From Phlegmacium glaucopus (taxonomy: Eukaryota; Basidiomycota; Agaricomycetes; Agaricales; Cortinariaceae): a stretch of DNA of 64,000 bases. A program made the translations under genes and the position numbers. Numbering within the stretch: the first letter of the stretch is position 1; every line of letters begins with the position of its first letter. The notes under the pieces are model-generated. The model had not been told where the DNA came from. It was given only the letters and a program-made list of their open reading frames with translations, and did not search any database. The stretch spans positions 214,147 through 278,146 of the forward strand of contig MU130626.1 of assembly GCA_015039465.1 (NCBI GenBank), in the 5' to 3' direction. This document shows positions 1 to 64,000 of this stretch, piece after piece.

Positions 1-1100
1 TCTCATGTATCTGATTTGGTATAGATTTATTTCAAAGTAAAAAAACCACACTAGGAATAAAAAAAGGGATTCAAGTTGTCTGGTCGGGATTTACACCAGA
101 CACGCGGTGTAGTTTAATGGTATACACATGCAAGTTCAAGTTGTTACAAGTTGTAAATGATGGTACGGTGCTACGAGTCCGAGAAGGGTGGTGGTGGTGG
201 TGATGGTGAACGGGGGAGCGATGTTGGAGGAGGTGAGTGTTGGTGTTGTGGTTTACCCGTGCTCTTGCTGCTCAGCTGCTACCTACCGACCTTACCTGTT
301 GTTGTTCCTACCCACCGTTGCCTACTGTTGTTGTTACTACTACCGAGATGTGGAGAGTGACCCCACCATATAAAATAAAATAAAAATAAAGTGATATAAT
401 TAGAAAATTAATGATCGCTCTTACTACTGATTGTTGATCATTGTTGTTGCTACTGTACCGATTGTTGTCGTTGCTGCCGAGATGGGGGGATTGAGTCCCC
501 AAAAAACAAAACAAAACAAAATAAAGTGATATATGTTGTTGATTGTTACTACTGATCACTCTTGCTGCTGTGTCGATTGTTACTGTCGTTGCTACCGAGA
601 TGGGGGAACGATCCCCAAAAAAATAAAATGAAAACAAAATAAAGTGATATGATTAGAAAACGAGTTATCGAAGCTTACTGGTACCGTTGCTTGTTGTTGT
701 TACCGATTGTTGTTGGGTGGTGTTGTACGTTGCTGTTGTCTGCTGTTGTATACTACACTACTGTTACATGTTGTACACTGCTGTTGTATGCTGTGTATGT
801 TACGTTACTGTTGTATGCTACGCTGGGTTGCTACTGTATGCTACCCCTACTACATACAGTAACATACTACTGTGCATGCTGTATACTGCTGTTGTATCCC
901 ACTCCACATGTAGTAAACTACATACACCGTGTAACATACAGCAACATGTAGTAGCACCAACATACATAACGACCCCCCCTATAAATAAAGTTAAATAAAT
1001 AAGAGTAGTTGTCACTAATGATACCATCATAGTTCCATCATATCAGGTCTCATGTACTGAAAACATTGAACACATGGTAATTATTATTGAACCTAACAAA
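1..1100. repeat. low-complexity tract with three ~120-130 bp tandem units
   Basis: No gene is seen here. Around 340-395, 475-537 and 592-650 the same block recurs: an ACCGAGATG-type start, a short palindromic GGG/CCCC stretch, an A-rich run with AAATAAA, and AAAGTGATAT. Between the blocks lie degenerate TTGTTGTTGCTAC runs, and 649-960 is built of TGTTGTATGCTAC-like words. Short open frames in this tract are all biased, low-complexity translations and are not genes. Confidence 0.7.
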
Positions 1101-1627
1101 TAATGGTCCCTTTTGACTTTCGTCACTCCACGGACCATGTTACTGACATCGAGATCGAGTCTTCGGACCACGATACAAATGAGTCAACGAGACCATCAGT
1201 TATTTATGGTCTCGATACAGAACGATGACTATGGGGTCACCTACGATGGTCCTTGATGTCCTGGTACCGTCCGTCGATGGTTACCGATGACTATTCCCCT
1301 GAACAGATGAGCTGATAGTAATGTTGAATCTGATATATCGTGATGACTGAGTTCACCAAAGGGGGACTACATTGGAGTCAGAGCTTTAGTTTCTGACTCC
1401 ATGATTCATACTTTCACCACCACCCGTTGCGGACAGTGGACACTGTAGACCGAACCGTACACAGTGTGTACACAGTGTGAAGTCTTTCACTCTGTGACTG
1501 AAGGAGGAGACATGTTGTGAGGGTCTCCCCTCAAACTCAGTAGATATAGGTATCTTTATCCTACACTTAGTCTCTGTTATTTATTTTAAAATACTTACAC
1601 ACATTAACAAGGACCTACGTACAAAGG

Positions 1628-1845
1628 GGTCGGTTTAACTACCGACTTCGAAGATTCCTTATCTTGAGAAGTTGTTGAGTAAATACTCTAAACAAAACCA
1701 CTCTCTTATACGATATAAAAGCTAAGAATTGTCAAAAGTCCCTAATCTTAGTTTTTATATCGTATAAGAGAGTGGTTTTTTTTAGAGTATTTACTCAACA
1801 ACTTCTCAAGATAAGGAATCTTCGAAGTCGGTAGTTAAACTGACC
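1628..1845. repeat. long inverted repeat with ~100-bp arms
   Basis: The arm from 1628 to about 1727 is repeated as its reverse complement from about 1745 to 1845, with only a few mismatches and a spacer of roughly 17 bp. The outer ends read GGTCGGTTTAACTACC and GGTAGTTAAACTGACC. Transcription through it would give one long hairpin. It could be a fold-back transposon remnant or a small-RNA precursor; no coding is visible in it. Confidence 0.85.
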
Positions 1846-1899
1846 GTAACCGAACAATAGTGAGTAAAATAATCCGAGTTGTACATTTTAGTCTTCTAA

Positions 1900-2290
1900 A
1901 TTGAGGACTCTTTACAAATCCTATGTAGCATCTCGTAAATAATAGTGGTTCTACTCAATGTCTTTGATCAAATACTTCACAAGATATCCAACCTTCAGAG
2001 TTTGAAGTATTAAACACACTCTTAATCGACTTCTAGTGAGTAAACACTTCCCAACTTCCGTCTTATTGTTTTACATTGAGGACTCTTTATTATAATATGT
2101 ATCATCTCATTATAAACAGTGGTCATATCCAACGTCTTAGGTCAAAGACTCCTCAAGATATCCGACCTTCAGAGTTTTTAACGTTAAATCGTCCCTAAAC
2201 CCACCTCAAACGAGTTAACATCCTGAAATTCACACTTTATTTTATTATTTTGAGGACTCCTTACAAAAATTATGTGATATCTCCACAAAA
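1900..2290. repeat. diverged ~175-bp direct repeats (three starts)
   Basis: The motif TTGAGGACTCYTTA recurs at 1901, 2076 and 2250, spacing 175 and 174 bp. Each is followed by a related stretch ending in ATCTC-like sequence; the first two are also followed by AAGATATCC.ACCTTCAGAGTTT. The units are well diverged, so the array is old. Confidence 0.7.
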
Positions 2291-3100
2291 CCAGTGTATT
2301 TATCACATGTCAGAACAAATAAAAGGGTCATACTAGGTTATATCAATTCTTATCACCAAATATATGTAAGTCTACTGAGACTGGCTTCTGTGCAACATTT
2401 GCCTACTATGCCTATGGAAAGTAGCAGCACACTATGGGGTACTACAGATAATAGCAGCAACACTATGGGGTTCTACAGAGAATTCCTCTGCAGCTTGGTA
2501 GAGCTACCACAGCTACAGCCACTATGGATGAGCCCCCATGACTACTGTGTCGACATATTTAGTAAGCAAGCTACTGACGAAATATTTGATTCCTGATGTA
2601 GTAGTCCCTATTTTCACCATTCAACTTTAGTATTAACTATCAATAGTTGTACTAGCGGTTGACTTTGTTGACAAAATACCTTGCTGAATAATCAACAATT
2701 TTTTAAATATTCAAAGTAAAGCTCTGTATAGGTTTCATTATCAAAAGCTAAATGGCACCACTCATCCTTTTGCCAAGCTTAATGAATGAGTTATGCCCCA
2801 CATATTGAAATATAACAAGCAAATACGCTACGAAACCTATAAGCGCCCAAAACGGAAACGCCATCGTCTCCGTAAATACGTATGATTTCACCTTTATGAT
2901 TACCATTTGTTTTATTCGCAATGGCCTGCGGTGCATTCCACACCGTTGCCAATATACTTTTGATTTTGGCACAAGCATTGTGCTCTTATTTTCCTTACCA
3001 TTTATGTCTCGTTTTATTGTCTATTCATAGTCTAACTATTAGCAGGCACAAACAGAATGTGCCTGCTCATTTCATATATAAACCTTGTAGTTAATACGAG
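2290..3100. other. no supported gene
   Basis: AT-rich sequence with only short open frames. A 76-codon frame on the minus strand (2748-2978) has one hydrophobic stretch but no recognisable family, start context or neighbouring exon, so it is not called as a gene. Confidence 0.5.
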
Positions 3101-3104
3101 CTCA

Positions 3105-3527
3105 CTCAGTCGTTTACGCAGCAAACAACTGAGGAGAGCATAGCTTTATACTTTGTTCTTACAGTCTCTTATTATCTTTTACCTAGCTTCGTATTCTAGG
3201 TGTGTAGTATTAATAAATACTCAGTTGTTTGCGCAGAAAACAACTGAGCTTCATATTCTAGGAAATCCAACACCAGTGTTACACCACACCTTCTTGGTTT
3301 GAGGTTAATAGGAATATTGAGGCTTGAAGGGGGGGGAGCGAAGCCATCAAGAGTTTAAATGTGCTGTTGTGACAGCAACATCACACTTATCTGTATATTT
3401 CTAAATTTTGTTCATGGGGTTATAACAGTCCAGAACTCTGATGAGGTACATAAATAAGGTATAGTTGGATAACGACAGGATAACACAGTACATACCTCAG
3501 TTGATGTGTTCGGTGAATCAACTGAGG
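3105..3527. repeat. three hairpins with CTCAGTTG stems
   Basis: Three palindromes share the stem CTCAGTTG/CAACTGAG: 3105-3133 (one mismatch), 3220-3248 (perfect 11-bp arms around GCGCAG/A) and 3496-3527 (CCTCAGTTGAT ... ATCAACTGAGG). The first two also have nearly the same loop. Function is unknown. Confidence 0.65.
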
Positions 3528-3529
3528 GA

Positions 3530-4893
3530 AAGAAAGAAATAACGGGGAAAAATGAAACTATATACTCAGGCACCCTACTCACTATAGCTGGGTATCCATT
3601 GGTATCAGCAGAAGTAGCACTTGACTAGCATGTGCTAACACCACATGACGAGCACATATCACAACAGGGGTATGGCTTATAGGGGTTGGGATTTGATCAA
3701 TCAAAGGTTTGAGTCAATGTTCTAGTGTCATACAGGGAGTAAGAGAGAGCTGTTGGTTGTCAAGGCCAAGATTGTTGTATATACAAACTGTGTATTATCA
3801 GGAACTGTAAGTATTTTTCTCTTGGTTTTTCTTACTCATATTTCTTATCCTCCATTCTTGATTCATAATCCCCCAACCATTGCTAACATACATTACATTT
3901 GATATGTTTTGTAACCTCAGTTCCAAGTTCTCAGTATTGAGAACTTGGTCTTTACAACCTGGGCCTGCAAAATTGAACAGGTTGGCATCTATTTGTGCAG
4001 GTTTAGCCGGTCAGCCTCGGATCTCGGACTTTGGACTGTGAAGGCAATTGTACTTCAAAGTTCAAACTCAGCAGAAGTTGGCTGCCTGAGTCCAAGGGGT
4101 CTTTCATTCCACCAATGTCTCTAAACAAACAGGCATCATCTACAGAGCCCTAGGAATTCAGTTAAAAATTTGAACGACCCCATCCACCCACAACTGCATG
4201 TCCCTGGATCAGCATTAAAATACAAGTCTTGGGGTTACATTGGATATGCAGACAAGTGAGCTCCCTAATAGTATTGTAAGATATTTGTTCAACACTTGAT
4301 CTGACAGAACTCGGATCTGCCATGCTGAAGGCAACAGCCCACTAGTCTGAGGTTCATACAATATTACTTTTATTATCATAGCTTGGACTTATGATATTCT
4401 AGTTTATCCCATTCTATAGGTATAGATTACCTGAAATATAGTCTTTTATTCCAAGACTGAGTCTATCTTGTTCTATGAGATGACATCAAGCATACACTGG
4501 TGCATTTGACAATGTGACTGAGTCTTTTTTTTTTAGTTTAGTTTTTTTTATATCTTTGTCTTTGAGTGAAAGGAAAGTTGAGACCATAGCACTTACATGA
4601 GGGAGTTCAGAGACCAAACATGTACAAAAAATGGGTACAACATTTCAGAGCTTTTAAGAGGTTTAGACATGAATGAAATTGTATTGTATTTATTTGTGTT
4701 ATACCATGATGTTGTAAAACAACAAATGTTGAATTTAGACCCAGGAGAAACCTTGCCTTACAGCAAGGTAATATCTTTCTATAGGTACAACTTAAATAAA
4801 TACAGTCTTTGATTTCGAGACTGAGTTGTATATCTTTCTAAGTTTCTATATGGCCAGCTAGAAATAGTTTTAACCCCCAGCCACCTCCAGCCA
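3530..4893. other. no supported gene
   Basis: Intergenic, low in CpG, with no open frame above about 70 codons that resembles a protein. It directly precedes the first F2 LTR-like element. Confidence 0.5.
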
Positions 4894-5463
4894 TGTTAAG
4901 TTCAAGAACTCTATTCCAGAGTATCAGATGGAGTTTGATTGGAATGGAACCACAGAACAGAAAAGAACTCTAGCCTCAGTGTATGTGCTGTGCTACCCTA
5001 AACCTTTGTGTCCTAATTTTGGAGTAAGAACGGAACAGAGTGGAACCGGAAGTTGCAGGAACTTAGAGGAAGAATAGGAGGAAACTAGGTTGATATTCGA
5101 ACTGAGGAAAACATACAAGTTTCAAGTACTTAAATAATAAAAGGAATAGCAACCGAAATATAAAAGATAAATATAAAGTGCTGCGTTCTGCTCCTGGAAA
5201 GTCCTGCATTCTTGGGTATATAATCCATAGCGGGTGTGCTGACTGATAATGGGAAAGTGATGACAAAGAAATAGTTGTTGTGGTGAAGATGTGGTATTGG
5301 GTTTGGAGTATCATCAGAAGAGCCAGAATGATACAGAGAAGTCTCAGGGTTGGACATAGGAGGAGTAGATCTGGAAACAAGGGAAGGTACTGGAACAGTG
5401 TATGGAGTACTGGAGACAACTCTGACGGAGCTGGACTGGAGTCACATATAACGGAATGTAACA
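4894..5463 (+). mobile_element. F2 LTR-like element (solo), 570 bp
   Basis: The ends are TGTTAAGTTC and GGAATGTAACA, flanked by the exact 5-bp duplication AGCCA (4889-4893 and 5464-5468). It carries no coding capacity. The same family occurs at 9987-10567 (same orientation) and 48608-49187 (opposite). TG...CA ends, 5-bp TSD and length fit a solo LTR of a retrotransposon. Orientation is relative only. Confidence 0.85.
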
Positions 5464-5825
5464 AGCCACTCAGGAGGGGACAGGGGACAAGTGTCCAGTT
5501 TTGGCCACATCCACAAGGCCAGGGACAGGGGATGGCCAAATTGATCAAAATGGTACAGTATTGTTGAGTTGTACCTATAGAAATAAGTAACTACTAAATG
5601 TAAGTCTTTACAGTACAACAAAAGGATATAAAAGACTGAGACAATACCATACAAAACATGAAAAGATATATAATGAATTCTTCATACCAGGAGAATAATG
5701 GTCAGGAACAGTTACACAAGGTGATCAAAAGATGAGGGAATGAATGATAAAATAATAATGCATAATTGATATTATTGTTAGGGCAACTGCAGTACTGACT
5801 TAGTCAGACTAGCAGGGGATCCAAA

Positions 5826-6080
5826 TGTTGGAATATTTTGTTCTAATCACATCATATCACACCACCTTGCATCATTGTGAGCAAGCGGATACTGACCAAT
5901 AGCAGAATGGACTCATAGCATAGCCATGTTTTCCTTTTGTATAAATACTTATGCCTTTAGGGATGGATTCTCTATTGTTTTTATCAAATACATAGCATAT
6001 CCCCACTCTAGCTCAGTGCCTACTGTGTTTAAGTCACCCTGCTAGCTTTGTTCATCAAACTGATATCTGAATTTTCAACA
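5826..6080. mobile_element. 255-bp solo LTR-like insertion inside F1
   Basis: The ends are TGTTGGAATA and TTTTCAACA, flanked by exact 5-bp copies of CCAAA (5821-5825 and 6081-6085). It contains a TATAAATA box-like motif. Removing it restores the F1 sequence seen in other copies. Confidence 0.85.
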
Positions 6081-6179
6081 CCAAAAGTTAATAATATTAA
6101 ATAATATTATAAGTGATAGGCTACATCTAACTCACCTAGCAGGGGATCCAAAAGAGGAAAGGATAAGGATCCCTGCTAG

Positions 6180-6605
6180 TGTTAGAAATGTCAAGTTCAC
6201 TCTGGGTAGATAAGCTGATAAGAGAGAATAATGCCAGTGATCATAGATAAGAGTTTATTTTTGCTATCTCCATTCTACATGTATAAATATTAGTTAGTGA
6301 CTAGAGTAGTTCTTTAGTCAAATAAATAGTGTTTTCTGGTAAACTGCCAATCATCTTAAGCCTCCATTTTATTGTCACTCTCAATGTTTAAACCTGTTAT
6401 TCACCTGAACCATACATATGTTGAATATTTTCGAGCATTAGAAAAGCTCTTCCTGATTAGGAATGATTAGTAAGCACAATAGGATATGAGTAGCAGCAGT
6501 ACTGTAACCATTTTACTCACTTGTTTGCAAGGTGCTTGACCCACACTGGCCAAATGTGAATGTTATTATCAACTACTTCATTACTGAGTCTGATAAATTC
6601 CATCA
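6180..6605 (+). mobile_element. 426-bp solo LTR-like insertion inside F1
   Basis: It starts TGTTAGAAATG and ends AATTCCATCA, flanked by exact GCTAG copies (6175-6179 and 6606-6610). Its last ~187 bp (from 6419) match 52146-52331 in reverse orientation. That second copy has its own GGGAC duplication, so the 187-bp part may be a mobile unit by itself. Confidence 0.8.
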
Positions 6606-6978
6606 GCTAGGAATCCTAGGATGGGGATGTATTTAAGTACTAATATGGACATAACAGAGAATATGTAAATAAATAAAGAAATGGCATGATGATAAAAGAT
6701 AATAAAATGGTGTCATGTGAAAATAAGGATGAAGTCAAATCAGGATTGGGATTGGGACTGGGACTGATCAGGATTTGGGAGTTGAGCTGGTTGGTCTGGG
6801 TTCAGGTTGAACAAGGATGGAAAGGGGTAGGAATGGGTAGGGTCAAGTTTGTTGATGAGGTGGAACGTACAAAGTCAGAGTCAGGCCTAAGTTCAGGAGT
6901 TGGATCAGGACCATCTCTGGGAGTTGGATTGGGACTGTGTTTGGGAGGTTGGATTGGGACCATGTTCAAGATTGGGAC

Positions 6979-7399
6979 TGTTAGGGCAACTGCGACACCA
7001 ACTTAGTCAAGGTATGGCTAACTCACCTAGCAGGGGATCCTGAAAGGAAAAGATAGGGATCCCTGCTAAGGTGAGGAGGTATTTAAGTACAGACATGGAC
7101 ATAATGGACATATAAAAATAAATGAATAAATGATATGAGAATAAAATAATAAAAGTGGTGTCATATGAAAAGTGATGAAATAATAAGATAATAGTGTAAG
7201 GTTGTAAGTTTGGTTTGGGTTGGGCCTGATTGGGTTCAGGCAAGGAATCAGGTTCATTGATGAGGTGGAATGTAGATACTTGAGAGTTGAGTTGGGAGTG
7301 GGTTCAAAGTTGGGAGTGGGTTCAGGTTTGGGACTGAGATTGGGTTTGGGCCTGATTGGGAGTTCAGGAGTTGGGCTTGAAATTGAGTGTCCCCTAACA
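6979..7399 (+). mobile_element. F1 LTR-like element nested in another F1 copy
   Basis: A complete 421-bp F1 (TGTTAGGGCAACTG to CCCCTAACA) is flanked by exact GGGAC copies at 6974-6978 and 7400-7404. The tail of the outer F1 continues immediately after the second GGGAC and ends with its own CCCCTAACA at 7450. Confidence 0.88.
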
Positions 7400-7450
7400 G
7401 GGACCAATCAGGACTTGGTAGTTGGGTAAGAAATCAGGTGTCCCCTAACA

Positions 7451-8202
7451 ATATTTTATATACAGTTTTCTTATTCAACAAATGTGTCTATAAATGGGTT
7501 TTTCCTCTAACACAATGCAGCACCAGCAGTGGGGCTAAGGTTAAAGGTATAGTAAATCTCAAAAATTGACTGAAATGAACATTCTAGGCTCCAGCTCACC
7601 AGTACAAGCATGTTAACAACACCCTCCACTTGGTTAAGACCCAGGGTTAGTCTTAGTGTTAAGGTTGATGTTAAGGTTAGTGTTAAGTTAGGGTTGAATC
7701 AAAGACATGTACCCCCTGCATGGGAGCACATGAGGTAACTAATAGTAGGGTATTTTTTGTTTAAACCCAGCCTGCCAGAGGGCCAATGTGCCCTCTGTCA
7801 ACATTAACCAATAAAGTGAATTCCTATTGAAATATTGACTATCATTGGCAGAGGACCCACTGGCCTTGGCCCTTTGGGAATTTCTAGCTTGTTAAATTTT
7901 TTTGATAATTTTAGAAAATTCATTTACAATGTTGTAGCCATTTTCTTAAGAGTGACTGGCTTAACTGTGGCTACACCAGGTAGTTGAGGGACCATATCCT
8001 TACTTATCCTATTTAGGAGTGTGTCATCTTAGTATATCCTCCCTTTACCCAATTGATTGTTTCTATCTTTCTGGACTTCCAGCCCTATATGATTCAGTTT
8101 ATAAAAGAGACCTTATATAGCTAGGAAGACTCTAGTGGGATTTTACACCTGTCACTTGAGACTATCCCCATGATGACTCTCTCCTCAGTCTTTACTCTTT
8201 GG

Positions 8203-8239
<37 letters not shown>

Positions 8240-8770
8240 GTAATTATTTCACAGCTGGAACTAGATAGAATCAATATCTTTTGGCTATTAATAATGATTT
8301 TTGTATATAAGAAATATCACTCACAGTCTCAACTTCTACTAGAAGTTGAGACTACCGTACCATTTAAATTAGTTTGTCCATCATGCATCACAGAGCCTTT
8401 TGTTGTGGACAAAATTGAGTGTTTGTCCCTGGTCACATTGGGAGTGGCACCATTCTGAAAAACCTCAAAATTCAAAATTAAGTATTTACAGAGACTTTGA
8501 GGAGACAAAGCCTGATAACAGTGATAAGTATCTGGATGATTTATTTTTACCTTGACCAAAATTTAGGATATGTCACAGGTCACTATGCCTTTGGATGGAG
8601 GTGAAATATTTAATAAAATTGGACATTTTACTAATATTATTGTAGAAAATATAAATCATAACAGAATTTAATGTTCTTTGGCTTATTTTGAAGCTCTTAT
8701 TTAAATAAACAAATTTTTCTGATATAATAATGTATATTTTTGTGCAGAAAACTGGTTGAAGACTGAGGTC
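7451..8770. other. no supported gene; GTTAAG-rich tract and TC microsatellite
   Basis: 7640-7700 is rich in GGTTAG/GTTAAG words, a degenerate telomere-like composition but not a true TTAGGG array. About 8205-8235 is a (TC)n microsatellite. No protein-like open frame is present. Confidence 0.55.
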
Positions 8771-9502
8771 TTTACTCTCCCCCACAGATTCCAAGCAGAT
8801 TCTGCTTGGACCTGCTTGGACCTGCCTGGATTCCACTTGAAATCTGCTTGGACTGGTAGGAATGGATTCTTAGAGTGAACTCGGCCAAATTTCAATTTGA
8901 CTTGGACTCATTCCAACCATATTCCAATCAGTCTGAGCACATTCTGAGTGTAATCTGAGCATATTCTGAGCATATTCCCAGGTGGATCCTAGCACAGAAT
9001 TAACACAGAATTCAATTATATTATTTTAAAAATATTTAAAATTCTATCATGATATTATATTACAATTTACAGCTGGTGTAGCCATCAGAATAATGTATTT
9101 CATTTAGGTTGCAAGTTGATTATGTGACTGCATGTGACTACATGGGACAAGTGCAAAATTGTCTAAGTTTATTGCCAGTTCATCACCACCTAGGATGCCC
9201 ACAGACTCAAATCACAGTTATTGTTGTTTGGGCACTAGGTGTGTTTTTTTTTCCCTTAATTTTAAAACTATTTTTTAACTGGAAAATTGAATAATAAATA
9301 AAACAAAAAATTAAATTGGTAGAGATGTACATTAATTTATTTGAAAACATTTGCAATCTACTCAGAATATGCTTGGAATATCAACTTGGAGTGAGCTAGG
9401 AATGAGCTAGGAATCTGACTTGTGTATAATTTTTTTTACTTGGACTCTGCTCAGATCTGCTTGGATTCTGCTTGGATTCTGCTTAGACCCACTTGGACCA
9501 TA
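8771..9502. mobile_element. F4 TIR element with CTTGGA subterminal repeats (truncated)
   Basis: The left end TTTACTCTCCCCCACA (8771-8786) is the inverted match, 15 of 16, of the end at 52870-52885. Both edges carry arrays of ~10-bp words such as TCTGCTTGGA (8787-8860 and 9365-9500), as often seen in subterminal regions of DNA transposons. The core (9055-9160) matches 51000-51070. The right TIR is missing, and an F1 element sits at that side. Confidence 0.65.
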
Positions 9503-9556
9503 TGTTAGGGGACACCCAATTTTCAACCAAACACCAACTCCCGATCAGGCCTGAAC

Positions 9557-10573
9557 TGTTACAACTTTGAATGGTTCAGATGACTCTGACCATAGACAGT
9601 CGTATAAAGATGAGTTCATCGTTCAAAGTGAGCTCAAAAGAGTATCAAGAGAATTGTCTCAAGGAATTGTCTTAGGAGTTTGAGGGAGATCAAGATAGAA
9701 AAGTGGGTATGATTCTCAAGAACTAGCTAGAGAATACATCTGGAGTAAATATGGTATTTATAGTAAATAAACGAGTCATCCATAGTATGAGTCATCCACA
9801 AGTAAGGAGTGAGTCGTAAGTAAAAATAAAGTGACTCATGCAATGAGTCATATGCATGTAGATGAAATGATGAAAAGAGCAAGGTAAACATATGTAAATG
9901 GAAATAAAAAGAGTATGCATAATGTGTGTAGGTGAAAGGGCATCATGTTTGGTGGAGTTAAAGAAAAAGGAAATAAAGTTCATAACTGTTAAGTTTAAAA
10001 CAAAGAAGTCACGTCGGAGTTACTCCGGAACGGACGGAACGGAACCGGAACAGTAACCTGGAAAGGACGTTGGCCTCAGCGTGTGTGCTGTGCCGCCCAG
10101 CTCCTATGGTGTCCTGATTTCGGAACGGAAGAAGAAGTAATAAGACGGAAGACCTCAGTGACTTAGAGGACAAACAAGAGGAGGAAACAAAGTTGATATT
10201 CGAACTAAGGGAAAACATACAAGTTCGAGTACTTTAAATATAAAAGGAATTGCAACCGAAATATAAAATATAAATATAAGTGCTGCGTTCTGCTCCCGGA
10301 AAAGGTCCTGCATTCTTGGGTGAATAATCCATGGCTGGTGTGCTGACTGATAGTGGGAAAGTGATGACAAAGGAATAGTTGTTATGACGAAGGTGTGGTA
10401 AGGGGTTTGGGATATCGTCGGAAGAGTCGGAATGATACGGAGAAGTCTAGGAGTCGGACGTAGGAGGAGTAGAGTCGGAGACAAGGGAAAGTACTGGAAC
10501 GGAGTACGGACTACCGGAAACAACTCCGTCGGAGTCGGACCGGAGTAACGTGTGACGGAATGTAACAATAACA
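9557..10573 (+). mobile_element. F3 LTR-like element, itself interrupted by F2
   Basis: It starts TGTTACAACTTTGAA and ends TTCATAACA once the inner element is removed. Exact TGAAC copies lie at 9552-9556 and 10574-10578. A second, uninterrupted F3 copy is at 50427-50828. Confidence 0.9.
9987..10567 (+). mobile_element. F2 LTR-like element nested in F3
   Basis: It starts TGTTAAGTTT and ends GGAATGTAACA, flanked by exact ATAAC copies (9982-9986 and 10568-10572). It landed 6 bp from the end of F3, which makes the F3 terminus hard to see without the peel-back. Confidence 0.9.
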
Positions 10574-11030
10574 TGAACCCTACCCCAGTCCCAACTCTGA
10601 ACTATCTCCCAATTCTACTCTGGAATCAAGACCTGACTGTGACTTGGTACATCCCACCTCACCAACAACATTGACCTGAACCCAAACCGACCAATTCAAC
10701 TCCTGAATATCAATCAGTCCAACTCCTGATCCAATTTCAACTTCTCATTTTATTATTTCATTTTATCTTCACATGACACCATTTTTATTATCTTTATTAT
10801 CACACCATTTCTTTATTTATTTACATATCTCCATTATGTCCATATTAGTACTTAAATACCCCGCCATCCTAGCAGGGATCCCTATCCTTTCCTCTTTGGA
10901 TCCCCTGCTAGGTGAGTTGATGTAACCTACTACTTATAAATATTATTAACTTTGGATCCCCTGCTAGTCTGACTAAGTCAGTACCACAGTTGCCCTAACA
11001 CCATATCCATAAGTCATCCATCCTGTGATG

Positions 11031-14000
11031 CTAAAACTGACCACCAAAAAGGAAAGAGATTTTTATAACATTTAAGATGTTAACATTGAAACTATATTTG
11101 AGAGAGAAAAGATTGAGCAGTGAAATAAAATCATAAAATATAAGGACTATACATACTTCTAAAAGAAAAACCCCCCCTAACCCATACCCAAGGCATATTT
11201 TGGATTTGTAATAGCTGATGGATGTTGGGTTACAGAAAAGAGGTGGAACCCAGATCCTCTGAAGGTTTATAGTGTGGAGTATTGTGTCTTTGCATATGTA
11301 AAGGAAAGATGGCTCAATGGAGACATTGATATGACCATTAAAATGAGTGTGGATAAAAATACCATCAGGACTTGATGATATAACAGATAACTGATTGTTA
11401 ATAGATGAAGAAGTATGCTCTTTGAGCACTGCCTCACACTCTCCTGTGGCAGTATTCCAGATCCGTGCAGTATGATCATCAGATGCAGAGACAATATGCA
11501 TACTATCAGCAGAAAAGACAGCAGAGTAGACCCGATTTGAATGCCCTTTGAGCTCTGCCTCACACTCTCCTGTGGCTGTATTCCAGATCCGTGCAGTGTG
11601 ATCCCAAGATGTTGACACAATATGCATACCATCAGGAGAGAAGACAGCAGAGGTAACCCATTTTGAATGTCCTCTGAGCTCTGCCTCACACTCTCCTGTG
11701 GCTGTATTCCAGATACATGCAGTGTGATCATCAGATGTAGACACAATATGCATGCCATCAGGAGAGAAGTCAGCATATTTGACCCAATCTGAATGCCCTT
11801 TAAGCTCCGCCTCACACTTTCCTGTGGCTGTATTCCATATCCGTGCAGTGTGATCCCAGGAGGCAGATACAATATGCATGCCATCAGGAGAGAAGACAGC
11901 AGAGTTGACCCAATCTGAATGTCCTTTGAGCTCTGCCTCACACTCTCCTGTAACTGTATTCCAGATCCGTGCAGTGTGATCCCAAGATGCTGACACAATA
12001 TGCATACCATCAGGAGAGAAGACAGCAGAGTTGACCTGATCTGAATGTCCTTTGAGCTCTGCCTCACACTCTCCTGTGACTGTATTCCATATACGTACAA
12101 TGAAATCCCAAGAGGCAGACATAATATGCATACCATTAGGAGAGAAGACAGTGAAGTTGACCAAATTTGCCAGTGAATGTCCTTTGAGCTCTGCCTCACA
12201 CTCTCCTGTGGCTGTATTCCAGATCTGTGCAGTGTGATCCCAAGATGCAGACACAATATGCATACCATCAGGAGAGAAGACAGCAGAGTTAACCCAATTT
12301 GAATGTCCTTTAAGCACTGCTTCACAGTCTCCTGTGGCTGTATCCCAGATGCGTGCAGTGTTATCCCAAGATGCAGACACAATATGCATACCATCAGGAG
12401 AGAAGACAGCAGAGTAGACCCAATTTGAATGTCCTTTGAGCACTGCTTCACATTTTCCTGTGGCTGTATTCCAGATCCATGCGGTGTGATCTGAAGATGC
12501 AGACACAATATGCATGCCATCAGGAGAGAAGACAGCAGATTTGACCTGATTTGAATGTCCATTGAGCTCTGCCTTACATTCTCCTGTGGCCATATCCCAT
12601 ATCCATGCAGTGTGATCATCAGATGCAGACACAATATGCATGCCATCAGGAGAGAAGGCAGCAGAGTTGACCCGATTTGAATGCCCTTTGAGCTCTGCCT
12701 TACACTCTCCTGTGGCTGTATTCCATATTCGTGCAGTGTGATCATCAGATGCAGAGACAACATGCATACCATCAGGAGAGAAGACAGCAGATTTGACCTG
12801 ACTTGAATGTCCTTTGAGGACTGCCTCACACTCTCCTGTGGCTGTATTCCAGATCTGTGCAGTGTGATCTGAGGATGCAGAGACAATATGCATACCATCA
12901 GGAGAGAAGATGGCAGAGTTGACTGAGGACAAATGTCCTTTGAGCTCTGCCTCACACTCTCCTGTGGCTGTATTCCAGATCCGTGTAGTGTGATCTGAAG
13001 ATGCAGAGACAATATGCATACCATCAGGAGAAAAGACAGCAGATTTGACCCAATTTGAATGTCCTTTGAGCTCTGCTTCACACTCTCCTGTGGCTGTATT
13101 CCAGACATATGCAGTGTGATCATTAGATGAAGACACAATATGCATACCATCAGAAGAGAAGACAGCAGAGTTGACATCACCTGAATGTCTCAGAACTGCT
13201 TCAGACTGGCTCCATGCTTTTCTCCTTCCCCAGCAGAGCTTCCATGGACAGTCCATCCTACTTCCATATGTTTTCCAGATATCAGATTTTTCAGGCAGCC
13301 AAGCTAGGGCTGAAGGACAACCTTCAAGACTGGTATTTTTAATAAAATGAAAACTTTCTTTCAAAAACTGCTTTGCATCAATCACTGTTGCCAAGAAATT
13401 TTGGGTCTATTTTCTATTGTAAGTGCAATCCATCTGCAGCAACAAGATCACTTACATTTGCCCAATTTTCAAGTTTTTGCAATAAATGCATTGCAGTCTC
13501 CAATTTTCCTAAAATACTCAAACAATCCATCCATCGCAGAAGATGTCTTTGGAAGAAATGCTTCAATTCAACACATTCATTGTTGTTGTCTGCATAGGTA
13601 AAATGAATGGCCCAGCTACCACAAGCATATGCAAGAGCTTCAGAAATTTCTTCACATTTCCTCTCTGCCAAGTAAGATACCCTTTCTTTCTGAGACCATT
13701 CTTTCTCCATCAAGGACAGACACTGAAGTGCTAGATGGTTATGTGAAACAGCAGAGTCAAGATAATGTTTTGAGGAAAGACTGTGATTACTGATGAAATC
13801 ATAAAAGGAAGCATGGAGTACTGAGATCTGCTTAGCAGGGTATTGATGTGATGGGATATGTATCAATGAATGAAGGGAAGAAAGAGCTGCATCAACTTGT
13901 TCCATGGGTATTTGCATCAAAAGACTGATGGCAGGTATAGAAAGTGGATTATAGACATATACAACAGCTGTCAGAACCATGTCTATATTCCATGCCTCCC

Positions 14001-15688
14001 CAATATTTGCAGAGCCATAAGCAGCATCCAAGATTCTTTCATAAAGAAAATGTAGTGGTTGGGTTAGACCAGATGTGGTCTCCAATGTAAAATTGACCAC
14101 ATCTGAAAGGCGCTTAGGCATGCTAGAGCTGCCTCTCTGAGTGATATATTTGCAGACAGTTGCTGCATAAATGAACAAAGTACCAGACATCTTGACAAGG
14201 CTTTCAACTTCAGCCTGGGGTGGCCAATGATGCTTATTGTACTTATTTTTCTCACCAAGCAAGCAAGCTTTAATGTAAAGCTCAATATCAGCTTGCACAA
14301 TCTCCTTTTCAACCTCATGAAGGATGAAATTGGAATGATTCAAAGAACGATCAAAAGTCTCCATCACCACTATTTCTGGGCGACTAGTGATGAGGAACTT
14401 GACTGGAAGAGATTTACTATGCTTTAATATCACAGAAAGCAACTCAGCCACAAGGGACTGGTCAGAGCACTCATCCAGAGCATCAAGAACAATAACTGGG
14501 ACAGTATCCCTGTATGCCACAGTGAGTGGTCTAATGATGAAGTTGAGGAATTGTTTGCCAATCCTCCAAGATGAGCAGTCAGGATCAGCTTCTACTACAT
14601 CCAAGATAAGTTGGGACAAAGAGGGGTGATACTTGGCCAACTGAAAGGAGATAGTGGGGATGATACAACGGACATCACTGGTATCAATCCGGAGATGAGA
14701 AGCAAAAAAGGTACCACCAAGGGATTCCTTTCTATCAAGAATTTGACTGAATGAGTAAGCAATTGTTGTTTTGCCAGTTCCAGCCATCCCATTGAGCCAG
14801 TATACCTTTGTGGCCGTATTATCATTGGCCCACACTTGCAGTGTATCAAGGATTGCCTCGCGAGTGTTCTTTGTACATGCGTTGCGTGGAGTAGGAGATG
14901 CAGCGTTGTACTCTGCAAACTGAGCGCGAGGTAAGAGATTATCACGTAATGCACCCTATAAACTAGGTTTTAGCGATGATTGTCCCAGTCCGAAGACTAA
15001 ACACCCTCACTATGATTCGAGACCTAGATTGTTCGTTTCCATCAGGATTGGATGGTGCGTGCAAGTTGATCTAACACGATGATAGAACTGTCAGCACACA
15101 GATTGGTTTTTATGCAAATGGAATGCTTACAGTGTTGGCCATGTTGATTGTCGAGTGATGCAGCCTGAGGGTCATATCGTGAGCATCTTGTAAGACAGTC
15201 ACTGGACTCTGGGCGCTTGGAGTTATGCCCTAAATGAGCGTTGATTAGTGACGACGGTCGTGAGCGAAAACATGGACGCTGACCATGGGTGAAGTTTCTG
15301 GTGCTGAGCTTCTAACAGAAGTCGGTTGCCCGTGCACAGCAGGTATCGGTGCCGAAACAGGTACATGAATGGGAGGGGACACCGCTTCCATACTCGCAAC
15401 CGCTGTGGCAGGTGCGTGGCCGACGCCGACCACAGAGCCCATATTGAGTGGTAAATTACTTGAAAGTATGAGGATGTTAAGTAATAGTCGATAAACTGCC
15501 GACGACACGAACTCAGTTACTCACCTGGTTCCTGCTGCATCTGCATGATTATCAGGGCTTGAACCCACATCGATTGAGGATGGATTGGTCGGGCGCGACA
15601 GATTAAAAAGGGAAGTTAACTTCCCCTTGACAGATCGAGCAGCTTTGTCTATGGGATCTCTCTTAGACGGTCTTCTGCCCCACATCAT
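11031..15688 (-). CDS. NLR1: NACHT-WD40 STAND protein
   Basis: Predicted signal-transducing NTPase of the fungal NLR type: NACHT switch domain plus WD40 sensor. I splice five exons: 15688-15525, 15458-15284, 15229-15131, 14955-13456 and 13406-11031. All phases agree and give about 1437 residues. The start is ATG ATG at 15688 (MMWGRRPSKRD); the first ~145 residues match no domain I know. The fourth exon holds LPRAQFAEYNAAS, Walker A GMAGTGKTT and Walker B VIVLDALDEC. The last exon holds 14 WD40 repeats of 42 residues plus one degenerate unit, then a ~100-residue tail I do not recognise. The 49-nt last intron (GTAAGT...TAG) joins NACHT and WD40, so the in-frame stop before it is intronic. The 175-nt third intron is long for this locus and less certain. 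Such proteins are thought to act in non-self recognition and programmed cell death; that role is inferred from the family. Confidence 0.85.
11420..13195 (-). repeat. 14 tandem 126-bp WD40-coding repeats in NLR1
   Basis: Fourteen units with consensus SAVFSPDGMHIVSAS-x-DHTA, then IWNTATGECEA and LKGHS-x-x-V. One unit (about 12100-12190) is 2 residues longer and diverged (FTVFSPNGMHIMSASWDFIV). Most residues are identical between units. Differences concentrate at the residue before SAV, the one after SAS, the one between TA and IW, the E/V before LKGHS and the pair before the final V. Confidence 0.9.
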
Positions 15689-16600
15689 GATGATAGTCAA
15701 GAGCCGCGATGAGGCCTTGAGGCTGTACCAGTTTGCTTTTCCCACAATGTAGTCCTAAATATAGACATATCTACACTTTTCATGTGGTATTTACCAGCGC
15801 TCAACGAAGCAACGGTACTTAAAATCCATGAGACCAGCCAAGTTTTCAATAAACGCTTCGTGATAAAGCAAAAATGATTATCGAACCGTCAATTGGATAA
15901 ATGATGCCTCGATGGCATCCTAACTGTTACCCAATGGCATCTTTGAGTTGACGGGAAGGCCGACTCCATCAGCAGGTTTTCAACCACTGGCAAGTAACCC
16001 GAACTCAAAAGCAATGAGCATGATTGATGTAAGGAATACACTTACTGAAGGCTGAAGCAGTGGTAATGATTGCGGCATGTGCTCCACTGATCAGACCTTC
16101 GTAACTTTCTAAGGTTGACGACTGGTACAGTTTGGGTACAGTGTACAGGCGCAAAGATCGTAACTGCACCCGATAGGGATGCCACACAAAGATGCTCTTA
16201 CTCATTCTCAAGAGAGAAGGAAAGCTGACTTTCATGTCCTGGAATGAGCTTAGGAGCGAGGGTTGGGGTAGGCGTGGTGATTAGAGGGTACTATACTAAA
16301 CAACTTGAGTTGTTACTTGCCAAACATAACGTATACCGTACTACGGTATACGTATGGAGGGCAAGAGTGGACTGCTCTCTCGGCTGCGTTTGTTTGGTTG
16401 TGCCGGGTGATGGACTGATGTAGGATAAGTCCTGTTTAATATTTATAGTACAACAACGCTCTTCGTGTGTTCAACACATGAGATTGAGGTAGAACATACC
16501 AAATCAATATAATCCAAAGGGAGTAAACGTAAACTCATGGACCGCCTCTGCATGAATCATGATATGTCCTAAATCCTGATAAGACTCCGACTCATCATAA
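15689..16600. other. intergenic, no supported gene
   Basis: Upstream region of NLR1. It is CpG-normal, unlike the NLR1 3' half. A 76-codon minus-strand frame at 16005-16235 has no recognisable motif and no clear splice partners. Confidence 0.5.
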
Positions 16601-16609
16601 GAGACCACC

Positions 16610-17258
16610 GTTGGACGACATCGGCGAGGCGCTGGAAGCGTATTTCCACCTCGGGTTCAACGACAAGCAACTTGAGGCGTATCTCAGAGACCATTATGGT
16701 ACTGAGTCATATGAGTTGTGGTACGCGGCTTATTTTTATTCTGGTCGCGGTATTCTATAACTCCTGCTCAATGTGTCCCACAGTACGAAATTGATCAGGT
16801 GCTACAGGAAGGAATTAGGGCTCTTGAGCACCCGCCAGCAGAAGCACACTTCAGAATCCATTGCTAGTGCCATCGCCGAGAATTATGATATGTTTCTGAG
16901 TCATGGAGCGTGGAGGGAGACCATTCGCAAGGAACTTGCAATGCGATATGGCATTCGAGCAACACAGTAAGTTCGACCAATGATTTTTCTATACAATGGT
17001 GTTCACATGTGCTTGAAGTGCCGTGGTTTTGCGACATCTTCATGAGACAGAGCCCGATGCCGTGAAGGCACGCCATGTACACTGTTTCCATGCTGCTGGA
17101 GTCAACGACATCTGGGTTCAAGACCAGCACGATAAGTGGGACCTCGGCTCGGCCTCTGGCTGCACAACAATGACCCATTTACGGGATACAACAAGTTTCT
17201 TGCGTGGCCTATTATCAGATTGGGACGCAGTTTTGAGCCTCTTTTCGTTGTCACTTGA
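16610..17258 (+). pseudogene. integrase-core-like gene remnant
   Basis: Spliced by two plausible introns (16724-16783 and 16970-17021), it reads LDDIGEALEAYFHLGF, GLLSTRQQKHTSESI, VLRHLHETEPDAV and HAAGVNDIWVQDQHDKW. This resembles the integrase-core proteins common in Agaricomycetes, with an AAGVND-W--DQHDKW core. No in-frame ATG is found at the 5' end. Just after DQHDKW (17139) the homologous frame shifts: GLWLHNNDPFTGYNKF continues in another frame and ends at a TGA at 17256-17258, far short of a complete catalytic core. I read it as a truncated, frameshifted copy. The exact family is uncertain. Confidence 0.6.
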
Positions 17259-17502
17259 CATCTCTTGACATACGATTTTCGCCGTTCGGTACCCACACGT
17301 ACTCAACTTTCGGCGTTTTCGGTGGCTGACGGGAATCCAGCAACCTATTCCCACATGGTGACAAACGGTGACTTTCTGGAAAACAGGCCAAAATTAGCTA
17401 TGTGATGGAGTACGATACGCAGCTGTCATGGAACCTCCTATATGAACATCGGTTTCGTTCCAAATGTAATTCATAACCCCTCAACTTTGCATTTACCTAA
17501 CA

Positions 17503-19888
17503 TCATGTCTCTTTCACGCCACAGTGAGCACTACAGCGAGCTTTTATCGCGATGTTCCCTAACGAATGACCTTAATCCCAGTCGACGCCCAGAGTATCAT
17601 CGAACAATCCAAAGATCACATCCACAAGAAGCATTCTAGTCACGGCGCCCGACGAACCGTGCACCAGTCTTGGAGTCGTGACGAAGATGCCGCAGGCACC
17701 CCTAAATACACCATGCCCAAGGTCGGTATTTCATCAAAGGCAGCTTATCAACTCCTCCACGACGAAAGCGCTCTCGATGGCAATCCATTGCTGAACCTCG
17801 CATCGTGAGTTATGACATTCATCTCCTACATCATTTAATATCAATACTTCACACAATAGTTTCGTCCATACATGGATGCCACCTGAAGCTGATAAACTTA
17901 TCATGGAAAATATGAACAAGAATATCGTCGATTTAGATGAATACCCTGCTGCGTCCGTCATTCATAATCGCTGCATATCTATGAGTGCGTTCGACTTGAA
18001 ATCTATTTTTGAACTTGGATATCTCACGACCATCCTATAGTTGCTGATCTTTGGAAAGCTCCTAAGGAAGGAAAAGTAATCGGCACGGCCACTGCTGGGT
18101 CCTCAGAGGCCATCATGCTCGGTGGACTTGCGATGAAGAAAAGGTGGCAAGAAGCAAGAAAAGCCGCCGGAAAGGACTACTATCATCCCAACATCATCTT
18201 TGGTTCAAATGCTCAAGTTGCCCTCGAAAAATTTGCTCGGTAAGCCATGCTTGGGCTTATTATCATTCATTCTGATTGTCATCTTATCTACTACTAGCTA
18301 TTTTGACGTTGAAACGCGTCTGGTTCCCGTCAAAGCATCTAATGGATTTATCATGGATCCCCATGATGCTATTCCATTTATAGACGAGAACACTATCGGA
18401 ATAATCGTTATCTTGGGGAGCACATATACTGGTCACTTCGAAAATGTCCAACTGATGAGCAATCTCTGTGCGCATACACTCTCGATCGCCTCGTGGCCTT
18501 ATATACTAACAACGTCTATCATCAACCAGTGGACGACCTGCAGGAACGCACTGGTCTTAACATTCCCATACATGTTGATGGGGCTTCAGGGGCTTTCATC
18601 GCACCCTTCGCATATCCTCATCTGAAATGGAGCTTCGAAGTTCCCCGAGTAGTTTCCATCAACACCTCTGGTCACAAGTTTGGTCTGGTTTATGCTGGTC
18701 TGGGATGGGTGCTGTGGAGAGACGAGAGTTATTTGCACAAAGACCTCATTTTCGAGCTTCGTATGTATTTAAGACCTTCATCTGTTTATCCATTCCTGTC
18801 TGACTTTGCAAATCGTTCTAGACTACCTTGGCAGCACAGAGTATACATTCACCCTGTTAGTTAGCTTATTTCTTCATTCATGGCTTGTCTCTTTTTAACT
18901 CTCTGGTTTATCAGGAATTTCTCCAAACCTGCTGCTCCGGTTTTCGCCCAGATGTTCAACTTTTTGAATCTTGGGTTTGAAGGATACAAGAAAATTGCTT
19001 ATAAGGATTTACGTAACGCTCGCTTGTTATCACGGGCGTTGGAAAACACATACTTCACTGTACGTATTTGTGATCTGTCCTCACAGCCATGTTTTTTTAA
19101 ATCATCTAATCATTGCTGAAACAGGTTTTAAGTGATGTCCATCACCCAATCGACACTGCTAACTCAAATGATATCGACAACCCAGAGCATTATGAAGCCG
19201 GTCTTCCTGTTGTCGCCTTCAAGTACGTTTATTGAAGGTCAGTATTTATGTAATATATCTAAACGAAATCTCTAGGTTATCAGACGAGTACATGAAAGAG
19301 AATCCTCATGTCAAGCAAGTTTGGATACAGGTACGTGTCTGCACAGTTATGGTTAGGTTCATAGTCTCATGATGTCTGCGCAGACAATGCTCAAAACAAA
19401 AGGCTGGATCGTCCCCAACTACAATGTATAGTAATTGCTTAACACTACAGTCATCATTTTTTCAAAAAATCCACTGTTCCACAGGCCCCACTTGGCGCAG
19501 AAGACGTCGAAATCCTCCGCGTCGTTGGTCAGACTTTCACTGTTAACTGCAACCCAAAGACGTTTCTGATATCTCAATAAACTTAGTTCGGGAGACACTT
19601 AGCGAGGATCTAATCGAACGATTCATCATCGACATTCTAGAGATCACTGAACAACTTACAAGTAAGCCTATAAAAAAAAAAATCGTAATCAAAAAACTCG
19701 TCACTAATTTATGCTCTCATTTTTTCTTATCGTTAAAAGCTACAGATGGTAGCCTCATGTTGACTTCAAACTCTGCTCAAGGCATTTACCATCCAGATCA
19801 TGAACACGGTCGTCCTGAGAAAGAGAACTTTGGTGAAGGCAATATCGAAGGTGGACAGGAGCAATCTGGATTTTCTCGTCAATGCTAA
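17503..19888 (+). CDS. GAD: glutamate decarboxylase (PLP-dependent)
   Basis: Catalyses L-glutamate to 4-aminobutyrate plus CO2, the entry step of the GABA shunt, in the cytosol. I splice 14 exons into about 530 residues without a stop. The first exon is only MSLSRH plus one base (intron GTGAGC...CCAG). Family signatures in order: [74 protein letters not shown] and the PLP-lysine motif [10 protein letters not shown] (around residue 290), then IVPNY, EILRVVVRETLSE and a C-terminus ending SGFSRQC. One donor is GTATAG (after PNYN), less usual but phase-consistent. It converges with the MFS gene, 212 bp between stop codons. Nothing suggests inactivation. Confidence 0.92.
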
Positions 19889-20100
19889 GTTAAAAGTTGC
19901 TGCCCATGCACAAATTGAAACCGGTCTCCGCGTTAAAGTTTGGAACGTCTGATTTAGTTGCGAATTACGGACCACCAACGCAGGAACAGTAAACAAACCC
20001 TTTGTAATAAATAGTAGCTTAGGAAAAGAAAGAAAAGATTAGGGGCTGTGTTGCTCTTTCTCATTTGACAGAGAATCGAGTCTGAATAAACCAAACCTAG

Positions 20101-22809
20101 TTAGATATGTAGTTTAGCCCCAAAATAATCCTGACTTACACGTAGATATCGACCTTTCCATTGGAGCACTGGAACTATCAAGAGGAAAAGGCCAACAACG
20201 ATGCTGTCAACAACGTCAGTCGTAGAGGAAAATGCCTCGTTGATTGATGGAGTGAGCTCACGCGGCTTCGCATCCCAAAGTCTGCAACGCTCCATGTTTC
20301 TCTGCCCAAGGTACTTGGAAAAAAGCAACGCTGAACCCTAGAATATAAAGTGTTGATAAGCCCCCCCAATCAACATTTACAGAGACCCAAACTCGCCTCC
20401 TAGCGTTCTGCAGAGGTTTAGCAAGCCACTGATTTCTCCCTGTAAAGCGCATCGAAACCCACGATTAAGAAACAATAGATCGCGATAATGAGCAGTCCTA
20501 TTGAACGAACCTGTTGACGGGGAAAGCAATCATTACAGTAGGCATCTTGTGGCATTGTTATCTCATCGTCTTGGGAGAGTGAAGCAGGAAGTGGACCTAC
20601 AAATAGCCACAGTAGTAACCAATACTGCGGTTTGTGCGATACCCCAACCAATGATAACTGCTGCTATATTGAGATGGTTTTCTAATGCTGCGCCAAGAAT
20701 GACGAATCCGATTGCATATAGCAGGACACCAACGTAGCATGTCCTTGAAAGTCAAACTTTTAGCTTTTTATCAAATAGAAGATAGTAGACTCGAGATGTT
20801 CCCACCATAATCGTGCTTCAGCTTCGAAAACGCCATGATTTCGTTTGATTTCTTGATTCATGACCCAATCGTTCAAGTACCGTCCCATAAGTTCCCCAAT
20901 GATTACAGCAACCTTTTTGCCAGTTAATTAATATTTGATTATTTCTCCCCGAGACCATTAAATTACAAACCACAGGTGTTGCATATATTCCAGAAACGAT
21001 TGTCGGACCGAGCCCAAATCCGAAAGGGGGAGGCCTTTGTAGGAAGATTGTATTTGTGACCTTCCATCTCCCAATGAGATCACAATTTTTTTTGGTCTTT
21101 ATATAACTTGGAGGGCTCACGTTTATTCCGATTCCAAAGCCAAAAACCGCTGCCTTGGAGCGTTGTTGGAGTGTAAATCAATAAAAATTGTTTGTGAAAT
21201 ACGACGTACTTCCAATACAAGGATAGAGAACAAGTGGGGGCGCCAAACCACGTTCAGAGGGGCAATCAATACCTCTGTCCAGGTAGGATCTTTTCTGGCT
21301 GATTGAAAGCCAGTTATTCCAATCAATGACTTGATTCGATTTCTTAATCCAGTTTGTTTGACAGATACTACTTTTCCTTCATGTCGAAGATACATTCTTG
21401 GGGGATAGGCGTTATCAAATGAAACTGAGCGAAGAAGGAATTTGCATACGACTCTTCCATAAATAAGACGATTAGGATGAACACCAGCAGAGTGTATAGG
21501 GTGCCAATCCCGTATGCCCATCTCCAAGTCGTTCGAGCGACCAGAAATCCAAAGACGAAGGGTGAGAGGTGAGGCGCTAAGACAACACCCATAGTCCAGA
21601 TATTAATCTAGGACATGAATTGGCATGAATGTCGAGTAATTCTTGAAAAAGAAACATCGGCGTACCATCCTGGCTTGCAAATGAAATGGATACAGATCGA
21701 TGATGGTATATAGGCCCTAAATTGTACCACCTACGTCAGTCTTTGAAAATTTATCATGTTTAGATCTTACGGTAACTTGGGGACAGGTGCTGGAGTTGTT
21801 CGCCAATAAGTCATTATACGCTCTGCGATCCTTGGTATCACACGCACCTGAAGAAAGCAGTGAGGCACCGCATTGCTATATCCAGGTATCGAATCAGAGC
21901 GCCCCGAAGAGGGTAAAATGATATATACCAGCAAATACTTTCAGAGTAGGCGCAAATGTAGCGCCGACCATGAACGCTAATGCCAAGAGCTAATCTGTAC
22001 GTAAGTAAATAAGAACGCATTAAAACTCGACGAACTTTACCTGCGTCCAGAACAGGGTTGCCAGCCGTCCATATCGCCTCATTAACATGACGAAAAAGAT
22101 CCCTCCCCATCCTATGCAACAGCATAGTGAGGAAGCATAGTGAGGATGGAACAAAGTCAACCATGGGAATATATTGGAAGCCTACCGATGAGGAAGATGC
22201 TCCAGCTACATGAGGATCACTATGACATGTAAAGATAATATAGACATCTTTCCTCACTTTGAAGTCAAATTGATGATTTCTGCCGACGAAGTATGGTACT
22301 GAGTAGCCAATGCGAAAACACATGCAATCCCTAAGAACAGGTTGTGAAGGTGCATACACTTCTAGTGGGACAATGGAGGGTTTCAAACCAATTCCAGAGT
22401 TGAAATCGGGCACGATTGCCGCTAGCACCATTATGAAAATTTGAAAACCTTTTTTTCTCTCGCTCCACTGGGTAATTTTAGCAGAGTAATTGAGAAGAAG
22501 AAAAGGATAGACGGACATTTTGGGGATCTTCCGGATCGTCAGAAGGTTGGGGCCACAACACAAGAAGGCCATCTTTCGTCAACTTCAACTTGGATGCTAA
22601 TTCGTCCCCAAATTCTTCCCGAGCCTCTCTTAAAGAGGGCGTAGGTATCAGATGGAGAAGATTGTGACAGCCATAAAGACTCACGCAGGATCGAGGACAA
22701 GGCGACCAGCTCGTTGTTCATGAATCGAGAAGATATCGATGACAGGCTTATCGTTGTCGATAGGGCTCGCAGCAGACAAAGCCTCTTTGTTCAATGTGTT
22801 CACAGACAT
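20101..22809 (-). CDS. MFS transporter (12-TM-type, drug/solute permease-like)
   Basis: Predicted plasma-membrane major-facilitator permease; the substrate cannot be read from sequence. Splicing about 14 introns gives roughly 510 uninterrupted residues. The N-terminus is MSVNTLNKEALSAASP; the cytosolic part contains IHEQRAGRLVLDPAEAREEF and WPQPSDDPEDPQN, followed by WSERKKGFQIF and the first membrane segment. Later landmarks: GWGGIFFVMLMRRYGR, AMRCLTAFF, LYPFHLQARM, GFLVARTTWRWAYGIG, YCNDCFPRQQGEISGLLN and VPVLQWKGRYLRV. Single-frame translations look broken, but all junctions resolve. The intron before LLALAFMVG needs the AG of AGATTAG. The intron after NLCRTLGG starts with GC (GCGAGT) instead of GT. 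Fungal relatives include DHA1-type and organic-anion permeases. Confidence 0.87.
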
Positions 22810-23199
22810 GAACGTCGTTTGGAGTCGCCGAAAATAGTGTGTAACATCAAGAAAGATAGCAGTATTAGGCCAGCGGGGATATAAGTAAGCGAAATGCTTG
22901 GGAAGTGATAGAAGCTTTACCATTGATTTAGAAAGACCATTTTTGGAACGAAAAGGCACACCTGTCAGTATAGCTAGTTACATGAGATTTCGTTCCATGT
23001 CTTTCGTGCAGATTTCTTTCGTAGAATAATCCCAAGTGGTTGTCGATTCACCGAAGGATGACATATAAAGGTCACGGTATAACCAAATTGGACATACAGT
23101 GCAGGTAAGAAAAAAATCAGGTCAACTTTGACCAAAATGGCCAGTTTACACACCCATGGGGAAATCTCACTTCCTGTCGTCGTCACGATGACTTATCTA

Positions 23200-24190
23200 C
23201 TCTTATCTGCGGCTTTGGTTAGAGAGGATGTTGCGAGGTCCTTCACACGAACATCAAGGTCGGTGCGGTGTGAGTGTCACCATGTGGGAAGATGGTAGCA
23301 ATCTGTCCATCAACAACTTGAAAGTCACGCATTTTTGCACAAATTCTGTCGATGTTAAAGAGAGATATGTAGTTAAAATTACTAAAATATATAGGCCTGT
23401 TGTTAGAGGGAGAAAAGGGAGAAAAGAAAAAAGTGTACGGAATAATCTCCAAATTCTATCCACATTTCCTATTTTCTCCCTCTTGAGCGCCCTAAGGAGA
23501 CTGGCTTCAGGTCTATAAAAAGGACGAGGCCCTGGTACAATTTTCGGTGCAAAAGTTGGACTACCGGTGAAATCAGGTGGATCAAGGGTAACGGTCACCG
23601 CTCAAGCGCTCACCGGCGCTCACTACTCGGCAATGCATTGACCGATGAGCCACCCAATTTTACCAAAATGTAGATACAAGTGGTCTCTTGTTGTAAAAAA
23701 AAATCGACGAAGATGACCGGACAAGATATGAGCGGACTAGCCTCTACATATAAGATCAATAGATTCTAAGATCTGAGGAAGGTTCTCTATGATTAGTGTG
23801 TAATTAAAGTGATGGGGTACCCTGCCAGTGGGGGCCTGTGGATATCACAATAGAGAGAAGTCGACTTATCACACACATGCATACTTATGTCGTGAGAATA
23901 CATCAGGAAGGTATAAAAATAAAGAGGCAGAGGTTACAATGGTATGGAGGGTCGCGGAGATTCAGCGCTCAGCGCTCATGTATCGTGGGGGCTGTCTTTG
24001 AACCTTTCGTTTATTATAGGGTGGTCGAAGTTTATGTTTTTATTTTTATTTTTTTCGATCAAACTCAAGGCATGAGTGCATGAACAGTTCGCATGACCAA
24101 GCACATAATTTGACAATAGTTGATAAACAATAAATCATATTTTTCTGCATACATGAATGGAAAAGCAAGGCATGTGTCTTTTAAATACAA
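23200..24190. other. intergenic with a tRNA-like (SINE-like?) sequence
   Basis: No protein-like frame. On the minus strand, 23652-23642 reads TGGCTCATCGG, which fits a pol III A box, and CCTTGATCC lies near 23587-23578 where a B box would be expected. This could be a tRNA-derived SINE remnant; support is weak. Confidence 0.35.
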
Positions 24191-24191
24191 T

Positions 24192-26012
24192 TTAGGAAGA
24201 TCCAGATGCTAGTAAGAAGCGAATAACTTGGCCAGCAGCCTCTTCAACTATAGCATGGTGCTCAGCGACAACCTTATCAAGAACTTTGATCAGAAACTTG
24301 TCAGGATGCCACCTAAGTAGCTCAATCCTGTTACACTCCTTCCGGGTTTTCTTTTCGTATCCGGGACGTTCGTTGTGGTAGAAGAACTCGACCATGCGCT
24401 CTGTGGTGATATCTTCAGGAGCAAAGACGTCATGAAGGGTCGGCCAGGGAAGGAGTTCAAAGGAGAGGACCGGGACACTGGACTTGAGAGCTGCCCATTT
24501 GGATTCGTAGAGCGCGAAGCGGTCCGCGACGGTGAGAGGAGGGGGGGAAGGAGGGGGAGAAGGAGAAGGAGAGTAAGGGGCGGCAGTGCGCATCGATGCG
24601 TCCATATCAAAGAACATTGAGGCATCCCTCATGGATGCGTCAACACCGTCAAAGCCACGAGAATGCCACTGGGTTCTAGCATGGTTGGCGGCCATCTCCG
24701 CCTGCTGCGCTGCATCGAACCAAGAACGGGCCTCTTGTTCCGCATGCAATCGAGCTGCTTGCTCCCATTGAAGACGATCCTGAGCCTCCTGCTGGAAACG
24801 TAAGGCAGCGTCGATGAAAGCTTGAGCGTCTCTTTGCTCTTGAGCAAGTCGCTCGTTTTCGAGGCGAGTACGTTCTTCGTGTATTCTACGAGCTTCTCGT
24901 TCTTCACGCAATCGAGCAATTTCTTCATTGCGACGATTAGTTTCCAGTTCTTGAGCTAAACGGTCTCTCTCTGCCTGCTGTCGAAGTTCCTCGGCGTGCC
25001 TCGCCTCTTGGAGAATGCGCCGGAAGTGCTGGTGATCCGCAAACTGCTCCTCTCGTGCTCGGCGTAAAGCCTCTTCTCGCTGCTCTTGTTCACGCATTTC
25101 GAGTTCTCGAGCAAGTCGTTCGTTTTCGAGGCGAGTGCGTTCTTCCTCCATTCTACGTTCTTCATGCAATCGAGCAATTTCTTCATTGCGACGATGACTT
25201 TCTTGTTCACGAGCCAAACGATCTCTCTCTGCCTGCTGTCGAAGTTCCTCGGCGTGCATCGCCTCTTGGAAAAAGCGCTGATGATTCGCAAACTGCTCCT
25301 CTTGAGCTCGGTGTAACCTCTCTTCTCGCTGCTGTCGGATGAACAGCTCATGTGCCTGGCGTGTAGCCTTGTACAGCCGTTCCTGCTCGGCTGTAGTGGC
25401 GTTAGCTTTCCTCTGCGTCGCAAATGCTCGTCGTTGTTCCTCCTCTTGTGCCAAGGAAGCCTTACCCTTGGCCTCTCTCTCCGCGTTGATCAAGGGAGCC
25501 AATTCTGCAGCGCGGTCAGCAGCGGCACGCGCCTCTGCCAGACCAGTGGTGATGTGGCGTTCAACACCAAGTTTACGAAACTCCTTCAAGAAAATTTCCT
25601 CTTCATGGTCAAGTGGTGCCCGGGTCTGTTTGGCAGTATTGAAGGCAACTCGACTAAGCCCTGCAAACTGGGAATCCCGGGCAGCCTTATCTTTCCCTAG
25701 ATTGCGAATGGAGCGACGCATGTGGAGGGGTTGCCGAGAGGCCGTACGGCGCATCCCGACACGATGGTATGCCTTACCAACGGGTCTGGAAGGTTTAGGC
25801 TTGGGCAGAGAGGAAAACGCGCCATGGCGCTTCCGGCGGGGGGGTGGGGTCGAAAGACGTGATTTGAAGGAAGATGAACGAGGGACTGAATGGCCGCCAG
25901 GGCCAGAAACTGGAAGGACAGTGGGAGTTTCGGCAACGCCGAAGAGCTTGAAAGGAGAAAGGTAAGGATGTGCACAAAGCTTGTTGAGGGCCTTCTTTGG
26001 AGTAGTAAACAT
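24192..26012 (-). CDS. coiled-coil protein with C-terminal RWHPDKF (J-like/NFKBIL1-like) domain
   Basis: Single-exon gene, 606 residues, starting MFTTPKKALNK. A TATATA box (26047-26055) sits about 35 bp upstream of the ATG. Residues 1-120 are basic and proline/serine-rich; roughly 130-450 is a charged E/R/Q-rich coiled coil. It contains an internal duplication of about 85 residues: EEQFANHQRF and EEQFADHQHF each start a copy, both followed by HAEELRQQAERDRLA and later ERTRLENERLA. A linker with three DAS-containing motifs and a proline run leads to a conserved C-terminus, LPWPTLHDVFAPEDI and ELLRWHPDKFLIKV (around residues 560-575). In animals a WHPD(K/R)F-type segment is found in NFKBIL1. 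The resemblance is motif-level, and a role as scaffold or chaperone partner is only inferred. Confidence 0.85.
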   Translation of the reverse strand: MFTTPKKALNKLCAHPYLSPFKLFGVAETPTVLPVSGPGGHSVPRSSSFKSRLSTPPPRRKRHGAFSSLPKPKPSRPVGKAYHRVGMRRTASRQPLHMRRSIRNLGKDKAARDSQFAGLSRVAFNTAKQTRAPLDHEEEIFLKEFRKLGVERHITTGLAEARAAADRAAELAPLINAEREAKGKASLAQEEEQRRAFATQRKANATTAEQERLYKATRQAHELFIRQQREERLHRAQEEQFANHQRFFQEAMHAEELRQQAERDRLAREQESHRRNEEIARLHEERRMEEERTRLENERLARELEMREQEQREEALRRAREEQFADHQHFRRILQEARHAEELRQQAERDRLAQELETNRRNEEIARLREEREARRIHEERTRLENERLAQEQRDAQAFIDAALRFQQEAQDRLQWEQAARLHAEQEARSWFDAAQQAEMAANHARTQWHSRGFDGVDASMRDASMFFDMDASMRTAAPYSPSPSPPPSPPPLTVADRFALYESKWAALKSSVPVLSFELLPWPTLHDVFAPEDITTERMVEFFYHNERPGYEKKTRKECNRIELLRWHPDKFLIKVLDKVVAEHHAIVEEAAGQVIRFLLASGSS

Positions 26013-26556
26013 AGCGACTTGATGAAAAAAGGGAGAATGAATTCAAGATATATAGAGAGTAAATCGAGTCTGTCCAGTGGTACTTGATGGGTCTTGAGGA
26101 TAGTCTTGCGTCTTGGGGCGTCTTGGGGTGAACGAGGCCAGGCAAGTTTTGAAAACCTTTTATATCCTAGGTTGCACTGGTTCCCAATGGAGATCTCCAT
26201 TGTCTTTCAACCTGGCCGCACGAACGCTTTGACTTCAGTTCTGATTTTGAGTTTCCTTTAGTGAGCGACACTTCCTGATTTGGTAATGGGGCCACCGAAT
26301 GCCAAAAACGGCGTCGCCCAACACAAAGCTTTCAAGGGGTCGTAATGCGTCACCATCAAGGCCACGAAGGGCCATCATGCAGCGCCTGTGCCACTGGGGC
26401 CACTGGAAAGTGGGAAGGTATATTTAAAGAGAAATCACCAGTATTTTCGAACAAACGAACCTTCAACATACTCGCAAGCTTCTACGAGCCCCTCAACGTT
26501 CAACCCTCCAAGCCAACCCTCCACACTCAGTAAAGCTACCTTTTAGATAAACAATA
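26013..26556. promoter_or_regulatory. shared divergent promoter region
   Basis: 544 bp separate the start codons of two divergently transcribed genes. TATATA at 26047-26055 serves the minus-strand gene. TATTTAAA at about 26420-26427, 130 bp before the plus-strand ATG, is a candidate TATA box for the other. No further sites can be assigned by eye. Confidence 0.5.
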
Positions 26557-27333
26557 ATGGTTCAAACCCGCAGTGCCACAAAAAAAGAACAAGCCCTCGC
26601 TGCAGTGCCCAAACCTCTTGTTCGTGAAGAAACCATCATCGAAATCACTACGTCCGCGACGGGTCTGGGCACTCATATTCGCTGGGTGCGCCAGCCCCAA
26701 CATCCGAACGAGATTCCTGAAATCTTGAGTCACGACTTGACACTGGATCCTCGTTTCGTAACTCCAACCCCAGAGATACCGACCCATTTGACGACGCCAC
26801 CTAAACTCACTCCTCGACGCAGGATTGGCAACCCTGGTATTTTCAATAGCGGATTCACTACTCGTTTCAAGCTCTCCCAGGATGAGGTTGAGCACATTGT
26901 AAGGTCTGCTAGAATCTACGGCAGGGATCTTTCGACCGGATTCGAAGTCTATTGCACAAAAGAAGGGACTTCGCCAGAACCCACTGATACGTTCGAGAAC
27001 GTCCTCCAGCGTCGCACTGTAGCTCTTCATTCACCCTTCCCTGGTGCAAATGTGGAGGCGACAACACCGCTGAGCCTTGATCCTCACGGAACGCATCCCG
27101 ACATTTCCCTTAGCCCTACCCACAACCAGGGGATCGATACAGGTTACACTCACGAAACGCATCTCGACATTTCGCAAGACGATTCCGCTCCTTCCTACAA
27201 CCAGATTTCCCCTAGCTTAACTCAAGGAGCTTTGCTTACAGGCGGAGTTCGGGGTTTGGGTCCAAGTGGCACAGTGCTTATCGGTCCGGACGGTCGAGCT
27301 ATTGTCCCAGGAATTGTGCCAGGATACTATTAA
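26557..27333 (+). CDS. unrecognised 258-residue protein (MVQTRSATKK N-terminus)
   Basis: Intronless frame from ATG 26557 to TAA 27331-27333, codon use and CpG content as in the neighbouring genes. The N-terminus is basic (MVQTRSATKK). The middle has ITTSATGLGTHIRWVRQP and TTRFKLSQDEVEHIVRSARIYG. Two related segments, THPDISLSP and THLDISQDD, suggest a small internal repeat, and the C-terminus is glycine-rich (GPSGTVLIGPDGRAIVPG). No signal peptide, membrane segment or known domain is visible. It is divergent from the coiled-coil gene and may be co-regulated with it. Function unknown. Confidence 0.7.
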   Translation: MVQTRSATKKEQALAAVPKPLVREETIIEITTSATGLGTHIRWVRQPQHPNEIPEILSHDLTLDPRFVTPTPEIPTHLTTPPKLTPRRRIGNPGIFNSGFTTRFKLSQDEVEHIVRSARIYGRDLSTGFEVYCTKEGTSPEPTDTFENVLQRRTVALHSPFPGANVEATTPLSLDPHGTHPDISLSPTHNQGIDTGYTHETHLDISQDDSAPSYNQISPSLTQGALLTGGVRGLGPSGTVLIGPDGRAIVPGIVPGYY

Positions 27334-28127
27334 TTCATAACTGCCAATGCTTCTATCAAAGCAGGTATATAATATACATACTTTTTGCTACTGCCACGGC
27401 CTCGTTCTTCCGACCTTCCAATACCTCGCTCCAGTTAATTGTTTTATGGCTGTGAATGATCAAAGTTAAAAAACAAAGTTCAAGCCGATGATCATGGTGG
27501 TATGAAGAAGCTCGAGTCCTCATGGTGTCCTTCACTTGTCCATCATGAGCGCTGAACGTGAACGTTGAACAGCCTTGACCACTTAATGACCGAGGGGCTG
27601 ATCGTGGGAACGGCCCATGTCGCCCGACGGGGTTAGGTGCGGAGATATAGTCAAAATAAGCACTTGTGATAATTCCTATTATGGTCATATTAAAAAGTTT
27701 AAAAAAAAAGAATGCAAACAATAATTTTCATACAATCGCACGACTACTAAAAAATCGTGTGATTGGATGCCGCCTCTCAACTGCCAGTTCTACAATGTCA
27801 AGAGCCTATCGTTATGAATACAAGCTATATATTTGCAACCCAGGAGAATTATCAGAACTCAATAAAGTTACTACTACTATAAGTACAACTAGTATCTAGA
27901 ACCCTTTTGAGAACTAACTAAAACCACATGATAGATGGATCTGTATGAAGGCGAATAAACCAATAATAATTACATGCCAAGTGCAATAAATAATTTCAGA
28001 CAACGTCCTGTTTAAATTGAATCGTTGATTCGCCCCACACATCTTCGCGAGATTTTTTGGATGGAAGGGAAGGACGTAAGTTATGGATTTTCTAGTTCTA
28101 CCTTTGCCTGCTGAGGGGTATGATATT
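27334..28127. other. intergenic, no supported gene
   Basis: AT-rich; a 121-codon minus-strand frame (27356-27721) has no family features. It separates the 3' ends of two convergent genes. Confidence 0.5.
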
Positions 28128-29609
28128 TCAGTTCAGTTTACTGCAGCGTTGAATGTTTAAAAATAAACAACATACCGCGTTCAAGTCCACCACGGAGTCA
28201 TGAGCTGTACTAGTATTCCGACTGTTGGGCATCGCGGGTACATCGGCTAGCTGGAAGGTTAGACGTCCATTCGAGACGAGAATCTTCGTCGTCCTGCTAT
28301 TCCGTCGTTCGCCCTGCGATGAAAGTGTACTTTCCTCTACATCCCCTTGCTCGAATCGCCCTCCTTCAATTTTTAGTCGATTATTCAAGATTACCAGCAT
28401 GGTCGTGGCGTATAGTTTCGACATGGAAAGTCCTGGGATCACAAAAATTTCGTTGCGGGAGGAATATAGACAGAGGTGTAAGATGGCCATGATTGCTTTT
28501 CAAGGAAGAGTGAATTTCATATCAGGGTACTGGATAACTAGTTGTACCTACCGGTTAATCCACCTATTTCGATGAGCAGACGGACAAGTCTGACAATCAT
28601 GATGTGAGTGGACCGTAAACCAGTTCCGTGACGCATGAGCTGTGAAATTTTTAGCGCAACCATATCAAAGCGACGCTAGCTAGATCACGCACGAAGTAAG
28701 GCATAGAAAGAGCTATCGAGAGATCACATATAGCACCAATTCCGTTCCATGCCTGTCCACAACTTGTCGTCAGAAAAGTAACCTAAAATAATAATAAATA
28801 GCAAGAGCATACAGCGATGGAAGGGAACCCCATATCCCCAGACAATAGAATTGAAAAAGTTTTGGCGCGGAAGAATGCCTCCGCAGAGAACATCGCAGAA
28901 CATACAGAGGCGACGGAGAACTTTGATATAAAATTTTTAAGTCGTGCGAACATACTTACAGAGCATCGGGAACCTGACTTACAGCGGCAATGATAATTGT
29001 TGGCTTTAGCTCACTCGAAATCATCCAGATGCGATATGCAAAGAAGAGTTGGCCAACCCCGCCAGCTTTCGAGTCATCTTTGTTAATAAGGAGGTTCTTC
29101 ATGAAAAATCGCACTCACTTATTCCACCAGCTACAGGGATAGTAAACCAAAGTGTACGCAGGAGGTCCAGCTCATTTGGATCTCCTAACGATTTCACCAA
29201 AGCCGTGACAACATCATAGGCGACTACTGCCGATTGAACACATTCACAGAACAAGACACCGTACACTTGAAGTTTGGGCAGTAGATGATCCTGAGGAAAA
29301 GCGATATAATATGTATCTGACCGGGAAGCAACGATGAGCTTATGAAGGATTTGGAAGGTGGAATGTTACCAACAGACTTGGAGACAGAGCATTCCTAGCA
29401 GGCCCCAATTGATAGCAAGCGCGACAATCTATAACCAAAGTCAGGATCTTGAAACCTTTGGAAATACAATCCGGGTTTACCAAGGAGGTCGCGCTATGGA
29501 AAGGTTAGATTGGTGAGATACATGTGAACAATCCAGATGAGGAAGAAAAGGAAACTTACACGGTACGAAGATCACTGGGATCATCAAGGGAAGTTGAATT
29601 TGAAGCCAT
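28128..29609 (-). CDS. DUF6534-type multi-pass membrane protein
   Basis: Spliced by about eight introns. Landmarks in order: MASNSTSLDDPSDLRTV; VALAINWGLLGMLCLQV; YTYYIAFPQDHLLPKLQVYG; FCECVQSAVVAYDVV; DPNELDLLRTLWFTIPVAGGI; GQLFFAYRIWMIS; a further hydrophobic stretch; AWNGIGAICDLSIALSMPYF; RLLIEIGGLTAIMAILHLC; and KLYATTMLVILNNRLKI. The order of hydrophobic segments, the A-YRIW-IS motif and the final KLY..(T/S)..(M/L)...LN.R match the DUF6534 family, which is very expanded in Agaricomycetes and has about seven TM segments. The function of this family is unknown. A 30-nt intron before VTFLTTSCGQ is unusually short and may be misassigned. The C-terminus is not certain. Confidence 0.75.
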
Positions 29610-31357
29610 CTCAAAGGGTGTTTAGTGGGTGAGATGACCGTTTCAATGGGTTACAGCGTCATGCCCTCCTGAGGGGAGAAAAAAGTTAAGCTTGAGAGTC
29701 AGTAGAATGGTTATAAGCAAACACAAAGGGGTATTACAAACGTGCGTGCCACTTATATGGACCAGAGCATCTGGAACTTGGCTGAACCTTATAGTCAACG
29801 CAGTTGTGAGAATCCTTCTGTAATATCCGCAGGATTTACGGGATATCCCTGACAGCCGATCTCGATTCTCTAGAGATCTACCAGGATCTGCCTCAGTGGT
29901 CCAGTGGCTGTAGATGACATCAGAATAATGTATCGCAAGTTAAATATTGTGAATCCCCCTGGACAAATAATATATACAACTTTTACTATAAACAGTGAAG
30001 ATCGCTGCACTGAGGTCGTTTTCGAGGGGAATAGATCTTAGTGAGTATGTTTATCTTCAGATGTCAACGTGCACCCAAAAATGCAAATGTTCGGCATACC
30101 CAGTACCGGTTCTTGCGGGTTTCCTAAATTTAGAACAGATGACAATCAACCAATTATTAGGTTCTTTGCACATGTTTGATCTGGGAGAACTATCAGCAAG
30201 TGGCAGGTACCTGGTTATTGTCAGCGACAAGTTGGACAGACAAGCTGAGGACTTGAGGCATGTCGTGTAAGTGCCTTTCCGGCTCCGAAGCTATGAATCC
30301 GTGGATGCTCAATCCGCAGGTCTCGGTGTAACATTCAACTCACTTGAGGATATGATTGAGGAGAAAAGATAAACCAACTTTGCAGACTTTTTCTTCTAGG
30401 GGAGCTAGCTTGTATGCCTGCGCCATCATCAAGACTTAAGTCGTTGGCCGAGTTGGTGAACATGGTGAACATACCATTGTCGACTGACCATTTATTTTAT
30501 CTAAACGTAGCAATAGATCTCTCGTCTCTCAAGTGGAAATCTGGTTAGCAGATTTTCAGTAAATAGTAGTCAAGAGAAGACTTTAGTTTAGAAATGTATG
30601 GGAGGCAGGATGGCATCGGACCGACTCGAACTAAGTTTCGAATATCAAAGCGCAGCACCAAGCGCTCATCGGATGACATTTGGATTAGAACAAAGAGAGG
30701 TTATGCGCGGGTCATCGATGTGGCCTTCGTGGAGTCAAGGTCATATGATCATCAAAAACAGGCATCTTCACTGTCAAATGTAATTTGGAAATGCCAGTGG
30801 TCAAGACCCAATCAAGACCCGTCAAACCCAATTGTAATGTAGTACGGTCAAAGGGCCACTTACGATGAGATTAAAAACTTATGGCATGTCAGTAACTTGT
30901 TACGTACTAATAGTACCTGGGAAAACAAAAGGGATTTTCGCCTATTTACAGAGTATAAGGAGGTATAAGGCCATCATCGGGAGGAGACAGAGGAGACCCG
31001 CCTGAATTCTTGTATATTCAGCAAGTTCCGTAGACCCATGTGAAATTCGACGGTCCATCTCTTTTTCTACTTTGGAGATGTGTTGGTGCATTGTACGACA
31101 GAGTGTCGGTGTGAAAATCCTGTTGTCTCCTAGATCTGGCCTCCACATAGACAACCGACCCTAGGTCACAGCCTGAGTGTATATCTTTAGCGTTTAGGCT
31201 GCATCGAATTAGTTCTTTTATAGTTAGGCAGGCAATAATGGGCTTCTAAGTCCTGAGCTAGATTGATTTTTACATAGCCATTCAGTTTTCAAAAATACAT
31301 TTTTGGGCAAAAGCCCTGATGCACTGCCATTGGCCCAAAAAGGTGAAAAATATCAAT
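29610..31357. other. intergenic, no supported gene
   Basis: Short open frames at 29995-30270 and 30594-30842 lack recognisable motifs; the first begins with GTG and has no ATG. Nothing else is supported. Confidence 0.45.
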
Positions 31358-33319
31358 TTAGAGAAATCCTCTCCATCGAATTTCAATCCAACGAAACGGA
31401 AAGTACAGCAAACCGCTGACCGCAAAGGCAACCTCAAACCCGATATCCCCTGTCCTACGAGCAATGGGACCTGTAAACCATACTTGGCTCATAGAAGGAA
31501 TCACCACACCAAATGACAATACACCCGCAGCCACCGCAGCGATTCCGGACGGAAGGCGCTTGGGAACGTTCCATGCCGTTACGTCATATTGGGATGGATC
31601 ATTTTTGCGGAAGTAGAGATGTTCTATCATAATGATGGCGATGTATGCAGAGGACCAGTATCCGACTAATCCAAGAAAGTTGATTAGAGTATCATAAAAT
31701 CGATGGGCACCAACAATCGAGATTGGGACAACGCTGTTAAATCGGCGAACATCAATCAAAACCCCTTCAACACCATTGGTATATGATGAAATAATACCAC
31801 CCACATAGCAGTTGCTACCACCGAGAATACGTATCGTGGTACTATGGCCAAAATAGGCATAAACGCTTGGAGATTGATTGATACAGAATAAAATGTAGCA
31901 GCAATGTTTCCGGCGACAGAGAGGCTCAGCAGGACCATAAGAAATTTGCCGAAATTGCCTACGGGGTGAAGCATAGCTTCAAACAGCCCACCTACGTTGC
32001 CGCCGGTATATCCTTGCTCCCAAACAGGGACGGAGGGTACCGCAACAGCGACGGCGGCTCCAAGACATTGGAGTGATACCTGAGAAGTAGAGAAGGTTGG
32101 GGTAAGGAGTAGAAACAAAGTCGATACATACGATGGGTAGTAAAAGTCCTGCATAGGAAGATAGAAAGATTTTCCAACTGACAAATCTTTGAAATTAAGT
32201 TTTAAATAGCTTCCCAAGAATTTCGCACCTTGAGACATTTGGATGATAATAGCTTGTGAAGTCGGAACTGAGGCCCGAATAGGTAATAGAAAATCCAGCC
32301 AACGTTGAAGCAAAGTTTAAAATAGCAGAGGCTGTAGCTGATACGGCTGGCGGGGGGTTGGATAGATGCTTTCCACCGGCGCCAGAAACGATGACAAATG
32401 TAATTAGAACAGGGATCCATGATATCCGTTCATACCTGTAACATTCAATGAACATCAATTATCTCATAAGAACAGGGTTGTGCATTACCAATTAAGAACT
32501 TTAAATCCGCAAAACGATACCAAAAGGGATATCACTGCAATCACGACGATCCCAACGCTGCCGCAGGGGATGTGTAAGACTTTCGATACCGCACTAGCAT
32601 AGGAGCAGGAAGGACGTACCTCCAGCTCAGGTTTCCATTGGCGACACTTGCCAACGCTTGTCCTCCCACAATGCAATTCAAAATTGAAAACCCGATCATG
32701 ACTGATAAATTCATAATACAGATTAAAATGACTCCGTAATATCTTTAGGCATGATTTCAGTAAATGAATTCGCGAATAACGTATTACTAACCCAAAGGTA
32801 TATCGAGATATTATCATTTGCCTCATTCCCAGCTTGGGTCCCCAGGTTGCGCTATCATGATCATTTAAGTATATGGGCGGTGCATCTCATGAGTCCAAAA
32901 CTTACAAGTATGCTGGGAATGCGCAACAAAGCAGGTTAAAGAAAAGGATCGGGAGGCATGTATCTCGAAGTCCCAATCCGAATACCACTGGGCCCAATGT
33001 ACCGGCAGAGAATCTGAAGCTACTCAACCAAAGAGGCCTCAAAGCAAGAAACCCTTCGTACTCACGAGAGAATATTGACGTTCATGGAAAACCATATAAA
33101 AAAAATCTTGCTGTACGGTTTATCAGCGCGCTCATCCAAGGGAACGGGAGAAATGCCTCAAAAGAAAGTGATCTTAACAAGTATAGTGAGGTAAGGGAAG
33201 CTCTTACCTCTCGATTCAACACCCCATGTCAATAATTTCCTGGACACCCGTTCCCAACGAAGACGATTGGAATGAACAGTTGTTGCATTTTCCTTCTCTA
33301 GATCTTTTTCTGGGACCAT
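31358..33319 (-). CDS. NCS1 permease (purine-cytosine permease-type), copy A
   Basis: Predicted plasma-membrane symporter for purine bases or cytosine, of the fungal FCY2-like NCS1 family. Ten exons splice without a stop. Start: MVPEKDLEKENATTVHSN. Landmarks: SRKLLTWGVESRG, ISPVPLDERADKPYSK, FSAGTLGPVVFGLGLRD, SILNCIVGGQALASVANG, VGIVVIAVISLLVSFCG, WIPVLITFVIV, SLQCLGAAVAVAVPSVP, GGLFEAMLHPVGNFGKF, AHRFYDTLINFLGLVGYW, TGPIARRTGDIGFEVAF and a C-terminus ending IRWRGFL. The intron after LSWS uses the AG of CGGCAG, not the nearer GAAAG. It is one of three near-identical paralogues (36462-38416 and 56720-58682). Substrate assignment is by family only. Confidence 0.88.
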
Positions 33320-34978
33320 TTTGAGGAAATGGTGGAGCCACTGCGTCGTGGAGATACAAGGGTCGAAGAACAAATATGAAAACTGTTACCTCATGATGGA
33401 CCTCGACGTTTTGACTGATAGGACAGAATCGGACTGTAATTATCTAATCAATTGTTCCCCTCATCTCGACATTTCAATTGGATTTCGAGATAATTTTTTT
33501 GATAATGTTTTTGGATCAATGATGGGATCATATTGTGGGATGCGTATCATAGGTGCCAGATGGTGCTCCAGAGCGGCTTTGTTTTCTAAAGAGAGAGGGG
33601 CCGCAATGGCTGCCCCGAAAAACGATGGGGATACGACGAATGACCGATTGAGAAGTGAGTAACGGCGGTCAATCGGCTTGATGACCCATTGTGTATGCAC
33701 GGTTGGAACAGGACAATGTAGCTACGAAACGCGCGAAAAAAAGCCTCTATAAGGCTATTGGGTCTATAGCCTTTCAGCGGGACGCAGCTGTGCAGGGAGA
33801 CGAGACGCAAAAAGACAAGTGACGGTGTTGAACTGTACCGTCGCGGCTAGACGGTAAGATATAATGCGAGGCGTGGGAACAAATAACATTTGAAATAATA
33901 ATGCCAAGCCTGCTTTTCGACATGCACTGATGCAGCAATCTTTGTGTATCTCTAAATGCCTGAGCAAACGGACCCGAGATCAACTATGGTTGATGCTCTG
34001 GGGCAAGTATATCTATTATGATATTGGTAGGCTACGAAGATATTGTTCATTAAGATGCGGGTGCGGTAAGCGAGTTGGGTGAAAGCGCGAAGCGCTTCCC
34101 GACCCGAGTAGCAATCCAAATCCTGATTGGGAAAGAGACAAGCTGCGAGGGCGGGTGGGAAAACCCGCAAACTGAGCTTTGCCAATACTGATTGAGGAAA
34201 GCTTCTCGAGTCAGACTGATGCTGACGTGATTGAGTTTGCGTTGCGTATAGGGAGTGGAGGGCGGGAGCGAAAAACCAGCGAGAGCAAAGGACTCAGCCA
34301 GATACTGAGGGCGAACGATGGGTGTCTTAGAAGAAGAAGCGCTGTGACGCTGTGACACCTCGTTCCCCCAAAGACTTACTTCTAGTCTACGCTTATTCTT
34401 CGCTAAGACGAGAATACTGAGCTCTGCACGTTCGCAATTTGAATGAGATCCGGAAACGAAGAGAGATATCGTCAGTGCTCTCAAATATTGACTTTACCTC
34501 CTTTTGTTTGACACTGTGGTAATAATGCCGCACAGTCGAAATGGTGAGGGAACGGTATAGATGGCTGAAGCCATTGTCAAGTAAGTAATTTACTTGTACT
34601 GGGCAACTAGGCTCACTCGCGTCCAGTACTTTTGTGAGACCCATGATCATTATTTGCTTGTACATGCACTCGTTTTTGCTCGAGTCTCGCGTTGGCCCAA
34701 GTAGCGCCAGGTGGCTCCTCAAACGGAGCTTCCAAGGACAAGGAAACTGTTCCAGCGGCGTTTTGGAGTCGATTTCTAGCCCCATCTGCATCAATAGTGA
34801 GGCGGCCAATTGAGTTTGGAATCCACTTTGTTAGCCAATGACTGGAATTATATTACTACCCACTGCCAACTCCAACGTCAACATTCCCAACACCACATCA
34901 ACGTCCATTCTATCAAACCCTGCCCTTCTCCCATCCCACTAGCATCTGCTACTATATTCCCAAACTGCGAGGAGCCGT
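33320..34978. other. upstream flank of NCS1 copy A, duplicated at 58.7-59.9 kb
   Basis: No gene. Segments near 33400-33930 and 34425-34950 match 58740-59330 and 59330-59890, and partly 38460-38985. About 450-490 bp (around 33940-34425) are present here but absent from the matching place in the 59-kb copy, so copy A gained an insertion or the other copies lost it. Confidence 0.55.
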
Positions 34979-35820
34979 GTGTTGCATTTCATGCGTGCGG
35001 ATGTAAGTAAGTACCGTGTCTCTCAAGCTTATGCCTATCACACAACGAGACGCAAAGGCTTGCCTTTGGTCTCTCCCAGAAGGCACCCTCAAAGGTCCCA
35101 ATTGTGCACACCTTACCTGGCGTATACACTCCCTCCCAAGTTCCGTACCAATGGAGGCGGCGGTTGTTAAGCCGGGGAACGGCTCGCGAGATCGCACTCG
35201 AGGTACATGGAGGGAAGAAAGGTTAATTCCATACATCATCAATTCACGGGCTAAAGCAGCGTACGACCAACGCGTGACTAACCGGAGTGCCACAAGGCTT
35301 TGTTTTGACTGTAACAGCAAATTCACCATTACTATTGGCGACACCAGCCGATTCTTGGTTACTACTCGTCTCCCCTATTTCAACTCCGAGGAACGCCCCA
35401 CACAGACTGGCTTGTCATGCAAGGGATGTCAGACCGCGTTAGCTCTAAGGTGGGTTCGAACCAGGTGCTGCCCTACGTGCAGCTCCTTGCGTTGTTTGAT
35501 ATGCGGGACCAAATATTCGCTGAGGATATGTTTCTCGACCATTTCGCAATCTGCGAAAAATTGTGTAGAAATGACATCTGTGCAGACGGATGGAATTCTG
35601 GAGACCCGAACATCATTTTTTACCCTAATAACGGTTGGAAATATGTTTTACCACGCAGTCTTGTTCGAACAATGATTAACCATCCCTACACATGTGTGGC
35701 GAGTGCCACAGTGATTTATGGCCGATACATAACAAAGCGTTGTTCAACGGCGAGAGTAAAATACATAGGTTCTATAACGAGTGGAGTGAGTGCCTGGGGT
35801 TTATATCAAAACCTTTGATT
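34979..35820 (+). CDS. uncertain hypothetical gene with CxxC pairs
   Basis: An open frame (35016-35675) contains LCFDCNSKF, TTRLPYFNSEERPTQTGLSCKGCQTAL and then diverges. The next frame (from about 35480) contains ALFDMRDQIFAEDMFLDHFAICEKL. The combination LSCKGCQ, then F..D.FL.HF..C, resembles a lineage-specific family of Agaricomycete hypothetical proteins with putative zinc-binding cysteines. Joining both needs an intron (possible donor GTGGGT near 35450, acceptor CAG near 35482) or a frameshift. Start and end are not resolved. It may be a decayed gene. Confidence 0.35.
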
Positions 35821-36461
35821 CAGAATTATCCGCATTTCGGTTTTCCTCCACTACTGGACATCGCCTGCGCTTCTACAGGCGGCACCTTTTCTGCTTTCGT
35901 GCCCACAGTGATAAGCCTCTCCCGAACCTCATATAGCAACTTCGATACAAACAAACTCATGGCCCTCTTGACCCCCATCATCACTTCCAGAAGAAGAAAC
36001 TTAGTCTTCAACCGTAATCGCCACATTGCTCAATTTTCCTGTAAAGAAAGGTAAAGTAGTAGTGTCATCTCTTGTAGAGCAGCACACCGATCCCATAATT
36101 CGCGTTCTTTGTCGATAGAGCTTCGATGTACGGTCGTGACGTGTGGTCGTTTGGTTCTCGATTGTCAGTTATCAGTTTCGTCCAGAAATCTTTGCTTTCG
36201 TTCACAAGGATTGGATCTAGTAGGACGGTGCGTCAACTTTCTTCTTTTCCTCTTTCGGATTGTCAGGCTTTTCATAGCAGGAGCATAACCCTTCCGATGC
36301 CAGCAAGACCGAAAGGAAAGATGGGAGGTCGATGCTTATCCTTGCGTCTGATCTTGTCCTATATATTTGCTAGTATTATGATCAGACGTCCTGCAGTATT
36401 TTATCTTATCCTTAGATGAGTCTTCGTGTTTCCTCATCGTGGAGTCGGCTGGAAAACCAAT
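35821..36461. other. intergenic, no supported gene
   Basis: 3' flank of NCS1 copy B. Unlike copies A and C, this flank does not share the ACATAG.CATTCAGTTTTC sequence that follows the other two copies. Confidence 0.5.
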
Positions 36462-38416
36462 CTAAAGGAATCCACTCCATCGAATTTCAATCCAACGGAA
36501 CGGAAAGTACAGCAAACCGCTAACCACAAAGGCAACCTCAAACCCAATATCTCCTGTACTACGAGCAATGGGGCCTGTAAACCATACTTGGCTCATAGAA
36601 GGAATCACCACACCAAAACACAATACACCCGCAGCCACCGCAGCGATACCGGACGGAAGGCGCTTGGGAATGTTCCATACTGTTACGTCATATAGGGAGG
36701 GATCGTTTTTGCGGAAGTGGAGATGTTCTATCATAGTGATGGCGGTATAGGCAGAGGCCCAGTATCCGACTAATCCAAGAAAGTTGGTCAGGGTATCATA
36801 AAATCGGTGGGCACCAACAATCGAGATTGGCACAATGCTGTTAAATCGGCGAGCATCAATCAAAAACTCTTCAACACTATTGGTATAGGAAAAAATACCA
36901 CCTACATAGCAGTTGCTACCACCGAGAGTACGTATCGTGGTACTATGGCCAAAATAGGCATGACCGCTTGGAGATTGAGTGACACCGAATAAAAGCTAAC
37001 AGCAATGTTTGCGGCAACAGAGAGGCTCAGCAGGACCATAAGAAATTTGCCGAAATTGCCTACGGGGCGAAGCATAGCTTCAAGCAGCCCACCTACGTTG
37101 CCGCCGGTATATCCTTGCTCCCAAACAGGGACGGAAGGTGCTGCAACAACGACGGCGGCTCCGAGACATTGGAGTGATACCTGAAAAGTAGAGAAGGTTG
37201 GGGTAAGGAGTAGAAACAAAAGTTGATACATACGATGGATAGTGAAAGTCCTGCATAGGCAGATAGAAAGATTTTCCAACTAGCGAATCTTTAAAAGTTA
37301 AATCTTAAGTAGCTTCCCAATAATTTCGCACCTTGAGACATTTGGATGATAATAGCTTGAGTAATCCGAACTGATGGTTGAACAGGTAATAGCAAATCCA
37401 GCCAATGTTGAAGCAAAATTTAAAATAGTAGAGGCCGTAGCTGGTACGGCTGGCGGGGGGTTGGATAGATGTTTTCCACCGACGACACAAACGATGATGA
37501 ATGTAATTATGACAGGAATACATGATATCCGTTCATACCTGTAACATTCATTGAACATCACTTATCTCATAACATGTTGAGCATTACCAATTAAGAACTT
37601 TAAATCCGCAAAACGATACTAGCAGGGATATTACTGCAATCACGACGATCCCAACGCTGGCGCAGGGGATGTGTAAGACTTTCGATACCACACTAGCATA
37701 GGAGCAGGAAGGACATACCTCCAGCTCAGATTTCCATTGGCGACACTTGCTAATGCTTGTCCTCCCACAATGCAGGTCACAATTGAAAATCCGACTATGG
37801 TGGATAAATTCATAATACAAATTAAAATGACTCCATAATATCTTTGGGCATGATTTCAGTAAATGAATTCACGAACAACGCATTGCTAACCCAAAGGAAT
37901 ATCGAGATATTATCATTTGCCTCATTCCCAGCTTGGGTCCCCAGGTTGCGCTGTCATGATCATTTAGGTATATAAGCGGTGCACCTCATGAGTCCAATAC
38001 TTACAAATATGCTGGGAATGCACAACAAAGCAGGTTAAAGAAAAGGATCGGAAGGCATGTATCTCGAAGTCCCAATCCGAATACCACTGGGCCCAATGTC
38101 CCGGAAGAGAACCTGAAGCTGCTCAACCAAAGAGGCTCGAACCAAAGAACCCTTCGTACTCACGAGAGAATATTGAAGTTCATGGAGAACCATATGAAAA
38201 ATGTCTTGCTGTACGGTTTATCAACGCGCTCATCCGAAGGAACGGGAGCAATGCCTGAAAGAAAGTGATTTTAACAAGTGTAGTGAGGCAGGTAAAGCTC
38301 CTACCTCTCGATTCAACACCCAATGTCAATAATTTCCTGGACACCCGTTCCCAACGAAGACGATTGGAATGAATAGTTGTTACATTTTCGCTCTCTAGAT
38401 TTTTTTCTAGGACCAT
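36462..38416 (-). CDS. NCS1 permease (purine-cytosine permease-type), copy B
   Basis: Same exon layout as copy A, all ten exons open. Start: MVLEKNLESENVTTIHSN. Differences from copy A include APVPSDERVDKPYSKTFF, FSSGTLGPVV, WAS in place of WSS before AY, CSTISSDYSSYY for YSGLSSDFTSYY, LSVAANIAVSFYSVSLN for LSVAGNIAATFYSVSIN, and an end reading WSGFL. These are scattered substitutions typical of a functional paralogue. Its final intron is shorter (GTAGGT start) but phase-consistent. Copy A lies 3.1 kb away in the same orientation. Confidence 0.86.
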
Positions 38417-39109
38417 TTTGAGGAAAGGATTATGGTGGAGCCACTGCGTCGTGGAGGTAAGATACAAGGGGCGAAGAAACGAATATGAAAGCTGTTACCT
38501 CAGGATGCAACTCGACAGAGGACAGAAATGGACTGGTGTAATCTAATCAATTGTTCTAGAAGTTTTCCTCATCTCGAGATTTCAAGATTTTTTTTTGGAT
38601 CAACTTGAAGCTGATAGGATCATTGTGGGATGTGATTGACCGCCGTAATCTTCGTTACTCGCTTCTCAACCGGTCAGTCGTCCCCATCGTCTTGCGGGAC
38701 AGCCGTTCATGTCCGAGGCTCTCTCTCTTTAGAAGACAAAGCCGCTGTGCGGTACCATCTGAGACCATCTACCTTTGATACACAACCTTGAACCAGCGGC
38801 TTGATTACCCACCCGGGGCCACTGCGTGTGCACGGTCGGAACAGAACAATATAGCTAAGAAACGCGCGAAAAATGCTCGAGCCCATAGCATGTCAGCGGG
38901 GTGCTGTGCAGGGAGACGAGACGCGGACAGACAAGTGACGGTATTGACCTAAGTATGGTACACGCTACACGATGCAATGGCGTGGGAAGATTTAGTGATA
39001 ATCAGAGCCGTAACGTGGCCATTGGGACTGTATAGCCAATGGCTAATGAAAGAGATGGAAATGTCGGCCAACTGTGAGTGTTATAAGCATGTGATACGTT
39101 CTGTTGCTG
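38417..39109. other. intergenic; partly duplicated NCS1 upstream flank
   Basis: 38420-38985 matches parts of the flanks upstream of copies A and C (for example AGACGAGACGC...GACAAG and GTATGGTACACG). The match stops just before the proposed NLR2 start. Confidence 0.5.
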
Positions 39110-42100
39110 ATGATCTATTTCTCAAGCTCTGGTTCCCCAGCTGCAATAAGGTGCGTCAATCCCGCCTTTGCGTTGTAACGTCCGATCTCGAACCATTTTT
39201 TACTCAGCGCTCAGATCGGGATTCAGCCAGACAAATCCTGGCTCGAGGTTACTGGTAAGCGGCTGAATCCCAATTGGAGATCCACTCTCAAATATATTTC
39301 CTGTCAGTCCTTCGAACGCACAAGCTTCCTCGTCTCAAGACCCTGTGGGGCAAGAAGAGGCGGTTCTATGTTACTGTGACCGATGGAACGATAACGAAGA
39401 AGACAGCAGCTATTCGTAGTGTGGAACAGGCCGTGGAATGGAACGAGAGGCTCGACGCCTTGTACGATAACTCTCTCTTTGCGATCCGATTCATCAACTG
39501 AGACACTGCTGTAGTGCTATTCATTCATCTTCCCGTATTATGTTATCTCTTTATGCCAGGCGAAGCATACTAGGCAAAAGCCTCCTTATCGGAACCCATG
39601 AGATACCTCTTGAATCCCACAACGGTTCGTCTTTGGTTAGAACCCTACTCTTTTAATGCACTGACTATTCATACGTAGAAATTTCCTTCGCTCTCAGTGA
39701 CGCCAATACTGCGCAGCCGGTAACACTCCACTTAACGACCAACTTATCAGTGAACTCAAGTTCAACGGCGACCCACAACTCTCTTGCCGCAGAACCAACG
39801 GCAGATACTTCTGTAGCCCCAAACTCGACGGAACCCACATCACCCACGGTCGCCAGTGGCCCTGAAGCTGATGCGCGGCTGATGAATGACCTTTCACTTG
39901 GAAATTGTACTCACGATCCACCAATGGCGGAGCCTGAGAATGCTCTCCATGGCGCCAACGACGCTATTGGGGCGATGAACCTTTATACTACCTGGCAAGA
40001 TGCTATTGGAAGAGTCAAGTGGGTGATGGACACGCTAAGCACAGTTGCAGCAGTACGTCTATTATATTACTTTTTTGTGTCCATTCTTGACTGGGCTGGC
40101 TTCCACTTGTTAGCTCCACCCATACGCGAAAATGGCATGGAGTGTACTCTCAATGATTCCCCAGGTGAAATCTGATCGCTTTATGGTCAGATGAAAACAC
40201 TGATCTTTTGTTCATCCCGATCAGACTTTTTTGAGCCAGGTCCAGCGTGACGAAAACATTCAAGCCCTACTTACCGCCATACATGATGTGTTTGATTTTA
40301 CGGAAGAGGCAGGTCCTTTGACAAATATCGAATCGCATAGCAAGCAAGCAGATATTCTTAAACTCATGCTGCAGCACGTCTGCCACTGCAGTGACTTCAT
40401 CCAGTCGTACGCACAGGACGTGCAATTCTGTACGTCGTCGACTTCTGTTTCATTGGCCATTGTAAATATGTGATTTACAGGGAAGCGGTGGTTGAAGAAT
40501 ATCGGTGGTCCATCCGACGATAAGATAGCTAAGCTTTGCGACAAGCTTGCCCAACTCCGAAACGCTTTCTTGGATCATGCTACCGTTGCCACAGAGATCA
40601 AAGTGCTTCAAATTCTGGACCATGTGGATACATTGTCGAAGAAAATCTCAGATCTCGGTATGTAGTCCTAATCATTTTGAGGATCATCGATCTGACAACG
40701 GGCACGCAGACCTCGATGGGAAAATGAGCGAAATTCCTTATAAGCATTCCGGCATGGAGAGAGATTATCTTTGGGGGACACGCACAGACTTCTTGGACTA
40801 CATCGTTAAGTGGGTGGACGACCCTGGCTCCAAGCGCGTACTTGTTCTCTTCGGGCAGGCGGGTACAGGAAAGTCGTCTATTGCCCATGAGATTGCTCGG
40901 CGCTTTCGAGTCATGAATCGTCTCAGTTCATACTTCATCTTTCTTCGGGCGGAGCGATCCAAACACGAGGATTATCTCCTCTTCACAACAATTCTTCACG
41001 ACCTATCCAATCGCTATCCTTCATTTAAATTCGCTTTGGGAAAGGCAATTAGGGACAATAAGCCTCTTCGAGCTGCGAAAGACTACCATACGCTTTTTGA
41101 ATCCCTACTCCTACAACCACTCGAGGACGTGCACACCGTTGGCCCTGTTCTTATCATCATCGATGCTTTAGATGAGAGTGGGGATGCAACTGGCGCAAAT
41201 GGGCTACACACTTTTCTTGCCAAACACCTCGCTAAACTCCCACCGAACTTTCGCATCCTTATCACCTCCAGGCTGGAGGCTGACATTATGCTTCCGTTCG
41301 CCAATGCGTCCGGAAAGCCATACGAAATTATACACATGGATGACTCCAAGCTGGCTGTTAGAACAAAGGATGATATTCTCATCTATCTTCAGGAAAAGCT
41401 CCCTCCGTACACGTTTCAAAAACATGGCAATGAGCTTGCAGAGAAAGCGGAGGGCCTGTTCCAGTGGGCTGCGGTTGCATGCGGGTACATTAATTATCCT
41501 CCACGCGGACTCACCAAGAATGATTGTATACGTGCTCTTTTGAAGCTTTCTGCGGATCATGAAGAGCTGGGTCAAAAACTAGGCCCGTTATACGACTTGT
41601 ACAAACAGGTTCTTGAAGGATATTTCGAGTCGTCCATCGTACAACTTCGGTTTCAGTCGGTCATGGGACAGCTCTTAGCTTCATTGGAACCCCTCTCTAT
41701 CAACTCTCTTACGGCTTTGCGACAGTATTCCCTTGGTGATCCTGATGATGACGATTCTGTCATTGTGATTGTCCGCCAGCTTGGCCCTCTACTGAGCAAT
41801 GTCACTTTAGATGATCAAACCCTACCCATTGTTCCTCTCCACACTTCATTCCGCGACTTCCTGACTGACAAGAAAATGAGCGGTTCTTTTTATCACATCG
41901 ATCTTGGCGAGGCCCATCGTCAGTTGGCCCATTCGTGCCTCGGTCTAATGCTTCACGATCTTCAATTCAACATCTGCAAGTTAGAGTCATCGTATCTCCC
42001 CAACAGCAAGATTCCAGATCTTGATACCCACATCAATGCGTACATTTCGCCTGCTTTGTTCTACGCTTGTTGTTTCTGGGATGACCATCTGGAGCGTCTC

Positions 42101-44592
42101 GGATTTGAACAGGATCTTTTGGCAAAACTTCGATCACTCTTTGAGGACAAGTTCCTCTTTTGGCTGGAAGTCCTTAGCCTCAAGAACTCTGTGGCTCATG
42201 CTACTCCAGCGTTGTCAACTCTGAAGAAATGGTTGGCCTCTGATCAGCATCATGAGGTATATCCAATAGTCCAATGTAACAATTACGAGACTAATCGACA
42301 TGATTGTAATAGGCTTCTAGCAACAAAGTGAAGGCGTTCCAGGAACTGGTTATTGATGCCTCTGCATTTCTGCGTTATTTTGGGATGGTCATAGCAAAGA
42401 GTGCTCCGCATATCTATGTATCTGCGCTGCCCTTTGCACCGCTTTCTTCGCAAGTTTTCAAGCGTTATTCTTCCATATTCACCAATACATTGTCTATGAT
42501 ACTGGGGCAGTTGTCTCATTGGCCGGCAACGGAGATGGTCATTCCTGCGGGAGAGCAAGAGATCTATTCTATCGCATTCTCACCGAATGGGCAGCGGATT
42601 GTCTCAGGCTCATCTGATAAAACTGTTCGTGTGTGGAATGCCACAACGGGAGTGATGGAAGGAAGCCCATTTACTGAGCACGCTGGTCATGTCTATTCCG
42701 TCGCATTCTCACAGGATGGGCGGTGGATTGTCTCTGGCTCGCGTGATCGAACAGTTCGTGTGTGGAATGCCACAACGGGAGTAATGGAGGGAAGACCGTT
42801 TACTGGGCATACAGGTCATGTCCGTTCCGTCGCATTCTCGCAGGATGGACAGCAGATCGTCTCTGGCTCGGATGATAAAACAATTCGTATGTGGAATGCC
42901 ACAACGGGAGTGATGGGAAGATCATTTACTGGGCATACTGATTCCGTCCTTTCTGTCGCATTCTCACAGGATGGGCAGTGGATCGTCTCTGGCTCATCTG
43001 ATAAAACTGTTCGTGTGTGGAATGCCGCAACTAGAATGATGGTGGGAAGCCCATTTACTGGGCATACTGGTGATGTCAATTCCGTCGCATTCTCACAGGA
43101 TGGGCAGCAGATCGTCTCTGGCTCGGATGATAAAACAATTCGTATGTGGAATGCCACAACGGGAGTGATGGGAAGATCATTTACTGGGCAGACTGATTAT
43201 GTCTTTTCCGTCGCATTCTCACAGGATGGGCAGTGGATCATCTCTGGCTCGGCTGATGGTACAATTTGTGTGTGGAATGCCACAACAGGAGCGATGGAGG
43301 GAAGCCCATTTACTGGTCATACAGATTGGGTCCGTTCTGTTGCATTCTCGCAGGATGGGCAGCGGATCGTCTCTGGCTCGGATGATAGAACAATTCGTGT
43401 GTGGAATGCCACAACTAGAGTAGCGACGGGAAGCCCGTTTACCAGGCATACCGGTATTGTCAATTCTGTTGCATTCTCACAGGATGGGCAGCAGATTGTA
43501 TCTGGCTCGGATGATATGACAATTTGTGTGTGGAATACCAGAGCGGGAGTGATGGAGGGAAGACCGTTTACTGGACACACCGGTTCTGTCCGTTCCATCG
43601 CATTCTCGCAGGATGGGCAGTGGATCGTCTCTGGCTCGTTTGATTCAACAATTCGTGTGTGGAATGCCACAACAGGAGTGATGGAGGGAAGACCATTTAC
43701 TGGGCATACTGATAACGTCTATTCTGTCGCATTCTCGCAGGATGGGCAGTGGATTGTCTCTGGCTCGGCTGATAGGACCATTCGCGTGTGGAATGCCACA
43801 ACAGGAGTGGTGAAGGGAAGCCCATTTACTGGGCATACTGATTATGTCCGTTCTGTCTCATTCTCTCAGGATGGACAGTGGATTGTCTCTGGCTCATCTG
43901 ATCGGACGATTCGTGTTTGGAATGCCACAATGGGAGTAATGGAAGGAAGCCCATTTACTGGGCATGCTGACTCTGTCCTTTCTGTTGCATTCTCAAAGGA
44001 TGGGCACTGGATTGTCTCTGGCTCACATGATAACACGATTCGTGTGTGGAATGTCACAACAGGAGTGATGGAGGGGAGACCATTTACTGGACATACTGAT
44101 TCTGTCCGTTCTGTTGCATTCTCACAGGATGGGCAGTGGATTGTCTCTAGCTCAAATGATAAAACAGTTTGTGTGTGGAATGCCACAATGGGAGTGATGG
44201 AGGGAAGACAATTTACTGGGCATACTGATTGGGTCTGTTCTGTTGCATTCTCACAGGATGGGCAGTGGATTGTCTCTGGCTCACGTGATAAAACAATCCG
44301 TGTGTGGAATACCATGAGAGGAGATATGACCATTGCTGAACAGATTGGCTTCACTGATCAGTCCAGAATAAATAGTGAGGGTTGGATATGTGGGAGTGAG
44401 GATGAACTTCTGGTATGGATCCCAAACATACATAGACTTTCTCTTCATCGCCCAAGCAACATCAGGGTTATTGGTGGACATGAAACCTGCCTGGATCTTT
44501 CTAGGTTTGTACATGGACCAAAATGGGCTACTTGTTTCAACAGCCAAGACACTGAACAGCCACCCTCTGTTAACATCAATAACATCATGTAA
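39110..44592 (+). CDS. NLR2: C2-like/NACHT/WD40 STAND protein
   Basis: Predicted NLR-type NTPase. Exons: 39110-39150, 39208-39254, 39308-39461, 39515-39624, 39679-40052, 40114-40164, 40225-40429, 40481-40657, 40710-42256 and 42313-44592. All phases agree and give about 1661 residues. The first exon (MIYFSSSGSPAAI) is tentative. Next comes a C2-like domain (WLEVTVLRTHKLPRLK, RRFYVTVTDGTITKKT, LLIGTHEIPLES), a linker, LHPYAKMAWSVLSMIPQ, IPYKHSGMERDY, Walker A GQAGTGKSS, Walker B LIIIDALDES, a helical region ending SSNKVKAFQELVIDASAFLR, and 14 WD40 repeats of about 43 residues. The C-terminal tail (SEDELLVWIP, FVHGPKWATC) is typical of Agaricomycete NLRs. The role in self/non-self or injury sensing is inferred from the family. 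The N-terminus differs fully from that of NLR1. Confidence 0.88.
42535..44330 (+). repeat. 14 tandem ~129-bp WD40-coding repeats in NLR2
   Basis: Consensus SVAFSQDGQ-x-IVSGS-x-D-x-TI, then RVWNATTGVMEG and PFTGHT-x-x-V. Units 3 and 5 (about 42830-42930 and 43080-43180) are nearly identical to each other. Both read MGRSFTG where the others have MEG-x-PFTG, so they are shorter by 1-2 residues. Variable sites are the residue before SVAF, W/Q/R after GQ, the residues flanking D after SGS, and the pair before V. Confidence 0.9.
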
Positions 44593-45209
44593 TCTGTATG
44601 ATAGCTGAAGTTTTCTGACAATTAAGATAAAAGATGGTTTCAAAGATATGACTCCTGAAAATTTTAGGGAGTAGTGTTAGACAAAGAATGGTAGGTATCC
44701 TTAATTTGGAAAAAAAGTTATGAAGAATTGAGATAGAGGAAAAATACTACATTTGTATCAAGTATCACATCTAACCACATTGCATCACCAAAAGATCATG
44801 CCACTTGTATCTATATACACAAGCATATATAGTAATAACATAATTTTAAACCTCAAAATTCAAGTAGATAATGTCAGAATACATAGGACTAAAAAGGCAC
44901 AAAGTGTTAAAATGAGCTGGTCTTCAAAGCTCACTCGGGATAGCAGTAAACCCTCACAATAGCGTGAGGGTGCTCTTTATTTTAACTACATATTTATAAT
45001 AAACTGAACAATGAAGTATTCTAAGTACTAAAAGGGGTTGTGCCACCGAAAGGCTTGCACACAATGATGGAGGCCTTGTGATGCGCTCAGAATCCCAACA
45101 CAAAGTACTGCAGGAAATGTATATTTTGCAATGCATGCAACAATTTGCAAGGGGCTATATGGAATGCTGAGAATACAAGAGCATATATTGGCAAGGGGGG
45201 CCACATCAG
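44593..45209. other. 3' flank of NLR2, no supported gene
   Basis: AT-rich and CpG-poor. A small perfect hairpin (CCCTCAC-N6-GTGAGGG, 44950-44970) is present; its meaning is unknown. Confidence 0.5.
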
Positions 45210-45676
45210 TGTTAGGGCAACTGCTGTTAGGGCAACTGCAATGCTGACTTAGTCAAGCTAGCAGGGGATCTTAAATTAATATATTATAAACATGACTATA
45301 TGACTAACTCACCTAGCAGGGGATCCTAAAAGGAAAAGATAGGGATCCCTGCTAGGGTGAGGAGGTATTTAAGTACAGATATGGACATAACAGACATGAA
45401 AATAAATAAATAAATGGTATGAGAATAAGATAATAAAAGTGGTGTCATATGAGAAATAATAAAATAATAAAATAACCTACTAAGTCTGGTTTGGGTTGGG
45501 CCCGATCAGGAGTGGGTAGAGTTGGGGCCAATTAGGTTTGGGTGAGGAATGAGGTTTGTTGATGAGGTGGAATATATGTATTCAGGAGTTGAGTTGGGAG
45601 TGGGTTTGGGACTGAGATCAGGTTTGGGCCCAACCGGGAGTTGGGAGTTGGGCTTGAAATTGGGTGTCCCCTAACA
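45210..45676 (+). mobile_element. F1 LTR-like element with a doubled 5' end
   Basis: It starts TGTTAGGGCAACTGC, and this 15-bp terminus is repeated directly after itself. It ends GTGTCCCCTAACA at 45676. Flanking CATCAG copies (45204-45209 and 45677-45682) give a 6-bp or longer duplication, unlike the 5 bp of the other F1 copies. Confidence 0.85.
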
Positions 45677-45757
45677 CATCAGTGGTTCCAGGTTCAGGCT
45701 GTATACCCCACCATAGCAACGGTCTGTAAAAATATACCATTCACTGAGAAACAATGT

Positions 45758-47600
45758 TAGTGATGCCAAAGTTTGGTTCAGTTTGGTTCTTCAACCATTT
45801 TTGAAGAACCGAGAACTGAACTGAAAGGTCCTCTGCTGAACTGAACCAGAACCAGAACCAGAACCGATAGAACTGGTTCTGTCGGTTCAGTCTGGTTCTA
45901 GGACCAGTTTGAACTGTTGAACCGATAAAAAAACATTTAAATTATATTATTTTGGTATGGTAGGGTATGAGATACTCTATAGCATTAATAAAATACAAAA
46001 AATAACCCCCTATGAGAGGGGATGCTGTTGTTGGGTGTTGTCATCATAGTGTACTAAAACATACCTGTCAGGAATTACAGTGATGGTTCCAAAAACGCAG
46101 GTCAGGCTGTCAACTTGAAGATAAATGAATCACAAAGTATTTTATGAGTGACAGCCGGCGTACCTTGGCCCATGATGTTGCTTATGACACTCCTAAGTTG
46201 TCATCCGATCATTCATCATCCATCAATTCCATCCATTAGTTGTCTGTTCATTTGTTGTGCATCCATTCATTGTTTGTTTGTTTGTGGTCATTTGCTCATT
46301 GTTTGTTCATCATTGTTCATTCATTGTTGTCATGTATTTGTCATTGTTGCTTGTTTGTTGTTGTTTGTTTGTCATTGTTGTTTGGTGGCATCATTTGTTG
46401 GTTGCCATTCGTCTGTTGTAGTTTAGATTAGAGTTAAGTTAGAGTTATAAAACATACCTCTGGGTAGTGCTCATCATCATGATTCATTCATTGTTGTCCG
46501 TCCATGTTTATTCATCCATTCAGTCATTTGTCATCCGTTCAGCCATTCATCATCCATTGACTTGGAGTTGTTGGTTGTCTGTTGAGTTGTTCAAATTTGT
46601 CATCCATTGAGTCATTCATTGTCTGTTCATTTATTCATTCTTATCCATTTGTTGTCATGTATTTGTCCAGGTCTAAATGGGCGGTGGATGGGTCCAAATG
46701 GCGGTTGTTGTCGTTATTGTTCATCTGCCAGTGTCATAGCTTTAGTACATTAGAAATAAATTATTCATTTGCTCATTGGTGTTGTTTTCTCATTGGTGTT
46801 GTTTGTTTTTCGACCTTGTTTGTTCACCTGGGACTGCGTTGTTCATTCGCCTGTCATCATCGTCCATCCGTTCATTCGCACATTCATTTGTTCATTATTG
46901 CTGATTGTCATCATTTGTTGTTGGGCTAATTGATTCATTATTGATATTTGCTCATTGTTGTCGTTTGTTCATTATCATATGTTCATTGTCATTTGTTGTC
47001 GTCCATTTGGCATCTTTGTTTGTCATCAGTTGCCTGTTGTAGTTTACATTAGAAATAAGTCAAAACCTAAAAAAGTACCTTGGAAGGGGTAGTGCCATCC
47101 ATGTCCGTTATTGTTATGCTAACTGTCATTGTGATTATTGTTGTTGTGCTTATCATTGTCATCCCTGTGTGATTTCATAGTCATATTGTATTAATTAAAT
47201 CAAGAAACTTACCAAAATAACTTCCCTAGTAGGGAGTTGTTGGTGTTAGCATCATTAATTGTTCACATTGCATTGTTGTGTTTTGTTGATAGCTGAGAGT
47301 CAATGAGATTTTTAAAACTCCAACTCCCAAAATATGGGTTCTGGTGCTTGTCTGGTGCCTAACAATATTTTATATATTATAAATTCAATTCTGTGTGGAA
47401 AAATTAGAAAAAAATATTGACGGAAAGTTCGGTTCAAACCGGTTCCAACCCAGTTCTCGAAAATTTAGAAATATGAGAACCGAGAACCAAACCAACAGCC
47501 CAAAATCCCTGGACTGAACTGAACTGAACCCGAACCAACAGTTCAGTTCTTTCAGTTCTCAGTTCTTGCATCAGTTCAGAACCGAACTTTGGCATCACTA
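45758..47600. mobile_element. hAT-like TIR element, copy 1 (empty version)
   Basis: The ends are inverted: TAGTGATGCCAAAGTTTGG at 45758 and the reverse complement of TAGTGATGCCAAAGTTCGG ending at 47600. Subterminal regions are packed with GGTTC/GAACC words that can pair with each other. The 1.8-kb interior is mostly degenerate CATTGTTG-rich minisatellite (46190-47180) with no transposase. TAGTG...CACTA ends resemble hAT elements, but no clear 8-bp TSD is seen. At 47140/47141 it reads GATTATTG-TTGTTGTGC, the empty site for the insert found in copy 2. Confidence 0.8.
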
Positions 47601-48464
47601 ATCTGAAACATAATGTAGCATACTTCTGTACTGTTCCACACTGTTGTGTACCTTAAGGTTGATTGTTTATACTTGTGAGGGCAACCTACATATAAGAGGA
47701 GATGGGACTCTAGGGAGAGTAGACAGTCTATGAAGACTAGGTAACAATAGCAAGAAGCTAGTAAAGTAGGGGGTTCCAGTTAATAATGAGATAAGGACAG
47801 TAATTACTGACTACTACTTGAAATAAGGTGGTAGCCAAACAGTAGCAAATAAGTATGTAAGCAAGTCGAAATGAGGATAAAATATAAACAGTAAATATGG
47901 TATATACCTGAGAGGTGTCCTCTTACAATACTGCTCAGTACCTCAAGGTTAATTATTCACACTGTTCAGTATCTTAAGGCCTGTCATTCATATCACATAT
48001 TAGTTCAGCTTGCATTTGTATTACTACTAGTATTACTATTACTACATAATAGCTGAAATCATATAATAATATTATTAATAAGTGAAATTCATGATTTTCT
48101 GAAACTTGAATAAGATTTATTATGTAAACTAAACAGATAAAAAATATGAAGCTTCTGCAAGAGTGAGTAAAACAATTATCTATTCTTGTAATGTCTTCAT
48201 GAAAATCTGCATGCCACAGAGACAAACAGTGAAGAATGTTGTTATTACTAATCAGAGCATGTGAGTAGGTCACATGTTGGTTGAACTTTTGTCAACATTA
48301 AGTTTTTTTTTGCTCCACCCACAACCAGTTCTCCTCCAATCCTCGATGCACTGCTCTAGCTACCACTAAGGTGAGTAACTCTCTGCTCACAAGTACCCTG
48401 CTCACCTGAATCTTATCTGCTAGGCCTATCCTATGCTTGGGTTGCAAGCTGAATCAGCCAATAG
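47601..48464. other. intergenic, no supported gene
   Basis: AT-rich; a 99-codon frame on the minus strand (47974-48273) is not protein-like. Confidence 0.5.
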
Positions 48465-48504
48465 TGCCTGTCATTGTTGTTGTCAACAACAACAATGACA
48501 GGCA
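48465..48504. repeat. perfect 18-bp stem palindrome next to an F1 insertion
   Basis: The arms 48465-48482 and 48487-48504 (TGCCTGTCATTGTTGTTG and its complement) are separated by 4 bp. The left CATTA duplication of the following F1 starts at 48503, so the F1 element inserted at the edge of this cruciform-capable sequence. Confidence 0.8.
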
Positions 48505-48507
48505 TTA

Positions 48508-49604
48508 TGTTAGGGCAACTGTGGTGCTGAGTTAGTCAGACTAGCAGGGGATCCAAAGTTAGTAGTATTATAAGTAATAGGTTACATCAACTCACCTAGC
48601 AGGGAGTTGTTACATTCCGTCATATGTTACTCCGGTCCGACTCCGTCGGAGTTGTCTCCAGTAGTCCGTACTCCATTCCAGTACTTTCCCTTGCCTCCGG
48701 ATTTACTCCTTCTATGTCCAACTCCGAGACTTCTCCGTATCATTCCGGCTCTTCCGACGTTACTCCAAACTCATTTCCACATCTTCGTCACAACCACTAT
48801 TTCTTTGTCATCACTTTCCCACCATCAGTCAGCACACCAGCTATGGATTATTCACCCCAAGAATGCAGGACCTTCCGGGAGCAGAACGCAGCATTTATAT
48901 TTATATTTTATATTTCGGTTGCTATTCCTTTTATATTTAAGTACTCGAAACTTGTATGTTTTCCTCAGTTCGAATATCGACTTAGTTTCCCACTCTTGGT
49001 CTTCCTCTAAGTTCTTTGCAACTTCCGGTTCCGCTCCGCTCCGTCTTACTCCGAAATCTAGGACACGAAGGTTCTGGGTAGCACAGCACATAAGCTGAGG
49101 CTAAGTCCTATCCTTTCCGTGACTCCGTTCCGTGACTCCGTCTGTTACTCCGTCCGAAACTCCGGAACAGAGTTCTCGAACTTAACAGGAGTCCAAAGAG
49201 GAAATGGTAGGGATCCCTGCTAGGATGGAGGGGTATTTAAGTACTGATATAGACATAACGGAGATATGTAAATAAATAAAGATATGGTGTGATAAATAAA
49301 GATAATAAAAATGGTGTCATGTAAAGATAAAATAAAATAAAAAAATAAGAAGTTGAATCAGGATTGGGAGTTGGACCAGGACCAATTGAGATTTGGGGGT
49401 TGAACTGGGACTGATTGGGAGTTGGGAGTTGGATTGGTTGGTTTGGGTTTGGGTCAAGTTTGTCGGTGAGGTGGAATATACCAAGTCATGGTCAGGTGTA
49501 GATTTGGGAGTGGAATCGGGATCAGGTTTGGAGTCAGGACTGAGATTGGGTTCGGGCCTGATCAGGAGTCGGTAGTTGGGTTGGAAATCAGGTGTCCCCT
49601 AACA
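48508..49604 (+). mobile_element. F1 LTR-like element interrupted by F2
   Basis: It starts TGTTAGGGCAACTG and ends GTGTCCCCTAACA, flanked by exact CATTA copies (48503-48507 and 49605-49609). The insertion at 48608-49187 splits it inside the conserved CTAGCAGGGGATCC hairpin arm. Confidence 0.9.
48608..49187 (-). mobile_element. F2 LTR-like element nested in F1
   Basis: 580 bp, ends TGTTACATTCC and CGAACTTAACA, flanked by exact GGAGT copies (48603-48607 and 49188-49192). It is in the opposite orientation to the F2 copies at 4894 and 9987. Confidence 0.9.
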
Positions 49605-49686
49605 CATTAAGGTAAGTTTTTATCTAAAAGAATTATATTTAATGCTTGCTGATGAGTGTCCACCAGCTACACCATGTTGTTATATG

Positions 49687-50146
49687 CCCACCACTGTTAG
49701 GGGATACCCAATTTTTGACTGAACCACCAACTCCCAATCAGGCCCGAACCCTTAATCCCAAACCAAACTCCCAATTCCTCTCCCAAATCTACACCCAACT
49801 GTGGCTCAATACATTCCACCTCATTGACAAAACTGACCAATTCAACTCCCAAACCTCAATCGGCCCAACTCCCAATCCTGATTCAACTTCTCATTTTATT
49901 GTTTTATTTTATCTTTACATGACACCATTTTTATTATCTTTATTATCACATCATTTCTTTATTTATTTACATATCTCTGTTATGTCCATATTAGTACTTA
50001 AATACCCCACCATCCTAGCAGGGATCCTTATCCTTTCCTCTTTGGATCCCCTGCTAGGTGAGTTGATATAACATGTTTACTTATAATATTATTAACTTTG
50101 AATCCCCTGCTAGTCTGACTAAGTCAGTACCACAGTTGCCCTAACA
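49687..50146 (-). mobile_element. uninterrupted F1 LTR-like element, 460 bp
   Basis: On the minus strand it runs from TGTTAGGGCAACTG at 50146 to the other end at 49687 (read on plus as TGTTAGGGGATACCC), flanked by exact ACCAC copies (49682-49686 and 50147-50151). It is the cleanest F1 reference copy in the window. It contains GTACTTAAATA (the reverse of the TATA-like box) and the CTAGCAGGG...CCCCTGCTAG hairpin. Confidence 0.92.
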
Positions 50147-50426
50147 ACCACCCCTTGTTCTTGCTGCCATGTCACTCCTATGCCCAAAATTTTGAGCTGG
50201 GATGCTCTTTGCACAAATGATGACCCCCTAGCCCCTCATTCTCACATACCACAACTCCTGATCTCTCAATATCAACCCCTAGCCCCCCATTTTTGTGAAT
50301 GACAGCTCTGACCCCTCAATTTCAACAGAGGCATCACACTCAGCTATCAATTTTGGTACCTAATCCTTTGTATCTGCTATCAGTGCCCCTCTTGTTCAAC
50401 CCCAGGCTCTTGTTTTTGAAACAGTG

Positions 50427-50828
50427 TGTTACAACTTTGAACGGTTCAGATGGTTCTGACCGTAAACAGTCGTATAAGAAGGTTTCATCGTTTTGATGAG
50501 CTCTAAAGAATACCAAGAGTATAGTCTCAAGGAATCATCTTTAAGAGTTTGAGGAAGTTTAAGAAGTAAAGTAATCAAGTACAATTCTCAAGAATTAGCT
50601 AAAGAATACATGTGGTGTAAATACAGTATTTATAGTAAATAAGAGAGTTGTGCATAAGGTGAGTCGTCCACATGTAAGAAGTGTTGCATAGGTAAAAATA
50701 GATGAAACAATGAAAGGAATGAGGTGAACATGTGTAAATGGAAATGAAAAGTAAATGTAAGGTGTATGTAGGTGAAACCACATCATGTTCGGTGGAGTTT
50801 AGGAAAAGAAAAATGATTGTTCATAACA
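50427..50828 (+). mobile_element. F3 LTR-like element, 402 bp
   Basis: The ends are TGTTACAACTTTGAA and TTCATAACA, flanked by exact CAGTG copies (50422-50426 and 50829-50833). It is an uninterrupted copy of the family also found at 9557-10573. Confidence 0.92.
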
Positions 50829-52087
50829 CAGTGACTTCTGAGCAGTTCCAAGTGGAACAGCTCAGAACCCGGTCCAAGTAGTACCAAGCAGTACCAAGCA
50901 GTTCCTAGTCTGAGCTTGCCTCACAAAGAGTATTATATATTATTTAAAATTAAAGTAGTCATACGTAAGTTGATTATAATTCACATTTGAAAGGTGGCAA
51001 CGGCTCACTGCCATTTGAATTTTGTATTTTGTTCAGGCTGCAAGGTGTGATCATGTGACCACATGTGATGCACATTTTCAAATCAACAAACATTAGTAAT
51101 ACCTTCCATCACCACACCACCATCACACCACCATCATCACCACACACAACAACACAACAACAATGGATGACAAGGAGGACGACCGAGGACCAACAACAAC
51201 AACAACAGCCAAGGACATTGACCGCCAATGACCAACAACAACAATGGCTATGGCTACAACTACAGCTACAATGATGACAACAACAATGATGACAGCTACC
51301 CCTCACCAGGGGTTTGGTTTTTATTTTTATTTTTTATATTTCACTATTACTAACTACAACCCTCAGTGTACAATGGCCACCACTACCATATCACCACCAC
51401 CATCCTCCACCTCAACATGCTGCCACCACCCTAAAAAAACCCCCCCTTCACCAGGGGGATTTTTTACTTCAACGGACAACAGCACCCCCCTATAGATTTA
51501 GGGGGGTTTTTCTTTTCATTCCAACATATAATGACCACTACCCCCCTTTCTGAGGGTTTTCTTTTGATTTCAACATCTGATGACCGCTACCCCCCCTTCC
51601 AAAGGGTTTTTTTAAAAAAATTCTATTGAACATCAGCTACCCTTCCCTTGTGGGAGGGGTTTTTTTATTTCTTATTTTACTCTTATGTATGAACAATGAC
51701 AAATGTAGGTACCCCCCGTTTTTTTTTATTTTATTTAGTTTATCAGATTAAATAATATATAATTGACTATGAATCATGGTACCCACTAGCTATAGGGTAT
51801 AGTTGTTAGTATTGAATTGAAAGAATGAATATGTATATTACAAAAAATGAATAATAAATAAAACAAAATAACTTAGTACAAATGTACTTACTTATTTACA
51901 CTAATTTAAGTAAAAAATTAAAATTAATTCAAATTGAAAAGACATGCTTGGAATGTGCTTGGAATGTGCTTGGAATGACTTGGAATATGGTTGGAATCTG
52001 GTCAGAATCTGACTTATGCACAATTTAAATATTTTACTAAGACTGAGCTCAGACTCTGCTTGGACTTTGCTCAGAACTGCTCAGACA

Positions 52088-52809
52088 TAGTGTTTGGAAG
52101 TCTGGTCCAGTCTGGCTTTTTGGTATTTTTGGACAGCACTGGGACTGTTGGAATTTATTGGACTCAGTGATTAAGTAGATGATAATATGATTAATGTTTG
52201 GCCAGCGTGGGTTGAGTGCCTTGCAAACGAGTGAGTAAAATGGTACAGTACTACTACTACTCATATCCTATTGTGCTTAATAATCATTCCTAATCAGGAA
52301 GAGCTTTTATAATGCTCAAAAATATTCAACAGGGACTGCAACCAGTCCACTAAGCTTCTAGAAGGTCAAAAGACTGGACTGGACCGATTGGGACCGGTCC
52401 ACATCAGTTTTTTGCAGTCCTGGACCAGACTTTTGACAAATACCGGTCACATTTTCATGTATAACACCGAACAAATATGTAGATGTAATCTATGCCTTTA
52501 GAATAAGCCCAAGAACATTAAATTCCATTGGGAATTGACAATTTTATGATGATATTATTTGTTTCCTACTATTTTGTGTACATTTTTACTGTTTTATTTT
52601 TTTCTCAGTGAATATTTGACCAATAAATATGGTCTTTATGTCGTTTTAAAGGGAAAAATAAGGGCTACAAAACTACTGGTTTAGACTGGTCCTAGGACCG
52701 AAGACCGGTCTTTTTCCAGTCTTTGCTTCTCAAAAACCAAAAAACTGGACTGCTGGTCCAGTCGTTTTCCAGTCTTTTTCCAGTCCTGCAACTGGACTTC
52801 CAAACACTA
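52088..52809. mobile_element. hAT-like non-autonomous TIR element nested in F4
   Basis: The ends are TAGTGTTTGGAAGTC and its complement GACTTCCAAACACTA. Flanks CTCAGACA (52080-52087) and CTCAGACT (52810-52817) match at 7 of 8 positions, as expected for an 8-bp hAT duplication. The subterminal regions are rich in CCAGTC/GACTGG words. There is no coding. Confidence 0.85.
52146..52331 (-). mobile_element. 186-bp LTR-like insertion inside the hAT-like element
   Basis: The ends are TGTTGGAATTT and ATATTCAACA, flanked by exact GGGAC copies (52141-52145 and 52332-52336). In reverse orientation it matches 6419-6605. Confidence 0.85.
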
Positions 52810-52889
52810 CTCAGACTCCACTTGGAACTGCTTGGAACTGCTTGGACTCACTTGGACTCACTCAGAATGTGTGGGGGAGGGTAAAGTAC

Positions 52890-53328
52890 TGAACCTGGTC
52901 CTGACTACATTCCACCACATCAATGAATCCAATTCCTTGCAACTCCCATTCCTCATTCAACCCAATTCTCCTCGTCCAGCCAATCAGTCCCAAACCCAAC
53001 TCCCAACTCCCAATCAGCCCCAACTCACCACAACTCCCAATTGGCCCTGACCTGAACCCAAATTCAACTTATGACTTTATCTTTATTATTTTATCTTTCA
53101 TATGATACCATTTTATTATTTTATTCTCATACCATTTAGTTATTTATTTTCATATGTCCATTATGTGCATATCTGTACTTAAATACCTTCTCACCTTAGC
53201 AGGGATCCCTATCTTTTCCTTTTAGGATCCCCTGCTAGGTGAGTTAACTGTAGTTATACTTATAAATATACTATTAATTTAGGACCCCCTGCCAGCCTGA
53301 CTAAGTTGGCACCACAGTTGCCCTAACA
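52890..53328 (-). mobile_element. F1 LTR-like element, truncated
   Basis: The TGTTAGGGCAACTG end is intact (53328 on the minus strand) and the TATA-like box and hairpin are present. The other end is missing where it abuts the F4 right terminus, so no duplication can be checked. Confidence 0.75.
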
Positions 53329-53691
53329 ATACCCTACCCAAAACCCATGATAATCCCTACTGATCAACACAGTTCAGGTTTAAACAACAAACTACCAGCC
53401 CCATTAAGGAAACCCATGCCACACAGCAAATCTGCAGTCCGTCAAGCCTATCACACAAAACTCAAACTTCTAGCTAAAGAAGTCTGGACCAAATCACCAA
53501 GATATGACAAAACAAACCAATTAGATCCCTCACTCCCCTCCAACAAATTTGCAAAGCACACACACCACATGAAACGAAGTCAGGCCAGTTTGTTATTCCA
53601 ATTAAGATCAGGCCACGTACCGCTCAACACGCATCTCCATCAGATCCAAAAGATAGCATCACCGATGTGCGCAAAATGCCACAGTCTTAGA
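53329..53691 (+). pseudogene. LINE (non-LTR retrotransposon) C-terminal fragment, part 1
   Basis: The frame reads PSNKFAKHTHHMKRSQASL, then LRSGHVPLNTHLHQI and MCAKCHS. This is the end of a fungal LINE ORF with the C-x2-C half of a zinc motif. It is interrupted at 53692 by a TIR element, and the 5' part is missing. The second half resumes at 55807. Confidence 0.75.
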
Positions 53692-54145
53692 TAGTGTTAC
53701 CAAAGTTTGGTTCGGTTCGGTTCTTCAACCTTTTTTGAAGAACCGAGAACCGAACCGAAGGGTTCCTCATTGAACTGAACCGGAACCAGAACCAGAACCG
53801 ATAGTATCTGTGTGTTGAAAAATTGTGTAGTTTTCTACTCCATACAAACTTGGAATACATAAGACATACTGCCGATGACTTACAGTTAGATGACCTTATC
53901 TATATTCAACATTTAAAGGACCTTTGAGCTGTTGTCACTTACTTGCCTGCAGTTTACTTGTTCCAAAAAAAAAAGATAAATTTATTGATGATATTGTTGT
54001 TGTCGTAGGTACGATCCTCGTATCATCTGATGATCATCGAACAATTTAGTTCGTTTAATGTTATATTAAATTAAATTTCCAAAAATAGTAGCCAAGTTGT
54101 CAAGCTTGGCCAAGATCTTGGCCTGTCTTGGCTGTCTTGGCCAAG

Positions 54146-54928
54146 NNNNNNNNNNNNNNNNNNNNNNNNNNNNNNNNNNNNNNNNNNNNNNNNNNNNNNN
54201 NNNNNNNNNNNNNNNNNNNNNNNNNNNNNNNNNNNNNNNNNNNNNNNNNNNNNNNNNNNNNNNNNNNNNNNNNNNNNNNNNNNNNNNNNNNNNNNNNNNN
54301 NNNNNNNNNNNNNNNNNNNNNNNNNNNNNNNNNNNNNNNNNNNNNNNNNNNNNNNNNNNNNNNNNNNNNNNNNNNNNNNNNNNNNNNNNNNNNNNNNNNN
54401 NNNNNNNNNNNNNNNNNNNNNNNNNNNNNNNNNNNNNNNNNNNNNNNNNNNNNNNNNNNNNNNNNNNNNNNNNNNNNNNNNNNNNNNNNNNNNNNNNNNN
54501 NNNNNNNNNNNNNNNNNNNNNNNNNNNNNNNNNNNNNNNNNNNNNNNNNNNNNNNNNNNNNNNNNNNNNNNNNNNNNNNNNNNNNNNNNNNNNNNNNNNN
54601 NNNNNNNNNNNNNNNNNNNNNNNNNNNNNNNNNNNNNNNNNNNNNNNNNNNNNNNNNNNNNNNNNNNNNNNNNNNNNNNNNNNNNNNNNNNNNNNNNNNN
54701 NNNNNNNNNNNNNNNNNNNNNNNNNNNNNNNNNNNNNNNNNNNNNNNNNNNNNNNNNNNNNNNNNNNNNNNNNNNNNNNNNNNNNNNNNNNNNNNNNNNN
54801 NNNNNNNNNNNNNNNNNNNNNNNNNNNNNNNNNNNNNNNNNNNNNNNNNNNNNNNNNNNNNNNNNNNNNNNNNNNNNNNNNNNNNNNNNNNNNNNNNNNN
54901 NNNNNNNNNNNNNNNNNNNNNNNNNNNN
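54146..54928. other. assembly gap (783 N)
   Basis: All bases unknown. Open frames spanning this region are artefacts of N translation. The gap starts right after palindromic CTTGGCCAAG words, which suggests that a repeat or hairpin blocked the assembly. Confidence 0.98.
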
Positions 54929-54996
54929 AAAAAATTCCTTGGAAGGGGTAGTGTCCATGTCCGTTATCGTTGTGCTAATTCTTGTTGTGATTATTG

Positions 54997-55328
54997 AGAT
55001 GTTCCTCAGGACCAATGCCGCTATCGAAGTGTCAGTACTAAGAATTTCAAGTTCTGATTAAAATGACAATATATACCTGAGCATCAGAACTTGTGGGGAT
55101 CCAAATGCTCCTGCGCACAGGATTATTTCACATCGGGCACGAACCTTCCGATCAGGCGACTCTTTTTTAGTCGATCGAAGAAGAACTGAACGGGCCCTCA
55201 AAGCTTGATATTCACCTTCAGTTTGGATCTTGAAAGCGGTTGCATTTGTACAGATGTGTGGAGTAGCCTTGCGTTCATTGACAACATTCCGTGGTGAGAA
55301 GGCGCTAAACGTCGAGCTCCGATGTCCG
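54997..55328 (-). pseudogene. captured GMC oxidoreductase gene fragment
   Basis: On the minus strand the fragment encodes STFSAFSPRNVV, a beta-strand-rich middle section and EIILCAGAFGSPQVLML. It then continues across a 55-60 nt GT-AG intron to SGIGPEEHL. Together these form the second GMC signature (GSP-x2-LM-x-SG-G-GP) of the FAD-dependent glucose-methanol-choline oxidoreductases (aryl-alcohol oxidase and related). Only about 95 codons are present, with neither the FAD-binding N-terminus nor the catalytic His region. Both edges coincide exactly with the empty site of the sister transposon copy. Confidence 0.85.
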
Positions 55329-55806
55329 TTGTTGTGCTTATCGTTGTCATCCCTGTGTGATTTCATAGTTATATTGTATTAATTAAATCAAGAAACTCAC
55401 CAAAAATAACTTCCCTAGTGGGGAGTTGTTGGTGTTAGCATCGTTATCGCTGGTGTTGTTCGCGTTGCGTTGTTGTGACAGTTGTGTTTTGTTGATAGCT
55501 GAGAGTCAATGAGATTTTTAAAACTCCGACTCCCAAAATATGGGTTCTGGCGCTTGTCTGGCGCCTAACAATATTTTATAGATTTTAAACTCAATTCTGC
55601 ACGGAAAAATTAGAAAAAAATATTGACAGAAAGTTCGGTTCGAACCGGTTCGAACCCGGTTCTCAGAAATTTAGAAATGTGAGAACCGAGAACCGAACCG
55701 ACAGCCCAAAATCCCTGGACTGAACTGAACTGAACCTGAACCGACGGTTCGGTTCTTTCGGTTCTCGGTTCTTGCGTCGGTTCGGAACCGAACTTTGGCA
55801 TCACTA

Positions 55807-56268
55807 GCCCGGCCCACAGACACAATGAAACGGTGATGCATTTCCTGATACAGTGTCCAGCCCATAACAACATGAGAAACAGACTATTTCAAGAAGCAGG
55901 AAGAGATGCAAGAAATATCAATAAACTTCTATCGATCCCAGCCCTTTTCCCACATCTATTCAAGTTTATAGGACACAGTGGGTGATTCGACAACACTCAG
56001 GAAGCAATCATCACAGATGCACAACATTAGTCAACCGTCATCATATCAACTTAATCTATATTACATCACCACATCATCTTATTGTTACGATCATTATTTC
56101 ATGCGGATACCCCACTTTGAGTCATGCTACGCATCTCTCATAGCAGTTGATCAGTTTACGGTCATCATGACCAAGTAGCACACCCCAGTAATTACATTTA
56201 CAGTATATGTCTGGCTTGCCACAAAGGACAATAAACAAAGAAGAAAAAAAAAAAAGAAAAAAAAACCC
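55807..56268 (+). pseudogene. LINE C-terminal fragment, part 2, with 3' A-rich tail
   Basis: The frame resumes with ETVMHFLIQCPAHNNM, LFPHLFKFIGHSG and a stop near 55984. The H-x4-C completes the CCHC-type motif begun in part 1. A ~250-bp 3' region follows, ending in AATAAACAAAG and an interrupted oligo-A run (56231-56266) typical of a LINE 3' end. Confidence 0.75.
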
Positions 56269-56719
56269 TACTGAGAGGAAAATAAGTTACAAGTTCACAC
56301 CTATCTAATGGGGATGCAATTGCCCTGAGCATGTAGAAAGGCCTAATGTGTTGAGTTAGATAGGATCATACCATCCCTGTTCCTGTTTTTGATGGGAGTC
56401 ACAGGTGGGACTGTGGTGGTGGCTGTGCATACACACCACTACCACTACCACCACTACCACTACCACCACTACCACCACTACCACCACCCACAATGATGTC
56501 ACCCACCACCCTTTCAAGATCAAACAGCTAAGCCACCACATTGCACATGTATTCCTTATTACCTAGAGTAATTCTACATAGCTATTCAGTTTTCAGTCAA
56601 AAGACAGTCCTAATGACTGCCACCGGGCCAGTGTTGCTTTTCTGTGCATTTATATTTTTAGATTAACATAAGGTTTATGATCAGCATGATAATTAGGTGA
56701 CGAGGGGTGGAAAATAAAT
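56269..56719. other. intergenic with (ACC)n microsatellite
   Basis: 56436-56486 is a (CACTAC/CACCAC)n microsatellite. From about 56574 the sequence matches the 3' flank of NCS1 copy A (31272-31340). Confidence 0.6.
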
Positions 56720-58682
56720 CTAGCAAAATCCTCTCCATCGAATTTCAATCCAACGGAATGGAAAATACAGCAAACCGCTGACCACAAAGGCGACCTCAAA
56801 CCCAATATCTCCTGTCCTACGAGCAATGGGGCCTGTAAACCATACTTGGCTCATAGAAGGAATTATCACACCAAATGACAATACACCCGCAGCCACCGCA
56901 GCGATTCCAGATGGAAGGCGCCTGGGAACATTCCATGCTGTTATGTCATATAGGAAGGGATCGTTTTTGCGGAAGTAGAGATGTTCTATCATAATGATGG
57001 CGATGTAGGCAGAGACCCAGTATCCGACTAATCCAAGAAAGTTGGTTATGGTATCATAACCTCGGTGGGCACCAACAATTGAGATTGGCACAACGCTGTT
57101 AAATCGGCAAACATCGATCAAAACCCCTCCAACACGATTGGTATATGATGAAACAATGCCACCTACATAGCAGTTGCTACCACCGAGAATACGTATCGTG
57201 GTACTATGGCCAAAATAGGCATGAACGCTTGGAGGTTGATTGACGCAGAATAAAATGTAGCAGCAATGTTTCCGGCAACAGAGAGGCTCAGCAGAACCAT
57301 AAGAAATTTGCCGAAATTGCCTACGGGGCGAAGCATGGCTTCAAGCAGCCCACCTAAATTGCCGCCGGTATATCCTTGCTCCCATATAGGGACAGAGGGT
57401 GCTGCAACAGCGGCAGCGGCTCCGAGACATTGGAGTGATACCTGAGAAGTAGAGAAGGTTAGGGTAAGGAGTGGAAACAAAGTTGATACATACGATGGGT
57501 AGTAAAAGCCCTGCATAGGCAGATAGAAAGATTTTCCAACTAGCGAATCTTTGAAATTTTATTAAATAGCTTCCCAAGAATTTCGCACCTTGAGACATTT
57601 GGATGATAATAGCTTGTGAAATCAGAACTGAGGCCCGAATAGGGAATAGCAAATCCAGCCAATGTTGAAGCAAATTTTAAAATAGTGGGGGCAGTAGCTG
57701 GTACGGCTGGCGGCGGGTTGGATAGATGTTTTCCACCGACGACAGCAACGATGACGAATGTAATTAGGACAGGAATCCAGGATATCTGTCCATACCTGTA
57801 ACATTCATCGAACTTCAGTTGTCTCATAACAACATGTTGATTGAGTATTACCAATTAAGAACTGGAAATCCGCAAAACGATACCAGAAGGGATATTACTG
57901 CAATCACGACTATCCCAACGCTGGCGCAGGGGATGTGTAAGACTTTCGATACCATACCAGGAATAGGAGCAGGAAGGACGTACCTCCAGCTCAGGTTTCC
58001 ATTGGCGACACTTGCCAACGCTTGTCCTCCCACAATGCAGTTCAAAATTGAAAATCCGACCATGGCGGATAAATTCATAATACAAATTAAAATGACTCCG
58101 TAATATCTTTGGGCATGATTTCAGTAAATGAATTCGCGAACAACGTATTACTAACCCAAAGGTATATCGAGATATTATCATTTGCCTCATTCCTAGCTTG
58201 GGTCCCCAGGTTGCGCTGTCATGATCGTTTAGGTATATATAAGCGTTGGACCTCATGAGTCCAAAACTTACAAGTATGCTGGGAATGCACAACAAAGTAG
58301 GTTAAAGAAAAGGATCGGAAGGCATGTATCCCGAAGTCCCAATCCGAATACCACTGGGCCCAATGTCCCAGCAGAGAACCTGAAGCCGCTCAACCAAAGA
58401 AGCTCGAAGCAAGAACCCTTCGTACTCACGAGAGAATATTGACGTCCATGGAGAACCACATGAAAAACGTCTTGCTGTACGGTTTATCCTCGCGCTCATC
58501 CAAAGGAACGGGAGAAATGCCTCAAATAGAGTGATCTTAACAAGTGTAGTGAGGTAAATAAAGCTCTTACCTCTCGATTCAAGACCCAATGTCAGTAATT
58601 TCCTGGACATCCGTTCCCAACGAGGATGATTGGAATGAACAATCGTCACATTTTCTCTCCGTAGATTCTTTTCTAGGACCAT
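56720..58682 (-). CDS. NCS1 permease (purine-cytosine permease-type), copy C
   Basis: Same ten-exon structure as copies A and B with all junctions conserved. Start: MVLEKNLRRENVTIVHSN. Differences include HRGYDTITNFLGLVGYW instead of HRFYDTL, AAAAVAAPSVPIWEQGYTGGNLGG, and DEREDKPYSKTFFMWFSMDVNILS. Its C-terminus ends WRGFC. No disabling change is visible. It lies 18 kb from copy B, beyond NLR2 and the TE field, but its 5' and 3' flanks are closest to those of copy A. Confidence 0.85.
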
Positions 58683-61130
58683 TTTGAGGAAAGGATTATG
58701 GTGGAGCCACTGCGTCGTGGAGATACAAGAGGCGAAGAACAAATATCAAATCTGTTACCTCATTATGGCAGTGTTGGACCTAAGGGCCTAAGGCTTGAGG
58801 GAAAAAAGATTGCCGTTAACCGCTTGAAATCCAACACTGCATGATGAAACTCGACCGGTTTGACTGATAGAACAGATGTAAATTATGTAGATACTTTTTT
58901 TTGATCAACTTGAAGCTAGTGGGATCGTTGTGGGATGTGGTATGGTGGCCCAGAGTGACTTTGTCTTCCAAAGAGAGAAGCGTGAGAGCCTCAAGCGTCA
59001 ACGGCTGTTCCGCAAGACAATCTGGATGCGACGGGTGGCCAGTTGAGAAGCGAGTTACGAAGATTACGGTGGTCAATCAAAGCCAGCGGCTTGATGACCT
59101 ACTGCGTGTGCACGGTCGGAACACCTAAGGAACGCGCGAAGAAAAAACGTCTATAGGCTATGGGGCCCATATCATGTTAGCGGGGTGCAGGTGTGCAGGA
59201 AGACGAGACGCCGAAAGACAAGCGACGGTATTGAATATTGAACCAAGTATGGTACACGGCTGGTACAGAAAGTAGCGTGGGAACAAATAGTGCCACCTGC
59301 TTTCATTTGACAGTCGACATGAAATAATTGCAACAAGCTCTGGACATTCGCAATTTGAATGAAATACGAAAATGAACAGAGATATCGTCAGTTCCATCTG
59401 CATATTGTCTCTCGAATATTTACTTTACCCCCCTTTGTTTAACAGAGTCCTAATGCCACACAGTTGAAATTGTGAGGAAATAGTTTTACGAACGATTGTA
59501 CTAGATGGCTGAAGCCATTGTCAAGCAAGTCATTTACTTGTACTGGACAACCACGTAGGCTCACTCGTGTCAAGTACTTTTGTGAGACCCATGACCATTA
59601 TTTGCAGCTCCAGCCGTATTCCTTAAATGGACCTTCAACCAAGGACAAGGAAACTGTCCAGCGACGTATTTATCCAAATTCTTCGTCGCCCATTTCTTCG
59701 ACGTGTCTATCTCACTTTCTAGCGCCTTCCAAAATACCCATCAACAACGGGGTGGTAAATTGAGGTTGGATTCCACTTTGTTAGCCAATGACGAGAACTA
59801 TATTACTACCCACTGCCGACTTCGACATCAACATTCCCAACACCACATCAACGTTCATTCTATCAGACCTTGCCCTTCTCCCATCCTGGCGAGCACTATA
59901 ATGAACCACCTAGGAGTAATGAAAAATGAATACCGTTTAGTATGCGATATCAAAACCAATGGAGCCATACCGGCTGGTACCTGGCCTCAGTCGTTCTCCG
60001 TCTTTTTCGTCTCTCTCAACCAACCTCCACTTTATGTTGTTACTGATGGGAGCCGAAAATGTTGTGGGCCAACGGTACCTCTGTTAGACACTTGTATTTG
60101 ATGATTTTCGGTAAGTCACTATTTACTATCAAAGTCAAGAACATTGTCATTGACGGTCGCTGGCAAGTTCAGATTCCACCACTGCAACTCCTCGTATCGG
60201 CAATGATATCTATCGCAGTGGCATCGAAACGGCATAATCTTGCAAGGTAGAAGTGGAGAGAGAGGCCACCGCATATGACAATGTCGACCAAGATCAGCCA
60301 TTGACAGCATCGGTCCTGTTGTATCACGCAGAGTGACTTGAACCCGTGGCAAGAGCAAACTTGTAAGTTGCAAGGCACCTTAACAACCTCATGTCGAGCG
60401 AAAGATCAGAAATTTTTGTCAAGTACTTTGCTTCAAATGACAGTTTAATGACGTGTCCATCTAATAATAGCTTCTAATAGCCGCGAACAATCGATTGCGT
60501 CATCGATTTATTGATTGGAGTTTTTCAAATTTCACAGGAGACAAAACTGTTTTGTATTTAAAGATTCGTGTGGTGGTTTGGTAAGCGGTAGTAAGATTGC
60601 AGCACGACTGAAACGACTACGACTCTCGTACTCGTCTCGTTTCTGTTTGTCCGTTTCTACGACTCGGAAGCATTACCACCAACGACAGCCTCCACACTTG
60701 GTGGGCATCCGTCGTGGCAATGCTTTAATGCCGCATTTCGGGTTCTCACCTAATGACATTCAATTAATTTGTCCTGCGGCCCTCTAGCCAAACTTGCGAG
60801 AGTCACCCAGTCATCGGCTTCTGCTCTGTGTTGACCTATTTCTGCGATCTTGAGAGATGGCTTAGACCTATGACCGCTCCCTCCATGAGGTGACGGCTCC
60901 GACATGGCTAATCTGTTCTTACAAGTGCATGACATAAATATTTCTCAAGCGCCAGTATGTATCTCACGACAATTGTTCCACAAACACTCAGCCTTGACAG
61001 GCGGCTGACATGTCGTGGAACCCTACTCCAATCCTTCAAATGGCACCAATCGGGTGTTGCAAACCTTCCCTCCGCTTATGTCATGACAATTCTTGAACAA
61101 ATCGCGTGTGTTTATTACATTCTGGGCTCG
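58683..61130. other. intergenic; first 1.2 kb duplicated from the copy A upstream flank
   Basis: 58740-59890 matches 33380-34950. After that, small frames (for example 59703-60101) have no recognised domain. No gene is supported. Confidence 0.5.
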
Positions 61131-61136
61131 TATAAA
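61131..61136 (+). promoter_or_regulatory. TATA box of the glycosidase gene
   Basis: TATAAA lies 53 bp upstream of the ATG at 61189, in an otherwise suitable position for a core promoter. Confidence 0.5.
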
Positions 61137-61188
61137 GAAGGGGCGCTCAGGACCCAGTGTTTTTCTGACCAGTGACTTGATTTTTAAA

Positions 61189-62558
61189 ATGTGGTATAAC
61201 GTCTTGCCCATCACCTGCTCACTCTTAATTTTCACTACCTGTTCACACTTAATTTTCACAGTTAGTGCTGCTGCGTCCTCGAACGCGTTGCCTTCCGATT
61301 CCTCAAATCCGACCCCCTTTTCACCAGGTTTCGATATCGGAGCCGTCATATCTCTCGCCAAGTCCTTACCTTCTCACTCTTGGGAATTTGGCACCGCATC
61401 CGAAGCGCTGTTGGAATTGTATGACCCTCACCATGCTGTCTTTGGCGCCAACCCTTTCCCAGTCCCCACCATTCCCCCAAGTCAGTCAGTCTCCCTTAAT
61501 TACGCCCAACAAAAAATCGTGATTGGACCTGGTGCAAATGGTCTTAACAACGGTAATGGAGCGGTGGGCGATCCTGCAAGCTTGGGTGTCAGTGCCGTTT
61601 TGCTAGGCAAGACAGACAACAAGTACTTCGATGCCGCCAAAGGGGAGATTGAATACATCCTTGGACAAGCTCCGCGATGGTGGAATGGAGCTATCTCGCA
61701 TCGCGCTCAATACGCCGAGCTATGGTAGGTGTTCATCTATGGGATGAAAATCGACATTCAATATCGACCTGATGATTTCATTATACTAGGGCAGATTTCA
61801 TCTATATGGCACCCCCATTTCTTGCTTATTATGGGGCTGCAACAAACAACGCGTCCGTCTTACGAGAATCTGTAGAACAATGCCGTTTATACCGACAGGT
61901 ATTACTCGCCAACACGACTTCTGGTCCATATACTCCCCCTGTCAGCCACCCAGACGTAGCCTCTGGTCTTTGGGTACACATAGTTGGTCCAGTCAGCGCT
62001 GACCCGGGAATTTGGTCAACAGGAAACGCGTGGGCTGCAGCTGGTATGACGCGTGTCCTGGCCACTGTTCTCAAAGCTCCTTCGCACCTCTACCAAGATC
62101 AACCAACTTCGGCGAGCGACCTAGCAGTCAGCTGGAAAAACCAAGCAGTTAATGATCTAACCACCTTTATCTGCGAAATATTGGAGGCAGCGATGCTTAT
62201 GCCAATGGATGATGGGCTATTACTTAATTACCTAGACGACACCCAGTGGTTCGGGGAGACATCCGGAACCGCATTACTAGCGAGTGTCGCATATCGCTTG
62301 AGTGTACTTGCACCTTCCCTGCATATTGAACCAGCAGTCGTCGACAACTACGTTCAATGGGCCGAAGATATCCGGTCTGTTTTTGGACAGGGACATATAA
62401 CTTCGAATGGAACAGCAACGCCTGCTGTAAACCCATTGGGATGGGGTGATAAAAAGCCGTGGACGGCTGGAAGTCCAGAAGGTCAAAACTTTGTAGTGAT
62501 GATGTACGCCGCTTGGAGAGACTGCGTCGTCGCGAAAGTGAAAGGATGCAATGCTTGA
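61189..62558 (+). CDS. secreted six-hairpin glycosidase, GH88/GH105-type
   Basis: Predicted extracellular (alpha/alpha)6-barrel enzyme related to unsaturated rhamnogalacturonyl or glucuronyl hydrolases, which act on oligosaccharides left by polysaccharide lyases. The ATG at 61189 gives a hydrophobic secretion signal (MWYNVLPITCSLLIFTTCS, then a segment ending VSAAASS). One intron (61725-61789) splits the W codon of AELWADFIYMAPPF; the Asp of WADF aligns with the catalytic Asp region of YteR-type enzymes. Other landmarks: GPANGLNNGNGAV-like SVGD loop, RWWNGAISHRAQYAE, WVHIVGPVSADPGIWSTGNAWAAAGM, YLDDTQWFGETSGTALLASVAYR, ATPAVNPLGWGDKKPW, and GSPEGQNFVVMMYAAWRDC. Total about 434 residues, complete. 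An upstream in-frame Met extension (61093) is less likely because it would bury the signal peptide. Confidence 0.86.
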
Positions 62559-64000
62559 TGTGGAAGGGAGCCGGAAGTTTTTTTTGTTTTGGTAATATAA
62601 TGCCGGAATGGCGCTTATTTTTAACAGGTCTCGACACTTTTTTTTTTTTTTCTTCCCAGTTTTCTGGCTAACCATATGTAATTGTTATGTGCTATACTAG
62701 TTATTTATCTATTCCTGGTCAGGCTCCTAAAAACCAGCCTCTCGTATCACTCGTAAAGGGAATTAATGGATGGAAAAGTAAACAAACATACCACGGTCGA
62801 TAGGCTGGGCGAACTAACTTTGTATTCGGTGGTCGGTGGTTCTCGGGCAATACTTCGACACCTATCTTTAACACATTTCGACTTGTACTTTCTTTTTTTT
62901 CTTCCTAGTTGGTGGGCTAATTATACGTAGCTGTGCTATATTAGTGCCCCTAGGTCTACCGGATAAAACCCCATCTTTGTATATAAGTATTATCTGTTTC
63001 GGCTTGAAAACCTCTTGGAGTTGTATGTAGTACGCCTTATTTTTATTTAAGTTATTATGTATACCGAGTGGATATCATCAACTCGGTAAAAATATGGTTG
63101 TAATCCGAAGGTCTACCGCCGGTTCTGAGCAAGCCCTTGCTCCGGACATCCTCCAAAGGTGAATGTGGAGACCCATCTGCCAAACATTCTCCGTCGAATA
63201 AACCCTAGGTCACATTTTATACTCACGAGAACATCGGCGTATACACTCAGTGTTAGTTTCAGGTTAGCGACTACAGTACAAATGTTTTTTTGTCGTGTTT
63301 CGATACGACATTTTTTTAGTTTTGTAATATTCGGTTATAAATAAATGAAGCAAAATTTCATGGGAGCAGAGGGGAGATAGTCGCGGGGGGCTTATTTCCT
63401 CTACCTCCCTGGTCCTGGGCCTTCATGGCATTACAATTCCTCAAAAGCTTCAAGAAGGGCTAGGGACTGAGGGCCCGCAGACACTAAAATTGGATCCTAC
63501 TATTCTACTTCAAGCGAAAAGGGAGTTAGGATGTGTCTGAAAGAGATTTTAAAACCATACGCAACTTTTTCGAGGTAGGAACACAGTGAGCGAGCCAGTT
63601 TTGAAGCCATCAGAAATTGGTCTGGTACCACAGTGTTGTTCAGCTTGCAAAAAAAGAATTACTTTTACCAGATGTATAAGAACAACGGGATTTTTTTTAG
63701 TGATATTGTCAAAAAGTAGCGGTGACTAAGAAAGTACCATCACACCTTATTGCATAGAAGGTTGTCACGAGACCTATGCACTATGAGAAAGTCAAAGAAT
63801 CGCAACTGCTAACAGATTTTTCTATGTTGCGAATAGTACGAAGTCCTTGCAGGTATCTGTTGAGGCATCTGTCAAGAAGCTACCTAACTGCCTCGATCTC
63901 CATTGGTGGGATTAAGATACATGTGCGGAAGAGGTTAGGCGTGCGCTCCATATACTCTTGTCCTCGGTAAGCTAATTTTCTTCCATCGACCCAGGAGTCT
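62559..64000. other. intergenic, no supported gene
   Basis: Contains an oligo-T run (62638-62651) shortly after the glycosidase stop, AT-rich sequence and short frames without recognisable motifs (for example 63776-63970). Confidence 0.5.

Follow-up and report, generated by a model that had tools for sequence, protein, structure and literature searches.

A short non-autonomous hAT transposon of the mushroom Phlegmacium glaucopus carries an intron-containing piece of a host GMC oxidoreductase gene

We analysed a 64,000-nucleotide stretch of the Phlegmacium glaucopus genome (hereafter the window) and searched the assembly of this one genome (60.5 Mb in 259 contigs) for related sequences. A non-autonomous hAT transposon, Pack-TIR or 'Pack-hAT'-like in kind, has with high probability taken up 332 bp of genomic sequence copied from an intact GMC oxidoreductase gene and then spread. 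The way in which transposons with terminal inverted repeats (TIRs) take up host genes is disputed, with tandem insertion, gap repair and fork switching under discussion. The present case offers an unusually clear view: a single assembly contains the donor, unfilled sister copies and several independent filled insertions, so that the borders of the insert can be placed at single-base resolution.

Two copies of one TIR element lie in the window, as the earlier note on this DNA had recognised, and the ends of both are TAGTG...CACTA TIRs. Copy 2 (locus L050) is the filled element and extends over 53692..55806 on the plus strand, with a nominal length of 2115 bp that includes an assembly gap of 783 N (54146..54928). 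Its left TIR occupies 53692..53705 (plus strand, TAGTGTTACCAAAG) and its right TIR 55793..55806 (minus strand, CTTTGGCATCACTA). On the plus strand, the left inner arm runs up to the insertion point (54929..54995) and matches 47070-47140 of copy 1 and 1258-1326 of the unfilled copy L057. The right arm (55328..55806, plus strand) is 100% identical to those of L051 and L052 and has at least 43 matching stretches in the genome (best 40 of 239 candidates scored). Copy 1 (L063; 45758..47600, plus strand, 1843 bp) is an unfilled element of a sister subfamily and aligns over its full length with L064 (87.7%), which bears the TSD TTTCTTAT. In copy 1, the place that corresponds to the insertion point (47139..47140, plus strand) is unbroken and reads GATTATT|GTTGTTGTGC. 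The arms of the two copies align with 84.5% identity (47070-47140 with 54929-54996) and 88.7% identity (47140-47600 with 55328-55806); they are continuous in copy 1 and 332 bp apart in copy 2.

Given its assembly gap and missing TSD, window copy 2 is a poor specimen. Its flanks read GTCTTAGA and GCCCGGCC and thus show no TSD; copy 1 also lacks one. An unusual target was considered as the reason for the missing TSD of copy 2: when its flanks (53542-53691 and 55807-55956) are joined, relatives elsewhere in the genome are contiguous over the site, with the nearest full-length ones falling short of the query by ~20 bp. By eye, these flanks resemble the C-terminus of a LINE-type protein (C..C...ET..HF...C). 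Part of the interior of copy 2 is replaced (53805..54145, plus strand, 341 bp): no counterpart of this stretch was found in the other element copies, its first ~258 bp match only themselves, and its last ~80 bp recur at four places. It may represent a nested insertion or a third capture; the latter candidate was dropped when the genome search yielded no donor. With no TSD, the odd 341-bp stretch and the gap, copy 2 could have been rearranged. Outside the element, a stretch of ~297 bp occurs three times in the window (56705-57000, 31342-31638 and 36447-36742) with ~91% identity.

The captured GMC oxidoreductase fragment occupies 54996..55327 on the minus strand. In terms of the donor gene, it extends from exon 4 (~251 nt) through the entire intron 4 into the beginning of exon 5. 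Translated on the minus strand, it reads ...RCEIILCAGAFGSPQVLML | SGIGPEEHL across a 56-nt GT-AG intron (55021..55076, minus strand), and the boundaries of this intron equal those of intron 4 in the donor gene model. The earlier note had described just such a minus-strand GMC stretch with a GT-AG intron; its insert length of 332 bp is correct, and its position (54997-55328) is one base off at an ambiguous G. The match to the donor stops at 55327, and at 55328 the donor has a T and the element a G.

A genome query with the 332 bp and short flanks gave seven matches, corresponding to five element copies (one of them split in two) and a single donor; the fragment was found nowhere else in this search. 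At the donor locus, on contig C26, only the inner part of the flanked query matches. The window insert is 98.5% identical to C26:145505-145838 (334-bp BLAST match), and the best copy (L052) has three differences from the donor in 332 positions. A donor in the same genome had been anticipated by the earlier note, and the C26 gene is indeed intact: our splice model has seven exons and encodes 597 aa without a stop, with the Pfam domains GMC_oxred_N and GMC_oxred_C. The closest protein match is a GMC oxidoreductase of Phlegmacium glaucopus (96% identity, 100% query coverage), and the gene has relatives in many fungi. Since the remaining GMC matches listed for this genome reach at most 64% identity, we identify the C26 gene as the donor. 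Because this gene is intact, the DNA must have been copied rather than cut. The intron in the insert excludes a spliced transcript as the source, and the proposal that genomic DNA and not cDNA had been taken up is thus borne out by a donor with the same exons and intron. A chance match is excluded by the 98.5% identity to part of a complete GMC gene and by the same position of the fragment in four further element copies.

Five copies of the element are filled, L050 (window copy 2), L051, L052, L053 and L054+L056, all at a single insertion point. When compared with the unfilled copy L057, all five filled copies are broken at its position 1326 on the right and four of the five on the left; with the best 40 of 412 candidates scored, family counts are minimum values. 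The left match of L051 ends at 826, ahead of a gap, and the left side of its insert lies in or beyond that gap. Searching with a 35-base pattern (up to 3 mismatches) located the unfilled site at nine places, against one for the reversed-pattern control. Besides these nine, L059 is an unfilled copy in which a small deletion affects the site. The comparison of empty and filled sites on which the earlier note relied holds beyond the window, with five filled copies and nine unfilled sites that are kept unbroken.

Both arms of the filled copies run on as in the unfilled ones, and no base is lost or repeated, save one ambiguous G. Donor and element have 3 bp (TTG) in common at the left junction (GATTATT|GAGATG) and none at the right one (GATGTCC|GTTGTTG). 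In simulations, microhomology of at least 3 bp arises with a probability of 0.056 at a given junction and of 0.11 at one or both of the two. The 3-bp match was therefore dropped as proof of template switching, with which it is compatible. We looked for a TSD of the insert itself, mobile ends and poly-A at the junctions and saw none, nor did we see inner TIRs at the filled junctions.

In a right-arm tree of 14 copies (5 filled, 9 unfilled), the filled copies form one side of a branch with support of 92/89, which falls below the star threshold of the tool, and the nine unfilled rows supply all remaining branches. From these sequences, a single capture with subsequent spread is the simplest reading. 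Some copies have been interrupted by other DNA. L054/L056 (C188:158181-182907) is split inside the GMC fragment by ~24.7 kb of other DNA, with 7 bp common to both edges. L059 contains nested insertions of ~0.38 kb and ~0.19 kb; both were considered as further captures and set aside, the former being solo-LTR-like with a direct repeat (TSD) CTACT. In L062, a nested insertion of 2.27 kb (L062:2210-4489) shows a direct repeat of 10 bp, GTTGGTGTTA, and contains ORFs, one of which has a zinc-knuckle-like CFQCGTLGHRKQEC motif.

Perfect 8-bp TSDs flank eight of the ten elements that have both ends within one fetched locus, a set that consists of fetched copies and is not a random sample; the two without a TSD are the window copies. 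L060 (contig end), L066 (right end missing), and L061 and L065 (no left end with matching 8 bp in the fetched sequence) are outside this count. The split copy L054/L056 also has a TSD (CGTTGATG...CGTTGATG). Four filled copies have perfect TSDs that are all different (CTTTGTAC, GCATTTAT, ACCTGCAG and CGTTGATG), and the filled element has therefore landed at no fewer than four sites. Two of the filled copies, L052 and L053, are complete, free of gaps and flanked by perfect TSDs, and carry the same insert.

The TIRs of the element have the form TAGTG[T/A]T[A/G]CC...CACTA. This degenerate pattern occurs at 71 + 88 = 159 places in the genome, compared with 3 + 4 = 7 for the reversed pattern, and the exact form TAGTGATGCC occurs 70 times (control 5). 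A Dimer_Tnp_hAT domain, reading outwards, lies 297-317 bp inside four of the 70 exact TIRs (on C9, C23, C230 and C237), where ~0.03 such pairs would be expected by chance (hand arithmetic). On C9, a matching right end is found 5.6 kb from the left TIR (C9:416939-422540). These four hAT elements, located here by their coordinates, are candidates for the autonomous partner. The genome has 116 hAT domain matches, most of which do not adjoin this TIR form.

The complete filled copy L052 (2167 bp) has ten stop-to-stop ORFs of at least 60 aa. None of the ten matches a transposase family (Pfam, E up to 0.01), the sole match being GMC_oxred_N, and we therefore regard the element as non-autonomous. No hAT transposase was picked out by eye among the ORFs of the loci around other copies. 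TIRs of hAT elements are short and of the TAGNG/CAGNG type, MULEs have TSDs of 9-11 bp, and Helitrons have neither TIRs nor TSDs. The element is thus a short non-autonomous hAT transposon and not a MULE: its TSD of 8 bp does not fit a Pack-MULE, and its TIRs and TSDs do not fit a Helitron. Of the Pack-MULE or Pack-TIR behaviour suggested by the earlier note, the Pack-TIR part stands. Host gene DNA lies between the TIRs of a transposed element, the donor genes are still present in the genome and the element is non-autonomous, all of which are features of Pack-TIR (Pack-TYPE) elements.

A second captured fragment is present in L052 (L052:2315-2511). Positions 741-773 and 777-937 of this element copy correspond to two separate parts of an ORF on contig C106 (donor L076, C106:36800-39800) that encodes 853 aa and has no Pfam match. 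The two pieces are 91% identical over 33 bp and 92.6% identical over 162 bp, have the same orientation and skip 467 bp of the gene; since the skipped 467 bp lie inside the ORF, they are not an intron in that reading. Ten hits of the fragment were found in the genome: eight in element copies, one in the C106 gene itself and one in a relative on C123 (74%). It was not found in the fetched loci L061, L063 (copy 1), L064, L065 and L066, and in window copy 2 the corresponding region falls in the 783-N gap. Both captured stretches are spanned by the alignment with a protein relative, P0121 (44%), which shows that the pieces are part of the gene and moved from it to the element. In the seven copies compared (the gap-cut L051 was left out), the larger piece is 85.9-92.6% identical to the gene. 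The C106 capture is therefore older than the GMC capture, for which L052 has three differences in 332 bp. The C106 pieces were probably taken up in a similar way to the GMC fragment, and two captures in one subfamily suggest that such uptake is not a one-off.

The captured GMC copies also show signs of decay. At sites 63, 265 and 301, all of the six copy stretches that cover them differ from the donor in the same way. None of the three is at a CpG, and they arose either after the capture or in the donor since. All of the other ten distinct changed sites, private to one copy or common to two, are C>T or G>A at CpG, compared with a background of 38 CpG sites among the 154 C/G sites of the fragment (P 3e-7 for 10/10). 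The changes sit in L050, L051, L053, L054 and L056, and the donor gene retains these CpG sites. This pattern suggests decay of putatively methylated transposon copies. L050 and L054 share two CpG changes, in conflict with the right-arm tree, and these would be due to recurrent mutation or conversion.

Three other origins of the GMC segment can be weighed against a capture inside the element. The segment might be an ancestral part of the element that was lost by copy 1 and others, a reading that the earlier note had set against its own. Beyond the comparison of two copies nothing speaks for it; there are nine unfilled sites and five filled copies, the filled copies form one group of the tree and the unfilled ones all its other branches, and the segment stems from the middle of a complete gene whose relatives occur in many fungi. 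We therefore give an ancestral segment hardly any credence. The same small weight is given to the possibility that a mobile element or retrocopy of independent origin inserted into the hAT element. Nested insertions do occur in sister copies, but those of L059 (CTACT) and L062 (10 bp) have direct repeats, whereas the GMC segment, as the reading of the earlier note requires, has neither a TSD nor mobile ends of its own; it also keeps its intron and lacks poly-A, and outside the element copies the genome search listed it only at the donor. Copy 2 with its 783 N and its odd 341-bp stretch might raise the suspicion of an assembly artefact, yet the same insert is present in the gap-free, complete copies L052 and L053 with perfect TSDs, which leaves this explanation with a next to negligible probability.

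A different route to the same structure would be the insertion of two element copies on either side of a gene piece and their joint mobilisation, so that the piece ends up between the copies. Such tandem insertion has been proposed as a capture mechanism for all plant superfamilies including hAT (PMC8903248). As we understand it, the model predicts that the insert is bordered by remnants of inner TIRs, or that element sequence is duplicated or missing there. The arms of the filled copies run on exactly as those of the unfilled ones, one ambiguous G apart, and since no element sequence is lost or repeated at the junctions and no inner TIRs were seen, tandem insertion is disfavoured; we consider it very unlikely here.

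This leaves templated repair at a break or a fork switch within the element, with transposition to follow, and the data fit both alike. Gap filling and FoSTeST are published capture routes (PMC8277862), and for multicopy animal Pack-TIRs Tan et al. preferred fork switching over gap filling (PMC8277862). In Phlegmacium, a break or stalled fork may have occurred within the element where it is rich in TTG. Synthesis from the broken end would then have continued on the GMC gene as template, with a TTG match at one junction and none at the other, and rejoining would have left the element sequence complete. A hAT transposase supplied from another locus presumably carried the filled element to further sites. 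Earlier, this subfamily would have taken up two pieces of the C106 host gene, probably in similar fashion, and later its copies appear to have decayed by C-to-T changes at CpG, as one would expect for methylated transposons.

Pack-TIR capture is already known in plants, animals and ascomycetes. The nearest fungal parallel is the hAT transduplication of histone H3 described for Pyrenophora tritici-repentis and Pseudocercospora fijiensis (PMC3538342, PMC6710886), in which host gene sequence likewise lies between the TIRs of a hAT element and has been amplified by transposition; a TSD of 8 bp is stated for the P. fijiensis element (PMC3538342, PMC6710886). From the accounts given there, the captured H3 was inferred to derive from a transcript or retrocopy without introns, whereas the Phlegmacium fragment keeps its intron. 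Many of the H3 elements are described as keeping the hAT domain, and in P. tritici-repentis there is a form of 5.6 kb whose transposase gene is full-length; the Phlegmacium element, in contrast, is short, non-autonomous and basidiomycete, and has unfilled copies in the same genome. The view of the earlier note that such capture is little documented in mushrooms agrees with our limited literature search (titles and abstract openings), which brought up no basidiomycete case of gene capture by a hAT element, but must be read beside these published ascomycete cases.

Among the animal Pack-TIRs, 208 of 370 are reported as hAT (PMC8277862). They resemble the present case in the genomic filler inside a TIR element, the short microhomology at breakpoints and the repeated transposition of multicopy cases with distinct TSDs (PMC8277862). 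Compared with the animal elements as described there, ours stands out as a mushroom case with two successive captures in one subfamily and with filled and unfilled sister copies compared in one genome. The plant Pack-TYPE, Pack-MULE and Pack-hAT elements are likewise non-autonomous TIR elements with captured coding DNA (PMC8903248), and the Phlegmacium junctions do not fit the tandem-insertion model proposed for plants in that account (PMC8903248). Gene-carrying DNA transposons have also been described in a mushroom, namely the Helitrons of Pleurotus ostreatus with captured genes (PMC4289320); these differ in being rolling-circle elements, and their captured genes are described as being of unknown origin (PMC4289320).

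As a tentative generalisation, agaric mushrooms might host a recurrent Pack-hAT system, in which a hAT lineage rich in TTG/TTC repeats repeatedly takes genomic pieces of host genes by template switching and spreads them. Such a system might be a basidiomycete source of exon shuffling distinct from the intronless captures of ascomycetes. The junctions reported here argue against the tandem-insertion model, and the element extends hAT gene capture to a mushroom and, by virtue of the intron, to genomic DNA in fungi.
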